Positions 1 through 64,000 of a stretch of DNA of 64,000 nucleotides are shown here, in pieces. Location of the stretch: the NCBI GenBank assembly GCA_011050235.1, contig DRGC01000002.1, forward strand, positions 1 through 64,000. Reading direction: 5' to 3'. The position numbers and the translations under genes are program-made. Numbering within the stretch: the stretch's first letter is position 1; each line of letters opens with the position of its first letter. Source of the DNA: Phycisphaerae bacterium (lineage in GTDB: Bacteria; Planctomycetota; Phycisphaerae; SM23-33). The notes beneath the pieces are model-generated. The model saw only the letters and a program-made list of their open reading frames with translations, did no database searches and was not told the DNA's origin.

Positions 1-1006
1 AGCCCGGGATGTGGGTCTTGGTCGCCCCATCGATGGCCACACGGAACGGTATGTCCCGGCCGCCCCAAAGCTCCTTCTTGACCTCGCGACACTTGGCCGA
101 TAGTTGCCGCATCGACTTGACCGAGTTGTCATGAATGCCGATGATTTCCAGGCCCTTGTCGTGATACTTATCATGCAACTCCATCAGGTTGGGGATGCTG
201 TAGACGCACGGGCCGCACCAATAGCCCCAGAAGTCCAGCAGCACGACCTTGCCCCGTAGCTCCTCCAGCGTCACCGGGCCGAACTTGTTCCACGCCTGAA
301 TGCCCTTCAGTTCCGGCGCCCGCTTGCCGTACAGCCGCGCCAGCCGATCGGCCGGTAGGTCCAGGTCCGTCCTGATCGACCGTTGCCCGGGCTTGATGGT
401 GAGTTTCTTCCAAGCGTGGAAGGTATCGTTGCCGTCGACCCCCAGAAGGTATTTGCCCGGCGGCACGAGCATATCGTAGCGACGGTAACCGCTCCCGCAG
501 GAGAAGAGCCACAGGCTCCCGACGTGAATGCCGGCGCTAGTGGAGTAGAGCTTACGGCCCAGCTTAGCCAGGGACGTGCTGGTCAGTTTTCCGTGCACAC
601 GTGTGAGCGGCTGCAGTGTCAGCACGGCGGAGCGACCGGCGGCCGCCGGCACAACCGCCCCCATCGCGCCGATCTTTCTTTCCTTGTGGATGACGACGAG
701 TTCTGTGGGGAAATCCTTGGGCAACCCACGTTGAAAGACATCCTCATGCCTCAACAGAACGGCGCCCCGCTTGCCCGTTCGCTTGGCGGTGTCGCCCATT
801 GAATGGATGCGCAGCCCCTTTTCCTGCTGCCACTTTGGGTGAGGGTCATTCCAACAAGCAAGGTGCCCCACCAGCGCCCCTTCAACCGGCTGGCCCGATT
901 CGTCCACAGCCTTCAGCCGTATCTTGCCCTTGGCGACCTTGTCGTCTCGTTTCACATCCAACAGAATGGCTCGTTCCTGTGCGTTAATGTGAACCCCTTT
1001 CTCCAC
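1..1006 (-). CDS. TlpA-type thioredoxin-fold protein with N-terminal carboxypeptidase-regulatory-like segment (C-terminus cut by window edge)
   Basis: About 335 codons are visible and the C-terminus runs off the left edge. The frame opens at a GTG at 1006 just after an in-frame TAA, so this is the furthest possible start; no strong ribosome binding site decides it. Residues about 24-50 (LKAVDESGQPVEGAL) look like a carboxypeptidase regulatory-like strand pair. A second regulatory-like stretch lies in the middle (VPPGKYLLGVDG). The C-terminal part is a redoxin fold with the active site WCGPC at residues 263-267 (bases 206-220), so it is probably a thiol-disulfide oxidoreductase or thiol-based reductase. 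It begins 27 bases after the stop of the larger regulatory-repeat gene and is probably in the same operon. I see no signal peptide at this start, which is unusual for TlpA-type proteins and may mean that the true N-terminus differs. Confidence 0.75.
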   Translation of the reverse strand, partial: MEKGVHINAQERAILLDVKRDDKVAKGKIRLKAVDESGQPVEGALVGHLACWNDPHPKWQQEKGLRIHSMGDTAKRTGKRGAVLLRHEDVFQRGLPKDFPTELVVIHKERKIGAMGAVVPAAAGRSAVLTLQPLTRVHGKLTSTSLAKLGRKLYSTSAGIHVGSLWLFSCGSGYRRYDMLVPPGKYLLGVDGNDTFHAWKKLTIKPGQRSIRTDLDLPADRLARLYGKRAPELKGIQAWNKFGPVTLEELRGKVVLLDFWGYWCGPCVYSIPNLMELHDKYHDKGLEIIGIHDNSVKSMRQLSAKCREVKKELWGGRDIPFRVAIDGATKTHIPG

Positions 1007-1033
1007 TTGTTATCGCCGCCATCAGGCGACGAG

Positions 1034-3064
1034 TCAATGTTTCGGCGTCAGCCGAATCACAATCTCCTCATTGGTCGGCATCTTGATATGGTGCTCGCGC
1101 AGGGCTTCGTAGCCTTCGGCGATGACGTCGATGCGGACGTCGCAGGGCGGCAGGCGGGTCTCGTTGGCCCGCCCGTCGGCGTCGGTCCTGGCAGTGTAGC
1201 CGAGGCCCCAGTTGTCAGATGCCGTGGTGATATCCACCCCGGCGCGGGCAATGGGCCGATCCGTCTTCGCGTCCAGCACGCGCACCGTCAGTGTCAGGGG
1301 GACAGCCGCCATCACGTCCAGCGACCGGTCCGGTTTTCCGTTGCGCATAGTTAGGCCTAACCGGTTCATAAATGGCGAGCCGAATACGTCATCGGCCGAA
1401 TTCAAATTCAGGGCAATGTTCCCGTTGGCCGGCAAGAGGAGATGGAATCGGCCGTCCGCTTCCGGCGCGACGGCTTGGCAAAGGTGAATCGCCCCATCGG
1501 GAAATGTCCCTAAGGCCTCGCAGCACACGCGGATCGGCACGGGCCGGTTAGATGCCGGATCGATCACTTGGCCGTAGGCCTCGACCAATTCGCGCGCGTC
1601 GAAGACCATGTGGTCTGTGTCGACATCGAGCGATTGGAAGCCAAAGTAGATGAAGATGCTGCCTTTGTCTTTGGCGGCCAGGTAGAGCGTTGCATCTGCC
1701 GGCAGTCCTCCCAGTTCGAACCGGCCCTGTGGATCGGCATGGGTCGTGATCTCGAACGACTCGAAACTTCTTCCCACCTGACGGACCTGGATCTCGGCTC
1801 CGGCGGCGGGTTGACCGTTGCAGTCGATGACCTCGCCGGTGATGGTGCGCCCGCGCTCGAGCCGGATCGTCAGCGGCTGATCTGACGGTACGGCGACGGC
1901 CTCCAGTCTCGTCGACGTCCACCTGGGGTGACGAACAACGAGGTGATGAGGACGACTGCGCAGACCTTTCAACGTGAATCGACCATCCGACCCGGTGGTT
2001 GTGACCTTCGATGTCCCATTGCCCCAGGTCTGGTCGCTGAATTCATCCGGGTCGCACTTGCGGCCTGCGAGAACGGTAGCTGCGTCCACAGGTTGTCCGG
2101 TTTCGGCGCACAGCACCCGGCCGCTCAGGCTGTCGCCACGGCCCAGTGGAACGGTGGCCCGGGCGACGCGGCCGTCACGAGCGAGTTTGTCGATGCCGGT
2201 CACCATGTGGTAGATGAAGTCATCGTGCTCGATCGCAGCGATGTACTGATAGCCGTCCGGCATATCCGCGGCCAGGCCTTCAATGCGGCAACGACCTTGA
2301 GCGTCCGTCTTGGGGAAGATCAGGAGGGCGTCGCCCTTTCCGGTCACGTAATCCGTATTGAACGGCCCGCCGGTAAGACCATCGGTTGCGTAAAGTAGGA
2401 CCTCAGCCTCGACGACCGGTAAGCCCTGATCGTCCTGGACAGTCAACTCGACGGCATAGCCCTCTCGAAGCTCAATGTTGAGTTCGTAGCGGTCTCCGTC
2501 GCGCAGCCGCTTCGATGTCGACGGATGCCTATCGTCTTCGTCCACCCCGCCCAGGTGGAACTTGCAGGCGGCGTGGCGACACTGGTAGTGCACCGACAGC
2601 AGATCAGCGCCTGTCCAGGCCAGATCGCATTGGTATCGGCCGTCCGCATCCGTCCGCACGCAGGAGTAGGCGTGGTGGATGTCAATAGCGCCGACCAGTT
2701 CGACCCGGACTTCGGCATCTTCGATGGGGCGCCCGCCATCCTTTGCCGTCACCCGGCCGAACACAACTGCGGAGAAGGGCTCGATCGCTAAAACATTGTC
2801 GACGTGTTTCTTCAGCGCCGCCCAGCTTTCGAAGCCGTAATCCAAGGCCAGAGCGAACTGGGCATCGTTGAGGGCGAGCCCGGCCGAGAGGATATCATCG
2901 TCGGAGGCGTCTGCGTATCGGCTGAGAAGGCGGAGCGTCGGGCACACGCTTGCGTCGCCTGCCTTGTGGGCGGCCAGCAGGCGTTTGGCTTGCTTCTTGA
3001 GAGCTTCGAGCGTGGGATGAGCGGGCAGGCTGCGACGGGGATTGGGAGACGGTTGAGGGGTCAT
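1034..3064 (-). CDS. Multi-repeat carboxypeptidase-regulatory-like protein with N-terminal ankyrin-associated helical domain (paralog A)
   Basis: The product has 676 residues. I chose ATG 3064 because GGAAAGGAAGG lies 6-7 bases upstream; an open frame extends further but lacks such a site. Residues about 15-85 form a helical module (EALKKQAKRLLAAH ... DYGFESWAALKKHV) that I know mainly from the N-termini of bacterial ankyrin-repeat proteins. The rest is a string of about six carboxypeptidase regulatory-like/Ig-like beta repeats, each with a DADGRY, DAQGRC or DGRFTLKGL-type motif and a following G-rich turn. No signal peptide or catalytic domain is visible, so a scaffold or binding role is more likely than an enzyme. 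It is the head of a probable operon with the downstream redoxin gene. A paralog of the same architecture lies at 5018-7012, and both share a conserved upstream element. Function is unknown. Confidence 0.85.
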   Translation of the reverse strand: MTPQPSPNPRRSLPAHPTLEALKKQAKRLLAAHKAGDASVCPTLRLLSRYADASDDDILSAGLALNDAQFALALDYGFESWAALKKHVDNVLAIEPFSAVVFGRVTAKDGGRPIEDAEVRVELVGAIDIHHAYSCVRTDADGRYQCDLAWTGADLLSVHYQCRHAACKFHLGGVDEDDRHPSTSKRLRDGDRYELNIELREGYAVELTVQDDQGLPVVEAEVLLYATDGLTGGPFNTDYVTGKGDALLIFPKTDAQGRCRIEGLAADMPDGYQYIAAIEHDDFIYHMVTGIDKLARDGRVARATVPLGRGDSLSGRVLCAETGQPVDAATVLAGRKCDPDEFSDQTWGNGTSKVTTTGSDGRFTLKGLRSRPHHLVVRHPRWTSTRLEAVAVPSDQPLTIRLERGRTITGEVIDCNGQPAAGAEIQVRQVGRSFESFEITTHADPQGRFELGGLPADATLYLAAKDKGSIFIYFGFQSLDVDTDHMVFDARELVEAYGQVIDPASNRPVPIRVCCEALGTFPDGAIHLCQAVAPEADGRFHLLLPANGNIALNLNSADDVFGSPFMNRLGLTMRNGKPDRSLDVMAAVPLTLTVRVLDAKTDRPIARAGVDITTASDNWGLGYTARTDADGRANETRLPPCDVRIDVIAEGYEALREHHIKMPTNEEIVIRLTPKH

Positions 3065-3195
3065 GGCAGACCTTCCTTTCCAACACGGTCCGGGGCCTGC
3101 ACGCACGGACGGAAAAGAAGGTTCCGATTATATGTGGTTCAAAGTGAAGGTGGCCTGAACCCTTCCCGCAGACCGGGTGGCGGCCTTCAACCGCC
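3065..3195 (-). promoter_or_regulatory. Conserved upstream element A with Shine-Dalgarno-sequestering hairpin
   Basis: Read on the minus strand, the order is: a TGAAGG ... CCTTCA inverted pair enclosing a small CCCG-gtctg-CGGG hairpin, a TTCA(ctt)TGAA element, a TATAAT box (3132-3127), the tract ACCTTCTTTTCC (3122-3111), a GTGCGTGCAGGCCCCGG block, and the ribosome binding tract GGAAAGGAAGGT (3081-3070). The two tracts can pair over 12 bp with one U-G wobble, which would hide the ribosome binding site in an RNA hairpin. The same layout occurs before paralog B (4885-5017). The sequence shows the repeats; regulation of translation is inference. Confidence 0.6.
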
Positions 3196-3221
3196 ACGAG
3201 CATTCTACCGCGCCGCTTCGG

Positions 3222-3959
3222 TTACGCAAGCGCCTTTAGGTACGCCTTCACCGTTGCGTCGAAGCCCATGTGCAGGGCGTCGGCGATGAGGGCGTGGCCG
3301 ATGGAGACTTCCAGGATGTTGGGGACCTGCCGGATGAACGTCGGCAGGTTGTGCAGGTTCAGATCGTGCCCGGCGTTGAGGCCCAGGTTGCACTCGGTGG
3401 CCTTGGCGGCCGCGGCGGCGAAACGCTCAACTTGCTCGGCCGCATCCCCGGCGGCGAAGGCGGCGGCATAGGGCTCGGTGTACAGTTCGATGCGATCGGG
3501 ACCGAGCTTGCCCGCGCGGTCGATCTGCTCGAGATCGGCATCCATGAACAGGCTGCTGCGGATCCCCAGGTCGCGCAGCTCGGCCAGGACGGGCGCGAGG
3601 CGCTCGGCGTCCTTGCTCAGGTCCCAGCCGTGGTCGGAGGTGAACTGGTCCGGCGAGTCCGGCACCATCGTGCACTGGGCGGGCCTGATTCTTCGGATGA
3701 TGTTCAGAAAGCCCGGATAACCGTCGCCTTGGTCAGCGAACGGGTTGCCCTCGATGTTGAACTCCACCGTCAGCATCGCCGCCAGATCATCCACGTCGCT
3801 CGGCCGAATGTGCCGCCGGTCCGGCCGCGGGTGAACGGTAATCCCGTCCGACCCCGCATCAATACACGCCCGCGCCGCCTCGATCACGCTGGGAATACCG
3901 ATGTCGCGGGTATTCCGCAGCAACGCCACCTTGTTGACGTTCACACTCAGCCTGGTCAT
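3222..3959 (-). CDS. pdxJ: Pyridoxine 5'-phosphate synthase PdxJ
   Basis: 245 residues, the normal length for PdxJ. This cytoplasmic TIM-barrel enzyme condenses 1-deoxy-D-xylulose 5-phosphate with 3-amino-2-oxopropyl phosphate to make pyridoxine 5'-phosphate in the DXP-dependent vitamin B6 route. The N-terminal block (LSVNVNKVALLRNTRD), the GITVHPRPDRRHI segment, EFNIEGNPF and the phosphate-binding end (EVSIGHALIADAL) are all characteristic. It starts at ATG 3959. The gene is followed on the same strand by the leader of regulatory-repeat paralog A, and no clear terminator separates them. The gene is complete and nothing looks broken. Confidence 0.96.
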   Translation of the reverse strand: MTRLSVNVNKVALLRNTRDIGIPSVIEAARACIDAGSDGITVHPRPDRRHIRPSDVDDLAAMLTVEFNIEGNPFADQGDGYPGFLNIIRRIRPAQCTMVPDSPDQFTSDHGWDLSKDAERLAPVLAELRDLGIRSSLFMDADLEQIDRAGKLGPDRIELYTEPYAAAFAAGDAAEQVERFAAAAAKATECNLGLNAGHDLNLHNLPTFIRQVPNILEVSIGHALIADALHMGFDATVKAYLKALA

Positions 3960-4043
3960 GGTCCGTTCTCCCTGCGTCTGTAGGGCCGATTAGGTAATCG
4001 ATTGTGCTCCTCGGCGCCACGGAAGGCAAGCCGCCGGAGACGG

Positions 4044-4652
4044 TCAGCGAGTCAGTTCGCCGTGGCGGCTGCCGACAGCGGCGTGGCGGACGGCGACGTG
4101 CGGGTCGGCCAGGGCCTTGTCGCGCTGGGTGTCGGTGAGTTTGCCCCATTGTCGCAGCAGACCCACCGCGGCTTTGCGCTCTCCCCAGTGCTCGGATTCG
4201 AGCATCTCCAGCGCGGCCGGGTCGTCGGCCTCGCCGGCCAGGATCAGGATGCAGAAGCCGTGTCCCTTGCGGGCCATAGTGAACAGGAACTCACGCAATT
4301 GAGGAATGGCCCGAGCGATGGGTGTGCGAATGACCTCCCTGGTGCCAACCTTCTGCCGCTGAGTCGCGGTCACCGGCAACGGTCGATCCGGCACGAACAG
4401 GAAACTGATCAGCGGCATGAGGGCCCGCTCATCGCCGATCTCACACAGGGCCTGGGCGGCCAGCAGGCGCACCGCCTGGCGCTCGTCGGCCAACGCTCTG
4501 TTGAGTGGGTCGACGGCGGGGGCGCCCAACCCCGACAGCTCCCGCACCGCCTTGGCATCGCGGTCCTCGCTCGCGGCGGCCGCATCCAGCAGCGCCCGCA
4601 CCTTGGTCGCGAAGTCCTCGGGAAGCTCTTCTGCCTTGAATGCATCGGTCAT
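4044..4652 (-). CDS. HEAT-repeat protein
   Basis: 202 residues from ATG 4652, which has AAGGGAC about 9 bases upstream; a longer in-frame start would run into the tRNA-like element and is not favoured. The sequence is helical with HEAT-like units, for example GLGAPAVDPLNRALAD, VRLLAAQALCEIGDERALMPLISFL and WGERKAAVGLLRQWG, ending in a PHVAVRHAAV unit. HEAT repeats usually make protein-protein contacts, and the partner cannot be told from sequence. There is no signal peptide and no enzyme motif. The ORF begins 26 bases downstream of the tRNA-like element on the same strand, so that element may sit in its 5' leader. pdxJ follows 84 bases after its stop on the same strand. Confidence 0.8.
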   Translation of the reverse strand: MTDAFKAEELPEDFATKVRALLDAAAASEDRDAKAVRELSGLGAPAVDPLNRALADERQAVRLLAAQALCEIGDERALMPLISFLFVPDRPLPVTATQRQKVGTREVIRTPIARAIPQLREFLFTMARKGHGFCILILAGEADDPAALEMLESEHWGERKAAVGLLRQWGKLTDTQRDKALADPHVAVRHAAVGSRHGELTR

Positions 4653-4678
4653 CGTCGTGGGTCCCTTGCGAATCGAAG

Positions 4679-4748
4679 CAGACGGGGTAGGACTCGAACC
4701 TACACTTGCCGCCGAAGCGGCCGGTCTTTCCATTTAACCTACCCACCC
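4679..4748 (-). tRNA. tRNA-like element with the anticodon loop replaced by a TTCG tetraloop (tRNA-like RNA or degenerate tRNA)
   Basis: On the minus strand the 70 bases fold as a cloverleaf: acceptor GGGTGGG with CCCGTCT (G-C pairs plus three G-U type pairs, including G3-U70), T8A9, D stem GGTT/GACC with loop AAATGGAAA containing the GG pair, G26, an anticodon-position stem GCCGC/GCGGC closed by TTCG, variable AAGT, and a canonical T arm GTAGG-TTCGAGT-CCTAC, then discriminator G. No CCA is encoded. The anticodon arm is three bases too short and has no 7-base loop, so it cannot read a codon as drawn. It may be a tRNA remnant or a tRNA-like structure in the leader of the HEAT-repeat gene. Confidence 0.55.
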
Positions 4749-4799
4749 GTGCACTGCATATATATGTGCCTGAAATCCGTCGCGAATCATGCGAATTCC

Positions 4800-4833
4800 A
4801 AAAAGAAAACGCGGCATCCGTCGAGGACGCCGC
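4800..4833 (-). terminator. Intrinsic terminator on the minus strand with no obvious gene upstream
   Basis: On the minus strand, GCGGCGTCC and GGATGCCGC form a 9-bp stem (one G-U) around TCGAC, followed by GTTTTCTTTTT. This is the same design as the terminator at 7027-7075. On this strand the bases upstream of it (4834-5017) hold only the reverse side of leader B, so its transcript is not obvious. Confidence 0.55.
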
Positions 4834-4884
4834 ACTGGCCGCTGAATATCGATTGACGAAAAGGGGCCGGGGCGATAGACTTCA

Positions 4885-5017
4885 ATCGGCGTTGAAGGAC
4901 GCCTTCCGGTCTGCGGAAAGGGTTAAGGCCACCTTCATTGAAGATCAACAATAACAGGACCTTCTTTTCCCGCTCGTGCGTGCAGGCCCCGGGCAAGTCT
5001 GGAAAGGAAGGTGCACC
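4885..5017 (+). promoter_or_regulatory. Conserved upstream element B with Shine-Dalgarno-sequestering hairpin
   Basis: This is the second copy of the element found at 3065-3195. It has TGAAGG ... CCTTCA enclosing TTCCG-gtctg-CGGAA (one base pair changed in a compensating way compared with copy A), then AATAAC (4950-4955) where copy A has TATAAT, ACCTTCTTTTCC (4959-4970), GTGCGTGCAGGCCCCGG, and GGAAAGGAAGGT (5001-5012), six bases before ATG 5018. The two tracts can pair over 12 bp. About 125 bases are conserved between the copies although the proteins they precede have diverged strongly. Confidence 0.6.
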
Positions 5018-7012
5018 ATGTCTCAATCACTTCCGCCGCACCCCACTGTCGAAGCCCTGAAGAAACAGGCCAAGCAGCTTCTGTCTGCCCAGAGGTCGGG
5101 AGATGCCGGCGCCTGCAGCACGTTAAGGACGCTTCGCCGTTTCGCCGAAGCTCCGGACGCCGACATCCTCGCAGCCACGCTCTCCCTTACCGAAGTCCAG
5201 TTCGCGTTGGCGATGGACTACGGTTTCGAGAACTGGACGGCAATGAAGCAGCGCGTCGAGGCAGGCCCGACCGGGCCGGCGCGGTCGGTTACGGTCTCCG
5301 GCCAAGTGACCAGCGCCGCGACCGATCAGTCAATTGAAGGCGTGGAAGTGCGCGTGCAGGCACAGGCCATGTACCTCACGCCGCTGGCCTACGCCTGCAC
5401 GGTCACCGACGCGGCGGGCAGCTATGAATGCCGCCTCGAATGGAACGGCTCGGATCGGCCGGATGTGCTGGTCCAGTGTCGGCACGAGGCGTTCAAGCTC
5501 CGCTGCATCGATGCGGGCGAGCAAGAGGATAACTCCGATGTACCAAGGCAGCTGACCCCCGGCCAGCGACTCCAGCGAGACGTCCAACTCTCAGAAGGCT
5601 TCACGCTCGAGCTTCGTGTCGAGGACGAAGAGCATCTCCCCGTCGAGGGAGCGGAGGTCACTATCCTGGCTGATGACGGGATGACGGTCAGCCACCGCAG
5701 CTTGCGGGATCACCTGACAGGAACGACGGGCCTGCCTCCTGCCCTTCTGACCGACGCACATGGCCGCCTCCGAATCGAGGGGCTGTCGGCGGCCGTACCC
5801 GATGGCTACCAGTATGTCCTCGAGGTCGATCACAATCAGTACGTCACCCACATGTTGCTCGGCATTGACAAGCTGCCCCGCAAGGGCGCCGTCACTCAGG
5901 TCACGGTGCGTCTCGAGCGAGGCCGGCGCCTGACCGGCCGCATCATTGCCGCCAACACGGACAGACCGATTGAGGGCGCGGAGGTCCGCTATGTGTACTA
6001 TCCCTACGGGATCATCCCGAACGGCCGGCCCAGACCTTGCTGCGAGAAAGCCTTCACCGATCCGCATGGCCATTTCGAACTGGGCCTGCCGCAGGAGATC
6101 GTAGGCCCCCTGACCGTCAGCCACCCCGCGTGGCAATCCGCGGAAGTCATTCTCGGTGACCGATCATTGGCCGAGCCGATCACCATCCAGATGCTCCCCG
6201 GGCATGTTGTCACCGGTCAGGTGCTCGACCGCGATGGCCGACCGGCCGGGGACGCCGAGGTCGTGGCTGTGACAATGGGCGCGCCCCACGGGAAGATTCT
6301 CAACACAGCCCGGACCGATGGGCAGGGACTGTTCAAGCTGGGTGGCCTGCCGGTAGATCAACGCGTGTGGTTGGCGGCCAAGGATGGCGCCGATTCCTAC
6401 GTCTGTTTCGGTGTCAGGGAGGTCCGACCGGGCGAAGACCATGTGGTGCTCGACGGGCGCGAGGTCGTCGAGGTCGATGGCAGCGTGGTGGATGAGGCCG
6501 GCCAGCCGGTGTCGGTTCGGGTCGCCTGCTTTGTCCACGCACCCCTTGACCAGAGCGGGTGCATGCTGTCGAGAGCCAACCCATCGGACCGGCTCGGGCA
6601 CTTCCGGGCGGTGGTCCCCCGACATGGCGGCGTCTTGCTCTCGCTGTCATCTCACGATGACATCTTCAGTTCACCGTTCTTCAACGTCGTCACCGTTACA
6701 ACCCGCGACGGGCGCCTTGACCGCCCACTGACGATCAGGGCCGAGCCAACTTACGAGCAAGCCCTGAGACTCGTAGATGCCGTCGACGGTCAGCCCATTG
6801 CTGAAGCGGACATTACTCTCAGCCCCGTTCACCTGTGGTACGGGATGTGGGGAGGGACCAGCAATGAGGCCGGCACTCTCGTGATCGACCATCTGCCGCC
6901 CGGCGACGCCGAAGTATTTGTCGTAGCCAAGGGATATCAACCCCTCATCGAGCATCCCATAACAGTCCCGACAGGCCAGCCGCACGCGCTTCGACTCACA
7001 CCGAAGGCGTGA
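5018..7012 (+). CDS. Multi-repeat carboxypeptidase-regulatory-like protein with N-terminal ankyrin-associated helical domain (paralog B)
   Basis: 664 residues from ATG 5018, which has GGAAAGGAAGG six to seven bases upstream. It has the same plan as the gene at 1034-3064: an N-terminal helical module (VEALKKQAKQLLSAQ ... MDYGFENWTAMKQRV) and then about six carboxypeptidase regulatory-like repeats (DAAGSYECRL, DAHGRLRIEGL, DPHGHFELGL, DGQGLFKLGGL). No signal peptide, transmembrane segment or catalytic motif is visible. Similarity to paralog A runs end to end, including shared phrases such as VPDGYQY and a terminal LRLTPK, so the two arose by duplication followed by inversion. It appears to be a single-gene unit ending at the terminator hairpin. 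Role unknown; a structural or binding function is the cautious guess. Confidence 0.85.
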   Translation: MSQSLPPHPTVEALKKQAKQLLSAQRSGDAGACSTLRTLRRFAEAPDADILAATLSLTEVQFALAMDYGFENWTAMKQRVEAGPTGPARSVTVSGQVTSAATDQSIEGVEVRVQAQAMYLTPLAYACTVTDAAGSYECRLEWNGSDRPDVLVQCRHEAFKLRCIDAGEQEDNSDVPRQLTPGQRLQRDVQLSEGFTLELRVEDEEHLPVEGAEVTILADDGMTVSHRSLRDHLTGTTGLPPALLTDAHGRLRIEGLSAAVPDGYQYVLEVDHNQYVTHMLLGIDKLPRKGAVTQVTVRLERGRRLTGRIIAANTDRPIEGAEVRYVYYPYGIIPNGRPRPCCEKAFTDPHGHFELGLPQEIVGPLTVSHPAWQSAEVILGDRSLAEPITIQMLPGHVVTGQVLDRDGRPAGDAEVVAVTMGAPHGKILNTARTDGQGLFKLGGLPVDQRVWLAAKDGADSYVCFGVREVRPGEDHVVLDGREVVEVDGSVVDEAGQPVSVRVACFVHAPLDQSGCMLSRANPSDRLGHFRAVVPRHGGVLLSLSSHDDIFSSPFFNVVTVTTRDGRLDRPLTIRAEPTYEQALRLVDAVDGQPIAEADITLSPVHLWYGMWGGTSNEAGTLVIDHLPPGDAEVFVVAKGYQPLIEHPITVPTGQPHALRLTPKA

Positions 7013-7026
7013 CGACACCCCTTGGG

Positions 7027-7075
7027 AAAAAGAAAAACGCGGCGGGTCAGTCCCGATGTACATCGGGACGCCGCG
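7027..7075 (-). terminator. Terminator between convergent genes
   Basis: A perfect 20-base palindrome (7050-7069) sits inside a CGCGGC/GCCGCG outer stem (7038-7043 with 7070-7075). On the minus strand the stem is followed by GTTTTTCTTTTT, so it should end transcription of the nucleotide-sugar dehydrogenase gene; it may also stop the plus-strand gene ending at 7012. Confidence 0.75.
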
Positions 7076-7104
7076 CCGGATGAAGTCTGTACGCTCTCTC
7101 TACC

Positions 7105-8421
7105 CTACGCTTTGACAATCTTGCTCCGGCCGGTCTTGACGCCAGAGGTGGCGTTGCGGGTGTCTACCACGAGTTGGGCGTGGCGGACGATTTGTTTGTA
7201 GTCGTAGCTGGTGTGGTCGGTGCTGATGAGGACCGCATCGTAGCCGGCCAGCATCTTGGCCGAGAGCGGCTTGCTCGTCATCTTCAGGTCGTGCTCGCGC
7301 ATCTTGTGGGTGCGGGGGCAGTGGGGGTCGTTGTAGTCGACCTTGGCGCCCTTTTCGATCAGCAGCTCGATGAGTTCCAGCGAGGGGCTTTCGCGAACGT
7401 CGTCGACGTCCTTCTTATAGGCCAGGCCCAACACGAGGATCTTGCTGCCCTTCAGCGATTGGCTGCGTTCGTTGAGCGCGTCCATCAGCCGGCTGATGAC
7501 ATAGCGGGGCATGGAGACGTTGATCTCGCCGGCCAGTTCGATGAAGCGCGTGGACATCTCGTACTGGCGGGCCTTCCACGACAGGTAGAACGGATCGATC
7601 GGAATGCAGTGGCCGCCCAGGCCCGGGCCCGGATAGAACGCCGTGAAGCCGAACGGCTTGGTCGCTGCGGCGCGGATGACCTCCCACACGTCAATGCCCA
7701 TGCGGTCGAACAACATCTTCAACTCGTTGACCAGGGCGATGTTCACGCAGCGGTAGGTGTTCTCGAGGATCTTGCAGGCCTCGGCGGCCTCGCAGCTGCT
7801 CACGGGCACGACGGTGTCGAGGGCGGCTTCGTAGCACGCCACGGCCGCGGCCAGCGACTTGCTGTCGTAGCCGCCGACGACCTTGGGGATCGTCTTGGTG
7901 GAGTAGTCGGTGCGGCCAGGGTCTTCACGCTCGGGCGAGAACGCCAGGAAGAAGTCTCGCCCGACCTTCAGGCCGGACTGCTCGAGGATCGGCAACATCA
8001 CTTCCTTCGTCGTGCCGGGATACGTGGTCGACTCGAGCACGACGAGTTGGCCCTTCCGCAGGACGGCAGCCACGGACCGGGCGGTAGCCTCGACGTAGGA
8101 CATGTCCGGATCGCGCATCTTGGTCAGCGGCGTGGGCACGCAGATCAGGATGCAGTCAGGCTTGGAAAGCTTCTTGAAGTCAGTCGTCGCGTCGAAGGCC
8201 CCGCCGGCGACCATCTCCTTGACGACCTTCGAGGGGATGTGCTCGATATAGCTTCGCCCGGCTTTGAGCGCTTTGACCTTGGCGGCGTCCACGTCGAAGC
8301 CCAACACCTTCAGGCCCGCGCGACAGAACTCGCGAACCAGCGGCAGGCCCACATACCCCAGGCCGACCACGCCGATCAGGGCCTTCTTGCGTTCGATCCG
8401 ATCGATGAGATTCTTGACCAT
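7105..8421 (-). CDS. wbpA: Nucleotide-sugar dehydrogenase, UDP-GlcNAc/UDP-glucose 6-dehydrogenase family (WbpA-like)
   Basis: 438 residues, typical for the family. It oxidises C6 of a UDP-sugar with NAD+ in two steps to a uronic acid for polysaccharide synthesis. The Rossmann motif GVVGLGYVGLPL is at residues 17-28. The catalytic cysteine lies in GGHCIPIDPFYLSW, and the C-terminal UDP-binding part carries KILVLGLAYKKDVDDVRESP. This wording is closest to the UDP-N-acetylglucosamine 6-dehydrogenase (WbpA/WecC) group, but the exact substrate cannot be fixed from sequence. AGGAG lies 10 bases before the ATG. A promoter-like pair with a palindrome in its spacer lies at 8504-8532. There are no other glycan genes beside it. 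Confidence 0.9.
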   Translation of the reverse strand: MVKNLIDRIERKKALIGVVGLGYVGLPLVREFCRAGLKVLGFDVDAAKVKALKAGRSYIEHIPSKVVKEMVAGGAFDATTDFKKLSKPDCILICVPTPLTKMRDPDMSYVEATARSVAAVLRKGQLVVLESTTYPGTTKEVMLPILEQSGLKVGRDFFLAFSPEREDPGRTDYSTKTIPKVVGGYDSKSLAAAVACYEAALDTVVPVSSCEAAEACKILENTYRCVNIALVNELKMLFDRMGIDVWEVIRAAATKPFGFTAFYPGPGLGGHCIPIDPFYLSWKARQYEMSTRFIELAGEINVSMPRYVISRLMDALNERSQSLKGSKILVLGLAYKKDVDDVRESPSLELIELLIEKGAKVDYNDPHCPRTHKMREHDLKMTSKPLSAKMLAGYDAVLISTDHTSYDYKQIVRHAQLVVDTRNATSGVKTGRSKIVKA

Positions 8422-8503
8422 TGCCTATCAACTCCTATCCACCGGGCCGCCTCAGGCAACCGGCGCCGGCGGGTCGGTTTCGCCCGTCGGCAAGAGAAGC
8501 TGC

Positions 8504-8532
8504 AGTCTAATCACCTCGGCTGGCCGAGGCAA
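8504..8532 (-). promoter_or_regulatory. Putative promoter with palindromic operator for the nucleotide-sugar dehydrogenase
   Basis: On the minus strand, TTGCCT (8532-8527) and TAGACT (8509-8504) are 17 bases apart. A perfect inverted repeat, CCTCGGC-CA-GCCGAGG (8529-8514), fills the spacer, where a repressor could block polymerase. The hexamers are only moderate matches, so this is tentative. The rest of 8422-8700 shows no gene. Confidence 0.35.
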
Positions 8533-8710
8533 CGCGCTGGTCAACACACCCGCATCGGAATGGTCAACCGAGACGGCGACGCCCGCCCATTCTCACCGCT
8601 CCGGATTCCGGCGATCTGAGATCAACTTTTTTTCTGAGAAATCCCATAAATCTCGTCAAGTCTTTTTTAATTAGATAGTTAAGGGTGGGAACCTTTTCAC
8701 AGTCTTGGGC

Positions 8711-8739
8711 TTGACAGAGGGACCTGATGCCAGTATCAT
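8711..8739 (+). promoter_or_regulatory. Strong sigma70-type promoter
   Basis: A perfect TTGACA (8711-8716) is followed after exactly 17 bases by TATCAT (8734-8739). It reads toward the gene starting at 8804 and predicts a leader of about 55-60 bases. Confidence 0.7.
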
Positions 8740-8772
8740 ATGGTACATAGGATGTCTTTTTGTTCTTGACAC

Positions 8773-8790
8773 CACCAACTTTTGGGGTGG
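8773..8790 (+). promoter_or_regulatory. Small hairpin covering the ribosome binding region
   Basis: CCACC (8773-8777) can pair with GGTGG (8786-8790) just before ATG 8804, and the GGTGGGG tract is the only ribosome-binding-like sequence there. A 5-codon open frame (ATG 8794 to TAG 8811) overlaps the start. Control of translation is possible but unproven. Confidence 0.3.
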
Positions 8791-8803
8791 GGAATGACGA
8801 CCA

Positions 8804-9604
8804 ATGCCTAGAGGAAGAAAACCTAAATATGCACCGGAACTTACCTTTCAGCAGTACATGCTGTTGAGAGCTCCTGTTGGCTCATCGGAGTCTCGTCAGG
8901 CGAACCAGAGCGTCCAAGAGGCGTTGAATAGGCCTTTTGAGGTCTCGCCCACATGGAACCACCGTCTTGTTCGGGACGTGGGTATGGACGAGTTGGACCT
9001 GCCCTCCCGAGCCCGCACGGCCCTTGGCGCCTTGGGGATCACCAAGGTAGGCAAGCTGATGAGCGTTCGCCGCACCGACCTTTTGGCTCAGCGGCGACTG
9101 GGCCAGGTCAGTCTGGATCGCCTTCGTCAAGAGATTATCGAGCTGCTCTGGCCGCCGCTGGTGGGCGGGGGAAATCTGAAACATTTTCAGTCATTTGAGG
9201 AGATCGTCGAGAGTTTCGTTCGCGGCACAATCCGCCAGGTCCGCAAGGCTGACTTGGCATTGGGCCGGCTGGCTCCCACGGCTGACCGTCCGAAGCCGCT
9301 GAAGGATTTCGGCGACCGGCACGGCCTCAGCCGCGAGCGTATCCGACAGATCGTCGACGAAGCCTACCTCCGACTGACCAAGCCAGCCAAACTGGCGACG
9401 CTTCTGCCGCTGTGGCGAGAAGTGTGGGCAATCCTGCGGTCGTGGTCTCGGCCGGTTCCCCTCCACCGGCTGGCCGAAGGCCTCCGCCGGCGGTTGAACT
9501 GGTCCGACGCTCCGCCGGACGCGGCGTTGGTGCGCCTGTTCGCGTTTCACCCGGAACTGGTCACCAACGGCGACACGGTCATGCTGAAGCCGATGAACCC
9601 GTAG
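8804..9604 (+). CDS. Transcription-factor-like protein: RNA polymerase alpha-CTD-like domain plus sigma region 4
   Basis: 266 residues. Residues about 58-112 (MDELDLPSRARTALGALG, then a KVGKL-type turn and SLDRLRQEI) match the helix-hairpin-helix C-terminal domain of the RNA polymerase alpha subunit, which binds UP elements and activators. Residues about 166-195 (PLKDFGDRHGLSRERIRQI) match sigma factor region 4.2, the helix-turn-helix that reads the -35 box. No sigma region 2 is present, so it is not a full sigma factor. The C-terminal 70 residues are helical and unassigned. The N-terminus is basic (MPRGRKPKYAPE). It is driven by a near-consensus promoter and stands alone. It may regulate transcription by contacting promoter DNA or polymerase; the target genes are unknown. 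Confidence 0.75.
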   Translation: MPRGRKPKYAPELTFQQYMLLRAPVGSSESRQANQSVQEALNRPFEVSPTWNHRLVRDVGMDELDLPSRARTALGALGITKVGKLMSVRRTDLLAQRRLGQVSLDRLRQEIIELLWPPLVGGGNLKHFQSFEEIVESFVRGTIRQVRKADLALGRLAPTADRPKPLKDFGDRHGLSRERIRQIVDEAYLRLTKPAKLATLLPLWREVWAILRSWSRPVPLHRLAEGLRRRLNWSDAPPDAALVRLFAFHPELVTNGDTVMLKPMNP

Positions 9605-9678
9605 TCGCACTTGCTGCCCAGCCATGGTCACATGAAGCGGCCGCCTGTGCGAACGCGCCCCCTGCCCTCCCGACGGCC

Positions 9679-9696
9679 CTTGGCCTTTAGGCCAAG
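9679..9696. terminator. Hairpin between convergent genes
   Basis: CTTGGCC-TTTA-GGCCAAG is a perfect 7-bp stem between the stop at 9604 (plus) and the stop at 9725 (minus). There is no U-run on either side, so its strength as a terminator is uncertain. Confidence 0.45.
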
Positions 9697-9724
9697 CTAG
9701 CGGGCCCTGTCCTCGTTCGGCCCC

Positions 9725-10174
9725 TTAGCGACGTCCACGACGCCCGGACGTCCTGTAGCCGCGGCCACTTCGTCCCCGCCGGCTGTGGCCGCCACGCCGT
9801 CCGCGATAGGCATAGCCACCGCGTCGGTAGCCATAGCCGCCACGTCGGTAGCCATGGCCTCTGCGGTACCCGCGATAGGCATAGCCCCTGCTGTATCCCA
9901 CACGGGGGTACACGTTGGGGTACACGTAGACATAGCCGATTCGCAGGACAACGCCGCTCCCGTACGCGCGATCATAACGCCGGTAACGGCGATAGCGCCG
10001 ATGGCCGCGCCGATAGCGCCGCCCGCTGTAGCCGCGACTTCTACGCACAAATCGCGACGAGCGCCCGCGGGAACCCCTCCCTCCCGAGCCGAGCGCCGCG
10101 TTGTCGGCGGCGACCGCCAAAACCACCAGAACGATGACAGCCAGGGCCTTCGTGATTGTCGGCCTGACATTCAC
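9725..10174 (-). CDS. Secreted Arg/Gly/Tyr-rich low-complexity protein
   Basis: 149 residues from GTG 10174, which has GGAG about 8 bases upstream. The open frame runs further upstream but there it is in the divergent promoter region. The N-terminus is a signal peptide (about residues 6-25, ITKALAVIVLVVLAVAA). The mature part is almost only Arg, Gly and Tyr with RRYRRYRRYDRAYGSG and repeated GYRRG/GYAYRG units, so it is strongly basic. A short conserved-looking core (VVLRIGYVYVYPNVYPRVGY) separates two RGY-rich arms. RGY-rich chains can bind nucleic acids or acidic polysaccharides, or phase-separate, but nothing proves a role. The other reading frames here are also open because of base bias; I prefer this one because of its signal peptide and ribosome site. 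Confidence 0.6.
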   Translation of the reverse strand: MNVRPTITKALAVIVLVVLAVAADNAALGSGGRGSRGRSSRFVRRSRGYSGRRYRRGHRRYRRYRRYDRAYGSGVVLRIGYVYVYPNVYPRVGYSRGYAYRGYRRGHGYRRGGYGYRRGGYAYRGRRGGHSRRGRSGRGYRTSGRRGRR

Positions 10175-10206
10175 AATGCTTCTCCAGCCCCCCGATGGTC
10201 CACATG

Positions 10207-10243
10207 CCGCACACGTGTGCGGTCTTGCTTCCATACCATTATA
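10207..10243 (-). promoter_or_regulatory. -10 box and 16-bp perfect palindrome upstream of the RGY-rich protein
   Basis: On the minus strand TATAAT (10243-10238) is followed 15 bases later by the perfect palindrome CCGCACACGTGTGCGG (10222-10207), about 33 bases before the GTG start. The palindrome would lie at or just after the start of transcription, a typical repressor position. No good -35 box is visible. Confidence 0.4.
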
Positions 10244-10359
10244 GCCCGCCCAGCCAGGGCCTTTGGCTATCGACGCCGACCTCTTGCAAACGCCTCCGGC
10301 CGTCTGTAAACTGCGTCGCCCGGCGCCGCAGCGGCGCCAGCTATTACGGAGACTGACCA

Positions 10360-10920
10360 ATGGGAATTCGCTCAATCAACCTTCGCAAGGGCATGGGGGT
10401 TTCGTGGGACGGTCAGAACTGGGCGGTCTGGTCCGTCGAGCACGTGCAGAAGGGCAAAGGCCCAAGCTGCATGCAGATCGAGTTGCGAAACGTCGCCACC
10501 GGCCGGATCATCAAGAATCGGTTTCGCCCCGACGAGCAACTCGACGAGATCTTCTTCGATCGCAAGAAGATGGAATATCTCTACCGCGATACTCAGAACC
10601 TGATCCTCATGGACGCCGAGAGCTTCGAGCAGGTCGAGGTGCCGGTCGACCTGATCGGCGACAGCGACGTATTCCTGATCGAGAACTGCCAGCTCGAGGT
10701 CGCCTTCATCGAAGGCAAGGCCATTGAGATCGTGCTGCCCAACACCGTGACATTGACGATCACCGACACCCCCCCGCAGGTCAAAGGCGCCACAGCCACC
10801 AACCAACTCAAAGACGCCATCTGCGACACCGGCGCAAAGGTCCGCGTGCCCCCCTTCGTCGAGAACGGCGAGAAGATCAACGTCGACACCCGCACGGGCG
10901 AGTATTTGGGCCGAGCCTAG
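10360..10920 (+). CDS. efp: Translation elongation factor P
   Basis: 186 residues, standard EF-P length. It binds stalled ribosomes between the P and E sites and promotes peptide bond formation at polyproline stretches. The three beta-barrel domains can be followed: a KOW-like N-terminal domain with the modification loop (QKGKGPS, Lys33 at the tip, the position corresponding to E. coli Lys34), an OB domain (YRDTQNLILMDAESFEQ), and the C-terminal OB domain with ATATNQLKDAICDTGAKVRVPPFV and the ending GEKINVDTRTGEYLGRA. The start is ATG 10360 with GGAG about 10 bases upstream. No lysine-modifying gene (epmA/epmB, deoxyhypusine or rhamnosyl transferase) is beside it. Confidence 0.96.
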   Translation: MGIRSINLRKGMGVSWDGQNWAVWSVEHVQKGKGPSCMQIELRNVATGRIIKNRFRPDEQLDEIFFDRKKMEYLYRDTQNLILMDAESFEQVEVPVDLIGDSDVFLIENCQLEVAFIEGKAIEIVLPNTVTLTITDTPPQVKGATATNQLKDAICDTGAKVRVPPFVENGEKINVDTRTGEYLGRA

Positions 10921-11036
10921 GCCCGCATCGCCTCGGCTGCCAGTCAACGCGTGGGCAATCCCAATCTACGTCGGGACACACCCTATGGTTTCGGGTGGCT
11001 GTTTTGAAAGTGTAGGCCCCGTGAGCGTACGGCGGC

Positions 11037-11912
11037 TTATGGCAAGATGTTGTCGGGCGTCCAGAGTTGTGGGTGGCGCTGCGGGTCCACCTCGTCGGGT
11101 AGGTACGTGCAGACGGCCCCGACGCCCAGCAGGACATTGAGCTTGCCCAGGTGTCGGGCTCCCGCGGCCAGGCCCAGCGAGACGTCCTCGGTGTGATTGG
11201 CGATAAGGTGATCGTAGTCCAACACGATGACCTTGCGTTCGCTGACCCGGATATGCCTGGCCTGGGCGTTGATGCCGTAGCTGGTCATGTCCTCCCCGAC
11301 CATGATGAGCTGTTTGCCGGTGGCCAAGTCGCTGAAATCCTCCCAGCCGGTAACGATCTCGCCGTTGACATACAGGGACATCTGGCCGACGCCTCGGAAG
11401 GGCCCGCCGTCGCCGTCAGGCATGAAGGTGGCAATGGGGGGCTTGGTCTTGGTGACGTGGAAGACCACGTCGTTGTAGTCCACGATGCCGCCGCCGCTTT
11501 CGAAGCGGTATTCCATATAGTCGTCCCGGTCGTTGACGATGCAGCGGCCGGGCGTGGGGGCGAAGGGAATGAACAGGTCGTCGACACGGGTATACAACTC
11601 GTAGACGGGGGGGGTGCTTTCCAGAGGCTCGGGCTGGTCGGGGCAGAGAAACATCTCCGTGTTCGGCACGGTATCGTAGGGGACGGATGGCCATTCGGTC
11701 CGCTCGGGGAACGGCCTTATCACGGCGGCGCCGCTGATCGCCAGGGCGCGGGCCCGAAAGGCTACATCGATCTGCCGAAGATTGGTGGCGCAGACTGTCC
11801 GTCGGCCGACCGCCATAGCGGACAGGAACGACGGCACCAGTATGCTGAACAGCACCCCGATGACGCCCAGGGCCAACAGCATTTCGGTCAGCGTGAACCC
11901 ACGGCGATTCAT
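11037..11912 (-). CDS. Type IV pilin-like/pseudopilin protein (prepilin-type N-terminus)
   Basis: 291 residues. The start ATG 11912 follows GGGAGG at 8 bases. Directly after MNRR comes the prepilin peptidase site GFTLTE and a hydrophobic helix (MLLALGVIGVLFSILVPSFL), so the protein should be cleaved after Gly6 and inserted in the inner membrane. The remainder is a globular periplasmic domain with four scattered cysteines and no recognised motif. Large families of such single pseudopilins (often with a DUF1559-like body) are typical of Planctomycetota; this one lacks an obvious H-X9-DG ending. It stands alone, away from secretion genes. Its role could be a minor pseudopilin or a surface protein. 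Confidence 0.8.
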   Translation of the reverse strand: MNRRGFTLTEMLLALGVIGVLFSILVPSFLSAMAVGRRTVCATNLRQIDVAFRARALAISGAAVIRPFPERTEWPSVPYDTVPNTEMFLCPDQPEPLESTPPVYELYTRVDDLFIPFAPTPGRCIVNDRDDYMEYRFESGGGIVDYNDVVFHVTKTKPPIATFMPDGDGGPFRGVGQMSLYVNGEIVTGWEDFSDLATGKQLIMVGEDMTSYGINAQARHIRVSERKVIVLDYDHLIANHTEDVSLGLAAGARHLGKLNVLLGVGAVCTYLPDEVDPQRHPQLWTPDNILP

Positions 11913-12447
11913 GTTTTTTGCCTCCCAGGGCGGGCCGCCGCATTCCTGTGGCAGCGCCTTGTGCGGCACAAACTCAAGTTAGAGTTACCCCATTATGGCC
12001 GAATTCGCCGCCAAATGCCAGTATGTGGGCCATTTCTCCTATTGAGCGCCCACGTGCCGACCCACCGGCCAACCGGCTGCGCGGCTGGCCCAGAGGCGAC
12101 GGCCAATTGCGCCGACAAAATAGTCTGAGGGGATAATCTATTTTCATCGCATCTTCCGGAATTGTCGGGACTTCCTGATCGCCGGCCGGCGGAGAGCGGA
12201 TTGTTTCCCAAGCCTTTAGAAAATCCACGCTTGTGGACGATAGATAATGAGGCAATACACAAGGAGTTGGTGAGTTAGGCAAGGATGCCTCGCTGCGCCC
12301 TTGGTGTCTCTAGGGCGCGGTGCAGGATTGTTGGGCAACCACTGCGCCCGGGCCGGGCAGGCCCGTGTGGCCGTTGGTCTGTCGGCGAAGCCATACGGTC
12401 TTGCCGCGCAACTGTGTCCGACTGGCAGCGGTCAGCGAAGGGATGAC
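11913..12447. other. Intergenic stretch without a convincing gene
   Basis: About 535 bases lie between the pseudopilin (minus) and the efflux operon (plus). A 57-codon minus-strand frame from ATG 12144 and a 53-codon plus-strand frame at 12285-12446 are open, but neither has a recognisable product. GATAAT occurs near 12134 without a convincing -35. I see no tRNA, terminator or repeat. Confidence 0.4.
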
Positions 12448-14316
12448 GTGACGGTAGATGCTCGTCATAGGTTGACGCTTCGGATCGCCCTGGGGCTATG
12501 TTTGTGCCTAGCCGCTGGGTGCTCACCCAGCTTCTACCGGCGCGAAGCCGACAAGGCCGCGATCAACATCATCCAGAACGAACAGGCCAAAGCTCTCGGC
12601 CGCACCGGGGCGTTCGAGATCGAACTGCCGATCGACACGCTTCGCCGGCGGCTTCTGCTGGGGCAGGACTTGCCTCGCACCGGCCGGGCGTCGTTGGGGA
12701 CCGACCAGTTGGAGCGGATCCAGAATTGGCCGGAGAAGGACTATCCCCCCACGGGCGACGAGCCTGGCGACACCCCGACGACCCAGCCGGGCGTGATCAA
12801 GCTGGCCCTGGTCGACGCGCTGCAGGTGGCGGCAAGCAACACCCGAGAGTACCAGACCCGCAAGGAGGACGTCTACCGGGCGGCGCTGGACCTGGACCTG
12901 GAGAACGACGCCTTTCGGCACACGTTCGCCGGGGCGATGGAGATGACGCACAAGCGGGATCTGACCGAGGGCTCGACGCTCCGGGGCAACGAATACACCA
13001 GTTCGATCGACTGGACCAAGAAGTTCAAGACCGGCGCCGAGATCACAGCCAGTATCGCCATCGATCTGGTCAAGCTGCTTTCGCCGAGCCGCGAGTCTTC
13101 GACCGGCATTCTGGCCGATGTGTCGATTACGATTCCGCTGATGAAGGACGCCGGGTGGCAGATCGTGACCGAGCCGATGACCCAGGCCCAGCGCAACGTG
13201 ATCTATGTCCTCCGCACGCTGGAACGTTTCAGACGGACGCTGGCCGTTCGCGTGGCCACCGACTACTTGTCGGTGCTGCAGCAAATGGATGTGGTGGAGA
13301 ACGAGAAAAACAACTATGTGCGGCTACTGACGGGCACGCGGCGCGTGCGCCGGTTGTCCCAGGCCGGTCGGATGCCCGAAATCCAGGTGGACCAGGCGCG
13401 GCAGGACGCCCTGCGAGCGCGGGACCGCTGGATCGGCGCCCGCCAGCTCTACGCCCAACGGCTGGACCAGTTCAAGATCACGCTGGGTCTGCCCACGGAT
13501 TCGTTGATCGAACTGGACCGGTCGGAACTCGACCGTCTGGCCGAGACCGCCCAGCATCGCATGCCGGGATCGCCTCCGGACACGTCGGCGACGACGCAGC
13601 CCGCCGATGCCGACGCGCCGGTCGATCTGGACGTGCCCAGTCGCGTCGGCGGCGGCCCACTGGAGTTGCCGCCCGAGGAAGCGGTCCTGATCGCGCTGGA
13701 GTATCGGCTGGACCTGCAGACATCGGTCTGGCGCGTGGCCGACGCGCAACGGAGAATCGTGGTCGCCGCCAACGCCCTGGAAATGGGGCTCGCCCTGACG
13801 GCGGGGGGAGTGGCAGGGGGCAGTCGCAGCCTGGGCAGCGCAACCTCGCCGAACGCTCGGCTTCGGCCGGAACACGGCGTTTACACCTTCGGGCTGCTGT
13901 TGGATTTGCCTCTGGAGCGAACGGACGAGCAGAACGCCTATCGCGACGCGTACATCACGCTGGAACGGGCGGTCCGAAGCGTGCAGGAACTCGAAGACCA
14001 GATCAAGCTCGACATCCGCAACGAGCTTCGCCAATTGCTGCGGGCGCGCGAGAGCTTCCAGATCCAGGCCAAGTCCGTCACCGTGGCGCAGCGCCGGGTC
14101 GAAAGCACCGCCCTGTTTCTCCAGGCCGGGCGGGCCGAGGTCCGGGACGTCCTGGAGGCCCAGGAATCTTTGGTCTCAGCACAGAACGCTTTGACCGCGG
14201 CGCTGGTAAACTATCGGGTGGCGGAACTGGAGCTTCAGCGCGATATGGGCGTTCTCCAGATAAATGATGAAGGGCTTTGGCATGAGTACAGACCCGACGA
14301 CGACAACAGCGAGTAA
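12448..14316 (+). CDS. TolC-family outer-membrane efflux lipoprotein
   Basis: 622 residues from GTG 12448, with GAAGGG five bases upstream. The N-terminus is a lipoprotein signal ending in LCLCLAAGC, so the mature protein should be lipid-anchored through that Cys. Two long helical OEP-type halves follow (residues about 120-330 and 420-610), with the typical coiled-coil helices (AQRNVIYVLRTLERFRRTLA and AQRRVESTALFLQAGRAEVR; EAQESLVSAQNALTAAL). The halves are joined by a Thr/Gln/Pro linker (TSATTQPADADAP). It forms the outer-membrane channel of the tripartite pump encoded by the next three genes, which overlap or nearly overlap it. Such TTQP linkers recur in this genome. Confidence 0.85.
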   Translation: MTVDARHRLTLRIALGLCLCLAAGCSPSFYRREADKAAINIIQNEQAKALGRTGAFEIELPIDTLRRRLLLGQDLPRTGRASLGTDQLERIQNWPEKDYPPTGDEPGDTPTTQPGVIKLALVDALQVAASNTREYQTRKEDVYRAALDLDLENDAFRHTFAGAMEMTHKRDLTEGSTLRGNEYTSSIDWTKKFKTGAEITASIAIDLVKLLSPSRESSTGILADVSITIPLMKDAGWQIVTEPMTQAQRNVIYVLRTLERFRRTLAVRVATDYLSVLQQMDVVENEKNNYVRLLTGTRRVRRLSQAGRMPEIQVDQARQDALRARDRWIGARQLYAQRLDQFKITLGLPTDSLIELDRSELDRLAETAQHRMPGSPPDTSATTQPADADAPVDLDVPSRVGGGPLELPPEEAVLIALEYRLDLQTSVWRVADAQRRIVVAANALEMGLALTAGGVAGGSRSLGSATSPNARLRPEHGVYTFGLLLDLPLERTDEQNAYRDAYITLERAVRSVQELEDQIKLDIRNELRQLLRARESFQIQAKSVTVAQRRVESTALFLQAGRAEVRDVLEAQESLVSAQNALTAALVNYRVAELELQRDMGVLQINDEGLWHEYRPDDDNSE

Positions 14317-16024
14317 CGCCTCGGCCAGCCGCCTCAGGCGCCGAATGCTGCAGGCGGTCATCGCGATCCTGGTCGCAGGGGTCCTGGCCGGCGTGGCGTA
14401 TCCGATCTGGTTCGGCGGAGAGGACTCCGGCAGCCAGACCCCCATCTTCGTCGCCAAGCGCGGGGCGTTGATCATCAACGTCCGCGAGTCCGGCACGATC
14501 AACAGCCGCGATCTGGTCATATTGAAGAATGAAGTGGAAGGCCGGACCACCATCCTCTGGCTGATCGAAGAAGGCACGCAGGTCAACGAAGGCGACATCC
14601 TGGTGAAGCTGGACGCCAGCAGCCTCGAAGACAAGAAGACCCAGCAACAGATCACCGTGGACAACGCCGAGGCCTCTTTTGTCCGGGCCCGCGAGTCCCT
14701 AGCCGTCACGCAAAGCCAGGGCGAAAGCGACGTCGCCAAGGCCGATCTGGCCCGACAGTTCGCCGAGCTCGATCTGAGGAAATACCTCCAGGGCGAATAT
14801 CCCGAACAGATTCAGCAGGCCGAGGCGGACATCACCATTGCCCGAGAGGAACTCCAACGGGCCGAGGACAAACTGGCGTGGTCGCGCCAACTGGAAAAGG
14901 AAGGCTACCTCACCCAGACTGAACTGCTGGCGGATGAGTTGGCCGTCAAACGAACCCAAATCAACCTGGAGTTGGCCGAGACCAAGCTGGGGTTGTTGAA
15001 GGACTTCACCCACCAGCGTCAATTGGCGCAGCTAACCAGCGACGTCGAGCAGACCGGAAAGGCTCTGGAACGGGCCCGGCGCAAGGCCAAGTCCGACGAC
15101 GTCCAGGCCAAAGCGGAACTAAAGGCCCGTAAGGCTGAATTGGAGCGGCAGAGGGGCAAGCTGGAGAAAATTATCGAGCAGATCGACAAGTGCACGATCA
15201 AGGCCTCGGCCTCAGGCGAGGTGTCCTACGCGACCACGGGCGGCCGCCACTGGGGGCGCAGGGCCGAACCGTTGGAGGAACGCCAGGAGGTCTACCAGGG
15301 CCAGCCTCTGATCTGTCTGCCCACGACGACGTCGATGATGGCTGAGATCAAGATTCATGAGTCCAGCCTGCGAAAGGTCCATGTCGGCATGCCGGTGAAG
15401 ATCACCGTCGATGCGCTGCCCGAGGAGACCTTCGCCGGAAAGATCGGCAAGATCGCCCTGTTCCCCGACGGCCGAAGCAGATGGATGAACCCGGATCTGA
15501 CCGTCTACCCTACGGAGGTCTATCTGGACAGCAACGGCAGCGAGTTGCGGATAGGTATGAGGTGCCAGGCCGACATCATCGTCGAGGCGTATGACGACGC
15601 CCTCTATGTGCCCGTCCAATCGGTCGTCCGGGTCAAGGGCCAGCCGGTCGTCTATGTTCAGACGTCCGACGGCCCCGAAATGCGAGAGGTCGAGGTCGGC
15701 CTGGACAACAATCGTATGATCCACATCGTCAGCGGCGTGACGGCCGGGGAGAAGATCCTGCTGGCCCCGCCGTTGGCGCCGTCGGCGAAACCCGACGACC
15801 AGCCCCCAGGTGACAAGGCCGGCGGCAAAGGCCCCGCCGCAAAGGCGCCGACCACCAAGCCGGCCGACGAGGCCCCCAAGGTCGCCCCTACGGACCCCAG
15901 CAAGATGACGCCCGACGAGCGCCGCAAAGCGTTCGAAAGTCTTTCGCCCGCCCAGCAGGAGCAAATCCGCAAGCGCATGCAGCAACAGGGAGGGCGCCCG
16001 CCTGACAGCGGCGCCGGCGGCTGA
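14282..16024 (+). CDS. Periplasmic membrane-fusion (MacA/HlyD-type) protein
   Basis: 580 residues. I chose ATG 14282 because GAAGGG lies upstream; it overlaps the end of the efflux lipoprotein gene in another frame, showing translational coupling. One transmembrane helix (residues about 23-43, LQAVIAILVAGVLAGVAYPIW) anchors it. A split lipoyl domain (VEGRTTILWLIEEGTQVNEG ... KCTIKASASGEVSY) flanks a long coiled coil (about 115-300), then a beta-barrel (MMAEIKIHESSLRKVHVGMP) and a membrane-proximal domain (VGLDNNRMIHIVSGVTAGEK). The last 90 residues are a Lys/Pro/Ala-rich tail ending in a short helical TPDERRKAFESLSPAQQEQI segment, which is an addition to the usual MacA length. It links the MacB-type transporter to the outer-membrane channel. 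Confidence 0.88.
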   Translation: MSTDPTTTTASNASASRLRRRMLQAVIAILVAGVLAGVAYPIWFGGEDSGSQTPIFVAKRGALIINVRESGTINSRDLVILKNEVEGRTTILWLIEEGTQVNEGDILVKLDASSLEDKKTQQQITVDNAEASFVRARESLAVTQSQGESDVAKADLARQFAELDLRKYLQGEYPEQIQQAEADITIAREELQRAEDKLAWSRQLEKEGYLTQTELLADELAVKRTQINLELAETKLGLLKDFTHQRQLAQLTSDVEQTGKALERARRKAKSDDVQAKAELKARKAELERQRGKLEKIIEQIDKCTIKASASGEVSYATTGGRHWGRRAEPLEERQEVYQGQPLICLPTTTSMMAEIKIHESSLRKVHVGMPVKITVDALPEETFAGKIGKIALFPDGRSRWMNPDLTVYPTEVYLDSNGSELRIGMRCQADIIVEAYDDALYVPVQSVVRVKGQPVVYVQTSDGPEMREVEVGLDNNRMIHIVSGVTAGEKILLAPPLAPSAKPDDQPPGDKAGGKGPAAKAPTTKPADEAPKVAPTDPSKMTPDERRKAFESLSPAQQEQIRKRMQQQGGRPPDSGAGG

Positions 16025-16029
16025 TAACG

Positions 16030-16749
16030 ATGACGCCCGATGCGGCCAACTCCCCCGTCGCCACCGACGCCCTCGTGCGCCTGGATAGCGTGCACAAGAT
16101 CTACCAGATGGGAATCACCCAGGTCCACGCGCTGGCCGGAGTGAGCCTGGCCCTGGCGCGGGGAAGCTTCTGGGCCATCATGGGCCCCAGCGGCTCGGGC
16201 AAGAGCACCATGCTCAATCTTCTGGGCTGTCTGGATCGCCCCACCCGCGGACGGTATCTGCTGGACGGGCAGGATATCAGCGCCCTTAGCGATGACGACC
16301 TCAGCGAGATTCGCCTGCGCAGGTTTGGTTTCATCTTCCAGAGCTTCAATTTGATCCCGCAACTGACGGTCCAGGAGAACATCGAACTGCCGCTCTACTA
16401 CCTCGGCTGGGATGCCGCCGCCGGGGCCGCCCGTGCGCGCGAACTGGCCGAGATGGTCGCTCTGGGTGACCGTCTTCACCACCGGCCGACCGAGCTGTCC
16501 GGCGGGGAGCAGCAGCGCGTGGCCATCGCCCGGTCGCTGGCCAACACCCCGGATATCCTGCTGGTCGATGAGCCCACCGGCAATCTGGATACGGCCACCG
16601 GCGAGCAGATCATGGAGCTTTTGGCGCAGCTGAACGCCGAAGGGCGGACCATTCTGATGGTCACGCACGAGCAGAACATCGCGGCATACGCCACCCACCG
16701 TCTGCACATGATCGACGGCAAGATCGACCGGATGGAGGGCGACCTCTAA
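16030..16749 (+). CDS. MacB/LolD-type ABC transporter ATPase
   Basis: 239 residues with all ABC motifs: Walker A GPSGSGKST, Q-loop FIFQSFNLIPQLT, signature LSGGEQQRVAIARS, Walker B ILLVDEPTGNLD and the H-loop VTHEQ. It powers the tripartite pump as a homodimer with the permease encoded next. The stop codon overlaps the permease start by one base (TAATG). In classical MacB the ATPase and permease are one chain; here they are split, as in many LolD/FtsE-like and Gram-positive systems. The start ATG 16030 is five bases after the previous stop. Confidence 0.93.
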   Translation: MTPDAANSPVATDALVRLDSVHKIYQMGITQVHALAGVSLALARGSFWAIMGPSGSGKSTMLNLLGCLDRPTRGRYLLDGQDISALSDDDLSEIRLRRFGFIFQSFNLIPQLTVQENIELPLYYLGWDAAAGAARARELAEMVALGDRLHHRPTELSGGEQQRVAIARSLANTPDILLVDEPTGNLDTATGEQIMELLAQLNAEGRTILMVTHEQNIAAYATHRLHMIDGKIDRMEGDL

Positions 16750-18014
16750 TGCGTCACTTGCGGGCGATTCGGAACGTGCAGTTGGGCATCAAGACGCTGA
16801 TTCTCCACAAGCTGCGGTCGCTGCTGACGGTGCTGGGCGTGGTCTTCGGCGTCGGCAGCGTGATCGCCATGCTGTCGATCGGCGAAGGCGCCAGCCACGA
16901 GGCCATGCAGCAGCTTGAGAAGCTCGGCAACAAGAACATCCTCCTGATGGCCGCCAAGCCCACCGAGGACGAATCGGCCACCGTGCAGGAAGGCTTCGTC
17001 AGCGTGTACGGTCTGTTGTATGAGGACGACGTGCGAATCCGGCAGAGCATTCCGTCCGTCGTGCGGACCGTGCCGGTCAAGGAGATCCGCAAGAACGGCC
17101 GCCTGGGGGAGCGGTCGCTGGAGCTGCGGATCGTGGGCACGACACCTGAGTGGTTCGGCCTGGTCCAGCGAAACGTCCTGGCCGGGCGCGTCCTGAACCA
17201 GCGCGATTTCGATCAGCATTCGGCCGTATGCGTGCTGACGGAACACGGCGCGCGGCGGCTGTTGGCGACCGGGCACACAGTCGGCCAAGCGGTGCGGATC
17301 GGCGAACACCACTACGAGGTTATCGGGATCGTTCAGAGCGAGCAGGTCGTCGGTAGCATCCGGACGCCCGACCTGAACGTCGACGCCTATATCCCCATCA
17401 GCGTCGCCCGCGAGCGCTACGGCGACATCATCATCCACAGCGCGGTTGGATCGTTTCTGCGCGAACGTGTCGAGCTGCATCAGATCCTCGTCCAGGTCGA
17501 TACGGTCGAGAACGTCGAACCGACCGCCCAGGCCATCGAAGCCCTGCTGAAGCGGTTCCACAAACGTCAGGACTATCGGATCAACGTGCCGCTGGCGCTG
17601 TTGCGGCAGACCGAGGCGACCAAGCGGCGGTTCAACATCGTCCTGGGCTCGATCGCCGGCATCAGCCTGCTGGTCGGCGGGATCGGGATCATGAACATTA
17701 TGCTGGCGTCGGTGACCGAGCGAACGCGTGAGATCGGCATTCGCCGAGCGATTGGGGCCAAACGCCGGCAGATCGTCATGCAGTTTCTGATCGAGACGGT
17801 CGTGCTGACCACGGTGGGCGGGCTGATCGGGATCGGCATCGGCGTGATGATCCCCTGGGCGATCACCCATTTCGCCGGCATGCCCACGGTCGTGCCGCTC
17901 TACAGCATCATCCTCTCGATGGGCATCAGCGTGAGCGTGGGGATCATCTTCGGCCTCTACCCGGCCATTCGGGCGGCGCGGCTGGACCCCATCACGGCTC
18001 TTCGCCACGAGTAG
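16749..18014 (+). CDS. MacB-type ABC transporter permease
   Basis: 421 residues. The fold is that of the MacB/FtsX permeases: an N-terminal transmembrane helix (LRSLLTVLGVVFGVGSVIAM), a large periplasmic MacB core domain (residues about 45-285) and three C-terminal helices (about 300-410). The conserved cytoplasmic motif TERTREIGIRRAIGA couples to the ATPase. It is the last gene of the efflux operon. The substrate could be a peptide, lipid or macrolide-like compound; sequence alone does not decide. The next gene is convergent, only 10 bases away. Confidence 0.9.
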   Translation: MRHLRAIRNVQLGIKTLILHKLRSLLTVLGVVFGVGSVIAMLSIGEGASHEAMQQLEKLGNKNILLMAAKPTEDESATVQEGFVSVYGLLYEDDVRIRQSIPSVVRTVPVKEIRKNGRLGERSLELRIVGTTPEWFGLVQRNVLAGRVLNQRDFDQHSAVCVLTEHGARRLLATGHTVGQAVRIGEHHYEVIGIVQSEQVVGSIRTPDLNVDAYIPISVARERYGDIIIHSAVGSFLRERVELHQILVQVDTVENVEPTAQAIEALLKRFHKRQDYRINVPLALLRQTEATKRRFNIVLGSIAGISLLVGGIGIMNIMLASVTERTREIGIRRAIGAKRRQIVMQFLIETVVLTTVGGLIGIGIGVMIPWAITHFAGMPTVVPLYSIILSMGISVSVGIIFGLYPAIRAARLDPITALRHE

Positions 18015-18024
18015 CCGACAGTGC

Positions 18025-19332
18025 TCAGGTCTGGGAGGCCTCCAGCGCCTGGTCCACGTCGGCCTGGATGTCGGCGACATCTTCGATGCCCACGCACAGG
18101 CGAACGTATTCCGGCGTGACGCCTGTGGCGGCCTGCTCGGTTTCGCTGAGTTGCTGGTGTGTGGTCGAGGACGGGTGGATCACCAGCGTCTTGGCGTCGC
18201 CGATGTTGGCCAAATGGCTGGCGAGCTTGACGCTGTTGATGAACTTGATGCCCGCCTCCCTGCCGCCGCGAATGCCGAAGCCGATGATGGCCCCGCACCC
18301 GTCGGGCAGGTATTTGCGCGCGTTGTCGTAGTGCGGGTGGCCCGGCAGGCCGGGATAGTTCACCCACTCGATGCAGGGATGCTCGCTGAGCCACCGGGCC
18401 ACCGTCAGGGCGTTCTCACAGTGTCGCTGCATCCGCAGATGCAGCGTCTCCAGCCCCATCAGGAACATGAAGGCCGCGAACGGGCTCATGCATCCGCCCA
18501 TGTCGCGCAGCAGGTGCGTGCGGATGTAGACGATGTAGGCGATGTTGCCGATCGGCTTGAAGGCTTCGGTGAACACGACGCCGTGGTAGGCGTCGTCGGG
18601 CGAGCAGAACTCCGGCCACTTCTCGGGGTTGTCGGCCCAGGGGAACTTTCCGCTATCGACGATCACGCCGCCGACATGCACGCCGTGGCCGCCAATGTAT
18701 TTCGTCGTCGAGTAGATCACGATGTCGATGCCGTGCTCGATGGGCCGAAACAGGATGGGCGTCGTCACCGTGTTGTCGCACAGGACCGGCAGGCCGTGCT
18801 TGTGGGCGATGTCGGTGATTGCTCGGAAGTCGGGCACGTCGTTCTTGGGATTGCCCATGCTTTCCATGTAGACGCACCGGGTGTTCTCGTCGACGAGGGT
18901 CTCGATCTGCTCGGGATGGTCCGGGTCGAAATACCGCACCTCCACGCCGAGCTTCTTGAACGTCTGCGAGAACAGCGTCCAGGTCCCGCCATAGAGGCTG
19001 GTCGACGAGACAAGGTTCTGCCCGGCGTGCGTGATGGTCAGCACAGCCGCCGTGATCGCCGCCTGCCCGCTGGCGAAGGCCAGACCGCCGACGCCGCCGT
19101 CCATCGCGGCCAGCCGTTTTTCCAGCACGTCATTGGTCGGGTTCATCAGCCGGGAATAGATATTCCCGAACTCCTTCAGCGCGAAAAGGTCCGCAGCGTG
19201 ATCGGTGTCTTTGAAGACGTAGCTGGCGGTGGCGTAGATGGGCACAGCCCTGGCGCCGGTGGTGGGGTCGGGTTCCTGTCCGGCGTGCAGCGCCAGCGTT
19301 CCCAGGCCATACTGATCGAGGTTGTCGCTCAT
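18025..19332 (-). CDS. metY: O-acetylhomoserine sulfhydrylase (homocysteine synthase) MetY
   Basis: 435 residues. ATG 19332 is preferred (GGAG 10 bases upstream) over an earlier in-frame start. This PLP enzyme makes homocysteine from O-acetylhomoserine and sulfide or a protein-bound sulfur donor. The PLP-lysine lies in [42 protein letters not shown] and the end ([20 protein letters not shown]) are diagnostic of the MetY branch rather than cystathionine lyases. It lies 144 bases downstream of a ThiF-like E1 gene and larE on the same strand, so the three may work together on sulfur transfer. Confidence 0.93.
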
Positions 19333-19476
19333 GATCCTGTTCTCCAAGCCGTCACCGTCGGCGATCTGTCCCAGCAAAGGATGATTCCGCAGAAAATATC
19401 TGTGGGGTCGACCTCTCCTAGCTTATCACGACCGCCGCGTCAATAACCTGTGCGCTGGGGATAGGGGGGCGGAAGA

Positions 19477-20280
19477 TCACGGCTCGAGGAATTCGAACTC
19501 CCGCTGGCCGCAACAGCGGCACTGGCCGTCGGCCTCCACGTCCATCTGCTGGACGTCGTTGGTCCACGTGTCGAACTTCAGCAGGCGCCCGCTGATGTGA
19601 TCGAGCTTGCCCGCGAGAATCTTCATCACCTCGGCGGCCTGGAAAGCGGCCACCGCCGCAACCGCAGGGCCGAGGACGCCGAAGCTTCGGCAGTTCGGGT
19701 CGCGGCAGGCCGGCGGCAGCGAGTCGAGCACGCAGCGAAGGCACGCCGTTCGCCCGGGAACGATGGACATGATCTGGGCCTCGCTGCCCACCACCCCGGC
19801 GAAAACCCACGGCTTGCCGGACTTGACGGCGTAATCGTTGATGAGAAAACGCGTGGCAAAATTGTCCGTGCCGTCGACGATCACATCCACGTCGCCGGCG
19901 AGCGAATCGATATTGCCGCGCTGGAGGCGAGCATCGACGGGCTCGGTGGCGGTGTGGCTGTTGATCCCCCCCAGGCGCTCGGCGGCGGCCTGGACCTTCG
20001 GCAGCGACCGCTGGGCGTCCGACTCGTCGTAGAGGCCCTGGCGATGGATGTTCGTCAGCTCGACCCGGTCGTCGTCGACCAGCCGGAGCATCCCCACACC
20101 CGCCCGGGCCAGCAGCTCAGCTACCCACGAGCCCAGTCCGCCCACGCCGACGATCAGCACCCGCCCGGCCGTCAGAGCCCGCTGACCGGCCAGGCCGAAC
20201 GGCTCGAAGACAATCTGCCGGCGGTAGCGCAGCAAGGCGCCCGCTTCGTCGGTGGTCGGCTGTTCGGCGTCGGTCCGCAT
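19477..20280 (-). CDS. ThiF/MoeB/HesA-family E1-like adenylyltransferase
   Basis: 267 residues. ATG 20280 has GGGGGG 7 bases upstream; a GTG two codons earlier is less likely. The protein activates the C-terminal glycine of a ThiS/MoaD-like sulfur carrier by adenylation. Seen are the nucleotide motif VLIVGVGGLGSWVAELLARAG, the Arg-containing ELTNIHRQGLYDE, DGTDNFATRFLIND, and zinc CXXC pairs (CLRC and CRCCGQ). The neighbours larE and metY suggest sulfur metabolism, and the nearby moa genes could also make this the MoeB that serves MoaD. No small sulfur carrier gene (about 70-90 codons ending GG) is visible in this window, so the partner is unknown. Confidence 0.87.
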   Translation of the reverse strand: MRTDAEQPTTDEAGALLRYRRQIVFEPFGLAGQRALTAGRVLIVGVGGLGSWVAELLARAGVGMLRLVDDDRVELTNIHRQGLYDESDAQRSLPKVQAAAERLGGINSHTATEPVDARLQRGNIDSLAGDVDVIVDGTDNFATRFLINDYAVKSGKPWVFAGVVGSEAQIMSIVPGRTACLRCVLDSLPPACRDPNCRSFGVLGPAVAAVAAFQAAEVMKILAGKLDHISGRLLKFDTWTNDVQQMDVEADGQCRCCGQREFEFLEP

Positions 20281-20293
20281 CGTCACACCCCCC

Positions 20294-21124
20294 TTACGAG
20301 CGGCGCAGGATCTCGTTCATCGATCCGCTGCGAAAGCCCTGAAGGTCCAGCGTTACGTAGGCGTAGCCCGCCCTCTTGAGCCGCTCGACGATCTGCTCGC
20401 GCACACTCACAATCCGCGCCAGCTCGTCGGCGGGCACTTCGATCCGGGCCACCTGCCCGTGATCGCGAACGCGACACTGCGGGAACCCGAGGTCTTGGAC
20501 TATCTCCTCGGCCGATTCCACTCGGTGCAGGACCTCCTCGGTCACCGCACTGCCATAGGGGATTCGGCTGGCCAGGCACGCCTTGGCCGGCTTGCTCCAC
20601 GTCTCCAGCCCCATCGCGCGGGAGGCGGCGCGAATGTCATCCTTGGTCATGCCCGCTTCCATCAGCGGGTTGCGGACACCCAGGCGCTGGCCCGCATCCA
20701 GCCCGGGCCGAAAGTCGCCCGCATCGTCGGCGTTAGCCCCGCTGACGATGACGGCCAGCCCTCGCTCGTCCGCCAGCTTCCCCAAGGTGACGAACAAATC
20801 CTGCTTGCAGTAGAAGCAGCGGTCGGCCGGGTTGCGGGCGTAGTTCGGGTCCGACAACTCGCTCGTATCGACCTCGGCCAACTCGACGCCGATCGTCTCG
20901 GCCAGCCGGCGACCGGCCTCGGCCTCCCGCTGGGCCAGGCTCGCCGAGATGCCCATCCCGGCAAGGACGTTTGTCGCGCCGAGCGTCTCGACCGCGAGCG
21001 CCAACAGAAAGGTGCTGTCGACCCCCGCCGAAAACGCCACCAGCACGCTGCCGAGGGACCGAAGGATCTGTCGACACTGCTCCAACTTCTGCTCGAGCTG
21101 CTCATCTACTGTTTGGTGATCCAT
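20294..21124 (-). CDS. larE: ATP-dependent sacrificial sulfur transferase LarE
   Basis: 276 residues from ATG 21124 (GGAAAG 8 bases upstream). This PP-loop ATPase family inserts sulfur into the nickel-pincer nucleotide cofactor of lactate racemase-type enzymes. The PP-loop motif is VLVAFSAGVDSTFLLALA. DRCFYCKQDLF and the PAKACLASRIPYG segment are conserved; the Cys of ACLASR matches the sacrificial cysteine of the one-Cys LarE group. No larA, larB or larC is present here, so this copy may serve another sulfur-transfer job. It heads the larE-thiF-metY unit (7 bases before the E1 stop-start junction; 13 bases between larE stop and thiF ATG) and is divergent from an Rrf2 regulator. Confidence 0.88.
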   Translation of the reverse strand: MDHQTVDEQLEQKLEQCRQILRSLGSVLVAFSAGVDSTFLLALAVETLGATNVLAGMGISASLAQREAEAGRRLAETIGVELAEVDTSELSDPNYARNPADRCFYCKQDLFVTLGKLADERGLAVIVSGANADDAGDFRPGLDAGQRLGVRNPLMEAGMTKDDIRAASRAMGLETWSKPAKACLASRIPYGSAVTEEVLHRVESAEEIVQDLGFPQCRVRDHGQVARIEVPADELARIVSVREQIVERLKRAGYAYVTLDLQGFRSGSMNEILRRS

Positions 21125-21279
21125 ATCCACTTTCCATCGTGATGGCTCTGATCGGGCCATCCGCAAACCATTATTCTACCATTTCTGCCGCCCGAGGGGG
21201 AACCGACCGTCAGATTGAGAATGGGGACAGGCGCCTTTTCGCTAGGCAGCAGAATTCCAACTTGAGCAGGCCGACTGCG

Positions 21280-21320
21280 TTGCAATCAGCCGGAGGTGAG
21301 GTATAATCTCTAGTAGATTA
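21280..21320 (+). promoter_or_regulatory. Promoter of the Rrf2 gene with overlapping palindrome
   Basis: TTGCAA (21280-21285) and a perfect TATAAT (21302-21307) are 16 bases apart. The perfect inverted repeat TAATCT-ctagt-AGATTA (21304-21320) overlaps the -10 box and the start point, where the regulator encoded just downstream could repress its own gene and possibly the divergent larE unit. Confidence 0.6.
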
Positions 21321-21344
21321 GTCAAGATAAGGGTTGGCAGTCCA

Positions 21345-21791
21345 ATGCGTGTATCACAGAAATGTCAGTACGCTTTGCGGGCCGTTTTCGAGCTCGCCAA
21401 GCGCCCGGGGGCCGAGCCAGTCAGCACCACCCAGATCGCCGCCGCTCAGGCTATCCCCAAGGGTTTCCTTGAGGTGATCCTGGTGCAGTTGAAAAACGGC
21501 GGGTTCGTCCGATCGCGACGCGGCATGCGGGGCGGCTATCAGTTGACGCCCTCCGCCCAGACGTTGACGCTCGGGGAGATCATCCGTTTCGTGGATGGGC
21601 CCATCGCCCCGATCGACTGCATGACCGACGCGAGCCGAAGCGAATGCGGCCTCAACGGCGACTGCGCGTTCATGCCGTTTTGGGAGCGTGTGCGCGATGC
21701 GGTCGCTGATGTCTACGAGACGACGACGTTTCAAGACCTCATCGACTCGGAACAGGCCGCATCCCAGCGGCACCTTGGCAGCAACATCTGA
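21345..21791 (+). CDS. Rrf2-family transcriptional regulator with Cys triad
   Basis: 148 residues. The N-terminal winged helix (MRVSQKCQYALRAVFELA ... GGYQLTPSA) is that of Rrf2/IscR/CymR/NsrR proteins. Three cysteines, Cys92, Cys101 and Cys107 (C-X8-C-X5-C), sit in the effector loop and suggest an iron-sulfur cluster sensing redox, nitric oxide, iron or sulfur status; the X8 spacing differs from IscR (X5). It is divergent from larE-thiF-metY with a palindrome over its own -10 box, so control of sulfur genes and of itself is a reasonable inference. The ATG at 21345 has no strong ribosome site (GGCAGTCC only). Confidence 0.9.
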   Translation: MRVSQKCQYALRAVFELAKRPGAEPVSTTQIAAAQAIPKGFLEVILVQLKNGGFVRSRRGMRGGYQLTPSAQTLTLGEIIRFVDGPIAPIDCMTDASRSECGLNGDCAFMPFWERVRDAVADVYETTTFQDLIDSEQAASQRHLGSNI

Positions 21792-21805
21792 GCCCAACCG
21801 CAGCG

Positions 21806-22828
21806 TCATCCGCTTTCAGGCCGGTTGACGTTGCGCCACGCCGGCGCCAGAGCATCCGGCACGCGCAGCGAAATAACCTTTGCGTGCGCAGCCGCCGGTT
21901 GAAGGCTCAACTCGCCCCGCTCGGCCATTCCCTCCAGGACCGTCCTGGCGCGAAAGTCATAGTGCGCCAGCAACGGCTCGACTCGGCCGGCGTTGGCCAG
22001 AGCGGGCAGATTGGCCCACGCGCCCGGCCGGCGATTGGCCAGCAGCCATGCGAGCGCTTCGGCGCTTAGGTCCGGAAGATCGCACGCCGCCACCAGCCAC
22101 GACACGTTCGGCCCCCACCGCATGACCGACAGCAGGCCCGAAATCGGGCCCTGGACATCGACGATGTCGGGCAACTGCACGCGGTCGGCCAACGAGGCCG
22201 GCACATCGCCGGCCCCCGAGATGACGACCGTTTCGCAGCAGCCGTCCAGCAGCTCGACCGTCCTTTCCAGCCAGGTCCGGCCGCCCTCGGTCAGCAGATG
22301 CTTGGGCGCGCCCATTCGCGCGCTCTTGCCGCCGATCAGCACGCAGCCGAACACCGGCGTCGCCAGCCATCGCCCCATGAGGAACTCGTCCACCATGGGC
22401 GCCGCTGCGGCCAATCGGCCCGCGTCCTTGGTCAGCACGGCCAAGACGTTGTCGACGCCCTCGGGCGGGCCCGATTGATCGTCGTCGAGCAGCCACAGCT
22501 TCGGCAGCGGCGTGCGTTTGTGGCCTTCGACGAGGACCAGGTCGTATCGCCCCGCCAGCGACGCCAACGCCGGGGCCAACTCGCCGTCGCGGCCATGCCG
22601 GCGGAAGAATTCCTGCTCCGGCCCCTGCAGTAGGACATCGGCCCCAGCCTGAAACAGCCGATCGCTATCCTTGCCCGGCCGATCCACATCCAACCCATGC
22701 GCGTCGTGCTTGACCACAGCCACGCTCAGGCCGTCCGCCGTCAGGCGAGGGATCAACTGCTCGATCAGCGTGGTCTTGCCCGACCCGCTAAAGCCGCAAA
22801 CCCCCAGGATGGGCAGGCGCTCGATCAT
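21806..22828 (-). CDS. MobB-MobA fusion: molybdopterin-guanine dinucleotide synthesis
   Basis: 340 residues with two domains. Residues 1-150 are MobB, a GTP-binding adapter with P-loop GVCGFSGSGKTTLIEQL and VAVVKHDAHGLDVDRPGKDS. Residues about 155-340 are MobA, the guanylyltransferase, with CVLIGGKSARMGAPKHLL, QGPISGLLSVM and WLVAACDLPDL. MobA attaches GMP to molybdopterin, giving the bis-MGD cofactor of DMSO-reductase family enzymes such as formate dehydrogenase. It starts directly after the methyltransferase stop codon and is the last gene of the molybdenum cofactor operon. No molybdoenzyme gene is in view. Confidence 0.92.
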   Translation of the reverse strand: MIERLPILGVCGFSGSGKTTLIEQLIPRLTADGLSVAVVKHDAHGLDVDRPGKDSDRLFQAGADVLLQGPEQEFFRRHGRDGELAPALASLAGRYDLVLVEGHKRTPLPKLWLLDDDQSGPPEGVDNVLAVLTKDAGRLAAAAPMVDEFLMGRWLATPVFGCVLIGGKSARMGAPKHLLTEGGRTWLERTVELLDGCCETVVISGAGDVPASLADRVQLPDIVDVQGPISGLLSVMRWGPNVSWLVAACDLPDLSAEALAWLLANRRPGAWANLPALANAGRVEPLLAHYDFRARTVLEGMAERGELSLQPAAAHAKVISLRVPDALAPAWRNVNRPESG

Positions 22829-23824
22829 CTACTTCACCGCCCGGATCACCGAATCCATGAACTCGCCCGCGTGGAGCAGTTCGGCATCGCGGAACCCGGC
22901 CGCAGCGAGGTCTTCACTTAACTCGTCGAACGTGAAGGTCCCGCCGCCGGGCGTGTGGACCAGCATGTTGATCGCGAACATCGCGCCGCCGGGCGGATCG
23001 GTGCGTGCGGCGTCCACCAGCACGTCGCGGATGAGAATCTGCCCGCCGTCGACGAGTGCGGCGTGGGTCTTGGCGAACAGATCGCGGTTTTGGCTGCGCG
23101 AGTTCATGTGCACGATCGCGCTGATCCACGCCAGGTCGGCCCCGCCGGGAAGGGGCGCGTCGGCCTGCATATCGCCGGCGACCAACGTCACCCGTTCCGT
23201 CAGACCGGCCGCGGCGATGTGCTTGCGCGCAATGGGCACGACGTCCGGCAGGTCCAGCAGCGTGGCGACCGCATCGGGGGCGGCCCGCAGGAAGGCGATC
23301 GTCCACGTCGCCGGCCCGCCGCCGATATCCAGCAGATGGCTGAACCCGGGCGGCCCGATCGACGCCACCAGTTTGTCGGCCATCGGACGACAAATGTTGT
23401 CCATCGCTTCGATGAACGATGTCAGGTCCTCTTGCTCGCCGCGGATGCTGGGGAGTTTGGGGGCGGGTCGCCCGGCCGTGACCACGTCAGCTAGCTGGGC
23501 CCAGCTTCGCAGGCAGTTCGCCTGGTGTCGCACCATCGCCAGCGCACTGGTCGGGCCGGTCTCCGTCAGGATCTCCGCCACCCCAGCCGCCGGGGCGTAG
23601 CGATCGCCGCTTTTGACCAGCAGTTGCAGCGCCGACATCGCGTCGGCCAGCATCGTCGTCGCCCGAGCGTCGGCCCCGATCTTGGCCGCCAGGGCCTCTG
23701 CGGTCAGAGCGCCATCGGCCAAGGCGTCAAAGACGCCCAGTTCGGCCGCGGCCGTCAGCACGCACGCCGGCTGAAACGCGCCGGCCATCTTGAGAATGTC
23801 GTCAGCTGTCCATTGCTTGGCCAT
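22829..23824 (-). CDS. SAM-dependent O-methyltransferase-like protein inside the molybdenum cofactor operon
   Basis: 331 residues from ATG 23824 (GGGAG 9 bases upstream). The N-terminal winged-helix dimerisation domain (WTADDILKMAGAFQPACVLTAAAELGVFDAL split over residues 5-35) precedes a class I methyltransferase domain with the SAM motif LLDIGGGPATWTIAFL and acidic LLDLPDVV. This is the plan of small-molecule O-methyltransferases (acetylserotonin/hydroxyneurosporene type). The usual catalytic His-Asp pair is partly recognisable (WISAIVHMNS). It sits between mogA and mobBA, touching mobBA, so it is co-transcribed with cofactor genes, for which no methyltransferase step is known. Substrate unknown. 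Confidence 0.85.
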   Translation of the reverse strand: MAKQWTADDILKMAGAFQPACVLTAAAELGVFDALADGALTAEALAAKIGADARATTMLADAMSALQLLVKSGDRYAPAAGVAEILTETGPTSALAMVRHQANCLRSWAQLADVVTAGRPAPKLPSIRGEQEDLTSFIEAMDNICRPMADKLVASIGPPGFSHLLDIGGGPATWTIAFLRAAPDAVATLLDLPDVVPIARKHIAAAGLTERVTLVAGDMQADAPLPGGADLAWISAIVHMNSRSQNRDLFAKTHAALVDGGQILIRDVLVDAARTDPPGGAMFAINMLVHTPGGGTFTFDELSEDLAAAGFRDAELLHAGEFMDSVIRAVK

Positions 23825-23870
23825 GTCCTGCTCTCCCAAGGATCGACGCCGCGCCGCAGGGCGCGGCCAA

Positions 23871-24836
23871 TCATTCGTTACCGGGTGTTTCGCTCTCCCG
23901 GCCGCAGTCGGCGGGGTCGCCGCGGAGCTTGGCGATTCCGTGCCCCAGCGCAGGCGTGACGGCCTGGAGGTTCTCGACCGCCGCCCGCAACGAGCCGGGC
24001 AGGTTGAGGATCAACGTCGACCCGCGGATGCCCGACACGCTCCGCGACAACATCGCGTGGGGTGTCTTGGCCAGCGACGCCGCCCGCATCGCCTCGTCCA
24101 GCCCCGGCGTCAGTCGTTCGACCACGTCGCGGGCAGCCTCGGGCGTCACGTCGCGCGGGGCGAAGCCCGTCCCCCCCACCGTCACGACCAGATCGATGGA
24201 ATGCCCGTCGCAGTAATGCCTCAGCCGCTCGGCGATCGTGTCCTGTTCGTCCGGGACTATCTCGCTGCGGTAGATGTGGGCGCCGACGGCCTCTCTCAGC
24301 AACTCCGCGACCGCCGGGCCTGCCGTGTCTTCGGCCTCCCCGCGACTGCAGCGGTCGCTGATCGTCAGCACCACCGCCTGGATGAGTTCGCGCGGCACGA
24401 TGTCCAGCACGTCGGCCCGGTCGCCAGCACTAACCTTGCCGCCGGTCTCGACGCGGGCGAACAGCCCCAGTCGCGGCATGATGCAATCCCCGGTGAGGTG
24501 GAAGATATTGCACCGCGTGTGGCAGACCTTGCCGATCTGCGTCACCGAGAGGACCACGTCGTCGCCCAGCCGCAGCCGCGTGCCCAGCCCGACGCCGCCA
24601 AGCGCCAGGCCCGAAACGATCACATTCTCGGCGAAATCGCCCGCCGACAGATCGGGCATGCCCTTCCGCCGGATCGTCTCGACATCCTCCGCCGCCAGCA
24701 GACTCACCTGCCGATGCCACACTCCCGCGTGCGCGTCCGTTTGAATGCCGCTGTCGGCGTCGAAGATGGCCGAGTCGATGGGCGTCTTTTGCTCGCCCTT
24801 TTCCTGGCTGACACACAGAGCTTCAACGCGCCCCAT
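23871..24836 (-). CDS. MOSC domain-MogA/MoaB fusion, molybdopterin adenylyltransferase
   Basis: 321 residues, two domains. Residues 1-150 form a MOSC domain (KTPIDSAIFDADSGIQTDAH, AGDFAENVIVSG), a sulfur-carrier fold found in Moco sulfurases; the CHTRC segment contributes two cysteines. Residues about 155-310 are MogA/MoaB-like (AVVLTISDRCSRGEAEDTAG, VVTVGGTGFAPRDVTPEA, LNLPGSLRAAVENL), which adenylates molybdopterin before metal insertion by MoeA. AGGAGGG precedes the ATG. The gene overlaps the end of moaC by 14 bases. Confidence 0.93.
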   Translation of the reverse strand: MGRVEALCVSQEKGEQKTPIDSAIFDADSGIQTDAHAGVWHRQVSLLAAEDVETIRRKGMPDLSAGDFAENVIVSGLALGGVGLGTRLRLGDDVVLSVTQIGKVCHTRCNIFHLTGDCIMPRLGLFARVETGGKVSAGDRADVLDIVPRELIQAVVLTISDRCSRGEAEDTAGPAVAELLREAVGAHIYRSEIVPDEQDTIAERLRHYCDGHSIDLVVTVGGTGFAPRDVTPEAARDVVERLTPGLDEAMRAASLAKTPHAMLSRSVSGIRGSTLILNLPGSLRAAVENLQAVTPALGHGIAKLRGDPADCGRESETPGNE

Positions 24837-25350
24837 CGCCGCCCTCCTGTCGCGTCCAGTGGCCCGATTTGCCGCCCTGTTTTTCCAGCAGGCGGACCGG
24901 GCCGATCTCCACGCCCTTGCCCGCCGACTTGACCATGTCGTAGACCGTCAGCGCCGCAACGGACGCAGCCGTCATGGCCTCCATCTCCACGCCTGTCTTG
25001 CCCTGGCAGACGATGCGCGACACAAGGCGAACGCGGTCGTCGACCAGTTCAGCTGTCACGTCGGCGACGTCCAGCGCAAGGGGATGACACATGGGAATCA
25101 GCTCGGCCGTCTTCTTGGCCGCCATGATGCCGGCCAGGCGCGCCGTCTCCAGCACGTTGCCCTTGGCGACGGCGCCGGTCTGCCGCAGCCGCTCAGCGAT
25201 CTCGGGGCCGACATTCACCCACGCCTCGGCGACGGCCTCACGCTGCGTGACGGCCTTGTCGGCGACATTCACCATGCGGGCCCGCCCGTCCGACCCAATG
25301 TGCGACAGGCTGGCGGGGGGATCGTTCGTGGGGCCATCCGTCTTGGCCAT
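24823..25350 (-). CDS. moaC: Cyclic pyranopterin monophosphate synthase MoaC
   Basis: 175 residues, slightly longer than usual because of a 14-residue N-terminal extension. MoaC converts the MoaA product 3',8-cyclo-7,8-dihydroguanosine triphosphate to cyclic pyranopterin monophosphate. Conserved blocks are ARMVNVADKAVTQREA, KGNVLETARLAGIMAAKKT, ELIPMCHPL and GVEMEAMTAASVAALTVYDM with the catalytic Lys in VKSAGKG. It begins three bases after the moaA stop and overlaps the MOSC-MogA gene. Confidence 0.96.
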   Translation of the reverse strand: MAKTDGPTNDPPASLSHIGSDGRARMVNVADKAVTQREAVAEAWVNVGPEIAERLRQTGAVAKGNVLETARLAGIMAAKKTAELIPMCHPLALDVADVTAELVDDRVRLVSRIVCQGKTGVEMEAMTAASVAALTVYDMVKSAGKGVEIGPVRLLEKQGGKSGHWTRQEGGDGAR

Positions 25351-25353
25351 GAG

Positions 25354-26334
25354 CTAACCTCCCACCGTGGACATCACGCGATCCTCGGGGAACGACGTGC
25401 GAGGGCCCTTCAGGCCCAGCAGATGCGTGACGGTCTCTTTCAACTCTTGCTCAGCCGCCGGGCCCGCATCGCCCAGAAGCTCGCGGATCTCGGCCCCGTG
25501 GTCCTGGGCCAGACACGCGATCAGCCGACCTGTGCTCGTCAGCCGCAGGCGCCGGCACCCGCGGCAGAAGGGCTCGGTCTCGGGCGTGATGAATCCGATG
25601 ATGCCACTCCGGCCAGCCGAATCGCGCGCCGTCGCCATAAAGTTTCGGCTGCTGGCCCCGCACGTTTCGGCGAGCGGCTCGAGTGTGAAGATCTGCTCCA
25701 ATCGCTTGCGGATCTCAGACGCTGGGACGAACAGGTCTTTGTGCTGCCGTTGGGCGAAGCCGATCGGCATCAGTTCGAGGAACCGCACCCAGCAGCCGCG
25801 CTGCAGCCCCCACTCGGCCAGGCCGACCACCTCGTGATCGTTGACGCCCTTGAGGACCACGACGTTCAGTTTGACGGGCGTCAGTCCCTCAGCCAGGGCG
25901 GTTTCGATCCCTGTCAGCACGTCCTGCAGACTCCCGCCACCCGTCAGCGATGCGAAGGTATGTTCGGCGAGACTGTCGAGGCTGACGTTGACCCGGTTCA
26001 GGCCCGCTGCTCGCAGGTCGCCGGCCATCTCGCCCAGTCGCAGGCCATTGGTCGTCAGGGCCAAATCGTCGACGCCCTCGGCGGCCAGCATCGACACCAG
26101 ATCGACAATGCCCGCCCGCACCAGCGGCTCGCCGCCGGTCAGGTGGGCCTTGGACAGGCCGAGATGATCCTTGACCGCGCGAACGAAACGCACGATCTGC
26201 TCAAACCGAAGCACGTCGGCATGATCGCAGGCAGGAACGCCCTCGGGCGGCATGCAATAGAAGCACCGCACCTGGCAGCGATCTGTCACCGAGATCCGAA
26301 GCGAAACCGGCAGTGGCTGTGGGCCCTGAATCAC
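25354..26334 (-). CDS. moaA: GTP 3',8-cyclase MoaA (radical SAM)
   Basis: 326 residues. I chose GTG 26334: GGAGGT lies seven bases upstream and the start shares GTGA with the moeA stop, a classical coupled junction; a much longer upstream frame is only antisense-like padding. MoaA carries the radical SAM cluster CQVRCFYCMPP (CX3CX2C) and a C-terminal second cluster (CRGCRRLRLT, and a further Cys in LIACLAQDHG). LTGGEPLVR, VNVSLDSL and GIIGFITPETEPFC are typical. The usual C-terminal GG is present (MSTVGG). It is the first step of molybdenum cofactor synthesis from GTP and indicates an iron-sulfur based anaerobic cofactor route. Confidence 0.95.
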   Translation of the reverse strand: MIQGPQPLPVSLRISVTDRCQVRCFYCMPPEGVPACDHADVLRFEQIVRFVRAVKDHLGLSKAHLTGGEPLVRAGIVDLVSMLAAEGVDDLALTTNGLRLGEMAGDLRAAGLNRVNVSLDSLAEHTFASLTGGGSLQDVLTGIETALAEGLTPVKLNVVVLKGVNDHEVVGLAEWGLQRGCWVRFLELMPIGFAQRQHKDLFVPASEIRKRLEQIFTLEPLAETCGASSRNFMATARDSAGRSGIIGFITPETEPFCRGCRRLRLTSTGRLIACLAQDHGAEIRELLGDAGPAAEQELKETVTHLLGLKGPRTSFPEDRVMSTVGG

Positions 26335-27542
26335 AGAATGGACCTCCATGGACGAAACGCCACGACGCTCCCGGCGGGGAGCTTGGCCGTGCCTTTGGGC
26401 ACGATGAACACCCCGTCGGCCTGCGCGCCGGCGGCCAGGTCGGCCGAGCCCTGCGACCGGATCGCCCTGACGGCCAGGGCGTTTTGCCCGCCCACCAGTT
26501 GGGCCAGAACGAGGTTCTCGCGGCTGGGCTTGACGGATACCGACGCCGCCAGCGGCAACTGCAGCGACATGCGACACTGCCCGGCAGGGACACCGGACAG
26601 CCGGCGAAGCGCGGGCAGGACCAGTTCGTAAAAGCCCGTCAAGACGCTCAGCGGATTTCCCGGCAGGCCGAAGATATGGCGATTGCGGCTGGCGGTGGCG
26701 TACAGTTGCGGCTTGCCGGGCTTCATGGTCACGCCGTGAAAGCGGATCGCCGCGCCGACTGCACGCACGGCTTCGGGGACGTAGTCGTACTTGCCCACCG
26801 ATACGCCGCCGGTGAGAACGACGACGTCATAGGTCTCGATCGCCCGAGCGAGCCGGCGGGCCAGGACCTTCGGGCTGTCGGGCAGGATGCGGTGCGGAAC
26901 GTTGGGGAATCCGGCGTCCGCCAGCGCCGCCCGCAGCGCCGGGCCGTTCGTATCGCGGAGCTCGTGGGCTCGCACCCGCTGATCGGCCGGGCGAAGCTCC
27001 CGGCCGGTGCACAAGACGATCACGCTCGGCCGGCCGTGCACCTTCACAGCCACTTTGCCGACCGACGCGCACAGACCGATCTGGGCTGCGGCCAGGACGG
27101 TTCCCTTATCCAGGACGACCTCGCCCTTGCGGACCTCTTCGCCCTTGCGGCGAATGTTGACCCCGGCGGCGATCGCCGACAGGAACGTCACCTGCTCGTC
27201 ATCCTCGCGGGTGTCTTCAACTTTGACCACGGCATTGGCGCCGGGCGGCACCCAGCCGCCGGTCAGGATCCGCACGCACGTGCCGGCGGCGACGGTCGGG
27301 CGCTTGTCGCTGCCGGCGGCGACCTCGCCGATCAGGCGAAGGGATTGCGGGGGGTTCTTCAGATCCCCCGCCCGCACGGCAAAGCCGTCCATGGCCGATC
27401 GATCGGTCGGCGGCTGATCGCGATCGGCTGAGATATTCTCGGCCAGACAACAACTCAGGGCCTTGCCGAGGGGGTGGCGCGTAGCTTTGAGAGGGTGAGC
27501 GTGAGTGAGAACAATGCGTAATGCTTCTCGAGCGGTGATCAA
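26331..27542 (-). CDS. moeA: Molybdopterin molybdotransferase MoeA
   Basis: 403 residues from TTG 27542, chosen because GGAAAGGA lies 9 bases upstream and family members start with ITAREAL-like sequence; an upstream in-frame ATG would add 16 residues across the ribosome site. MoeA inserts molybdate into adenylated molybdopterin. Recognised are PPTDRSAMDGFAVRAGD, VRILTGGWVPPGANAVV, RRKGEEVRKGEVVL, the loop VLTGGVSVGKYDYVPEAV and LPGNPLSVLTGFYELV. It heads the operon moeA-moaA-moaC-mogA-methyltransferase-mobBA. A good promoter and a structured leader of about 150 bases precede it. moaD and moaE are not in the window. Confidence 0.94.
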   Translation of the reverse strand: MITAREALRIVLTHAHPLKATRHPLGKALSCCLAENISADRDQPPTDRSAMDGFAVRAGDLKNPPQSLRLIGEVAAGSDKRPTVAAGTCVRILTGGWVPPGANAVVKVEDTREDDEQVTFLSAIAAGVNIRRKGEEVRKGEVVLDKGTVLAAAQIGLCASVGKVAVKVHGRPSVIVLCTGRELRPADQRVRAHELRDTNGPALRAALADAGFPNVPHRILPDSPKVLARRLARAIETYDVVVLTGGVSVGKYDYVPEAVRAVGAAIRFHGVTMKPGKPQLYATASRNRHIFGLPGNPLSVLTGFYELVLPALRRLSGVPAGQCRMSLQLPLAASVSVKPSRENLVLAQLVGGQNALAVRAIRSQGSADLAAGAQADGVFIVPKGTAKLPAGSVVAFRPWRSIL

Positions 27543-27726
27543 CTGAGGCCGTCCTTTCCAAGCACGGGAGGCCGGGACGTTTCCATCCAAACCCTATCGC
27601 CCGGGAACCCTAGCCGCCGCGGAACTCAGAAAGTCACAGAACTGTTACGAGTCCGCCGGCCGTAGGTCCGTCGGGTCGGAGGCCAAATGTAGCAGTCATT
27701 ATACCTGTTTTACCGGCCAATGTCAC
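27543..27726 (-). promoter_or_regulatory. Promoter and structured leader of the molybdenum cofactor operon
   Basis: On the minus strand GTGACA (27726-27721) and TATAAT (27703-27698) are 17 bases apart, a strong sigma70-type pair. The following leader of about 150 bases includes a long hairpin with GCGGACTC pairing to GAGTTCCGC around an inner ACAG/CTGT stem (about 27650-27610). A cofactor-sensing leader is possible; I could not match it to a known riboswitch. Confidence 0.55.
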
Positions 27727-27763
27727 TAGTCTTTATCTTTTCCATGTCGAGTTCCCGTGTAGC

Positions 27764-27787
27764 GTGGCGGATTTCCTAATCCGCCAC
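27764..27787. repeat. Perfect hairpin (10-bp arms) in a 240-base gene-free stretch
   Basis: GTGGCGGATT-TCCT-AATCCGCCAC is flanked by further C/G symmetry. No U-run follows on either strand. It may be an interspersed hairpin repeat or a barrier between the divergent operons. The rest of 27727-27973 shows no gene. Confidence 0.5.
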
Positions 27788-27973
27788 GTGGCCTTGCTTA
27801 GAGACGGCAACGATTGCGTGATAGCGTCCCCACGACTATGATGCCCAAACGTCGTCCCACTCAGCTCCCCACAAGTTATCCGCACGGGATAGGGACCGGG
27901 CTCAGTGGGGGCAAGGCGCCTGCCGTCGGCAGACGAAGCGGCTGCGCCTAAGCGCGGAAAGGAGCGACCGACC

Positions 27974-29083
27974 ATGATCGACACTGCCGAGATTCGTCCA
28001 CGTATGTTGATGGGCCCAGGCCCGTCGGACGTCCACCCTCGCGTCCTGGCGGCGCTGGCCCGCCCGACGATCGGCCACCTCGACGGGCAGTTCCTGGAGG
28101 TCCTCAACGACATTCGCGACATGCTCCAGAGCGTCTTTCAGACGACCAACGCCCTGACGCTGGCCGTCAGCGGGACGGGCTCGGCGGGCATGGAAACGTG
28201 CGTGGTCAACCTGATCGAGCCGGGCGACAAGATGCTGGTCTGCATGGCCGGCGTGTTCGGCACGCGCATGAAGGATGTCGCCGAGCGAGCCGGCGCCGAC
28301 GTGACGGCCATCGACGCGGCCTGGGGGAAGGTCTTCACCGCCGACGACATCCGGGCCGCCTTCGATCAGCACGGGCCGTTCAAGGTCGTCGGTATCGTCC
28401 ACGCCGAGACCTCCACCGGGGCGGCCCAGCCGATCCCGCCGATCAGCGACGTCGTCCACGACGCCGGCGCGCTGCTGCTGGTGGACACGGTGACGAGCCT
28501 CGGTGGGATGGACGTCGACGTTGACGGGTGGCGCATCGACGCCTGCTACAGCGGCACACAGAAATGCCTGTCGTGTCCGCCCGGGCTGGCGCCGGTGACG
28601 TTCAGCGCCGCCGGCGAGCGGGCCCTGGCCAATCGCGCGAGCAAGGTCCAAAGCTGGTACCTGGACATGAACATGGTGCGAAAGTATTGGGGATCGGAGC
28701 GGCTGTACCACCACACGGCCCCGATCAACATGAACTACGCCCTGCACGAGGCGCTGCGGCTGGTCCTGGACGAGGGGCTGGCCGCCCGCTGGCAGCGCCA
28801 CCGCGATCAGCACCTCGCCCTCAAGGCCGGCCTGGAAGGGCTCGGCCTGAGCTACCTCGCCGACCCCGATCATCAGCTCCCGATGCTCAATGCCGTCTCG
28901 ACGCCCGACGGCGTCGATGAGGCCGCCGTCCGAAAACGGCTGCTCGATGAGTTCGGCATCGAGATCGGCGGCGGACTGGGCGAGTTCAAAGGCAAGGCGT
29001 GGCGGATCGGCCTGATGGGCGAAAGCGCCACCCCGCGACACGTCCAAGCCGTCACATCCGCATTGAAGACCATCCTGTCATAA
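27974..29083 (+). CDS. Class V aminotransferase (alanine-glyoxylate/serine-pyruvate type)
   Basis: 369 residues from ATG 27974 (GGAAAGGAG 9 bases upstream). PLP enzyme of fold type [56 protein letters not shown] and the PLP-lysine motif [17 protein letters not shown] define the alanine-glyoxylate/serine-glyoxylate aminotransferase group; the C-terminal Arg motif for the carboxylate is in AWRIGLMG. It could move amino groups between glyoxylate, serine, alanine or phosphonate-like substrates. The gene for a degenerate aldo/keto reductase-like protein follows 28 bases later and is probably co-transcribed. Confidence 0.92.
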
Positions 29084-29111
29084 CGACGCTGACCGTCTCG
29101 GAGACAACGAC

Positions 29112-30017
29112 ATGAGTGACCTTATCAGCCGACCGCTCGGCAAGACCGGCCTGACTGTTACCCGCCTGTCGGCGGGGGGACATTTCACCAACGGCCCGTG
29201 CGGCCACGAGGATATCCCGCGCCGCGTGGGCGAGTTGAACCACATGCTCGACTGCGGGATCACCTACTTCGACGTCCAGTGGGAGCCGGAGGAGCTGGCG
29301 ACGGCGGAGGTCATGAAGACCCGCGCCGACGAGATGACCATTGCCTGGCCCCTGCACGGTGTGACGCAGCGTGGGGGAGATGTGACGGCTCAGTACGTGA
29401 TCGATTACTGCGATGACCACCGGCAGCGATACGGCATCGACCACGTGAACATCCTTCTATGGATCGCGCTGGAGGTGGAGGCGGACACTCAGGATGCCGC
29501 TGTGGGCGAAGTGCGAAAGGCGTTCGAGAAACTCAAGGCCGACGGATTTTGCGACCATCTGGGGTTCTCCTGCCACCACTCACCCGAGATGGCCCTGCGC
29601 GCGGTGACGCAGTTCGACGATTTCGAGGTCATGATGATCCCGTTCGGCGCGTTGAACGGTGCGGGCGCCGGCGTGCTCCAGGCCGCCGGTGAGAAAGGTA
29701 TCGGCACGGTCGGCATGAAGCCTTTCGGCGGAGGCGGAGGCTTTTTCAACCGGGTCTGGTCCGGCCAGGTCGACCACTCCGCCGTCACCGGCTGGAAAGA
29801 CAGCAGCCGACCCTATGAGGCCGCCCTCCGCTGGGCGCTGGCCAACGACCACCTCGACTGCTCCGTGCCCGGCATGCAGTCGATCCAGCACATCGATGGG
29901 CTGGTCGCTGCCGCCGCCGAGCCGCTGGGCGACGAAGATAAGACCATCCTCGAAACAATGCAGGCCGCCCTGACCGAAACCGGCGCGGAGGCGCATTTCG
30001 ACGGCGCCTGGGACTGA
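29112..30017 (+). CDS. Aldo/keto reductase-like protein, catalytic tetrad apparently lost
   Basis: 301 residues. The start ATG 29112 has GAGACAACG upstream. The fold is AKR-like: RPLGKTGLTVTRLSAGGHF at the N-terminus, a TIM-barrel order, and SVPGMQSIQHIDGLVAA near the C-terminus. By eye, Asp of the tetrad is kept (ITYFDVQW), but the usual Tyr (DTADVYG), Lys (ATK) and His (LHW) positions read VQWEPE, IAWPL and LLWIA. It may therefore be a non-reducing homolog, or an enzyme with different chemistry. A glycine run (KPFGGGGGFF) is unusual. Operon partner of the class V aminotransferase. Confidence 0.78.
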   Translation: MSDLISRPLGKTGLTVTRLSAGGHFTNGPCGHEDIPRRVGELNHMLDCGITYFDVQWEPEELATAEVMKTRADEMTIAWPLHGVTQRGGDVTAQYVIDYCDDHRQRYGIDHVNILLWIALEVEADTQDAAVGEVRKAFEKLKADGFCDHLGFSCHHSPEMALRAVTQFDDFEVMMIPFGALNGAGAGVLQAAGEKGIGTVGMKPFGGGGGFFNRVWSGQVDHSAVTGWKDSSRPYEAALRWALANDHLDCSVPGMQSIQHIDGLVAAAAEPLGDEDKTILETMQAALTETGAEAHFDGAWD

Positions 30018-30057
30018 ATCTCACGGCCTGACACCGGCGGGACGGACCCGCCCATCC

Positions 30058-30082
30058 CAATGCCTTGGCCAAAAGGCTATTG
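30058..30082. terminator. Hairpin between convergent genes
   Basis: GCCTT-ggccaa-AAGGC with outer CAAT/ATTG (one bulge) lies between the AKR-like stop (30017) and the CooC stop (30086). No U-run is obvious. Confidence 0.4.
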
Positions 30083-30085
30083 CGG

Positions 30086-30871
30086 CTATGTTTGAACCGC
30101 CGCCTGCAACTGGGCCAGCATCTCCCCGATCGCGGGCAGCTGTTCGGTCAGGGCCTCCGTCGGCAGAAGCTTGTTCTCATCCGTCGTCGTCATCAATCCC
30201 GCCAACATCCGCTCGTCGTAGGGCAGCGTCCCGATCAACGGAATGCCGTCCAAGCTATGGCGAATCGCATCGACATCCGTCGATTCGCGCACGCGGTTGG
30301 CCACCGCCAGGGGCGGACGGACGCCGATATCACCGGCCAGCTCGCGAATGCGGAGGGCGGTCTGATGGCTCCATGGGCCTTCGTCCACGACAACGACCAG
30401 CGCATCCACGGACTGTGCGGTGGCCCGGCCGAGGTGTTCGATGCCGGCGTCCATGTCCATGATCAGCGAATCGTCGCGGCCTAGGATCAGGTGCGTCAGC
30501 AGCGCCTTGATCAGCGCCGCGGCCGGGCAGATGCATCCATCGCCGCCGTGGCTCACGCCGCCCAGCGCCAGCAGGCGGATGCGGTCGATGGTGGTGGCGA
30601 ACTGCTCGGGAATGTCGTCGACCTTCGGGTTGAGTTTGAAGTAGCCGCCGTAGGCATCCTTGGCGCCGGTCCGTTCGGTGATCATGTCGGTCATGTCGGC
30701 CAGGAAGGTCGGCTGGCGATCGTGCGGCAGGCCCAGCGCGGCGGCCAGGTTGGCGTCGGGGTCGGCGTCGACGGCGATGACGCCGTGACCTTGGAAGTTC
30801 AGCGCCGCGGCGAACATAGCCGACAGCGTGGTCTTCCCCACGCCGCCTTTGCCCGATATGGCAATCTTCAT
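30086..30871 (-). CDS. cooC: CooC-type nickel-insertion ATPase (CO dehydrogenase maturation)
   Basis: 261 residues. ATG 30871 is chosen because GGAGG lies 5 bases upstream; an ATG directly before it is too close. MinD/ParA-type ATPase with deviant Walker A GKGGVGKTT, DADPDANLAAALG and VVVDEGPW. The CXC pair GCICP that binds nickel in CooC dimers is present. It acts in the cytoplasm to load Ni into the C-cluster of CO dehydrogenase. It is transcribed away from cooS across a 392-base control region. A second homolog lies inside the acs operon (39472-40263), so the two may specialise, one for cooS and the other for acsB. Confidence 0.92.
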   Translation of the reverse strand: MKIAISGKGGVGKTTLSAMFAAALNFQGHGVIAVDADPDANLAAALGLPHDRQPTFLADMTDMITERTGAKDAYGGYFKLNPKVDDIPEQFATTIDRIRLLALGGVSHGGDGCICPAAALIKALLTHLILGRDDSLIMDMDAGIEHLGRATAQSVDALVVVVDEGPWSHQTALRIRELAGDIGVRPPLAVANRVRESTDVDAIRHSLDGIPLIGTLPYDERMLAGLMTTTDENKLLPTEALTEQLPAIGEMLAQLQAAVQT

Positions 30872-31099
30872 CATGACCTCCAGAGCCGCGAACGCCCCGG
30901 ATATGCCCGCCCGCCACGGTGGCCCCAACATGGGGGCTCGCGATGTAACCTATTCTCATAACACCCGTTGCGCGATCTTCACGGCCGACGGAACTCTCGG
31001 CGTCAGCGGGACGTTCTTACTATAACCCATTCGTGCCTTCCCCTTCAAGCTGCGGCCGGGTTTTTCGCGAGCGAAGGGCCTTAACAACACGTGGTGAGC

Positions 31100-31129
31100 T
31101 TGACATGCGATTATCCAAAAGCTTATAGT
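31100..31129 (+). promoter_or_regulatory. Promoter of the CODH/ACS operon
   Basis: TTGACA (31100-31105) and TATAGT (31124-31129) are 18 bases apart and point to cooS, giving a leader of about 130 bases. The rest of the 30872-31263 gap has no gene; GCCCC-aacat-GGGGC at about 30921-30936 is a hairpin in the cooC leader. Confidence 0.6.
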
Positions 31130-31263
31130 GGAGGTGCCTGTCTGTGTGTATTGATATTGCTTGTACCTATGAGACCAGAGTCAATGACGACGACCCCACT
31201 GCCTTGGTGACCTGATTGTGCGGCCACAGGGGTGGGGTTTGTGTTCCTTACGAGGGCTTCGTG

Positions 31264-33213
31264 ATGAAAACGCCCAAAGAGCGCAGCGTAGATCCCGCCA
31301 CGATCGAGATGCTTGACCACGTCGCCGACCAGGGCTTAAGCACCGCCTGGGATCGGTTTGACGCAATGCAGCCACAGTGCGGGTTCGGCCAGTTGGGCCT
31401 GTGCTGCCGCAACTGCACGATGGGACCGTGCCGCATCGACCCGTTCGGGGATGGCCCATCGGAAGGCGTCTGTGGCGCCACCGCCGACCTGATCGCCGCG
31501 CGCAACCTTGCACGGATGGTCGCCGTGGGCGCCAGCGCCCACTCCGACCACGCCCGCGACGTCACCCGAGCCATGCTGGCTGCAGCCGAGGGGGGCGACT
31601 ACACGATCAAGGACGCCGAGAAACTCCGCCGGCTGGCCAAAGAGTGGGGCATCGAAACCGACGACCGATCCCTCTCCGACCTGGCCAAGGACGTCGCCGA
31701 GACAGCCCTGGGTCAGTTCGGCCAGCAGGAAGGCGCGCTGCGGTTCACCGCCCGCGCCCCCGAGATCACGCGGAAACGTTGGGAGGACGCCAACGTCGTG
31801 CCGCGCGGCATCGATCGCGAGGTCGTCTGCCTGCTGCACGGCACGCACATCGGCGGCGACAGTGATCCCAAGAGCGTCATGATGGCCGCCATGCGAACGG
31901 CCCTGGCCGACGGCTGGGGCGGGTCGATGATCGCCACCGAGTTGCAGGATATCCTGTTCCGAACGCCGGAGTGGCTTCGCAGCCGGACCAACCTCGGCGT
32001 TCTCAAGGAAGACGAGGTCAACATCGTCGTCCACGGCCACGAGCCCGTGCTGTCGGAAATGCTCGTCGCCGCCAGCCAGGATCGCGACCTGGTCGCCCTG
32101 GCCGAGAGCAAGGGCGCCAAGGGCATCTCGCTGAGCGGCATCTGCTGCACGGCCAACGAGATCTTGATGCGTCACGGCATTCCGGTGGCGGGCAATTTCC
32201 TCCAGCAGGAACTCGCCATCGCCACGGGCGTGGTCGATTCGATGGTCGTGGACATCCAGTGCGTCATGCCGGCGCTGGCCGACATCGCCGGGCGATTCCA
32301 CACCAAGCTGATCAGCACCTCCAAGAAGGCCAAGGTCCCCGGCGCCACGCACATCGAGCTGGACGAATCCAAGGCGCTCCAGATCGCCAAGGAGATCATT
32401 CGCATCAGCATCGAGAACTTCCCAAACCGCGACACAGCCCGGGTGAAGATCCCCGATGTCTCCAGCCCGTTGATCGCCGGCTTCACGGCGGAGAATGTCT
32501 TCACCGCACTCGGCGGGCGATACCGGCCGAGCTATCGGCCGCTCAACGACGCGATCATATCCGGTCGCATTCGGGGCCTGGCGGCCGTCGTCGGCTGCAA
32601 CAACCCCAAGCATATGCAAGACGCCGGCCACATCGCGATTACCAAGGAACTGCTGGCCAACGACGTGCTGGTGGCAACGACCGGCTGTACGGCCATCGCC
32701 GACGCCAAGGCGGGCCTGATGTGCCCCGAGGCCGCTACGGAATACGCCGGCAAGGGCCTGCTGGAGATCTGCGAGGCCGTCGGCCTGCCGCCGGTGCTGC
32801 ACATGGGCGCATGCGTGGATATCAGCCGAATCCTCGTGCTGCTGTCGAACGTCGTGGCTGAGGGCGGCCTCGGCGAATGCCTGGCCGACCTGCCCGCCGC
32901 CGCCGCCGCGCCGGAGTGGATGAGTGAAAAGGCCGTCGCGATCGGCTTCTACGCCGTCGCCTCGGGCGCCTTCACCGTGCTCGGCGAGCCCTTGCCGGTG
33001 CAGGGCGCCCCGGGCCTGACCAAATTCCTCACCGACGAGGTCGAGGAGATCTTCGGCGCGAAGTTCGCCTTCGAAAGCGACCCGGTCAAGGCGGCCCGAT
33101 TGATGATCGACCACATCGACGCCAAGCGGGCGGCGCTGCATCTGCCCGGCCCGATGTACGAGACGCCCTATGCACCGAAAACGGCCGAGCCGGCGATGTC
33201 GGCGGCCGAGTAG
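31264..33213 (+). CDS. cooS: Anaerobic (Ni-Fe) carbon monoxide dehydrogenase catalytic subunit
   Basis: 649 residues from ATG 31264 (GAGGG six bases upstream), near the usual 630-670. The enzyme interconverts CO and CO2 at the [Ni-4Fe-4S] C-cluster. The D- and B-cluster ligands are in CGFGQLGLCCRNCTMGPC. C-cluster ligands are expected in VHGHEPVLSEM (His), GICCTANEIL (Cys), GCNNPKHMQD, TTGCTAIADAKAGLMCPEAA split over residues about 475-495, and HMGACVDISRI. All appear intact. It heads the CODH/ACS operon with cooF and acsB next, so it should act in carbon fixation or acetyl-CoA cleavage rather than as a lone CO scavenger, though the cooF neighbour would also allow electron transfer from CO. 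Confidence 0.97.
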   Translation: MKTPKERSVDPATIEMLDHVADQGLSTAWDRFDAMQPQCGFGQLGLCCRNCTMGPCRIDPFGDGPSEGVCGATADLIAARNLARMVAVGASAHSDHARDVTRAMLAAAEGGDYTIKDAEKLRRLAKEWGIETDDRSLSDLAKDVAETALGQFGQQEGALRFTARAPEITRKRWEDANVVPRGIDREVVCLLHGTHIGGDSDPKSVMMAAMRTALADGWGGSMIATELQDILFRTPEWLRSRTNLGVLKEDEVNIVVHGHEPVLSEMLVAASQDRDLVALAESKGAKGISLSGICCTANEILMRHGIPVAGNFLQQELAIATGVVDSMVVDIQCVMPALADIAGRFHTKLISTSKKAKVPGATHIELDESKALQIAKEIIRISIENFPNRDTARVKIPDVSSPLIAGFTAENVFTALGGRYRPSYRPLNDAIISGRIRGLAAVVGCNNPKHMQDAGHIAITKELLANDVLVATTGCTAIADAKAGLMCPEAATEYAGKGLLEICEAVGLPPVLHMGACVDISRILVLLSNVVAEGGLGECLADLPAAAAAPEWMSEKAVAIGFYAVASGAFTVLGEPLPVQGAPGLTKFLTDEVEEIFGAKFAFESDPVKAARLMIDHIDAKRAALHLPGPMYETPYAPKTAEPAMSAAE

Positions 33214-33231
33214 CTGGGAGACCCAAGGACC

Positions 33232-33777
33232 ATGGCTAAGTTCATCGTGGTCGATGACACACGTTGCCTGGCGTGCAAGCAATGTATGATCGAGTGCGCC
33301 CTGGCCCACGCCGAGGCCGACACGCTTGTCCAAGCCGTCACCACCGGCGTGCGCCTGCAGCCGCGGGTGCATGTCAAGCTGATCGGTGAGAACAATGTCC
33401 CTGTGCAGTGTCGCCATTGCGAGGATGCCCCCTGCATGCTGGTCTGCAAGCCTGAGGCCATCAGCCGCAGTGAAGACAACGGCACGGTCCTGATCGATCT
33501 CGATGAGTGCGTCGGCTGCCGCCGCTGTGTGAAGGCCTGCCCATTCGACGCCATCAGGATGTCGGAGGACCCCCGCCTGGCCATCAAGTGCGACTTGTGC
33601 ATCGAGCGCACGAAAGAGGGGCGGGATCCCGCCTGCGTCATAGCCTGCCCCTGCGGGGCGATTCATTTCGAGGAACTGGACGATCAGCAGACCCAGCAGT
33701 TGCGACAGACCGACCGGGAACTTGCCGCCCACATTGCCGGCGATGCGGAGAGCGACGATGAGGGCGACGACGATTGA
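33232..33777 (+). CDS. cooF: CooF-like polyferredoxin, 4x[4Fe-4S]
   Basis: 181 residues. Four cysteine groups, CLACKQCMIEC, CRHCEDAPCMLVC, CVGCRRCVKAC and CDLC ... CVIAC, form the HycB/CooF/HydN pattern binding four [4Fe-4S] clusters. The gene lies 18 bases after cooS, so it most likely carries electrons to or from CO dehydrogenase. The C-terminus is an acidic tail (DAESDDEGDDD). A 136-base gap with a small CGGGC/GCCCG hairpin (33800-33815) separates it from acsB. Confidence 0.93.
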   Translation: MAKFIVVDDTRCLACKQCMIECALAHAEADTLVQAVTTGVRLQPRVHVKLIGENNVPVQCRHCEDAPCMLVCKPEAISRSEDNGTVLIDLDECVGCRRCVKACPFDAIRMSEDPRLAIKCDLCIERTKEGRDPACVIACPCGAIHFEELDDQQTQQLRQTDRELAAHIAGDAESDDEGDDD

Positions 33778-33913
33778 CCGCATCATCAACAGCTTCGTCC
33801 GGGCGCAGTTGCCCGAACATTTACAAGCCGAACCCATTTGTCATGCGTTGGGCGCCCGATTCGCAGCGCCATCGCCGGGGCCTGGATAGGCCAAGCTTTA
33901 CAGGAGAGCCTTA

Positions 33914-36094
33914 ATGTCGAGAGTCGTAATATCAGCGGCCATCCGAGGAGCGACCGCTTTTGTAGCCGAAGCCGAAACCAACCTCGACGCCGCCATCCGA
34001 GACAGAGGCGAGGACCACAAGGTCGAGTTTCCCGGAACCGCCTTTCAGTTGCCCATGATCCACGCGCTGATGGGGCTGGAGGTCACCACACTCGGCGGGC
34101 TCAAGCCGGTCATCGCCCACTGTCGCGAGCTGCTGCCGGCCGAGCCGAGCGAGAAGCTCTGGCTGCCCTACCTGGGGGCCGGGCTCGACGCCGGCGTCAC
34201 CGCGCTGCTGGCGATGGAGGCGACCTGCGCGCTGCGCTATGTCGATGCCGAGGCGATCGAGGACGGGTTTACGGGCTTCATCAGCGATACGATCCTGCGC
34301 GAGCTGGGCATTCAGCTCGTCGACGGCCGCATGCCGGGCTTTGCCGCCGTCCTCGGACCGGCCCCCACCGATGAGGTCGCCCTCCACGTCGTCCGCGAAC
34401 TTCAGAAACGCAGCATCCTCACATTCCTGATGTGCAACAGCGACGGCGTCAGCATGCGCGACCAACTGGCCCGCCAGGACGTGGAGCTCGGCTGGGACAC
34501 CTACATCGTTCCCGTCGGCCGCGATACGCACTCGGCCATCTACGTGCTCGACTGGGCCATCCGCGGGGGGCTGACCTTCGGCGGACACAAGAAGGGCGAC
34601 TGGGAGAGTTGCCTGCGATACTGTCGCGAGCGGATTTTCGCATTCGGTATCACCTTCGGGCCGATCCCCGACGACTGGTACGCCGTCGGGGCCGGGGCGA
34701 TTGCGATGGGCTTCCCGGTGATCTCCGACCACGAGTCCACGCCGGAAGTCCGCCCCACCGGCGTGACGACTTACGAGGCGCTGGTCCGCCAGACCGACCC
34801 CGAGCAGATCGTCCCGACCTGTATCGAGGTCCGCGGCGTGAAGGTGAAGGTCGAGGAGGTCGACATTCCCGTGTCCTTCTCGCCCGCCTTCGAGGGCGAG
34901 CGCATCCGCCGCGAGGAAACGTACGTCCAGTTTGGCGGCAAGTACTCCAAGGCGGCTGAGCTGCTGGAGACGGCCGAGCTCGATGAAATCACCGACGGTG
35001 AGATCATCGTCCGCGGCCAGGACATCGACGCCGCCGAGGCCGGCGGGGTTATGGATGTGGGCATTCACATCCGCGTGGCCGGGCGAAAGATGAAGGCCGA
35101 CTTCGACGGCATTTTCGAACGCCAGGTCCACCGCTACTGCAACGAGGCGATGGGCTTTATGCACACGGGCCAGCGCGACCAGATCTGGTGTCGCGTCAGC
35201 AAGACCGCCTTTGAAGCGGGTTTCCGCCTCAAGCACATCGGCACGATCCTGCACGCCAAGCTGCACGACGATTACGGCGCCATCGTCGACAAAGTGGCGG
35301 TGACGATCTGCACCGACCCGGCGGAGGTCCAGGACTTGATCGACCACGCCGTGCCCGCCTTCGCCGCCCGTGACGAGCGCGTCGCCGGCATGACGGACGA
35401 ATCGGTCGACACCTTCTACTCCTGCACGCTCTGCCAGTCGTTCGCCCCCAACCACGTGTGTATGATCACGCCCGAGCGGCTGGGGCTGTGCGGCGCGTAC
35501 AACTGGCTCGACGGCCAGGCCGCCTACGAGATCAACCCCACCGGCTGCAATCAGCCCGTCGTCAAGGGCACGTGCATCGACCAGCAGCGGGGCGAGTGGG
35601 AAGGCGTCAACCAGTTTGTCTACGATCACTCCAACCGCGGCGTCGAGCGGTTCAGCGCGTACAGCCTGATGGAAAACCCCATGACGTCGTGCGGGTGTTT
35701 CGAGTGCATCGTGGCCATCGTGCCCGAGGCCAACGGCGTGATGATCGTCAATCGCGAGTATCCCGGCGAGACGCCGATCGGCATGCCGTTTTCCACGCTG
35801 GCCGGCAGCGTCGGCGGCGGGGCGCAGACGCCGGGCTTTTTGGGCGTGGGGCGCCTGTACCTGACCAGCAAGAAGTTCATCAGCGCCGAAGGCGGCCTGT
35901 CCCGGCTGGTCTGGATGCCCAAGGACCTCAAAGAGGCCATGCGCGAGCGGCTGGAACAATGCGCCGCCGATCAGGGCCTCGACGGATTCGTCGACAAGAT
36001 CGGCGATGAAACGGTTGGCACGACCAGCGAGGCCCTTCTGGAACACCTGGCCAAGGTCGGCCACCCCGCGCTGGAAATGGACCCGATCTTCTAA
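33914..36094 (+). CDS. acsB: CO-methylating acetyl-CoA synthase, AcsB (A-cluster subunit)
   Basis: 726 residues, the full bacterial length including the N-terminal CODH-contacting domain (archaeal CdhC lacks it). It joins CO, a corrinoid-bound methyl group and CoA into acetyl-CoA. The A-cluster ligands occur with the exact Moorella spacing C-X2-C-X8-C-X9-C (around residues 505-528, SCTLCQSF ... LGLCGAYNW) and the CGC motif (TSCGCFECI) that holds the distal nickel. GAGAGCC precedes the start at a suitable distance. The gene lies between cooF and acsC in one operon. No sign of truncation. Confidence 0.97.
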   Translation: MSRVVISAAIRGATAFVAEAETNLDAAIRDRGEDHKVEFPGTAFQLPMIHALMGLEVTTLGGLKPVIAHCRELLPAEPSEKLWLPYLGAGLDAGVTALLAMEATCALRYVDAEAIEDGFTGFISDTILRELGIQLVDGRMPGFAAVLGPAPTDEVALHVVRELQKRSILTFLMCNSDGVSMRDQLARQDVELGWDTYIVPVGRDTHSAIYVLDWAIRGGLTFGGHKKGDWESCLRYCRERIFAFGITFGPIPDDWYAVGAGAIAMGFPVISDHESTPEVRPTGVTTYEALVRQTDPEQIVPTCIEVRGVKVKVEEVDIPVSFSPAFEGERIRREETYVQFGGKYSKAAELLETAELDEITDGEIIVRGQDIDAAEAGGVMDVGIHIRVAGRKMKADFDGIFERQVHRYCNEAMGFMHTGQRDQIWCRVSKTAFEAGFRLKHIGTILHAKLHDDYGAIVDKVAVTICTDPAEVQDLIDHAVPAFAARDERVAGMTDESVDTFYSCTLCQSFAPNHVCMITPERLGLCGAYNWLDGQAAYEINPTGCNQPVVKGTCIDQQRGEWEGVNQFVYDHSNRGVERFSAYSLMENPMTSCGCFECIVAIVPEANGVMIVNREYPGETPIGMPFSTLAGSVGGGAQTPGFLGVGRLYLTSKKFISAEGGLSRLVWMPKDLKEAMRERLEQCAADQGLDGFVDKIGDETVGTTSEALLEHLAKVGHPALEMDPIF

Positions 36095-36142
36095 CGAAAA
36101 TAATCTCCTGCAGCGAACATCCTGCCGGAAAGGACAACAGCC

Positions 36143-37486
36143 ATGGCGCTGACGGGCCTGGACATCTACAAGCAACTGCCGAAGGAAAACTGCAAGGAAT
36201 GTGGCCTGCCCACGTGCCTGGCGTTCGCGATGAAGGTGGCCTCCGGACAGGTCGGGCTCGAAGAATGCCCCCGACTGACCGATGACGCTCGTGGCGAACT
36301 GGACGAGGCCTCCGCCCCGCCGCAGCGGCTGGTGACCATCGGCCCCGATCCGGACCCCGTCCAGATCGGCCAGGAAACCGTGCTGTTCCGCCACGACGAG
36401 AAGTTCCACCACCCCCCCGCCGTGGCGCTGACGGTCTCGGACAGCCTCGATGAATCCGCCCTGGGCGATCTGTGCACAGAGTTCAAGGCATTGGAGTTCA
36501 CGCGCGTCGGGGAGACGCTTCGGCCGACGATGGTCGCGCTGATCAACGACTCGGGCTCAGCCGACACGATGTCGGCCGCCGCCCAGATGCTCCACAGCGC
36601 CCTGAGTGTCCCCATGGTCCTGCTCAGCGACAAGATCGATGCCCTCTCGGCCGCGGCCACCGGACCCCTGTCGGGCGCCCGGCCGCTACTGATGTGCACG
36701 GGCGAGGCATCCGCCGACGATCTGGCGGCCCTGGCCAAACAGGCTGGCGCGCCGATCTGCGTCGCCGGCGACGCCGAAACCGTCGCCGACCGCGTAGAAG
36801 CATTGGGCAAGCTGGAGGTCAAGGACGTGGTCATCTCGCCCGGCCGGACCTCCACCGCCGAGGCGCTGCAGTTCCTCACACAGACGCGGCGGGCGGCGCT
36901 GAAGAGCAAGTTTCGCCCGCTGGGCTGCCCCGTTCTCGTCCTGGCCGACGGCGACGACAAGGTCGCCGGCATGCTGGACGCCTGCGCCTTTGTCTGCAAA
37001 TACGCCGGTGTGGTCGTCTCGAACGCATGGGACGGGCATCTGCTCGTGCCGATTCTGACAACGCGGCAGAATATCTACACCGACCCGCAAAAGCCCGTGC
37101 AGGTCGAGCCGAAACTCTACGAAATCGGCGAGGTCACCCCGCAAAGCCCGCTGCTGGTGACCACCAACTTCTCGCTGAGCTACTACTCGGTCGAGGCCGA
37201 AGTCGAGACCGCTCGCATCCCATGCTATATCCTCGCCGTCGACACCGAGGGCACGAGCGTGCTGACGGGCTGGGCGGCCGACAAGTTCAATCCCGAGACG
37301 ATCACCAACGCCCTGACCGCCAACAACGCCGGCGACAAGGTCGAGCATCACACGGTGATCATCCCCGGACACGTAGCCGTGATCTCCGCCTCGCTCGCCG
37401 AGGAGTCCGGCTGGAAGGTGCTCGTCGGGCCGAAAGAGGCGACCGGCATCGGGCCGTACCTCAAGAGCGACTGGAATGCACTCTGA
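36143..37486 (+). CDS. acsC: Corrinoid iron-sulfur protein large subunit AcsC
   Basis: 447 residues. The N-terminal [4Fe-4S] domain has C-X2-C-X4-C-X16-C (NCKECGLPTCLAF ... EECP), which drives reductive activation of the cobalt. A TIM-barrel and the C-terminal B12-binding domain (NFSLSYYSVEAEVE to VLVGPKEATGIGPYL) follow. With AcsD it shuttles the methyl group from methyl-tetrahydrofolate (AcsE) to AcsB. GGAAAGGA lies upstream of the ATG. Normal length and fully within the acs operon. Confidence 0.96.
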   Translation: MALTGLDIYKQLPKENCKECGLPTCLAFAMKVASGQVGLEECPRLTDDARGELDEASAPPQRLVTIGPDPDPVQIGQETVLFRHDEKFHHPPAVALTVSDSLDESALGDLCTEFKALEFTRVGETLRPTMVALINDSGSADTMSAAAQMLHSALSVPMVLLSDKIDALSAAATGPLSGARPLLMCTGEASADDLAALAKQAGAPICVAGDAETVADRVEALGKLEVKDVVISPGRTSTAEALQFLTQTRRAALKSKFRPLGCPVLVLADGDDKVAGMLDACAFVCKYAGVVVSNAWDGHLLVPILTTRQNIYTDPQKPVQVEPKLYEIGEVTPQSPLLVTTNFSLSYYSVEAEVETARIPCYILAVDTEGTSVLTGWAADKFNPETITNALTANNAGDKVEHHTVIIPGHVAVISASLAEESGWKVLVGPKEATGIGPYLKSDWNAL

Positions 37487-37535
37487 CGCCCGCCGGCTGC
37501 CTGCGTCCCGTCGGGCACAATAGATTGGCGCCAAT

Positions 37536-39470
37536 GTGACGGCCAGACACTGCAATATCTTGTTCAAACCGGACGGGGCCGGCGTCGACGTGCCGGCCGG
37601 GACGACGATCCTGGCCGCCGCGGCCAAGGCGGGCGTGTTCGTCAACAGCCTCTGCGGCGGCGACGGCGTGTGCGGGCGGTGTCGGGTCATCGTCCGAGAG
37701 GGCAAGGTTTCGGGCGGGTCGACCGAGCCGTTCACCCATAGCGAGATCCAGGAAGGCTACATCCTGGCTTGCGAAGGACGAGTCGAGTCGGACCTGGTGG
37801 TGGAGCTTCCGCTCGAGACGCAACTGGCCAAGGCGCCGGAGTACGCCGGCGAAGAGGTCCCCGAGCTCACCGACGTCAGCCGGGCCGCCCGGCGAAAAGT
37901 GCCCTTCGCCCCGCTGGTCCGCAAGACCTACCTGCAACTGCCCCCCCCCGACCTGAACAACAACGTCTCCGATCTCCAGCGGCTGGAGCTGGCGCTGGGC
38001 AAGCGCGTTGCCACCGAAGGCTTCCAGATGGGGCTGAAGGTCACGCGGCGGCTGCCGGAGGTGCTCCGCAAGTCCGACTGGGCCGTGACGGCCGTGACCG
38101 GCTTTCGCGGGCCGCTGACCGAGATCATCGACGTCGAGGCCGGCGACACCAGCCAACGGAACATGTGCATCGCCGCCGACATCGGCACGACGACGGTGGT
38201 CTGCCACCTGGTGGACCTTCGCCACGGACAGACGCTCGGCCAGGCCGCCAAATACAACTCCCAGGCCGCCTACGGGGCCGACGTGATCCGCCGCATCGTT
38301 CACGCTTCGGAAAACGCTGACAAAGGCGACGCCCTGCGCCAGGCTGTCATCGGCGATCTCAACGAGCTGATCCACGAACTGGTCACCCGCTATCGCCTCG
38401 GCAGGCGGGACATCACACTGATCGCCGCCTCGGGCAACACGGCGATGCTGCACCTGCTGCTGTCACTGCCGGCCGAGAGCATTCGCAAGGAGCCCTACAT
38501 CGGGGCCGCCTATCGCCTTCCGCCCTTCCGGGCCGCCGAGATGGGCCTACAGATCAACCCGCGCGGGCTGCTGTACTGTCTGCCGTGCGTGGCCGGGTTC
38601 GTCGGGGCCGACATCGTCGGCGGCATCTACGCGTCGGGCCTGGCCCAAAGCGAAGAGATTCGGATGCTGATCGATATCGGCACTAACGGCGAGATCGTCA
38701 TCGGCAATCGCGATTTTCTGGTCTGCGCGAGCGCATCGGCCGGCCCGGCGTTCGAGGGCGCCGAGTGCCGTTGCGGCATGCGTGCGACGCGCGGGGCCAT
38801 CGACCACATTCGCCTGGCCGACCCGCAGCACGTTCTGAGTTTCTCGACGATAAGCTCGGCCCCGCCGCTGGGTCTGTCGGGTACGGGATACGTGGACCTG
38901 GTCGCCGAAATGCTCCGCATCGGCGTGATCGACAAGACCGGTCGGATCGACGGCAGCCTGTCCGGCGATTGCGTTCGCCACGGCGACTACGGTGAACTGG
39001 AGTACATGCTGATCCCGGCCGACCGGGCCGGCGGCGACCGGGATATTCTGATCACACAGAGCGACGTCAACAACATCCTGCGGGCCAAAGGCGCCGTCTA
39101 CGCCGCCGCCAGCGTGCTGCTGAAGTCGCTGGACATGGGCTTCAACGATCTCGCCGAGATCATGGTCGCCGGCGCATTCGGCAACTTCCTCAACCTCGAA
39201 AACGCGATCTTCATCGGCCTGTTGCCCGATATCCCGATCCAGAAACTGCGGTTCGTGGGCAATACCTCGCTCGCCGGGGCCAAGCTCGCCGCCCTCAGCC
39301 AGACCGCCTACGAGGATATCTTCGCCGTCGCCGACCGGACGACCTACTTCGAACTGAGCACCGACCCAAGCTTCATGGACCAGTTCGTTTCGGCGTGCTT
39401 CTTCCCGCACACGCACATCGAGCTGTTTCCCACCGTGATGGCCGAGTTGGCCGGCAAGAGGAGTTCGTAA
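37536..39470 (+). CDS. acsV: Reductive activator of corrinoid protein (RACo/AcsV-type ferredoxin-ASKHA ATPase)
   Basis: 644 residues from GTG 37536; an ATG three bases earlier is out of frame. The N-terminal 2Fe-2S ferredoxin domain has CGGDGVCGRCRV (C-X5-C-X2-C) with the fourth Cys in YILAC. After a linker comes the DUF4445-type ASKHA domain: IAADIGTTTVVCHLVDL, SGNTAMLHLLL, LIDIGTNGEIVIG and GAFGNFLNLENAIFIGL. The family uses ATP to lower the Co(II)/Co(I) barrier and rescue inactive Co(II) CFeSP. It stands between acsC and the AcsF-type ATPase (one base gap), its normal operon position. Confidence 0.94.
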   Translation: MTARHCNILFKPDGAGVDVPAGTTILAAAAKAGVFVNSLCGGDGVCGRCRVIVREGKVSGGSTEPFTHSEIQEGYILACEGRVESDLVVELPLETQLAKAPEYAGEEVPELTDVSRAARRKVPFAPLVRKTYLQLPPPDLNNNVSDLQRLELALGKRVATEGFQMGLKVTRRLPEVLRKSDWAVTAVTGFRGPLTEIIDVEAGDTSQRNMCIAADIGTTTVVCHLVDLRHGQTLGQAAKYNSQAAYGADVIRRIVHASENADKGDALRQAVIGDLNELIHELVTRYRLGRRDITLIAASGNTAMLHLLLSLPAESIRKEPYIGAAYRLPPFRAAEMGLQINPRGLLYCLPCVAGFVGADIVGGIYASGLAQSEEIRMLIDIGTNGEIVIGNRDFLVCASASAGPAFEGAECRCGMRATRGAIDHIRLADPQHVLSFSTISSAPPLGLSGTGYVDLVAEMLRIGVIDKTGRIDGSLSGDCVRHGDYGELEYMLIPADRAGGDRDILITQSDVNNILRAKGAVYAAASVLLKSLDMGFNDLAEIMVAGAFGNFLNLENAIFIGLLPDIPIQKLRFVGNTSLAGAKLAALSQTAYEDIFAVADRTTYFELSTDPSFMDQFVSACFFPHTHIELFPTVMAELAGKRSS

Positions 39471-39471
39471 G

Positions 39472-40263
39472 ATGGCGGGCACGTTGATCGCATTCAGCGG
39501 CAAGGGCGGCTCGGGCAAGACAACGCTGGCGGCGATGCTCGTGCGCGAACTGGTGCGCACCGGCGCCAAGCCCGTCCTGGCGATCGACGCCGACCCGAAC
39601 GCCACGCTGGCGATGGCGCTGGGAGCGTCGTGTCCGGGCACGATCGCCGATCTTCGCGATGAGATGTTCGCCGTCGCCCAAGAGCCCAGCGCCATCCCCA
39701 AGGATCGCCTGATGGACCAGTGGCTGGCGGAACTTCTCGGCGAGGAGATCGGCTACGACCTGCTGACGATGGGCCATCCGGAAGGCCCCCGCTGCTACTG
39801 CTACATCAACGGCCTGTTGCGGCGCTACCTGCGCCTGCTGCGGGACAACTACCCGGTGGTCGTGGTCGACTGCGAGGCCGGCATGGAGTATCTGTCGCGT
39901 CTGACGGTCGAGAACGTCGACACGCTGGTCCTGACGACCGAGCCGACCGCCGTGGGACTGACGACCGTCAGACGGATCGCCGCGCTGGCCGATGCGCTGC
40001 CGATTCAGGTCCACCGGCGCGTGGTGGCGATCAACAAGGTCTCCGACGCCGATGCAGCCGCGATCGACCCGTCGGCACTGCCGCCCGCCCAGGCCGTCGT
40101 GCACATTCCGTTCGATGAAGACATCGCCCGTTGCTGGGCGCAAGGCGACCCTATCGACGACCCCGACCACCCCTTGCGCCCGGCCATCGTCGAACTGGCG
40201 CACCAGTGCCTGAGCCTTAATTCGCAATCAACGGACCAACCACAAGAGGAGCCGACGATATGA
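39472..40263 (+). CDS. acsF: AcsF/CooC-type nickel-insertion ATPase (ACS maturation)
   Basis: 263 residues. Deviant Walker A FSGKGGSGKTTLAAML, DADPNATLAMALG, and a CXC motif (PRCYCYINGLLRR) for nickel. The second homolog in this cluster; its place between acsV and acsD points to nickel loading of acetyl-CoA synthase. It overlaps acsD by 4 bases (ATGA). Similar to, but clearly divergent from, the CooC at 30086-30871. Confidence 0.9.
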   Translation: MAGTLIAFSGKGGSGKTTLAAMLVRELVRTGAKPVLAIDADPNATLAMALGASCPGTIADLRDEMFAVAQEPSAIPKDRLMDQWLAELLGEEIGYDLLTMGHPEGPRCYCYINGLLRRYLRLLRDNYPVVVVDCEAGMEYLSRLTVENVDTLVLTTEPTAVGLTTVRRIAALADALPIQVHRRVVAINKVSDADAAAIDPSALPPAQAVVHIPFDEDIARCWAQGDPIDDPDHPLRPAIVELAHQCLSLNSQSTDQPQEEPTI

Positions 40264-41231
40264 CGATCCCCGATACTTCGGAAAAGTGGGCTAGCAGCAT
40301 CAACGAGGTCACCATTGGCGCAACGGCCGAGGACGGCGGCACGCGGACCAGCACCGTCACCCTCGGCGGGGCCAAGGCGCTGCCGTTCCTGTCCTTCGAG
40401 GGCTCGCCGGGCCGGCCGACTGCGATCGCCGTGGAGATATGGGATGGTGGGGCCGAAGCCTGGCCCGACCAACTCAAGGACGCCTATGGCGACGTCCTGT
40501 CATCGCCGGGCGAGTGGGCGAAAAAGGCCGTCGAATTCGGCGCCGAGATGATCTGCCTTCGCCTGATGTCGGCCCACCCGGATGCCGGCGACCGCTCGCC
40601 CGAGCAGTGCGCCGAGACGGTCAAGGAAGTGCTCCAGGCCGTGGGCGTGCCGCTGATCGTCTGGGGCTGCGGCGTCGACGAAAAGGACAACGAGACTCTC
40701 CCGGCCGTCTCGGCGGCAGCCAAGGGCGAGAACTGCCTGCTGGGCACGGCCCGCGAGAAGAACTACCGCACGCTGGTCGCCGTCTGCCAGGCCGACAAGC
40801 ACAAACTGCTCGCCGAGAGCCCGCTGGACATCAACATCGCCAAGCAGGTGAACATCCTCTGCACGGATGCGGGGTTCCCGCTGGAGGACATGGTGGTCTT
40901 CCCGACGACCGGCGCGCTGGGCTACGGCATCGAATACGTCTACAGCATTCAGGAGCGTGGCCGGCTGGCCGGGCTGGGCGGGGACAAGCTGCTGGCCCAG
41001 CCGGTTCTGTGCGACGTGGGCTACGAAGCCTGGCGGGCCAAGGAGGCCAAGGCCCCGCCGTTCGCCTGCGTCACCGACGAGACGCGCAACGAGTGGGGTA
41101 TCATGTGGGAAGCCGCCACGGCCGCTGTGCTGCTCCAATCCGGAGTCGAACTGCTCGTGCTGCGACATCCCAAGGCGATCGAATACATCAAGCAGACACT
41201 TGCTCGCTTCACACAGGCGGCCCCCGCCTAA
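40260..41231 (+). CDS. acsD: Corrinoid iron-sulfur protein small subunit AcsD
   Basis: 323 residues, the normal size. TIM-barrel partner of AcsC that holds the cobamide. ALPFLSFEGSPGRPTAIAVE, ICLRLMSAHPDAGD, VWGCGVDEKDNETLP, NILCTDAGFPLEDMVVFPTT and YIKQTLARF are typical for the CdhD/AcsD family. The start overlaps the acsF stop (ATGA) and acsE follows 16 bases later, so the genes are translationally coupled. Confidence 0.95.
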   Translation: MTIPDTSEKWASSINEVTIGATAEDGGTRTSTVTLGGAKALPFLSFEGSPGRPTAIAVEIWDGGAEAWPDQLKDAYGDVLSSPGEWAKKAVEFGAEMICLRLMSAHPDAGDRSPEQCAETVKEVLQAVGVPLIVWGCGVDEKDNETLPAVSAAAKGENCLLGTAREKNYRTLVAVCQADKHKLLAESPLDINIAKQVNILCTDAGFPLEDMVVFPTTGALGYGIEYVYSIQERGRLAGLGGDKLLAQPVLCDVGYEAWRAKEAKAPPFACVTDETRNEWGIMWEAATAAVLLQSGVELLVLRHPKAIEYIKQTLARFTQAAPA

Positions 41232-41247
41232 GAAAGGACAGGTAACT

Positions 41248-42042
41248 ATGTACGTGATCGGGGAACGCATCAACGGAATGTTCGCCGACGTCAAAGAGGC
41301 CATCCAGGCCAAGGATGCATCGGTGATTCAGGACCTGGCCAAGCGCCAACTGGCCGCCGGCGCCCGTGCGCTCGATGTCAACTCCGGGCCGGCTACCAGC
41401 GACGCCCAGGGCGCCCTGCTGTGGATGGCCGAGGCCATCCGCGAGGTCACCGACGCGCCGATCGTGATCGACACGGCCAAGTGGGATGTCATGCAGGCCG
41501 TCATCCCCAACGTCGCCGGCGAGAAACTCATCAACTCGACCAAGGCCGATCCGGAGGCCGCCATGGAATACATCGCCCTGGCCGCCGCCAACAACGCCGG
41601 ATTGATCGGGCTGACGATCGATGCCGACGGCGTGCCGGGCAACATCGACAAACGCGTCGAGTTGGGCGCCCAGTTGATCGCCGTGGCGTCGGATATCGGG
41701 CTACCCATGGATCACCTGTTCATCGATCCGGTGATCTTGCCGGTGAACGTCTCGCCCAACAATCCCGACCATTGCCTGCAGGCCATCGGGCAACTGCGAA
41801 GCTTCGCTGACCCGCCGCCACACCTGGTGCTTGGGCTGTCCAACGTCTCGCAGCGGTGCGCCAACCGCAGCCTGATCAACCGCACGTATGTCACGATGGC
41901 CATTGCCCACGGGCTCGATGCGGCGATTATGGACCCGCTGGACACCGAACTGATGGACGCCGTCTTCACGGCCGAGTTGCTCATGGGCCGAATGGTCTAC
42001 TGCGACTCATACCTGCAGGCAGCCCGCCAGACGAAGAACTAA
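41248..42042 (+). CDS. acsE: 5-methyltetrahydrofolate:corrinoid iron-sulfur protein methyltransferase AcsE
   Basis: 264 residues, matching Moorella AcsE in length. ATG 41248 is preceded by GAAAGGA; a longer open frame upstream overlaps acsD and is not real. The pterin-binding TIM-barrel shows YVIGERINGMFADV, LDVNSGPATSDAQ, PIVIDTAKWDVMQ, FIDPVILPVNVSP, LGLSNVSQRCANRSLINRTYV and AIMDPLDTELMDAV. It transfers the methyl group of methyl-tetrahydrofolate to the corrinoid protein AcsCD. This ties the operon to the folate branch, whose genes are elsewhere. Confidence 0.95.
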   Translation: MYVIGERINGMFADVKEAIQAKDASVIQDLAKRQLAAGARALDVNSGPATSDAQGALLWMAEAIREVTDAPIVIDTAKWDVMQAVIPNVAGEKLINSTKADPEAAMEYIALAAANNAGLIGLTIDADGVPGNIDKRVELGAQLIAVASDIGLPMDHLFIDPVILPVNVSPNNPDHCLQAIGQLRSFADPPPHLVLGLSNVSQRCANRSLINRTYVTMAIAHGLDAAIMDPLDTELMDAVFTAELLMGRMVYCDSYLQAARQTKN

Positions 42043-42098
42043 AGCCGCCCCGCAGTTCGGACCCACGGGCGGCTGGCGGGGGCCGCAAAGGGACCAAG

Positions 42099-42737
42099 AT
42101 GACCGGCACAACCGGCGACGACGGGCGTGTGGGCGTCCCGCCGCCCCAGCACAACCTGGCGACCGCACGTGCAAAGGCGGTCGAAAGCCTCCAGAGCCAG
42201 TCCGACGAGCAGATGGTCTGGCTGGGGGCTCGGCGCGCCGGCGACGTGTGGCGCTTGCCGGTGCTCAGCAGCATCTTCGAGATCGATACGTCCACCGGCC
42301 AGGTCCGCGTCGACGGCCAGGACGTTCGTCCGATGTGGCAGATTCTGGCGCTCCACTACCTCGCCGGCCGCAACCGCCCCCAGGACCGACCCCCGGAGAC
42401 CACGTTCGCCAATCTCCCCGCCGCCCGCACCTATGCCGGCGTCTACGCCAACCGCGTCAACCGCCGCCTGTGCGCGACGGCGGGCAGAGACCGCCAGTCG
42501 TTGGACACCGCCGCATCCTTCGTCGGCGCCGAGCACGTCGAAGGCGCCGACGCCGCGCTGGAGGCGCGTTTCTTTCCGCGGGTCCCGCTGCGACTTCTGT
42601 GGTACGCTGCGGACGATGAACTGCCGCCGTCGTGCACGTTGCTGCTGCCGGCGACGATCGAATCGCTGCTGTGTGTCGAAGACATCGTGGTGATGTCTGA
42701 GTGTTTCGTGTCACGCTTGTCCGGTGGGGCTTTCTGA
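42099..42737 (+). CDS. DUF3786-type protein, CODH/ACS accessory
   Basis: 212 residues from ATG 42099 (AAAGGGAC 5-6 bases upstream). It has no signal peptide, metal motif or known catalytic residue by eye. The central pattern (DGQDVRPMWQILALHYLAG and the phrase LPPSCTLLLPATIESLLCVEDI split over residues 180-205) matches the DUF3786 family, which I recall near CFeSP and corrinoid methyltransferase genes. Placed 56 bases after acsE and 44 before the BioD/DRTGG gene in the same operon, it probably helps assembly or regulation of the corrinoid/ACS machinery. Function is not established. Confidence 0.75.
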   Translation: MTGTTGDDGRVGVPPPQHNLATARAKAVESLQSQSDEQMVWLGARRAGDVWRLPVLSSIFEIDTSTGQVRVDGQDVRPMWQILALHYLAGRNRPQDRPPETTFANLPAARTYAGVYANRVNRRLCATAGRDRQSLDTAASFVGAEHVEGADAALEARFFPRVPLRLLWYAADDELPPSCTLLLPATIESLLCVEDIVVMSECFVSRLSGGAF

Positions 42738-42781
42738 GCCGCTTGCCCCCTGACCGGCGGCCGCAAGAGGAACAAGTCGCC

Positions 42782-43876
42782 ATGAAGCCCCTGTTCATCG
42801 GAGGGACGCGGCGAGACGTCGGCAAGACGTCTCTATCGATCGGCCTGCTTCACGCCTGCCGGCGGCGAGGGATCAAGGTCGGCTACACCAAACCGCTGGG
42901 CCAGCGCCCCAAGACCGTCGACGGGCGTACGCTGCACGAGGACGCCTTGGTCGTCTCGGAGGCGATGGGCTTGTCGAAGGACCACCAGGTCGAGATGGCC
43001 GTGCCCCTGCCCCGCGGACGCGTGGGCAAGGAGGTCCACGATCTCCACACCGACGACCTGCTGGCCAAGGTGCGGCAGGCCTACGAGGGCGCCAGGCAAG
43101 ACCACGACCTGGTCATCGTCGAGGGCATGGGACACGTCGGGATGGGCTCGTGCCTGAAGCTCTCAGCCGCCGAGGTCGCCCGCGAAATTGACGCCAAGGT
43201 CCTCCTGATCGGCGGCGGTGGAATCGGCCAGGCCATCGACAACCTATCGCTGAGTTGGGACTTCCTTCGCTTCCGCGGCGCCGATCCGATCGGCGTCATC
43301 TTGAACAAGGTCTGGCCGCAGAAGTACTCGTACATCAAGGAAACCGCCACGCGCGGGCTGGCGAACCTGGACATCCGCACGTTCGGTGTCCTTCCCTTCG
43401 AAGAGCAGCTGTCAAACCCTACGATCCGACAGGTACACGAACTGCTCGACGGAGAGCTCCTCAGCGGATGGGAGCACGAGCACGACCTTGTCGAGAACAC
43501 GATCATCGCGGCCATGGCGCCGGAGCGAATGATCGACTACCTCAAGCCCTCAACGCTCGTGATCGTGCCCGGCGACAACAGGGCGAATATTCTTGCCTCG
43601 CTCAAAGCCCACATGCTCGGTGGGTCCGATCGGCGGCTCGTGGCGGGATTGATTCTTACCGGAGACCTTCGGCCCGACGACGCCTGTGTGGCGATGTTCA
43701 AGGAACTTCGTGTGCCCGTCATCCTTGTCCCCGACGACACCTACACGGCGGCCAGCACCTTCCACGCGGCCACCTTCAAGATCGATCCCAACGACAAGCA
43801 AAAGATCGAGTGGGCGATCTGCCTGGTCGCCGAGTACATCGATGTCGACGGGATCCTCGAACAGCTTGCCGACTGA
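42782..43876 (+). CDS. BioD-like P-loop ATPase with DRTGG domain, last gene of the CODH/ACS operon
   Basis: 364 residues from ATG 42782 (GAGGAAC upstream). The N-terminal domain (1-215) is a dethiobiotin-synthetase/cobyrinate-amidase-like P-loop (LFIGGTRRDVGKTSLSIGLL) without the glutaminase part. Residues about 220-330 are a DRTGG domain (VIVPGDNRANILASL, LVAGLILTGDLRPDDA). This is the same N-terminal pair found fused to phosphotransacetylase in some bacteria; here the catalytic Pta domain is missing. It might sense a nucleotide or acyl-phosphate pool and regulate acetyl-CoA flux; that is inference. End of the acs operon, next gene is convergent. Confidence 0.82.
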   Translation: MKPLFIGGTRRDVGKTSLSIGLLHACRRRGIKVGYTKPLGQRPKTVDGRTLHEDALVVSEAMGLSKDHQVEMAVPLPRGRVGKEVHDLHTDDLLAKVRQAYEGARQDHDLVIVEGMGHVGMGSCLKLSAAEVAREIDAKVLLIGGGGIGQAIDNLSLSWDFLRFRGADPIGVILNKVWPQKYSYIKETATRGLANLDIRTFGVLPFEEQLSNPTIRQVHELLDGELLSGWEHEHDLVENTIIAAMAPERMIDYLKPSTLVIVPGDNRANILASLKAHMLGGSDRRLVAGLILTGDLRPDDACVAMFKELRVPVILVPDDTYTAASTFHAATFKIDPNDKQKIEWAICLVAEYIDVDGILEQLAD

Positions 43877-43901
43877 TTGCCGCCGGACGTGCGATGGACT
43901 C

Positions 43902-46157
43902 TCACTGTCTCGCCATCGTTTCTTCCCCATACTCGGTGCGGGCGATGATCTCGTTCTGGCAGACGGTGTCGAGGTCGACGAAGTAGGCGCTGAAACCCGA
44001 GACACGCACCACCAGGTCGCGGAACTCATCCGGATGGCCCTGGGCGGCCAGAAGCGTCTCGCGACTGATGACGTTGAACTGAATCTCCATCCCGCCGAGT
44101 CGGTAATAGGTTTCGATCAGGCGCCGCAACGCCTGCCGGCCTTGGAGCTCGTCGAAAAACGCCGGGGTGAACTTCAGGTCCAGCACCATGCCGTTGCCGA
44201 ACCTGCGATGGCCCATTCCCGCCAGTGACCTGACCACAGCCGTCGGGCCGGAGGTGTCGCCGCCCTGGCAGGGCGAAAACCCGTTGGCCAGAGACACCTT
44301 CGCCAGCCGCCCGTCCGGCAGGGCCCCGGTGGCAGCGCCCAGGTGTGCGTGGGCGGCGACCGTGTACATGCCCATCTGGTACCCGCCGCCGCGGGCGTTG
44401 CTCTGCCGGGCCAGCCGCTCGTGCTCGAGATCCACCAACTCCTTCACCAGCCGGTCCGGTTGGTCGAGATCGTTGCCAAACCGCGGAGCGGTCTTAGCCA
44501 GTTCCAGGCGAAGCCGTTCGGCCCCCTCGAAATTGGTGCGAAGCGCCTCAGCCAGCTCGGCCAGCGTGATCGATTGCTTCTCGTAAACCAGCAGCCGGAT
44601 AGCCATCAGCGAATCGGCGGTGTCGGCCATCCCGCAGTTGTTCATCGTCAGCAGGTTGTATGTCGTCCCGCCGGCCGTGACGTCCAGGCCCGCTTCCAGA
44701 CAGCCCTCCATGGTCGCCGACAGGAACGGGTACGGATAGATCAGCGGGAAGCCCTTGTCGCGGATGGCCGTCCACTCGGCCGCCATGTCGATGACGCGGG
44801 CGAAGAGCAGCTTATAGGCGTCGAAGAACTGCTCGAAGCTCGTCAGCCCCGCCAGCGGCGTGGGGCTGGTAATCGCTGTCTGCTCGCCCGTCACCGTGCA
44901 GCGGCCGTCGTTGAGCATCAACTCAAGAATCTTCGCCCAGTTGACGCGAATGGCCTCGGTCTGGGACCACTCCTTGCCCGGGGCGCTCATCTCGACACAG
45001 CCGACAATGCCGTAGTCCACGGCGTCGGCGCGTTCCAGGCCGACATCGCACTTGGCGTCGATGACGACTTCGTCGTTGAACATCGCCGGAAAGCCAAGCC
45101 CCTCGCGGATCAGGTCCAGCACCGGTTCCCAAAGCTCATCCGGCATGGACTCGTGCCAGCGGAACGACACCAACGGCTGATCCATCTTCAGCCGCATCGA
45201 CGCCCGAAGACCCATGACCGTCAGATCGTTGGCGGCGTATCGCCCGTCAGCGCCGACCCCGCCCAGCGTGACGTTCTGAAAGCCCCCCTTCAGCGCGGCG
45301 AACTTCAGCCACAGCGCCTGGACGATCTCCTCGGCCTGCTCCTTCGTCAGCCGGCCCGCCTGGATGTCCCGCTCATAGAACGGCAGCAGGACCTGATCCA
45401 ATCGACCCAGCGACAGCGACCCCGAGGGCTGCTCGCAGGTGACGATCTCGTGCGTCAGCGATACCAACTGCGCCGCTTCCAGGAACGTCCTCGGGGGATG
45501 CAGCGCGACATGCCGGCACGCTTCGGCGATGGCCCCAAGGGCGGAGCGGAACTGCTCGACCGATGTTTCCCCCGCCAGCCGCTCGGCCTGGGCCGCGTAG
45601 CAAAGGACATAGTCGCTCGCCGCCTCGCAGACGGTCAGCGTCGCTTCGGCGACATCGCGGGCCGGGCCTTCCGCCGTTTCCAGCCGCTGCCGGGCCGCCT
45701 CGGCCAGTTGGCCGAAGCCCAACGCGATCACGCGATCGTAGCCGGCGATCGAATGGCCGCCCAGAGATGACGTAAACAAACCGATGTGAAACCCCATGCA
45801 GTAGTCGGCCATCTCGTCGACATCAGCGCCGGCCGCCAGCGCCAGCGGACACCACAACCGGTCATCCATATCCTGAAGCTTGGGATCCGCCAGCTGCGGC
45901 AAGTCCATCGGCTGGGTGAAGTCGTACCCCTGCTGAAAGCCGGCGAGCACATCCTCTTCGAACACCAGCACATCTTTCTCGCGAAGGAATGCCGCCAGCG
46001 CCTTGGCTGTGCGAAGGACCTGCGGCTGGCCGACCGTCTCGCCAAAGACGCGGACGAACACCTCCTTGCGCTGCTCGGCCATTCGCTCACTGGAACTGCC
46101 GTAGTGCGCGAGCCGCCCCTTGAGCGTGTCAATTCGGTCAGCGGTCTTGGATATCAT
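43902..46157 (-). CDS. Glycyl radical enzyme 1 (PFL2/glycerol-dehydratase-like)
   Basis: 751 residues from ATG 46157 (GGAG and GAGG just upstream). The thiyl cysteine is in YGIVGCVEMSAPGKEW, and the radical glycine in the C-terminal loop VVRVSGFSAYFVDLD. GCVE followed by XXPGK is the pattern of the glycerol/diol dehydratase-like and decarboxylase group, not of true pyruvate formate-lyase. The substrate cannot be read from sequence; elimination, decarboxylation or C-S/C-N cleavage are all possible. A radical SAM activating enzyme is needed but none lies next to it. It is divergent from glycyl radical enzyme 2 with a shared promoter region. Confidence 0.9.
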   Translation of the reverse strand: MISKTADRIDTLKGRLAHYGSSSERMAEQRKEVFVRVFGETVGQPQVLRTAKALAAFLREKDVLVFEEDVLAGFQQGYDFTQPMDLPQLADPKLQDMDDRLWCPLALAAGADVDEMADYCMGFHIGLFTSSLGGHSIAGYDRVIALGFGQLAEAARQRLETAEGPARDVAEATLTVCEAASDYVLCYAAQAERLAGETSVEQFRSALGAIAEACRHVALHPPRTFLEAAQLVSLTHEIVTCEQPSGSLSLGRLDQVLLPFYERDIQAGRLTKEQAEEIVQALWLKFAALKGGFQNVTLGGVGADGRYAANDLTVMGLRASMRLKMDQPLVSFRWHESMPDELWEPVLDLIREGLGFPAMFNDEVVIDAKCDVGLERADAVDYGIVGCVEMSAPGKEWSQTEAIRVNWAKILELMLNDGRCTVTGEQTAITSPTPLAGLTSFEQFFDAYKLLFARVIDMAAEWTAIRDKGFPLIYPYPFLSATMEGCLEAGLDVTAGGTTYNLLTMNNCGMADTADSLMAIRLLVYEKQSITLAELAEALRTNFEGAERLRLELAKTAPRFGNDLDQPDRLVKELVDLEHERLARQSNARGGGYQMGMYTVAAHAHLGAATGALPDGRLAKVSLANGFSPCQGGDTSGPTAVVRSLAGMGHRRFGNGMVLDLKFTPAFFDELQGRQALRRLIETYYRLGGMEIQFNVISRETLLAAQGHPDEFRDLVVRVSGFSAYFVDLDTVCQNEIIARTEYGEETMARQ

Positions 46158-46206
46158 CTCCACATCCTCGCTCCGGCAGCCGGGCGGGAGCCGGCTCTGC
46201 CCCACG

Positions 46207-46342
46207 ATTATACACGCACCCACACATCATCGCAGGCGAGGAACACCGCGATTCCCGCCTCTCGCCGGGTAGGCAAAAAGGCGTAATTGAAGTCGCCGGT
46301 TTGCCTCTCTTTGAGATGCAAATTGGACCGACATGGTATAAT
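46207..46342. promoter_or_regulatory. Divergent promoters between two glycyl radical enzyme genes
   Basis: Minus strand: TATAAT at 46212-46207, about 50 bases before the first enzyme's ATG. Plus strand: TATAAT at 46337-46342 preceded by TGG (extended -10), 70 bases before the second enzyme's ATG. -35 boxes are weak on both sides, which fits activator-dependent or extended -10 promoters. Confidence 0.5.
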
Positions 46343-46412
46343 GCTAGGCAACGGAAGGAGTTCGCCGCTTGCCCAAGCGACGAACGTGTATCTCGAAAAA
46401 CCTGGAGAAGCG

Positions 46413-48503
46413 ATGTCCCCCGGCGCACCCGCGGCGAGCAAAGCCGAAACCAAGAAGATCACCCATACCTTGAGACTGGCCGAGTGGTTCGAAGCGATGG
46501 TGGCCGAGACGCCCATCAGCGTCGCCACCGACGAGAGCGACCACATCGTTGGCCCGTCGCACATGGCTTTCGAGCGCGCCGAAGAACTGGTACCCGAGGC
46601 GTGGGGCGCCGATGGGTTCCACTGCCCCTTCGGCACCAAGCAGCTGATGGAGCTGGGCTTTGCCGGCATCGCCTCCACAGCCGCCGCCAATGCCGAGAAA
46701 CTCGACGGCCAGCCCAAGTGCTTCCTCCAGGTCATCGCCCGCTGCTACGAGGCCGCCTGTCGATACGCGCAGAGCTGGTCCGATGCCGCCGCCGATGCAG
46801 CCGATGCGGCCGTCGGCGACGACCGAGTTCGATTGACCCGCATCGCCGATGCCTGCAGCTCACTGGGCGCCGGCCCGCCGGACAGCCTTCTCGAGGCTGC
46901 GCAACTGCTGTGGTTCGGCCTGGCCATGCGCAACGGCTCGGTGACCAGCCCGCCCGGGCGGCTGGACCAATACCTGCAACCGTTCTACGTCGCGGATTTG
47001 GCGCGCGGCGAGATCACACCTGAGTTTGCCCAGCAGCTCATCGATGAACTGTTCACCAAGATCGACACGATCTTTACCGGCGACGGTCTGATGAACCTCG
47101 TGGTCGGCGGCGTTGACGCCGACGGAAACGACGCGACCAACGAGATGTCGATGATGATGCTCGACGCAGCCACGCGGCTGGTGATCGCGTGCCCGCAAAT
47201 GAACATCCGCATCCACGACCGCTCGCCCGAAGCGTTCCGTCGGAAGGCGACCGAGCTTCAACTGGCCCCCACCGGCGGGTGCAGCATTCTCAACGACGAG
47301 GTCATCATCCCGGCGATGGTGGCCGAGGGCATCCCGCTGGACCTGGCCCGCAACTACTGCTGCGACGGGTGCAACGAGCTGCTGTTCGACGGGGAGAGCC
47401 TGATCGATTTCACCGCCGCCGAAGCCGCCAAGAGCTTCGAGCGAGCGCTGTTCAACGGGCGCGAATGCCCGCTGCCCGAGGGCGTCGTCCCGCGGGCCAG
47501 GTACCACTATGCCGTCGACGAACCGAGCGAACTGGGCATCGGAGACCATCGCGGCCCCGAGACGGGCGACTTCACGACGATGACGAGCTTCGACGAACTG
47601 TTCGAGGCCTTTCAGGGACAGTATCTCCACAGCGTCACCAAGACGCTGGACAGCTTTTGCAGCAGCGTGCTCAACAACCGCGCCGAGATGGTCAGCGCCC
47701 CGTTCTTCGCCGGGACCTTCCCCGAATGTCTGGCCACCGGCGAGGACCCGATGACGGGCGGCGCGCGATGGCAGACGTTTATGATTTTCTCCGGCTCGAT
47801 TCCGACGGCCGCCGACGGGCTGGCGGCGGTCAAGAAGGTGGTCTTCGAGGACCACGCCTGCACGCCGGGAGAACTTCTGGCCGCCCTGGAGGCCGACTGG
47901 GAAGGCTACGAGCCGCTTCGCAAGCGCTGCATGGCTGCACCGAGGTTCGGCAACGACGATCCCTACGTGGATGACATCGCCGCGGAGATCGTCCGCCGGT
48001 TCGACACGACCGTCCGCGAGTATAAGCACGAGTTGGGTTTCCCGCTCCATCCGGCGCTGTTCTGTCACACCTTCAACATGATCTCGATGGCCCTGGGCGC
48101 CACGCCCGACGGGCGACGACGAGGCGATGCGGTCGCCGAGCACTTTTCCCCCGTTCCCGGCCGAGCGCTGTCCGGCCCGACGGCTGTGATCAACTCGATG
48201 ACCAAGGCGCCCATTGACCGAATGGTGGGCACGGCGGTGACGCACATTTCGCTGTCCCGGGCCGCCCTGGGCACGCCGGCCCAGGCGTCGGTGGTGGTCC
48301 GCACCCTGGTCGACACGGCCCTGAAGATGGGGCTGACGGTGATTAACCTGCCGATCTATGACGTTCAGCAGATGATCGACGCCCAAAAGAACCCGGAGCA
48401 GCACGCCGACCTGATGGTGCGCGTGTGGGGCTTCTCGGACCGGTTCAATATGCTGGACAGTCGCCTGCAGGACCACCTGATCGCCCGGGCCCTCACGTCA
48501 TAG
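46413..48503 (+). CDS. Glycyl radical enzyme 2 (divergent)
   Basis: 696 residues from ATG 46413 (GGAG 6 bases upstream; upstream in-frame codons read through the promoter). Shorter than glycyl radical enzyme 1. The thiyl Cys site is NYCCDGCNELLFD, so the residue after GC is Asn where others have Val or Met. The glycine loop reads DLMVRVWGFSDRFNML, that is W before the radical Gly and D after Ser; both differ from the usual VRVSGYSA. The radical Gly itself and the GC-E triad are intact. Such differences usually mean a new substrate. Divergent from enzyme 1. Confidence 0.88.
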   Translation: MSPGAPAASKAETKKITHTLRLAEWFEAMVAETPISVATDESDHIVGPSHMAFERAEELVPEAWGADGFHCPFGTKQLMELGFAGIASTAAANAEKLDGQPKCFLQVIARCYEAACRYAQSWSDAAADAADAAVGDDRVRLTRIADACSSLGAGPPDSLLEAAQLLWFGLAMRNGSVTSPPGRLDQYLQPFYVADLARGEITPEFAQQLIDELFTKIDTIFTGDGLMNLVVGGVDADGNDATNEMSMMMLDAATRLVIACPQMNIRIHDRSPEAFRRKATELQLAPTGGCSILNDEVIIPAMVAEGIPLDLARNYCCDGCNELLFDGESLIDFTAAEAAKSFERALFNGRECPLPEGVVPRARYHYAVDEPSELGIGDHRGPETGDFTTMTSFDELFEAFQGQYLHSVTKTLDSFCSSVLNNRAEMVSAPFFAGTFPECLATGEDPMTGGARWQTFMIFSGSIPTAADGLAAVKKVVFEDHACTPGELLAALEADWEGYEPLRKRCMAAPRFGNDDPYVDDIAAEIVRRFDTTVREYKHELGFPLHPALFCHTFNMISMALGATPDGRRRGDAVAEHFSPVPGRALSGPTAVINSMTKAPIDRMVGTAVTHISLSRAALGTPAQASVVVRTLVDTALKMGLTVINLPIYDVQQMIDAQKNPEQHADLMVRVWGFSDRFNMLDSRLQDHLIARALTS

Positions 48504-48543
48504 CGCGCGACGGGCGCGCGGACGCATTCGGCCCTGCTGCGCT

Positions 48544-50307
48544 CTAGCCGAGCCAGATCGGAGACGACCACGCCGATTCGCCGTCGACCTGGACGACGCG
48601 AACGTAGTAGACATTCGGGCCCGACGGGTCGTAGTGGTCGTCGGCCCACTCCAACTCGCTCTGCCGCTCACCGTGGCAGAAGTGCGTGTGGGTTTGGCGG
48701 GCGTTCTTGATGATCCGAATGTGGTCGATGCCGTTGGCCCCGTGACAGCCGATCCGCAATACTGGCCGCCCCTCGGCCATCGGCGGCAACTCCGAGCCCA
48801 TGACGGCGCCGTTGATCTCGAACGACAGGTAGATGGGCACGCCGCTGGTGGCGTAACACCGGCGGTCGTAGAGCGCGTCGAAGACATTCTCGCGCGTCAG
48901 TTCGTCGGTCAACACGGCCGCCCAACCGGAGCCGCCGTGTCGGCCGGACGCTTCGTAGGGGCGGCGCTGGGAGTTTCCGGGCTGGCCGTCGTGCCCGTCG
49001 GCCGAGGCGATCAGGCCGAAGCGATAGCCCCGCTTCATTGCCTCCCGAACGTACAGGCCCGGATGCCAATCGGAGATACCTCGCGGCACGTCGCCGTAGT
49101 ATTCACTGGAGCCCCAGACCGAATAGACCTCGACCAGCCGCTCGTGCTTGGGGTTGAACAGGTCCCAGTTGAACGGATGCGGGGCCGCTGGCGGGTGGTG
49201 GGGAACGGACAGGAACCGCTCGCCGCACGCCTCCAGAGCTTCCCACAACTGGGGCACCGTCGTCGCGTCGGCGTAGTCGCCGGCCATGGTGTACCAGTCC
49301 GTGGCGGCGTTGAAGATCGTCCCGCCCGACCCGCGGAAGTAGATGTTCCGATGGCCGTAAACGATGGAGGTGAACTCGTACCCACGGAGCGTGGCGAAGG
49401 CGCCCGGCCGATTGTACCGGTCGGCCAGGGCGAAGAACTCCTCGATGCCGTCATCGGGCTCGACCTGACACTCATGCTCCGAGAGGCAGTAGAAGTCGAT
49501 GCCGGCCGGGCCGGATGCGTAGTCGTAGTTCTCTTCTCGCGAACCTGTCCCGCAGCCGCCAAAGGGCTGGCGGCGATAGGTGCCCGAATGCGTATGGATG
49601 TCGCCGAAGTAGACGTTATGCCCACTGACGGTCGGCCGTTCGCCGGCGAGCACATCCAGCAGTCGGTAGATGTCGCTCGATGTCAGAGCCCGGGGAGCGG
49701 GCGTCATCATGAACCATCGCGTGGACGTTCCACGACACGAGGCGGTGACCGTGATCCTGGCCCCCTTGCCGGGCTCGACCCATTCGCGCGGCACGACCAG
49801 CATCGCGGGCCCGAAGGCGGCGAAGGCTTCATCCGTCAGCGCGCTGGACAGGTGAAGCGATCCGTGATGCGGCGCCGATTCGATGCGGTGGGCCGAGAAG
49901 GCGAACGTGCAGTCGTCGTTGCTCCATCGGTGCGAATGCTTGACCACGCGGACGGAGATGGCGGCATGGCCGTTGACGTCGATGTCCCATTGCCCCGTCG
50001 GCTGGGCCAGCGGCGAGCCGTTGCCGAACCCCGCCCCGAAGACAAACCCCACCTTCCCTTTCACGTCGGCCGGTACGGCCTTGGACTGCCACACCAGCGG
50101 CCCGTCGGACGTCAGCGGCAGGAACCACTCGCGGTGGTCGGACGTCTCCATAAACGGCGTCACGTATCGACCGCCCGGGAAGCCGCCGCACTGCCACAGC
50201 TCATCGAAGCCTTCGACAGCCGTAATCCCGAACGTCTTGGCGATATGGTCGACCACCTCTTCGTTGCGTGGTCGCCGGTCGCCGAACAGCGTAAATGCAT
50301 CGTCCAT
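48544..50307 (-). CDS. DUF3604 protein with PHP-like metal site
   Basis: 587 residues from ATG 50307 (AAAGGA 7 bases upstream). N-terminal 220 residues are beta-rich; the middle carries PHP-like metal motifs: GDIHTHSGTYR (H-X-H), LSEHECQVEPDDG, SVPHHPPAAPHPFNW and GLIASADGHDGQPG. This is the DUF3604/PHP phosphoesterase-like fold. No signal peptide is seen. Its neighbours are a glycyl radical enzyme (convergent) and a small lipopeptide gene (divergent). A hydrolase for a phosphate or similar ester is likely; the substrate is unknown. Confidence 0.83.
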   Translation of the reverse strand: MDDAFTLFGDRRPRNEEVVDHIAKTFGITAVEGFDELWQCGGFPGGRYVTPFMETSDHREWFLPLTSDGPLVWQSKAVPADVKGKVGFVFGAGFGNGSPLAQPTGQWDIDVNGHAAISVRVVKHSHRWSNDDCTFAFSAHRIESAPHHGSLHLSSALTDEAFAAFGPAMLVVPREWVEPGKGARITVTASCRGTSTRWFMMTPAPRALTSSDIYRLLDVLAGERPTVSGHNVYFGDIHTHSGTYRRQPFGGCGTGSREENYDYASGPAGIDFYCLSEHECQVEPDDGIEEFFALADRYNRPGAFATLRGYEFTSIVYGHRNIYFRGSGGTIFNAATDWYTMAGDYADATTVPQLWEALEACGERFLSVPHHPPAAPHPFNWDLFNPKHERLVEVYSVWGSSEYYGDVPRGISDWHPGLYVREAMKRGYRFGLIASADGHDGQPGNSQRRPYEASGRHGGSGWAAVLTDELTRENVFDALYDRRCYATSGVPIYLSFEINGAVMGSELPPMAEGRPVLRIGCHGANGIDHIRIIKNARQTHTHFCHGERQSELEWADDHYDPSGPNVYYVRVVQVDGESAWSSPIWLG

Positions 50308-50418
50308 TGCGATTCCTTTCACAGCCGCTTCCGCAAACGGGCATGTTCACAGAGCAGGCAGGCCCCCGTCAACAACCTGGCAGATCCAAAATCCCCGGCC
50401 CAGGAAGGGAGAATTGCG

Positions 50419-50538
50419 ATGACTCGAACGCTTCAAGCTGCGCCCTTGCTGGCAGCATTGACGCTGGGCGTCGGTTGCGGCGGGGAATTGACCTGTCCAA
50501 CCGGTCAACCCAAGCGCCGCAGCCAAGCACGCCGCTAA
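50419..50538 (+). CDS. Small 39-residue lipopeptide
   Basis: A complete small frame with GGAAGGGAGA 5-8 bases before the ATG. It encodes a Met-Thr-Arg start, a hydrophobic stretch ending in LTLGVGCG (lipobox-like) and a basic tail (GQPKRRSQARR). If processed it would give a short basic lipopeptide of about 20 residues. It resembles no family I know and lies between the DUF3604 gene (divergent) and the TPR-like gene (convergent). The ribosome site and lipobox speak for it; its small size speaks for caution. Confidence 0.45.
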   Translation: MTRTLQAAPLLAALTLGVGCGGELTCPTGQPKRRSQARR

Positions 50539-50556
50539 CAAGGCGGTCTTTGGCGG

Positions 50557-52602
50557 CTATTCGCGCGAGCTCGGCATGAGCTTGAAGCCCGAGGCCATCT
50601 GGTCCATCAACGCAACGGCCTTGGCCTCCGGACACCGGCGAGTGCGCACCACCAGGGCGTACATCCGCTGGGTCCCGTCGCCGGCGGGCACGCAGATCAC
50701 TCGGCCGATCTCGATGCTCGTCTCCACATGCTCGCCCTCTTTCGTCTGCTTCTGCATGACGAACTGGTGCCCCTTCTGGCCGCCAAGTGTCGCCGGGCCT
50801 TGTGAGAGGATCTTGATGTCATTGCCCTTGTCGATCTGAAGTTGAATGGCCCGCTCACCGAAGCTCTTGGGTGTGTGCGTCTCGGGGATCGTTGCAACGA
50901 TGATCTCCACGCGCGGCGTCACCGTCCCGCCCAGCAAGAGGTCGAACTGACCCATGTCGAAGCCGCTCTCGCGAAACGAGCCCACCCACCCGTTCGGCTG
51001 GCGCATGGAATAGCCCCACAGCGGGTCCTTGATCAGGTGGCCGTCGGTAGCGACCGGAAGGTCGACGGGCCGGCGAATGTCCGTGTAGGCCAAGGACCGG
51101 GCCACGGCCGCCAGCATGGGGATCAGTTGATCGGCCTGTCGGTCCGAAACTCCCGCCCCGAGCACATAGGCCAAGCGCCTGCCCTTAGTCCCCGCCGGAG
51201 CGCCGGAGGGGCTCGGGACATCGCGAATGAAACACACACGGGCCAGCGCCACTTGCTGGCCGAGATAGGTGCATGTCAGGGCGCGAACGAACGCTTTGTC
51301 GTCAAGGACCTTCACGGTGGCCTCGTCTACGATCTTGACGTCCTCCACGCCCAGCTTGCCGTTGAGATGGTCGGTCACAGAATCCATCAGGCCCTTCACG
51401 TCCACGTCCTTGCCGATCGGATAGACCGACAGCGCGAGCTTGGGGCGGAACTCACCCTCTTTGCCGCCCGTGGCCAGCAGCACACGGTTGATCTCCCCAA
51501 GCCGGTCGGCCGTGAACCCTTCCGGCATCGCCAGGCGAATGCCCGCCCAGGCCAGGTCGATCGGCGCCTGCAACTTGGGGCCCTCGTCGGCGATGGCGTC
51601 TCTGGCCCCCCCCATGCCCCGCAGCATCAGATCGATGCTGGCGGTTAGCTGCTTGTCTTCCGTGTTCATAAGCGCAGCCTGCAGTGTCTCCAGAGCTGCC
51701 GGACCGTCCTGATCCCGCCACCGCAGATACGCCAGCACGAACAGGGCCTGCCCATCGGCCGGGTGGTCGCTGACATGCTGCTCAAGTTCGCTGAGGACAC
51801 GCTGATACTCCGCCTGGTCGGCGTAGAAATCCTTCGGGTGCACGCGGGCCAGGGGAAGATACGGAAACAGCTTCACTGTCTTTCCCAGATACTGTGCGGC
51901 CTTGGCGTAGGAACCGTCGGCAGTGGCCAGATAGGTGTGCGCCAGTGACAGCGTAGCCTCGGGCATGTTGTGGGAGATTTTCCAGGCCTTCTCGAAGCTG
52001 GCGAAGGCCTGCTTGTAGTCTTTGCTGCGCAGGGCCCGCTCGCCCGTGAGCATGGCCAGTCGACGCATACCCTCCTCCGCCGGCGCCAGCGATGTCACGT
52101 AGGGACGGGAAATGGTCGCCTTTCCGTCGGCCTTCCTGGCCAGCAGACCTGTCAGGTCGGCAATGGGTCTAGTCCCTGTAGAGATCTGCTGGGCGCGCAG
52201 CATCGCCGACGACCCGGCGCCGGACGTTGTCGAGGTAACGGTCAGTGGGACGATCGGATCGTAGACTCGGTTCTGCCGCTGGCTTGGCGATAGCGGCCCG
52301 GGCCCAGCGGCCCGGGCAGGCGCACCTCTCCCGCCTCTGGGGCGGGATCCTCTCGGTGGGCCGCCGCTATAGATCGATGACCCCAGCACGCCGCCGCCAC
52401 TAGCCGGTTGCTGTTTGGGCAGATCCCCGGCGCCGAAAGAATTGGCGCGGAACTCCCGCACGGGCGACCATGCGCGCGAACCGACACCGCTGATTCCGGC
52501 CCGCCTGGCGCCCACCCTCCCCCGCTGAGCGTGCGAGACGGACAGCAGCATGGCGACGACGACTACCAGCGCGATCTGCAACCAAGCGTAACGTTTAACC
52601 AT
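50557..52602 (-). CDS. Secreted TPR-like protein with Gly/Arg/Pro-rich N-terminal region
   Basis: 681 residues from ATG 52602 (AGGAG 8 bases upstream). A signal peptide (residues about 5-25, LQIALVVVVAMLLSVSHA) leads into 90 residues rich in Arg, Gly, Pro and Ser without clear fold. Residues about 170-320 contain TPR-like helix pairs (GERALRSKDYKQAFASFEKA, AKAAQYLGKTVKLFP, GQALFVLAYLRWRDQDGPAA). The C-terminal 330 residues are a beta-rich region with several FRPKLALSVYPIG and TPRVEIIVATIPE-type units and no known motif. Likely periplasmic or surface-bound. Function unknown. Confidence 0.75.
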   Translation of the reverse strand: MVKRYAWLQIALVVVVAMLLSVSHAQRGRVGARRAGISGVGSRAWSPVREFRANSFGAGDLPKQQPASGGGVLGSSIYSGGPPRGSRPRGGRGAPARAAGPGPLSPSQRQNRVYDPIVPLTVTSTTSGAGSSAMLRAQQISTGTRPIADLTGLLARKADGKATISRPYVTSLAPAEEGMRRLAMLTGERALRSKDYKQAFASFEKAWKISHNMPEATLSLAHTYLATADGSYAKAAQYLGKTVKLFPYLPLARVHPKDFYADQAEYQRVLSELEQHVSDHPADGQALFVLAYLRWRDQDGPAALETLQAALMNTEDKQLTASIDLMLRGMGGARDAIADEGPKLQAPIDLAWAGIRLAMPEGFTADRLGEINRVLLATGGKEGEFRPKLALSVYPIGKDVDVKGLMDSVTDHLNGKLGVEDVKIVDEATVKVLDDKAFVRALTCTYLGQQVALARVCFIRDVPSPSGAPAGTKGRRLAYVLGAGVSDRQADQLIPMLAAVARSLAYTDIRRPVDLPVATDGHLIKDPLWGYSMRQPNGWVGSFRESGFDMGQFDLLLGGTVTPRVEIIVATIPETHTPKSFGERAIQLQIDKGNDIKILSQGPATLGGQKGHQFVMQKQTKEGEHVETSIEIGRVICVPAGDGTQRMYALVVRTRRCPEAKAVALMDQMASGFKLMPSSRE

Positions 52603-52818
52603 GGGATTGCTCCTGTTGAGGTCAGGGCTTTGACATTCGTCACTCTGTCGAATCACGTCCGTGCTCCACTCGACCGGGCGGGCCCAACAGCTGCCCGTGA
52701 AAGCTACTGCATGAGCCTTGAAATGCTTCTTCTACATTATTCTCCGCATCACCGGCCGCTTCAACGCTTTCTCCGAGCGTGCCATAACAAATTGGCCCTT
52801 ATCCAAAGGAGCTGCCGC

Positions 52819-52847
52819 TTGAAGGGGCCAGTCGCCGGCAGTATATA
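52819..52847 (+). promoter_or_regulatory. Promoter of the sulfatase gene
   Basis: TTGAAG (52819-52824) and TATATA (52842-52847) are 17 bases apart, 27 bases before ATG 52875, with AAAGGAG as ribosome site. The stretch 52603-52818 has no gene. Confidence 0.6.
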
Positions 52848-52874
52848 CGTGCATTCGTTTCAAAGGAGACCTCG

Positions 52875-54314
52875 ATGGCCAAGCGCCCCAATATTGTCCT
52901 GTTCATGCCCGAGACGCTTCGGGCCGATGCGGTCTTCGGCGACCCAGCCGGGCGGGCGGTTACGCCCCACATGGACGCCCTGGGCGATGAGGGCGTGCGG
53001 CTGGAACGCTGCTACGCCCAGCACTCGGTCTGCTCGCCGTCGCGATGCAGCATGTTCACCGGCCTGTACCCCCACACGACCGGGCGGCGAACGCTGGGGA
53101 CGCTGATCCGCCCACACGAGCACAATCTCTTCCGCGACCTGAAAGAGGCCGGTTACGAAACCGTCGTCTTCGGCAAGAACGACATGATGTTCCCCGCCAC
53201 AGCCAAGCTCAGCTTCGACCGCTGGGGCGGCAGCGTGGAGGCCAACCCGGACCACGGGGGCCAATACCCTCATGCCGAAGGCGATCGGCTGTTCTACTCC
53301 TTCCTGGGCGGCAAGGTCGGCGAAAAAGACGGCACGTGTCACGACGGGGACTGGGCCGGCCTGCAGGATGCGCTGAATTACCTGGACCAGGACCACGACA
53401 AACCATTCTGCATCCTCATCGCGCTGGAGTACGTCCATCCGCCCTACGTCGCGCCCGAGCCGTTCTTCTCGATGTACGACCGGTCCCGCATGCCGCCGCC
53501 AATCGAGGTGGATCGCAGCAAGAAGCGGCGCTACGCCGAGATGATCCACACAAACTACGGGCTGGACGAGTTGACCGACGATGAATGGCGGGAGATCCGG
53601 GCGATCTATTTCGCGATGACCAGCCGGGCCGATCACCAGCTCGGCCAAGTCGTCGATAAGCTCAAGCAGCGGAAGCTCTGGGACGAGACAGCCCTATTCG
53701 TATTCTCCGACCACGGCGATTTCTGCGGCGACTATGGGCTGGTCGAAAAGTGGTTCAGCGCCTGCGAAGACGTCATATTGCGCGTGCCCTTCATTATGCA
53801 CGTTCCCGGCCGCCCCGCCGTCGGCAGCCGACAGGCGCTGGTGGAGATGGTCGACCTGTATCCGACCGTGCTGGCCGTCGCCGGCGTCGAAGACAAGCAC
53901 TACCACTTCGGCAAGAGTCTCCTGCCGCTCTACGACAGCGATGCAGCGGATGAGCATCGCGAGGTCGTCTTCGGGGAGGGCGGCCACAACATCGACGAAA
54001 GCCACATCCACGACATCGCCATCCCCTACGGCGGCATCTACTACCACAAGCACCATCTGTGGCACGTCGATCCGAAGGTCATGGCCAAGGCGTGGATGGT
54101 CCGCGACGAGCGATACAAGTTCATCTACTGTCCCGACGAGTTCGACGAACTCTACGACATGGCCGCCGACGGCGGCGAGACGACCAACCTCGCCAACGAC
54201 CCCACCATGGCCCAGACCGTTCAGCGAATGAAAGACCTCCTGCTGGAATGGCTCAGCCGCACCACCGACCATATCCCCGAAGACGAAAGCCGCTGCGACT
54301 GGCCCGACGACTAG
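52875..54314 (+). CDS. Sulfatase (formylglycine-dependent arylsulfatase family)
   Basis: 479 residues. The formylglycine motif is intact (HSVCSPSRCSMFTGLYPH, CXPXR), with Cys rather than Ser at the position converted to formylglycine, and the second metal site is FVFSDHGDFCGDYG. The first metal ligand reads LFMPETLRAD, with Glu where Asp is more common. No signal peptide is present, so it would act in the cytoplasm, as some sulfatases do after substrate import. No anaerobic sulfatase-maturing enzyme is in the window. A dedicated promoter (52819-52847) suggests separate control from the neighbours. Confidence 0.92.
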   Translation: MAKRPNIVLFMPETLRADAVFGDPAGRAVTPHMDALGDEGVRLERCYAQHSVCSPSRCSMFTGLYPHTTGRRTLGTLIRPHEHNLFRDLKEAGYETVVFGKNDMMFPATAKLSFDRWGGSVEANPDHGGQYPHAEGDRLFYSFLGGKVGEKDGTCHDGDWAGLQDALNYLDQDHDKPFCILIALEYVHPPYVAPEPFFSMYDRSRMPPPIEVDRSKKRRYAEMIHTNYGLDELTDDEWREIRAIYFAMTSRADHQLGQVVDKLKQRKLWDETALFVFSDHGDFCGDYGLVEKWFSACEDVILRVPFIMHVPGRPAVGSRQALVEMVDLYPTVLAVAGVEDKHYHFGKSLLPLYDSDAADEHREVVFGEGGHNIDESHIHDIAIPYGGIYYHKHHLWHVDPKVMAKAWMVRDERYKFIYCPDEFDELYDMAADGGETTNLANDPTMAQTVQRMKDLLLEWLSRTTDHIPEDESRCDWPDD

Positions 54315-54392
54315 GACGTATCTCCAGAGCGGCGACCCAGTTGCGTATCGGCCCTTCGCCGGCGCCAGCCGACCGGGCTGGCGACCCGCCGG

Positions 54393-55643
54393 CTATTGAC
54401 GCCGCAGTTCGGCCCCGTGGGCGATCAGGGCATCCTGCAGTTGGCCTACATCCAGATCGCGCGGGGTCACGTTGCTTTGGCAGCACAGGGCCGCCGCCTC
54501 GCCGGCCGCCTCGCCGATGGCCATGATCGGCACCATCGCCCGGTGCGACTCGTAGGCCTCCTGTCCGCTGGAAATGCACCGGCCTGCGACCAGCAGATTG
54601 TCGATCTTCTTCGGCACAAGGCAGCGGTACGGAATGTCGTAGCCCTCGTGTTCGAGGTAGCGGCGGTACCCGTAGAAGTGGATGATCGGACAGCCGCAGA
54701 TGGCGACAACGTCGTCGAACCGCCGGCCCTCGATGGCGTCCTCAGCCGTCAGCTTGTACTCGCCCTCGATGAACCGCGTCTGGCGGATGCCCAGAGACGG
54801 CGGCGTCTCCAGGATTCGGATGTCCGCCAGTTCGGGCCGGCCCTGCTTGGTCTTGGCCAGGTCCTCATACACGCGCAGCCGAGTGTCGATCTCGCCCTTG
54901 CTGAGTTCATCGCCGTCAGCCCCGTTGATCGGCTCGGAAACGCCCGGGCCCCAGACCACGGCGGTTCGGCCGAAGTCGCACGCCCACACCCCCTCCGGGC
55001 GGCTCTCGCCAAAGCCGATGCGATACATCAGCGTATCGTTCAGCCGCGGGGCCTCGTCGCCAACGGTCTGCCAGAACGGCGCGCCCGCTCGGGCGGCCAC
55101 GTCGCCGTCGCCGCTGGCGTCGATGACCACCTTGGCCAGCAGCGCCTGGCGGCCTGACTTGTTCTCCACGATCACGCCGCCGAGTTGGCCGTTATCGACG
55201 ATGGCGTCGCAGAAGTAGGTGTGGAACAGCACGTCAACCCCCGCGTCGACGCACAACTTCAGCGTGATGTATTTGAACGCCTCGGTGTCGATGGCGTAGC
55301 TGTACTCCAGCTTGCCCGGTTCGGTGGGGAAGGCCTTTTGTGGATAAGGGCTTCGGCCCAGGCCGTCGATGGCCTTGAGTTCCAGGACGATCTCCTCGGC
55401 GATGCCGCGGACAACCTGCGTGGCGTCGGGCTCGACCTGGTTGCGAAACCCGTTGATGCACGCCATCAGCGACGCCGTCGCCGCCCCGCCCAGATAGCCG
55501 AACCGTTCGACCAGCGTGGTCCTGGCCCCGCCGCGAGCCGAGGCGATCGCGGCCGCCAGACCGGCCGGCCCGCCGCCGACGACCACGACGTCCGTCTCCC
55601 GCGCAACGGGTATGTCTTTGGCCTGCTCGTGATATGTTTTCAT
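54393..55643 (-). CDS. FAD-dependent oxidoreductase (FAD_oxidored family)
   Basis: 416 residues from ATG 55643 (AGGAG upstream). N-terminal dinucleotide-binding motif VVVVGGGPAGLAAAIASARGG split over residues about 19-38, then FGYLGGAATASLM, and the C-terminal FAD contact NLLVAGRCISSGQEAYES. The family is linked to polysaccharide or small-molecule oxidation in Planctomycetota and Bacteroidota. It lies divergent from the sulfatase-like gene with a 249-base gap and convergent to the classical sulfatase. The antisense frame continues open for thousands of bases upstream but that is a base-composition effect. Redox partner and substrate unknown. Confidence 0.9.
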   Translation of the reverse strand: MKTYHEQAKDIPVARETDVVVVGGGPAGLAAAIASARGGARTTLVERFGYLGGAATASLMACINGFRNQVEPDATQVVRGIAEEIVLELKAIDGLGRSPYPQKAFPTEPGKLEYSYAIDTEAFKYITLKLCVDAGVDVLFHTYFCDAIVDNGQLGGVIVENKSGRQALLAKVVIDASGDGDVAARAGAPFWQTVGDEAPRLNDTLMYRIGFGESRPEGVWACDFGRTAVVWGPGVSEPINGADGDELSKGEIDTRLRVYEDLAKTKQGRPELADIRILETPPSLGIRQTRFIEGEYKLTAEDAIEGRRFDDVVAICGCPIIHFYGYRRYLEHEGYDIPYRCLVPKKIDNLLVAGRCISSGQEAYESHRAMVPIMAIGEAAGEAAALCCQSNVTPRDLDVGQLQDALIAHGAELRRQ

Positions 55644-55892
55644 TCCAGATACTCCTGTTCGTCGCCGGCGGGAACACCGTCCGCCTATCAAGGGGCCAAG
55701 GCCCCGCCAATGACAGTGCAGGCAATTCTCGCCGAACGACCTTGCGCTGTCCAGGCACATGGATATGGAACGGGAATGATTCGCCGCTGCTTCACCTTGG
55801 CGAAACGGCGGTGGTCGGAGTATGGTTATCATTATCAGCCGAGGCCGGAGCGGGCCCGCGCTCGTCCGCGAGAACTGTAAAGGAGCCCACCT

Positions 55893-57254
55893 GTGAATGT
55901 GATCGTGATCGTATGTGACACGCTGCGAATGGACGACTTCGCCTGCCTGGGCAACCCCGTCATCAAGACGCCCGTGTTCGACAGCCTCAAGGCCGAAAGC
56001 ACGTTCTTCAGCAATTACTACGCCGAGGGCATGCCCACCGTTCCGGTCCGCACCGCCTACTTCACCGGGCGATACACGCTGCCCGAACGGCCGTGGGGGC
56101 CGCTGCGGCCAACCGATGTGCCCATCGCCGAAATCCTCTGGGACCAGGGCTACAGCAGCGCCCTGGTGACCGACACGTATCATTTGCACCGGCCGACGTT
56201 CGGATTCGGGCGGGGGTTCGATTACGTCGAGTGGATCCGCGGCAAGGAGGACGATCCCTGGATCGCCCCCGAAACCGTCAAGACGAAGCTCGACGTCGAC
56301 AAGTACTACATCGACCCGCCCGACGGGAACGTCGCCCCGCCGTGGGGATCGCGTGAGATGCTGGCGCTGTACATGCGCAACCGCTCGCCCTGGGGCGCCG
56401 AGCACGGGTGGCAGAGGGAGGAAGACCATTTCGAGGCCCAGGTCGTTCAGGGCTCGATCAACTGGCTGGAGAAGCAACTCGCTCTCGGCCGCAAGGACCG
56501 CCTGTTCCTGTGGTGCGACATCTTCGCCCCGCACGACCCCATCGACCCGCCGCCGCCATATGACCACATGTACGGCGAGCCGCCCGAGGGCTGTAAGGAC
56601 CTGATCATGCCGCTGGTCCGCGCCACCGACGGCTACCTGAGCGATGAGCAACTCGAGCACATCCGCCGCCTGCGGTGGGGGTTCATTACCTTCGTCGACA
56701 CCTGGGTGGGGCGCCTGATCCAGTTCCTGCGCGATAACGACATGCTCGACAACACGCTGCTGGTCTGGACGACCGACCATGGCGACTTCTACGGCGAACA
56801 CGGCATCATCGAGAAGTGTCGCCCCTGGCCCTACGACATCCTCTCCCATATTCCGCTGCTCGTCCGTCATCCCGAGGGGATCGCAGCCGGCAAGACCATC
56901 GACGCGTTCACCCAAACGCCCGACCTCATGCCCACGCTGCTGGAGGCACTGAACGTGCCGATCCCCGCGCACGTCCAGGGCGAAAGCCTCCTGCCCCTGA
57001 TGCGGGGCGACGTCGAGAAGCGCCGCGACTTCGCCATCAGCGGCTGGCACGGTGGGGCCCAATCCATCCGTGATAATCGCTGGAGTTTCCTCAAGGCCGC
57101 CGACGGCGTGATGCTTCGCGAGGCCAGCATGGAACTCTACGACCGGCAGGCGGACCCCGGAGAGACCAATAACATCTTCAACCAGCATCCCGACGTAGCC
57201 GAGATGCTCAACCGCCAACTTCAAGACCGTCTGGCCGAGCTGACCAACAGCTAG
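55893..57254 (+). CDS. Sulfatase-fold hydrolase with Thr at the formylglycine position
   Basis: 453 residues. The alkaline phosphatase/sulfatase fold is clear: VIVIVCDTLRMDDFACLG, ending metal site TTDHGDFYGEHG and NIFNQHPD near the C-terminus. The activation motif that should be C/S-X-P-X-R reads TVPVR (GMPTVPVRTAYFTGRYT), so no formylglycine can be made at that residue. In this superfamily Thr can act as a nucleophile itself (as in phosphodiesterases). A phospho- or sulfoester hydrolase without maturation, or an inactive protein, is possible. Starts with GTG 55893, AAGGAG upstream; 21 bases before glycyl radical enzyme 3. Confidence 0.85.
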   Translation: MNVIVIVCDTLRMDDFACLGNPVIKTPVFDSLKAESTFFSNYYAEGMPTVPVRTAYFTGRYTLPERPWGPLRPTDVPIAEILWDQGYSSALVTDTYHLHRPTFGFGRGFDYVEWIRGKEDDPWIAPETVKTKLDVDKYYIDPPDGNVAPPWGSREMLALYMRNRSPWGAEHGWQREEDHFEAQVVQGSINWLEKQLALGRKDRLFLWCDIFAPHDPIDPPPPYDHMYGEPPEGCKDLIMPLVRATDGYLSDEQLEHIRRLRWGFITFVDTWVGRLIQFLRDNDMLDNTLLVWTTDHGDFYGEHGIIEKCRPWPYDILSHIPLLVRHPEGIAAGKTIDAFTQTPDLMPTLLEALNVPIPAHVQGESLLPLMRGDVEKRRDFAISGWHGGAQSIRDNRWSFLKAADGVMLREASMELYDRQADPGETNNIFNQHPDVAEMLNRQLQDRLAELTNS

Positions 57255-57275
57255 CTTGCCTCTTGCGAGCCGCCC

Positions 57276-59531
57276 ATGAGCGTCCAGGATCAAGCCCCTG
57301 TCGTTCGCGTTCAGTTGCCCGAGCGCATCTTTGCTCTCCAGGCTGCCGCGGCCAAGCGCGCGGCGGACCCGCCGAAGCTCCGACAACCCGAGAATCAAAC
57401 GCACGCGTTTCTCAAACTGTACGCAGACCTGCCTTTCCCCGAGCGATTCGCCCGGGCCGAGGCCTATGCGCTGGCCAACGAAATCGTGTTCGTCTTTCCC
57501 AACGAGCGCCTGCAGGGCCAGATCTATTACGGCTACTGCCCTTCCGGCTATGAAGATGACGCCCGATGGTCGGGCTTCACGATGAACCAGGCCGCCGAGG
57601 CCCGCGTCGCCGACGAGCTGCCCGAGGTGCACGTGCTGGGTGGGCGCCACCTCCCTGACAACCAGCGGACCTACATCATCAACGAAGGCATGTCGCCCGG
57701 CCACGTGGCGTGGAACTACCACTGGGCGCTGGAAGACGGCCTGCTCGCCCTGATCGAAAAGAACCTCGCCGCGATCGAAACGGCCACCGACGACACCGCC
57801 CGCGATTACTACCAAGGCGTGACGATCTGCCTGCAGGCCGTGGTGGACTGGAACGATAAGCACATGGCCGAGTTGCAGCTTGCGCTGGCCGAGACCGACG
57901 ACCCCGACACCCGCGCCAACATCGAGCGATGTATCGAGGTCATGCAGCACGTCCCGGCCCGACCCGCGCGGACCTTCCACGAGGCCGTCCAGAGCTTCTA
58001 CATGCTCTGGAACGTCGTGATGAGCGAGAACCCCTACGGTGGCAACGGGCCCGGCCGGCTGGACTACTTCCTCTGGCCATACCTGAAGCGAGACCTCCAA
58101 GCGGGCACGATCACGCTGGAAGAGGCGGCCGAACTCATCGGTGAACTGTTCATCAAGATCGACGAGCCGGTGCACGATTCGGACGGCTTCGTCTGCTCGA
58201 TCATCATCGGCGGCGTCGGCCCCGACGGCGCCGACACCACCAACCCGCTGACTTACCTCATGCTCGACGTCATCGAGCAGCTCGACCTGACACACCCCTC
58301 GGTCTACCCCCGCGTGCATGACGGCTGCCCGGATCAATACGTCGATCGCTGCGTGCAGTACCTGCTGGCCGGCGGCAACCGCGCCCAACTCCTGGTCGAC
58401 GAGCCCATCATCAAGGCCCTGACCGAAACCGGCGGGCTGACGTTCGAAGACGCCGCCCTCTATCACTGCGGCGGGTGCATGGAAATCAACGCCCACGGCA
58501 TGAACTCCGACTTGCAGTTCTCGTTCTGGTACAACGTGCCGAAGACGCTCGAACTGTGCATCACCGGCGGGCAGGATCTGCTATTTGACGTGGAGCGGCT
58601 ATCCGTGCCGCACGCGCTGACGGACTTTGACACGTTCGACGCGTTCTACGAGTTCTTCGAAAGTCAGATGGCCCGTGTGCTGAACACCAAGCTCCGCGAG
58701 TTGGACATCTACTCTGAGGAAATGGCCCGCTGGCGGCCGACCTTCCTGCTATCGTCCATGACCAGCGACTGCTTCGAACGCGGCCGCGACCAGCAGGACG
58801 GCGGGGCGCGGCACAGCATCTACGGCGGCACGCCGCTGGGCCTCCAGAACACGGCCGACAGCTTGTACGCGATCAAGCGTGCGGTCTTCGATGACGGTTT
58901 CGTGACGGCTGACGAACTGATCACCGCCCTAAAGGCCGATTTCGTCGGCTACGAGCCGCTGCGAGCGAAGCTGCTGGAGATCCCCAAGTTCGGCCAGGAC
59001 CACGGCGAAGCCGACGCCATGATGAATCGTCTTCTCCAGAGCGTCGGCGAGATCTTCGCCGCCTACACCAACCGCCACGGCCAGCGGATTCGGCCCATCA
59101 TCTTCACGTTCGTGTGGGCCCCGGAGATGGGCAACGCTCTCGGCGCCTCGCCCGACGGTCGCGGGGCCCGCCAACCGATCGGCCACGGCCTGACGCCGCA
59201 ATCGATCGCCATGACCAAGGGCCTGACCGCGGCGATGAGCTCCTACCTGAAACTCGACACGGCCCTGATCTCCGGCGGCGCGTCGACCATGTGGGACATG
59301 GACGCCGCGACCATCGACTTTCCCACGCTGCGGGCGGTCTTCGAGACCTTCCGCCGCGGCGGCGGCATGATCTTCCAGGGCAACACCACCGACGTATCCG
59401 AACTCGAAGCCGCCCTGGAACGGCCCGAGCAGTACCATCACCTGATCGTCCGCGTAGGCGGCTTTTCGGCCCGCTTCGTCTCACTCGGCTGCGAAGTCCA
59501 ACGCGAAATCATCGAACGACACCGACACTGA
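57276..59531 (+). CDS. Glycyl radical enzyme 3 (divergent)
   Basis: 751 residues. The thiyl Cys is in YHCGGCMEINAHG, the radical Gly in HLIVRVGGFSARFVSLG. Both sites are intact, but the sequence around them differs strongly from enzymes 1 and 2 and from pyruvate formate-lyase. The start ATG 57276 lies 21 bases after the sulfatase-fold gene, with GAGCCGCC upstream; the secreted ankyrin protein follows 21 bases after its stop, so these three genes look like one operon. No activating enzyme is encoded nearby. Substrate unknown. Confidence 0.9.
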   Translation: MSVQDQAPVVRVQLPERIFALQAAAAKRAADPPKLRQPENQTHAFLKLYADLPFPERFARAEAYALANEIVFVFPNERLQGQIYYGYCPSGYEDDARWSGFTMNQAAEARVADELPEVHVLGGRHLPDNQRTYIINEGMSPGHVAWNYHWALEDGLLALIEKNLAAIETATDDTARDYYQGVTICLQAVVDWNDKHMAELQLALAETDDPDTRANIERCIEVMQHVPARPARTFHEAVQSFYMLWNVVMSENPYGGNGPGRLDYFLWPYLKRDLQAGTITLEEAAELIGELFIKIDEPVHDSDGFVCSIIIGGVGPDGADTTNPLTYLMLDVIEQLDLTHPSVYPRVHDGCPDQYVDRCVQYLLAGGNRAQLLVDEPIIKALTETGGLTFEDAALYHCGGCMEINAHGMNSDLQFSFWYNVPKTLELCITGGQDLLFDVERLSVPHALTDFDTFDAFYEFFESQMARVLNTKLRELDIYSEEMARWRPTFLLSSMTSDCFERGRDQQDGGARHSIYGGTPLGLQNTADSLYAIKRAVFDDGFVTADELITALKADFVGYEPLRAKLLEIPKFGQDHGEADAMMNRLLQSVGEIFAAYTNRHGQRIRPIIFTFVWAPEMGNALGASPDGRGARQPIGHGLTPQSIAMTKGLTAAMSSYLKLDTALISGGASTMWDMDAATIDFPTLRAVFETFRRGGGMIFQGNTTDVSELEAALERPEQYHHLIVRVGGFSARFVSLGCEVQREIIERHRH

Positions 59532-59552
59532 CACTTAATAGGGAGACCGAAT

Positions 59553-62072
59553 ATGAGGCGCTGCAGAAGACATGCACACCCACAGGGCCAGTTCGCAACC
59601 ATGCGAGCCAGATGGCAACGCTTCCTAACGATCGCCGTAGCCATGCTGACCGTGTGGCTCGTTCCGGCCAGCGGCCAGACGCAACCACCCGGCGAATCCG
59701 CCGCCCCCACCACCACAGCGCCGGCCAAACCGGTGTCCGTCCTTCATTTTCCGGCAGACACCGACCAGGTCGTTGTGCCTCTTGTGGAAAGTAACCACAT
59801 CCTTCTCACTAGAGACGTCAAAGTGAACGGACAGACCCTCGGCGGCTGGTGGTTCATTGACACCGGCGCAGCCTTCTCGGCCCTGGATGAGACGGCTGCG
59901 CGCAAGCTCATGCTGGCGATCGCGCCTGATCCGCTCCCCCATCTCAACGAGACTGTGAAGGCGGAGTTCTATCGAATCGACTCGATTTCGTTAGGGCCGA
60001 TCCGATTGTCCAATCATGCGATACTCTCCTTGAACGTTCGATCGTTTGGCAAACAACTCAACATGAATATCGTTGGAATAATCGGGGCGGACTTCTGGGG
60101 TGCGATGCCTTTCCGCATTGATGGCCACGGGAAGGAATTGGTCCTATTCAGCCGTGAACACTTTCAGCCGCCCGACGACACGCCAGCTCACGACATATCC
60201 TTGGACCGTGATACCTCCCCCCCCCCCGAAGAAGCGATCTATTTCCGGGCCAATCCCTTTGCGGGGCAGGCCATTGCCTCTGGGCGGATCGATGACGTTC
60301 CTTGTCGGATGATGATTGACACCGGACTGAGCATGGGCATCTTCCTCCTGCCTTCGTTCGTCAAGGACCATCCCGACTTCGTTGATCATTCCGGGCCAGG
60401 GCACTGGCCGCTCACTGGATTCCCTGGGAACAGTAATACGCGTCGAGCCGTGATTGACAAGTTGCACGTCTTTGGCCGAACGGTGCCGCAGCCACGTCAG
60501 GCCATAGCGACTCTTGAAGCAACTGACGTCTTCGACGCCCTCGACTATGACGGCGTCATCGGGGGGCCCATCCTTCGCGACTTTCGACTCACGTTCGACT
60601 ACGCCAGGAAGACAGTCTGGGCGACATGGGCGCCTCCTCCCACCATGAGCGAACAACTCGCCAACGGCCTCGACCCCAACGAGCGGAACATCGCGGGGCT
60701 CACGCCACTTCACCGTGCAGCCATAGAGGGGGATATCGAGGCTTTCAACGCCCTTCTGGATGCAGGCGCGCGGACGCGGGAGGATGCGCCGAAGGGCGAG
60801 TGCCTCCTTCACCTGGCGGCCATGGGCGGCAATGCGGACATCGTCGCCAAGATACTTGAGAAATGGCCCAAGGACGTCTACGCCAGGACGAGGGACAAAA
60901 CAACCCCCCTCATGTTGGCTGCGAAGTATGCCTCAGCGGAGATCGTCCGTCTCTTGATCGCCGCTGACGCTCTCGTTAACGCCCAACATGCCGGGGGAGG
61001 AACACCCCTCCATAACGCCGCTTTCAATCACAACCGCGCCGCGACCGCGGCGCTCATCGAAGCCGGCGCCGATGTCAACGTGTCCAGCCACGACGGTGTG
61101 ACGCCCCTGATGGTGTCCGCCGGAGTGGGCGACCAGGAGATATTTCAACTGCTCCGGTCTCACAAGGCCACGTTCGGCAACATCCCCGGGGGCCTGACGC
61201 TGTTGCACCTGGCGGCCCAGGGCGGTGATGTCGAATTGATGAAACATATTCATCAGACATACGACATCGACATCGACGCCCGCTCCACAACCGGTGTAAC
61301 GCCCCTCCTCACCGCCGCGTGGACCGGCAAGACCGACGCGGCGACATGGCTCATCGAAATGGGCGCCGATCCGTCGGCCATCGCCCCGGCGGGCCAGACG
61401 GCCCTCCATTTCGCGGCTGAGAGAGGGCACACGGAGCTCATGCAGGCACTAATCCCCCTCGGGGTGGACCTTAATGCGAGGGCCGAAGGCAATGAGACGC
61501 CTCTGTTGAGATCGGCGTTGAACGGCCACGACAAGATTGTATCCGCCTTGCTCGAAGCCGGCGCCGATCCTACACTGGCGAACGCAGGGGGGGCCACTGC
61601 CTTGCACACCGCTGCTATCGGAGGACACACTCATGCCCTGAAGGCCTTGTTGGCGTCGGAGGTTGATGTAGACGCTCTTTGCGAGCCCGCCGGCAAGACG
61701 CCGCTCATGCTCGCCGCGGAGGGCGGCCACGAGCGCGCCGTGATGCTTCTTCTAAAAGCCGGAGCTGATGCGACGATCCGCACAGAGCAAGGCGCGACGA
61801 CCATATGGTGGGCCGTTTACGGCAAGAATGTGTGGGTACTGAGAAGGCTGCTCAATTTGAACGGCGACCCGAACGCACCGATCGACATCAGGCAAGCCAC
61901 GCCCCTGATGTTCGCCGCCGATACCGGCCAGGTGGAGATGGTACGAGTTCTTCTGGAGGCCGGCGCCGACCCAACCATCAAGGACGCTCGCGGGCGGACG
62001 GCCGCACAACATGCTAAAGGGCCGAACGCACCGAACATCCGCAAGATGCTCGAAGCCGATTCGACCGAGTAG
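59553..62072 (+). CDS. Secreted double-DTG aspartyl-protease-like protein with ankyrin repeats
   Basis: 839 residues from ATG 59553 (GGGAGA 8 bases upstream). A signal peptide (FLTIAVAMLTVWLVPASG, ending near residue 41) is followed by two retropepsin-like lobes with WWFIDTGAAFSAL (about 98-110) and CRMMIDTGLSMGIFL (about 250-264), then about 12 ankyrin repeats (residues 385-830, GLTPLHRAAIEGD, TPLMLAAKYASAEIV, GQTALHFAAERGHTELM and so on). Two DTG motifs in one chain resemble the two-lobed layout of pepsin. It may cut a peptide held by the repeats. It is the third gene of the sulfatase-fold/glycyl-radical operon. Confidence 0.88.
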   Translation: MRRCRRHAHPQGQFATMRARWQRFLTIAVAMLTVWLVPASGQTQPPGESAAPTTTAPAKPVSVLHFPADTDQVVVPLVESNHILLTRDVKVNGQTLGGWWFIDTGAAFSALDETAARKLMLAIAPDPLPHLNETVKAEFYRIDSISLGPIRLSNHAILSLNVRSFGKQLNMNIVGIIGADFWGAMPFRIDGHGKELVLFSREHFQPPDDTPAHDISLDRDTSPPPEEAIYFRANPFAGQAIASGRIDDVPCRMMIDTGLSMGIFLLPSFVKDHPDFVDHSGPGHWPLTGFPGNSNTRRAVIDKLHVFGRTVPQPRQAIATLEATDVFDALDYDGVIGGPILRDFRLTFDYARKTVWATWAPPPTMSEQLANGLDPNERNIAGLTPLHRAAIEGDIEAFNALLDAGARTREDAPKGECLLHLAAMGGNADIVAKILEKWPKDVYARTRDKTTPLMLAAKYASAEIVRLLIAADALVNAQHAGGGTPLHNAAFNHNRAATAALIEAGADVNVSSHDGVTPLMVSAGVGDQEIFQLLRSHKATFGNIPGGLTLLHLAAQGGDVELMKHIHQTYDIDIDARSTTGVTPLLTAAWTGKTDAATWLIEMGADPSAIAPAGQTALHFAAERGHTELMQALIPLGVDLNARAEGNETPLLRSALNGHDKIVSALLEAGADPTLANAGGATALHTAAIGGHTHALKALLASEVDVDALCEPAGKTPLMLAAEGGHERAVMLLLKAGADATIRTEQGATTIWWAVYGKNVWVLRRLLNLNGDPNAPIDIRQATPLMFAADTGQVEMVRVLLEAGADPTIKDARGRTAAQHAKGPNAPNIRKMLEADSTE

Positions 62073-62164
62073 GACCGGAGCAGCCGGACATCGGACTCGC
62101 GCCCGCTTGCGATCACTTGGGCAATGTGGTGAACTGGCACGCACCAGACAGAACGGAGCACGTT

Positions 62165-63283
62165 ATGACACTGAAGATCGGCGTGGCGGGGTTGGGAACG
62201 TATTTCGGCGGCATGTGGGCGTCTGTGTTTAATCAATACGCCAAGAGCGATCTGGTGGCTGTGTGCGATCTTCGGCCGGGGCGGGCCGAAGAGGTGGCCG
62301 GCTGGTACGACGGCGTCAAGCCGCTGACCAGTTACGACGACCTGCTGGCGAGCGATGCCGACGCCATCGGCGTTTTCACGCCCGGGCCGCTGCACGCCGA
62401 GCACGTGATCGCCGCGCTGGAAGCGGGCAAGCACGTCCTTTCGGCTGTGCCGACCGCGTGGTCGCTCGATGAGTGTCAGAGCATCATCGACGCCGTCGAG
62501 CGCACGGGCCGCAAGTACATGCTGGCTGAGACCCCCTGCTACGACCCGTGGGTGACCAAGGTCCGGCAGATGCACGCGGCCGGCGAGATGGGCGAGGTGT
62601 TCTACGTCGAGCGGACGACCTTCCAGGACCTCTCCGGTCCGCTGATGGGCAACGACTACTTCAGCCAAGCCGACACGCCCGACGTGATCTACGGCAAGAC
62701 CAAGTACACCTGGCGATACGGCATCCCGCCGTTCTATTACATGGAGCATTCGGCCGGGCCGATCCTGATGGCCCTGGATGACCGCATGACCGAAGTCACC
62801 GCCTACGGCAGCGAGGAGGACGACTCGGAGTTCGTCGCCAAGTACGGCGCACGGTACCGCGAGCCGCACGGCAATCCGTTCATGTGCGAGACGGGCCTGT
62901 TCCGCCTGGCCGGCGGCGGCGTGGTGAACATTACCATCGGCTTCGTCGCGGCCTTCGGGAAGGAGTTCGAGCCCCCCACGCGCCTGGTCGGCACGAAGGC
63001 GTCGTACCTGATCGGCGCCGACAACGACAAGCTTTTGACCAAGTCCGACACGCAGGTGCTCGACAAGCCCGCGCAGCACCGCACGCTCGACGCCTCCATC
63101 GCCGATTGTGCGGACATGGAAAACAGCGCCTACGTGATTCAGGATTTCGTACAATGTATCTTGGACGACACGCCGCCACCGATCGACATCTACACAGCGG
63201 TGTCCTTCACGGCGGCGGGCCTGTGCGGACACCAATCGGCAATGGAAGGCCGAACCGTCAAGATTCCCAACTTCAGCAAGTAA
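62165..63283 (+). CDS. Gfo/Idh/MocA-family oxidoreductase
   Basis: 372 residues from ATG 62165 (CGGAGC 6 bases upstream). The N-terminal Rossmann fold (IGVAGLGTYFGGMWASVF) binds NAD(P), the conserved AGKHVL segment follows, and the C-terminal beta-sheet domain (MEHSAGPILMALDD, GGGVVNITIGFVAAFG) binds the substrate. The usual EKP motif is replaced by SAVPTAWSL, so the catalytic Lys position may differ. Such proteins oxidise or isomerise sugars, cyclitols or related acids and are abundant in sugar-degrading Planctomycetota. Gap of 92 bases to the ankyrin gene. The substrate cannot be told. Confidence 0.88.
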   Translation: MTLKIGVAGLGTYFGGMWASVFNQYAKSDLVAVCDLRPGRAEEVAGWYDGVKPLTSYDDLLASDADAIGVFTPGPLHAEHVIAALEAGKHVLSAVPTAWSLDECQSIIDAVERTGRKYMLAETPCYDPWVTKVRQMHAAGEMGEVFYVERTTFQDLSGPLMGNDYFSQADTPDVIYGKTKYTWRYGIPPFYYMEHSAGPILMALDDRMTEVTAYGSEEDDSEFVAKYGARYREPHGNPFMCETGLFRLAGGGVVNITIGFVAAFGKEFEPPTRLVGTKASYLIGADNDKLLTKSDTQVLDKPAQHRTLDASIADCADMENSAYVIQDFVQCILDDTPPPIDIYTAVSFTAAGLCGHQSAMEGRTVKIPNFSK

Positions 63284-63309
63284 CCCCGCGCAAACAAGGA
63301 GCTGGGGGC

Positions 63310-63376
63310 CACGCTTCTACTTGTAGAAGCGTGCCGCCAGGCGCCTGAAACACACGCTTTTGTTACCAAAAGCGTG
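63310..63376. repeat. Pair of related perfect hairpins between two Gfo/Idh/MocA genes
   Basis: First: CACGCTTCTAC-TT-GTAGAAGCGTG (63310-63333). Second: CACGCTTTTG-TTAC-CAAAAGCGTG (63353-63376). Both keep the outer CACGCTT/AAGCGTG and are set in opposite orientation with GCC or GGC just outside, as in REP-type inverted pairs. They could end transcription or be copies of a dispersed hairpin. Confidence 0.65.
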
Positions 63377-63434
63377 GCACCCGATAGACGATCGAGATTC
63401 GCGATTCTGGGCGCGACAGAAGAAGGAGAACGTA

Positions 63435-64000
63435 ATGTCACTCAAAGTGGGCATGGTCGACTTCGGCGGCTGGTTCTATCCGTTGTGCTACATGAACATC
63501 CTGGCGGGTATGGACGACGTCGAAGTCGCAGCCGGGGCGTTTCTGGCGGACGATGAGTTCATGAAGACCGCCAACTACGGCACGGGCCGACAGGAGATCG
63601 TCGACGCTCTGGGCATCACCGCCTACGACAGCATCGAAGCGATGACTGAGGCCGAGGACCTCGACGCCGTCATCCTGTTCGGCGAGTATGGCCGTAAGGC
63701 CGACCACATCGAAACAGCCGCCGCCTGTGGCATGAACGTCTACACCACCAAGCCGCCCGCCGTCACGATGGACCAGATGCGGCGGATCATCCAAGCCGGC
63801 AAGACACACGGCGTATCGATCACGGTCCCCGAGCACACACGATTCAACACCGCGATCGGCGAGGTCCGTAGCCGCGTCCGCGCCGGCGAGATCGGCAAGC
63901 TGATCACCGCCCGCGTGCTGCACCAGCACGGCCACCTCACCCCCGAATCGATGCCGGAGGGTCATTGGTACCGCCTGCCCGAAAACGGCGGGCCGGAAAT
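63435..64000 (+). CDS. Gfo/Idh/MocA-family oxidoreductase (C-terminus cut by window edge)
   Basis: 188 residues are visible and the frame runs off the right edge. The start ATG 63435 has AGAAGGAGA six bases upstream. A Rossmann-like N-terminus (VGMVDFGGWFYPLCYMNIL) is followed by GRKADHIETAAACGMNVYTTKPPAVT, which matches the Gfo/Idh cofactor loop, with a TKPP form of the usual EKP, and SITVPEHTRFNTAIGEVRS. It forms a pair with the gene before it and the reading frame shows no break. The normal GXGXXG is altered (MVDFGG), so NAD(P) binding is less certain. Confidence 0.85.
   Translation, partial: MSLKVGMVDFGGWFYPLCYMNILAGMDDVEVAAGAFLADDEFMKTANYGTGRQEIVDALGITAYDSIEAMTEAEDLDAVILFGEYGRKADHIETAAACGMNVYTTKPPAVTMDQMRRIIQAGKTHGVSITVPEHTRFNTAIGEVRSRVRAGEIGKLITARVLHQHGHLTPESMPEGHWYRLPENGGPE

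Follow-up and report, generated by a model that had tools for sequence, protein, structure and literature searches.

The SAM-II, preQ1-II and SAM/SAH kinds of riboswitch are translational platforms that use pseudoknots and sequester the Shine-Dalgarno (SD) sequence. In autogenous ribosomal-protein leaders, the RNA strictly accompanies genes of a single protein family, and structure in the SD region controls translation. ROSE and fourU RNA thermometers hold the SD in a hairpin.

Here we analysed a window of 64,000 nucleotides from a Phycisphaerae bacterium (contig DRGC01000002.1, positions 1 to 64,000), in which a first-pass annotation had described a duplicated control element, copies A and B, upstream of two divergent genes. 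Our analysis confirmed that the observation is real and that it is far larger than had been reported. Three more copies in the genome, a covarying stem beneath the one that hides the SD, a pseudoknot between helices P0 and P1, helix P3 and a kissing contact between loops were all absent from that annotation.

Results

Two leaders in the window precede diverged paralogues

The motifs on which the original description was built (ACCTTCTTTTCC, GGAAAGGAAGGT, GTGCGTGCAGGCCCCGG and the TGAAGG...CCTTCA inverted pair) were found in both copies, placed as claimed, together with the GTCTG-capped hairpin and its compensating change from C-G to T-A. The proteins had been described as diverged and the leaders as kept, and this was also the case: the former are 38% identical, the latter 80%. 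Both leaders have their 3' end at the start codon of a gene encoding CarboxypepD_reg repeats behind a shared N-terminal domain, hereafter the N-domain. A genome search revealed five leader copies, each located 5' of a gene of one paralogous family.

Between the divergent leaders (3222-3959 and 4679-4748, both minus strand) lie pdxJ (pyridoxine 5'-phosphate synthase), a HEAT-repeat gene and a tRNA gene. An in-frame GTG is present inside the P4 loop of both copies (4976-4978, plus strand; 3104-3106, minus strand), from which ORF callers add 14 codons (690- and 678-aa frames). From the alignment of the N-domain and the SD, we favour the ATG codons at 5018 and 3064 as the probable true starts.

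Covariation across 104 leaders resolves two pseudoknots

Two covariance models were used, R1 built from ten sequences and R2 from 37, and anatomy and covariation were established on 104 leaders aligned to R2. The order of elements is the P0 5' strand, the P1 5' strand, the P0 3' strand, P2, two near-invariant A residues, P3, the P1 3' strand, a variable linker, P4 and the start codon. The helices included in the search model, P1 to P4, were paired in 92.8% of cells, with two-sided changes at 28 of 30 pairs. Two-sided changes fill 517 of their cells, whereas shuffles gave 135 and slid versions 55-130. Fitting the alignment to these helices biases the counts toward them, but the margin is very large. 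P1 was paired in 94.8% of cells, with two-sided changes at all five pairs, and P3 in 98.8%.

Five stems covary strongly in this set, in addition to the P0/P1 pseudoknot and the kissing helix. P0, which lies outside the search model, forms at least 4 bp in 103 of the 104 leaders, and none of 500 between-sequence swaps was as good. Since its loop contains a strand of P1, the two helices form a pseudoknot. The kissing helix, also outside the search model, consists of 6-7 bp that join the P2 loop to that of P4, the hairpin hiding the SD. It was paired in 99.8% of 600 cells, with two-sided changes at all six pairs (50 two-sided cells versus 8 in shuffles; 29-54% in slid versions). P2-loop variants such as GUCCGC, GACCCGC, GGCCUGC, GUUUGC and GUCCAC are answered in the P4 loop by GCGGAC, GCGGGUC, GCAGGCC, GCAAAC and GUGGAC, respectively. 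The conserved loop noticed at the outset is real, and this helix accounts for it. Among the aligned genome copies, the inner 5-bp stem beneath the SD stem covaries as well (GCCCG/CGGGC, GUCCG/CGGAC, GCCUG/CAGGC, GCCCA/UGGGC). Several unpaired or junction bases are near-invariant: A36 (97%), A37 (100%), and G18 and C19 (both 100%). The comparative evidence establishes the element as an RNA of ~130 nt, with a predicted fold of seven helices and two pseudoknots (Table 1).

Table 1. Coordinates of the leaders, their promoters and the genes they precede. Window positions throughout, except the last three rows, which are positions within the loci named.
Feature	Position	Strand	Details
Copy B promoter	4853-4881	+	-35 TTGACG 4853-4858; 17-nt spacer; -10 TAGACT 4876-4881
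Copy B leader RNA, start codon included	4885-5020	+	Covariance match 126.9 bits (R1), 112.7 bits (R2)
Copy B P0	4888-4903	+	GGCGT 4888-4892 / ACGCC 4899-4903; swap test, 104 leaders
Copy B P0 loop	4894-4898	+	Site of P1 5' strand GAAGG; pseudoknot
Copy B P1	4894-4936	+	GAAGG 4894-4898 with CCTTC 4932-4936; encloses P2 and P3
Copy B P2 hairpin	4904-4918	+	Kissing 5' strand GGTCTGC 4908-4914
Copy B P3 hairpin	4920-4930	+	GGGTTAAGGCC; weak in copy B
Copy B P4 hairpin	4959-5012	+	ACCTTCTTTTCC 4959-4970 paired with SD strand GGAAAGGAAGGT 5001-5012
Copy B P4 inner stem		+	GCTCG 4972-4976 / CGGGC 4990-4994
Copy B kissing 3' strand, P4 loop	4982-4988	+	GCAGGCC
Gene B	5018-7012	+	664 aa; N-domain (~82 aa) and CarboxypepD_reg repeats
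N-domain, gene B	5018-5263		
Copy A promoter	3202-3229	-	-35 TTGCGT 3229-3224; 16-nt spacer; -10 TAGAAT 3207-3202
Copy A leader RNA, start codon included	3062-3197	-	Covariance match 134.4 bits (R1)
Copy A P0	3179-3195	-	GGCGG 3195-3191 / CCGCC 3183-3179; P1 5' strand GAAGG 3188-3184 inside loop
Copy A P2 hairpin	3165-3177	-	CCCGGTCTGCGGG; kissing strand GGTCTGC 3174-3168
Copy A P3 and P1 3' strand	3146-3162	-	P3 3162-3152; CCTTC 3150-3146
Copy A P4 hairpin	3070-3122	-	ACCTTCTTTTCC 3122-3111 paired with SD strand GGAAAGGAAGGT 3081-3070
Copy A P4 inner stem		-	GTCCG/CGGAC
Copy A kissing strand, P4 loop	3100-3094	-	GCAGGCC
Gene A	1034-3064	-	676 aa; N-domain and CarboxypepD_reg repeats
N-domain, gene A	2795-3034		
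Shortened VOC leader, L233	1295-1494		Plasmid of Rhizobium johnstonii
Shortened VOC leader, L234	1295-1494		Plasmid of Bosea vestrisii
Shortened VOC leader, L235	1295-1494		Plasmid of Phyllobacterium zundukense

The SD strand is held in P4

The SD strand lies inside P4 throughout, and the stem proposed to hide the ribosome site shows very strong covariation in the 104 homologous leaders, which excludes chance. In alphaproteobacterial leaders both P4 strands are wholly different (AACCUUUGUGCA/UGCACGGAGGUU), with the SD pairing kept. The isolated SD hairpins of the window are predicted at -24.2 (B) and -25.3 kcal/mol (A); an equally stable fold was reached by 11 of 200 dinucleotide shuffles for B and by 2 of 200 for A. 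Considered alone, P4 has a mean of -21.7 kcal/mol (range -15 to -29) over a stem of ~12 + 5 bp. The predicted probability of the SD being unpaired has a median of 0.11, versus 0.33 when the upstream part is shuffled. From these comparisons, it is very likely that a structured leader hides the SD, and the leader probably controls translation.

An alternative pairing, in which P1a would capture the anti-SD strand and free the SD, showed no covariation, and 31 of 100 swaps were as good; thus no classical strand-swap switch is visible. The sequence concerned is ACCUUC, which both window copies carry once in P1b and again in P4a.

A conserved promoter places the transcript start at P0

In ~95% of 151 distinct loci, the -10 box of the best sigma70-like promoter lies 1-8 nt 5' of the element (3 nt in copy B), and a -10 box 2-12 nt upstream occurs in 93% of loci versus 15% for shuffled upstream DNA. 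This position predicts that the mRNA begins at P0 and that the element, transcribed in full, constitutes the whole 5' UTR. The first-pass annotation had cautioned that a TATAAT might start the copy A transcript inside the stem. This concern did not hold, as the TATAAT (3127-3132) sits unconserved in the variable linker and the conserved promoter lies upstream of the element. Its reading of the element as a family of translational control leaders is supported, having passed the two tests that could be run computationally, namely transcript start and covariation among homologues.

The RNA is found in many bacterial groups

A DNA search of related genomes extended the element to five or more other genera of the family. 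With R1 it was detected in 37 of the 397 class genomes, and with R2 in many families of Planctomycetota outside the class, the E-values from these short-calibrated models being rough. We also scanned 84,980 species genomes with the N-domain protein pattern alone, using no RNA information, and of the 547 relatives took the 80 with the highest scores; the RNA may be missing more often from N-domain proteins that are more distant. Directly upstream, and ending at the start codon, the RNA was present in 78 of these 80 best loci (R2, 49-86 bits). Of the remaining two, L229 lacks the RNA and L178 retains its 3' part behind an apparent break in the assembly. By record title, the 80 loci represent about ten groups. 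Their proteobacterial members include Bradyrhizobium, Variovorax, Mesorhizobium, Dyella and Methylobacterium, and the remainder come from Acidobacteria, Verrucomicrobia, Poribacteria, Gemmatimonadetes, Chloroflexi, Latescibacteria, Eremiobacterota, Armatimonadota-type lineages, Sorangium and Planctomycetes. No exact match to the core was found in 2.9 million viral contigs, in which viral spread was sought.

The most copies in any genome searched, ten, occur in a Latescibacteria record (G762, the source of L203), each with its own N-domain gene.

The RNA and the N-domain are strictly linked

Ten planctomycete genomes contain 28 copies of the RNA and as many domain genes, paired one to one. In 16 genomes of other groups, an N-domain gene follows all 32 strong RNA matches, two of these genes being recognised only on inspection; the same genomes carry two domain genes of ~210-250 residues without the full RNA, one of them clearly glyoxalase-like (VOC). 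Across the 397 genomes of the class, the RNA occurs in 33, the domain in 30 and both in 29. A degenerate domain is visible in three RNA-only genomes, and the true RNA-only and domain-only cases are G017 and G129, respectively. Within one rhizobial genus (99 genomes), the corresponding counts are 27, 28 and 26. The linkage of RNA and gene is strict, as in an autogenous protein leader. It could also reflect duplication of leader and N-domain as one cassette.

There are exceptions. L046 (1501-1625; G017:C234:7024-7148) has a copy of the 5' domain and a degenerate P4 before a cyclase-like gene without the N-domain; there the SD is apparently free and the kiss is lost. In L273 (G209:C4:67847-67987, minus strand), the RNA, with the kiss ACCCGC/GCGGGU, precedes a first gene that lacks the N-domain, which is found in the second gene of the apparent operon. 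Fusions of the N-domain to a VOC domain have a shortened leader that keeps P1-P3 without P4 and the kissing sequence (Table 1). Another VOC-type leader (L270, near 1021) has CAUCCC as its P2 loop, complementary to a GGGAUG immediately 5' of the start codon. The joint loss of P4 and of the matching P2 loop sequence in VOC-type leaders supports the kissing contact.

The N-domain is constant, whatever follows it

The N-domain comprises ~80 residues (LPxRPxLExLKxQAKxLL...LxDAQxxIAREYGFxSWxxLKxHVE) and remains constant whatever follows it, be it CarboxypepD_reg repeats, ankyrin repeats (31 of 37 proteins scanned) or a sigma54 activator. Its predicted structure has five helices (pLDDT 82.8). It reached no Pfam cut-off and matched no fold in the PDB, and these comparisons revealed no known RNA-binding relative. 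By profile, it weakly resembles Glyoxalase_8 (PF20066) and the NCBIfam entry PRK05973, a DnaB-like helicase family annotated as a DNA helicase, which suggests that small helical domains of this sort may form a wider family. Neither the RNA nor the N-domain could be identified through Rfam, Pfam, NCBIfam, PADLOC or PDB. Rfam 15 returned no family match to any leader tested (E up to 10 for the window and 1-5 for 30 other loci), and in the literature searched (published open-access papers) no motif of this kind linked to Planctomycetes or ankyrin was found.

Discussion

How the leader might work

Our model suggests that transcription would start at the first helix, making the leader a complete, cis-acting 5' UTR. 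P0, P1, P2 and P3 would fold into a compact pseudoknotted 5' domain, and in the separate hairpin P4 the anti-SD strand would pair with the SD sequence. By kissing the P4 loop, the P2 loop would clamp the closed state and keep default translation low. A regulator reaching the 5' domain or the kissing helix could then unlock the clamp or stabilise it, either direction of regulation being compatible with the model. The trigger that we prefer is the N-domain encoded downstream, which may sense feedback by binding the leader of its own mRNA. It emerges first when the protein is made, stays constant while the rest varies and almost never occurs without the RNA. Taken as a whole, a kissing-clamped SD hairpin with this trigger is the best explanation and, in our judgement, somewhat favoured to be right; the N-domain as trigger, considered separately, is a tentative proposal that falls short of probable.

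The main rival to the N-domain as trigger is a metabolite. P0-P3 would then form an aptamer, with a ligand that either stabilises the kiss or releases it, and the N-domain proteins would respond to the same compound. The compact pseudoknotted 5' domain, the near-invariant junction bases beside a translational platform and the wide phylogenetic spread are all riboswitch-like. However, known classes control varied pathway-linked genes, whereas here one N-terminal domain is shared by proteins with unrelated C-terminal parts. The two mutually exclusive conserved pairings of a riboswitch were not found when P1a was paired with the anti-SD strand; other ligand-driven mechanisms may still apply. Given the near one-to-one link to the N-domain, feedback by the protein is no less likely than a small-molecule ligand, and we regard the riboswitch as a serious but rather unlikely account. 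Control might also come in trans, from a small RNA, a general RNA-binding protein or a helicase, or the leader might sense nothing and simply set a fixed low level or protect the mRNA. The strongly closed SD hairpin, the missing switch partner and the fact that the element is predicted to be the entire 5' UTR would all agree with this. Yet two pseudoknots and specific junction bases kept over many phyla exceed what a fixed level needs, and the link to the N-domain would be left unexplained, so that we consider such control doubtful.

A simple thermometer, in which the SD hairpin melts on warming, is unlikely, and we give it very little weight. The SD is indeed sequestered in a hairpin, as such a device demands, but this hairpin is not marginally stable: its mean of -21.7 kcal/mol is reached before the kissing clamp of 6-7 bp is added, an elaborate 5' domain precedes it, and the hosts come from very different habitats. 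It is harder still to believe that the element is not a regulatory RNA at all but an N-terminal coding extension, or DNA recently copied or gene-converted. The GTG in both window copies and the five similar paralogues in one genome could point that way. Against this, compensatory changes extend over many phyla, and a coding extension from the GTG was rejected on the in-frame stops found at most 75 nt upstream of the start codon in 74 of 143 leaders.

The ~130-nt doubly pseudoknotted RNA, absent from Rfam 15, spans Planctomycetota, Acidobacteria, Verrucomicrobia, Poribacteria, Proteobacteria and others, suggesting an undescribed RNA-protein control unit. This points to an uncharacterised layer of control for hundreds of ankyrin and other repeat proteins, and the kiss between sensor loop and SD hairpin provides a clear, testable mechanism. 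The strict partnership raises the question of whether a protein domain can carry its own mRNA lock. It is conceivable, though we would not call it probable, that leader and N-domain travel together as a bacteria-wide module fused to many effectors, with the domain reading its own leader and setting translation. To our knowledge, a general "plug-in" autoregulatory domain with a dedicated mRNA partner would, if true, be the first.

Comparison with known systems

By kind, the leader is an SD-sequestering translational leader, its SD strand being paired with covariation. We file it as neither a riboswitch nor an autogenous protein leader, classes that are defined by ligand and protein binding. Ankyrin and CarboxypepD_reg proteins with a Glyoxalase_8/PRK05973-like N-terminus share the C-terminal repeat families of the linked proteins, and their N-terminal domains resemble the N-domain weakly by profile; the N-domain itself reaches no Pfam cut-off and has no PDB fold match. 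As in ROSE and fourU elements, neither of which matched the leader in Rfam, the SD lies in a hairpin, but the leader is far more stable and has a tertiary clamp and a large conserved 5' domain. With SAM-II, preQ1-II and SAM/SAH riboswitches it has in common the 5' position, a pseudoknotted sensor region and an SD hidden by pairing. It differs from them in that a hairpin loop kisses the loop of the SD-hiding hairpin, and in its ~130 nt and seven helices, its lack of an Rfam match and its genes linked by one N-terminal domain. Like ribosomal-protein leaders, it is strictly linked to one family and predicted to exert control through structure around the SD; in contrast to them, its partner is a non-ribosomal N-terminal domain of 80 aa that is joined to differing C-terminal parts and occurs in several copies per genome.
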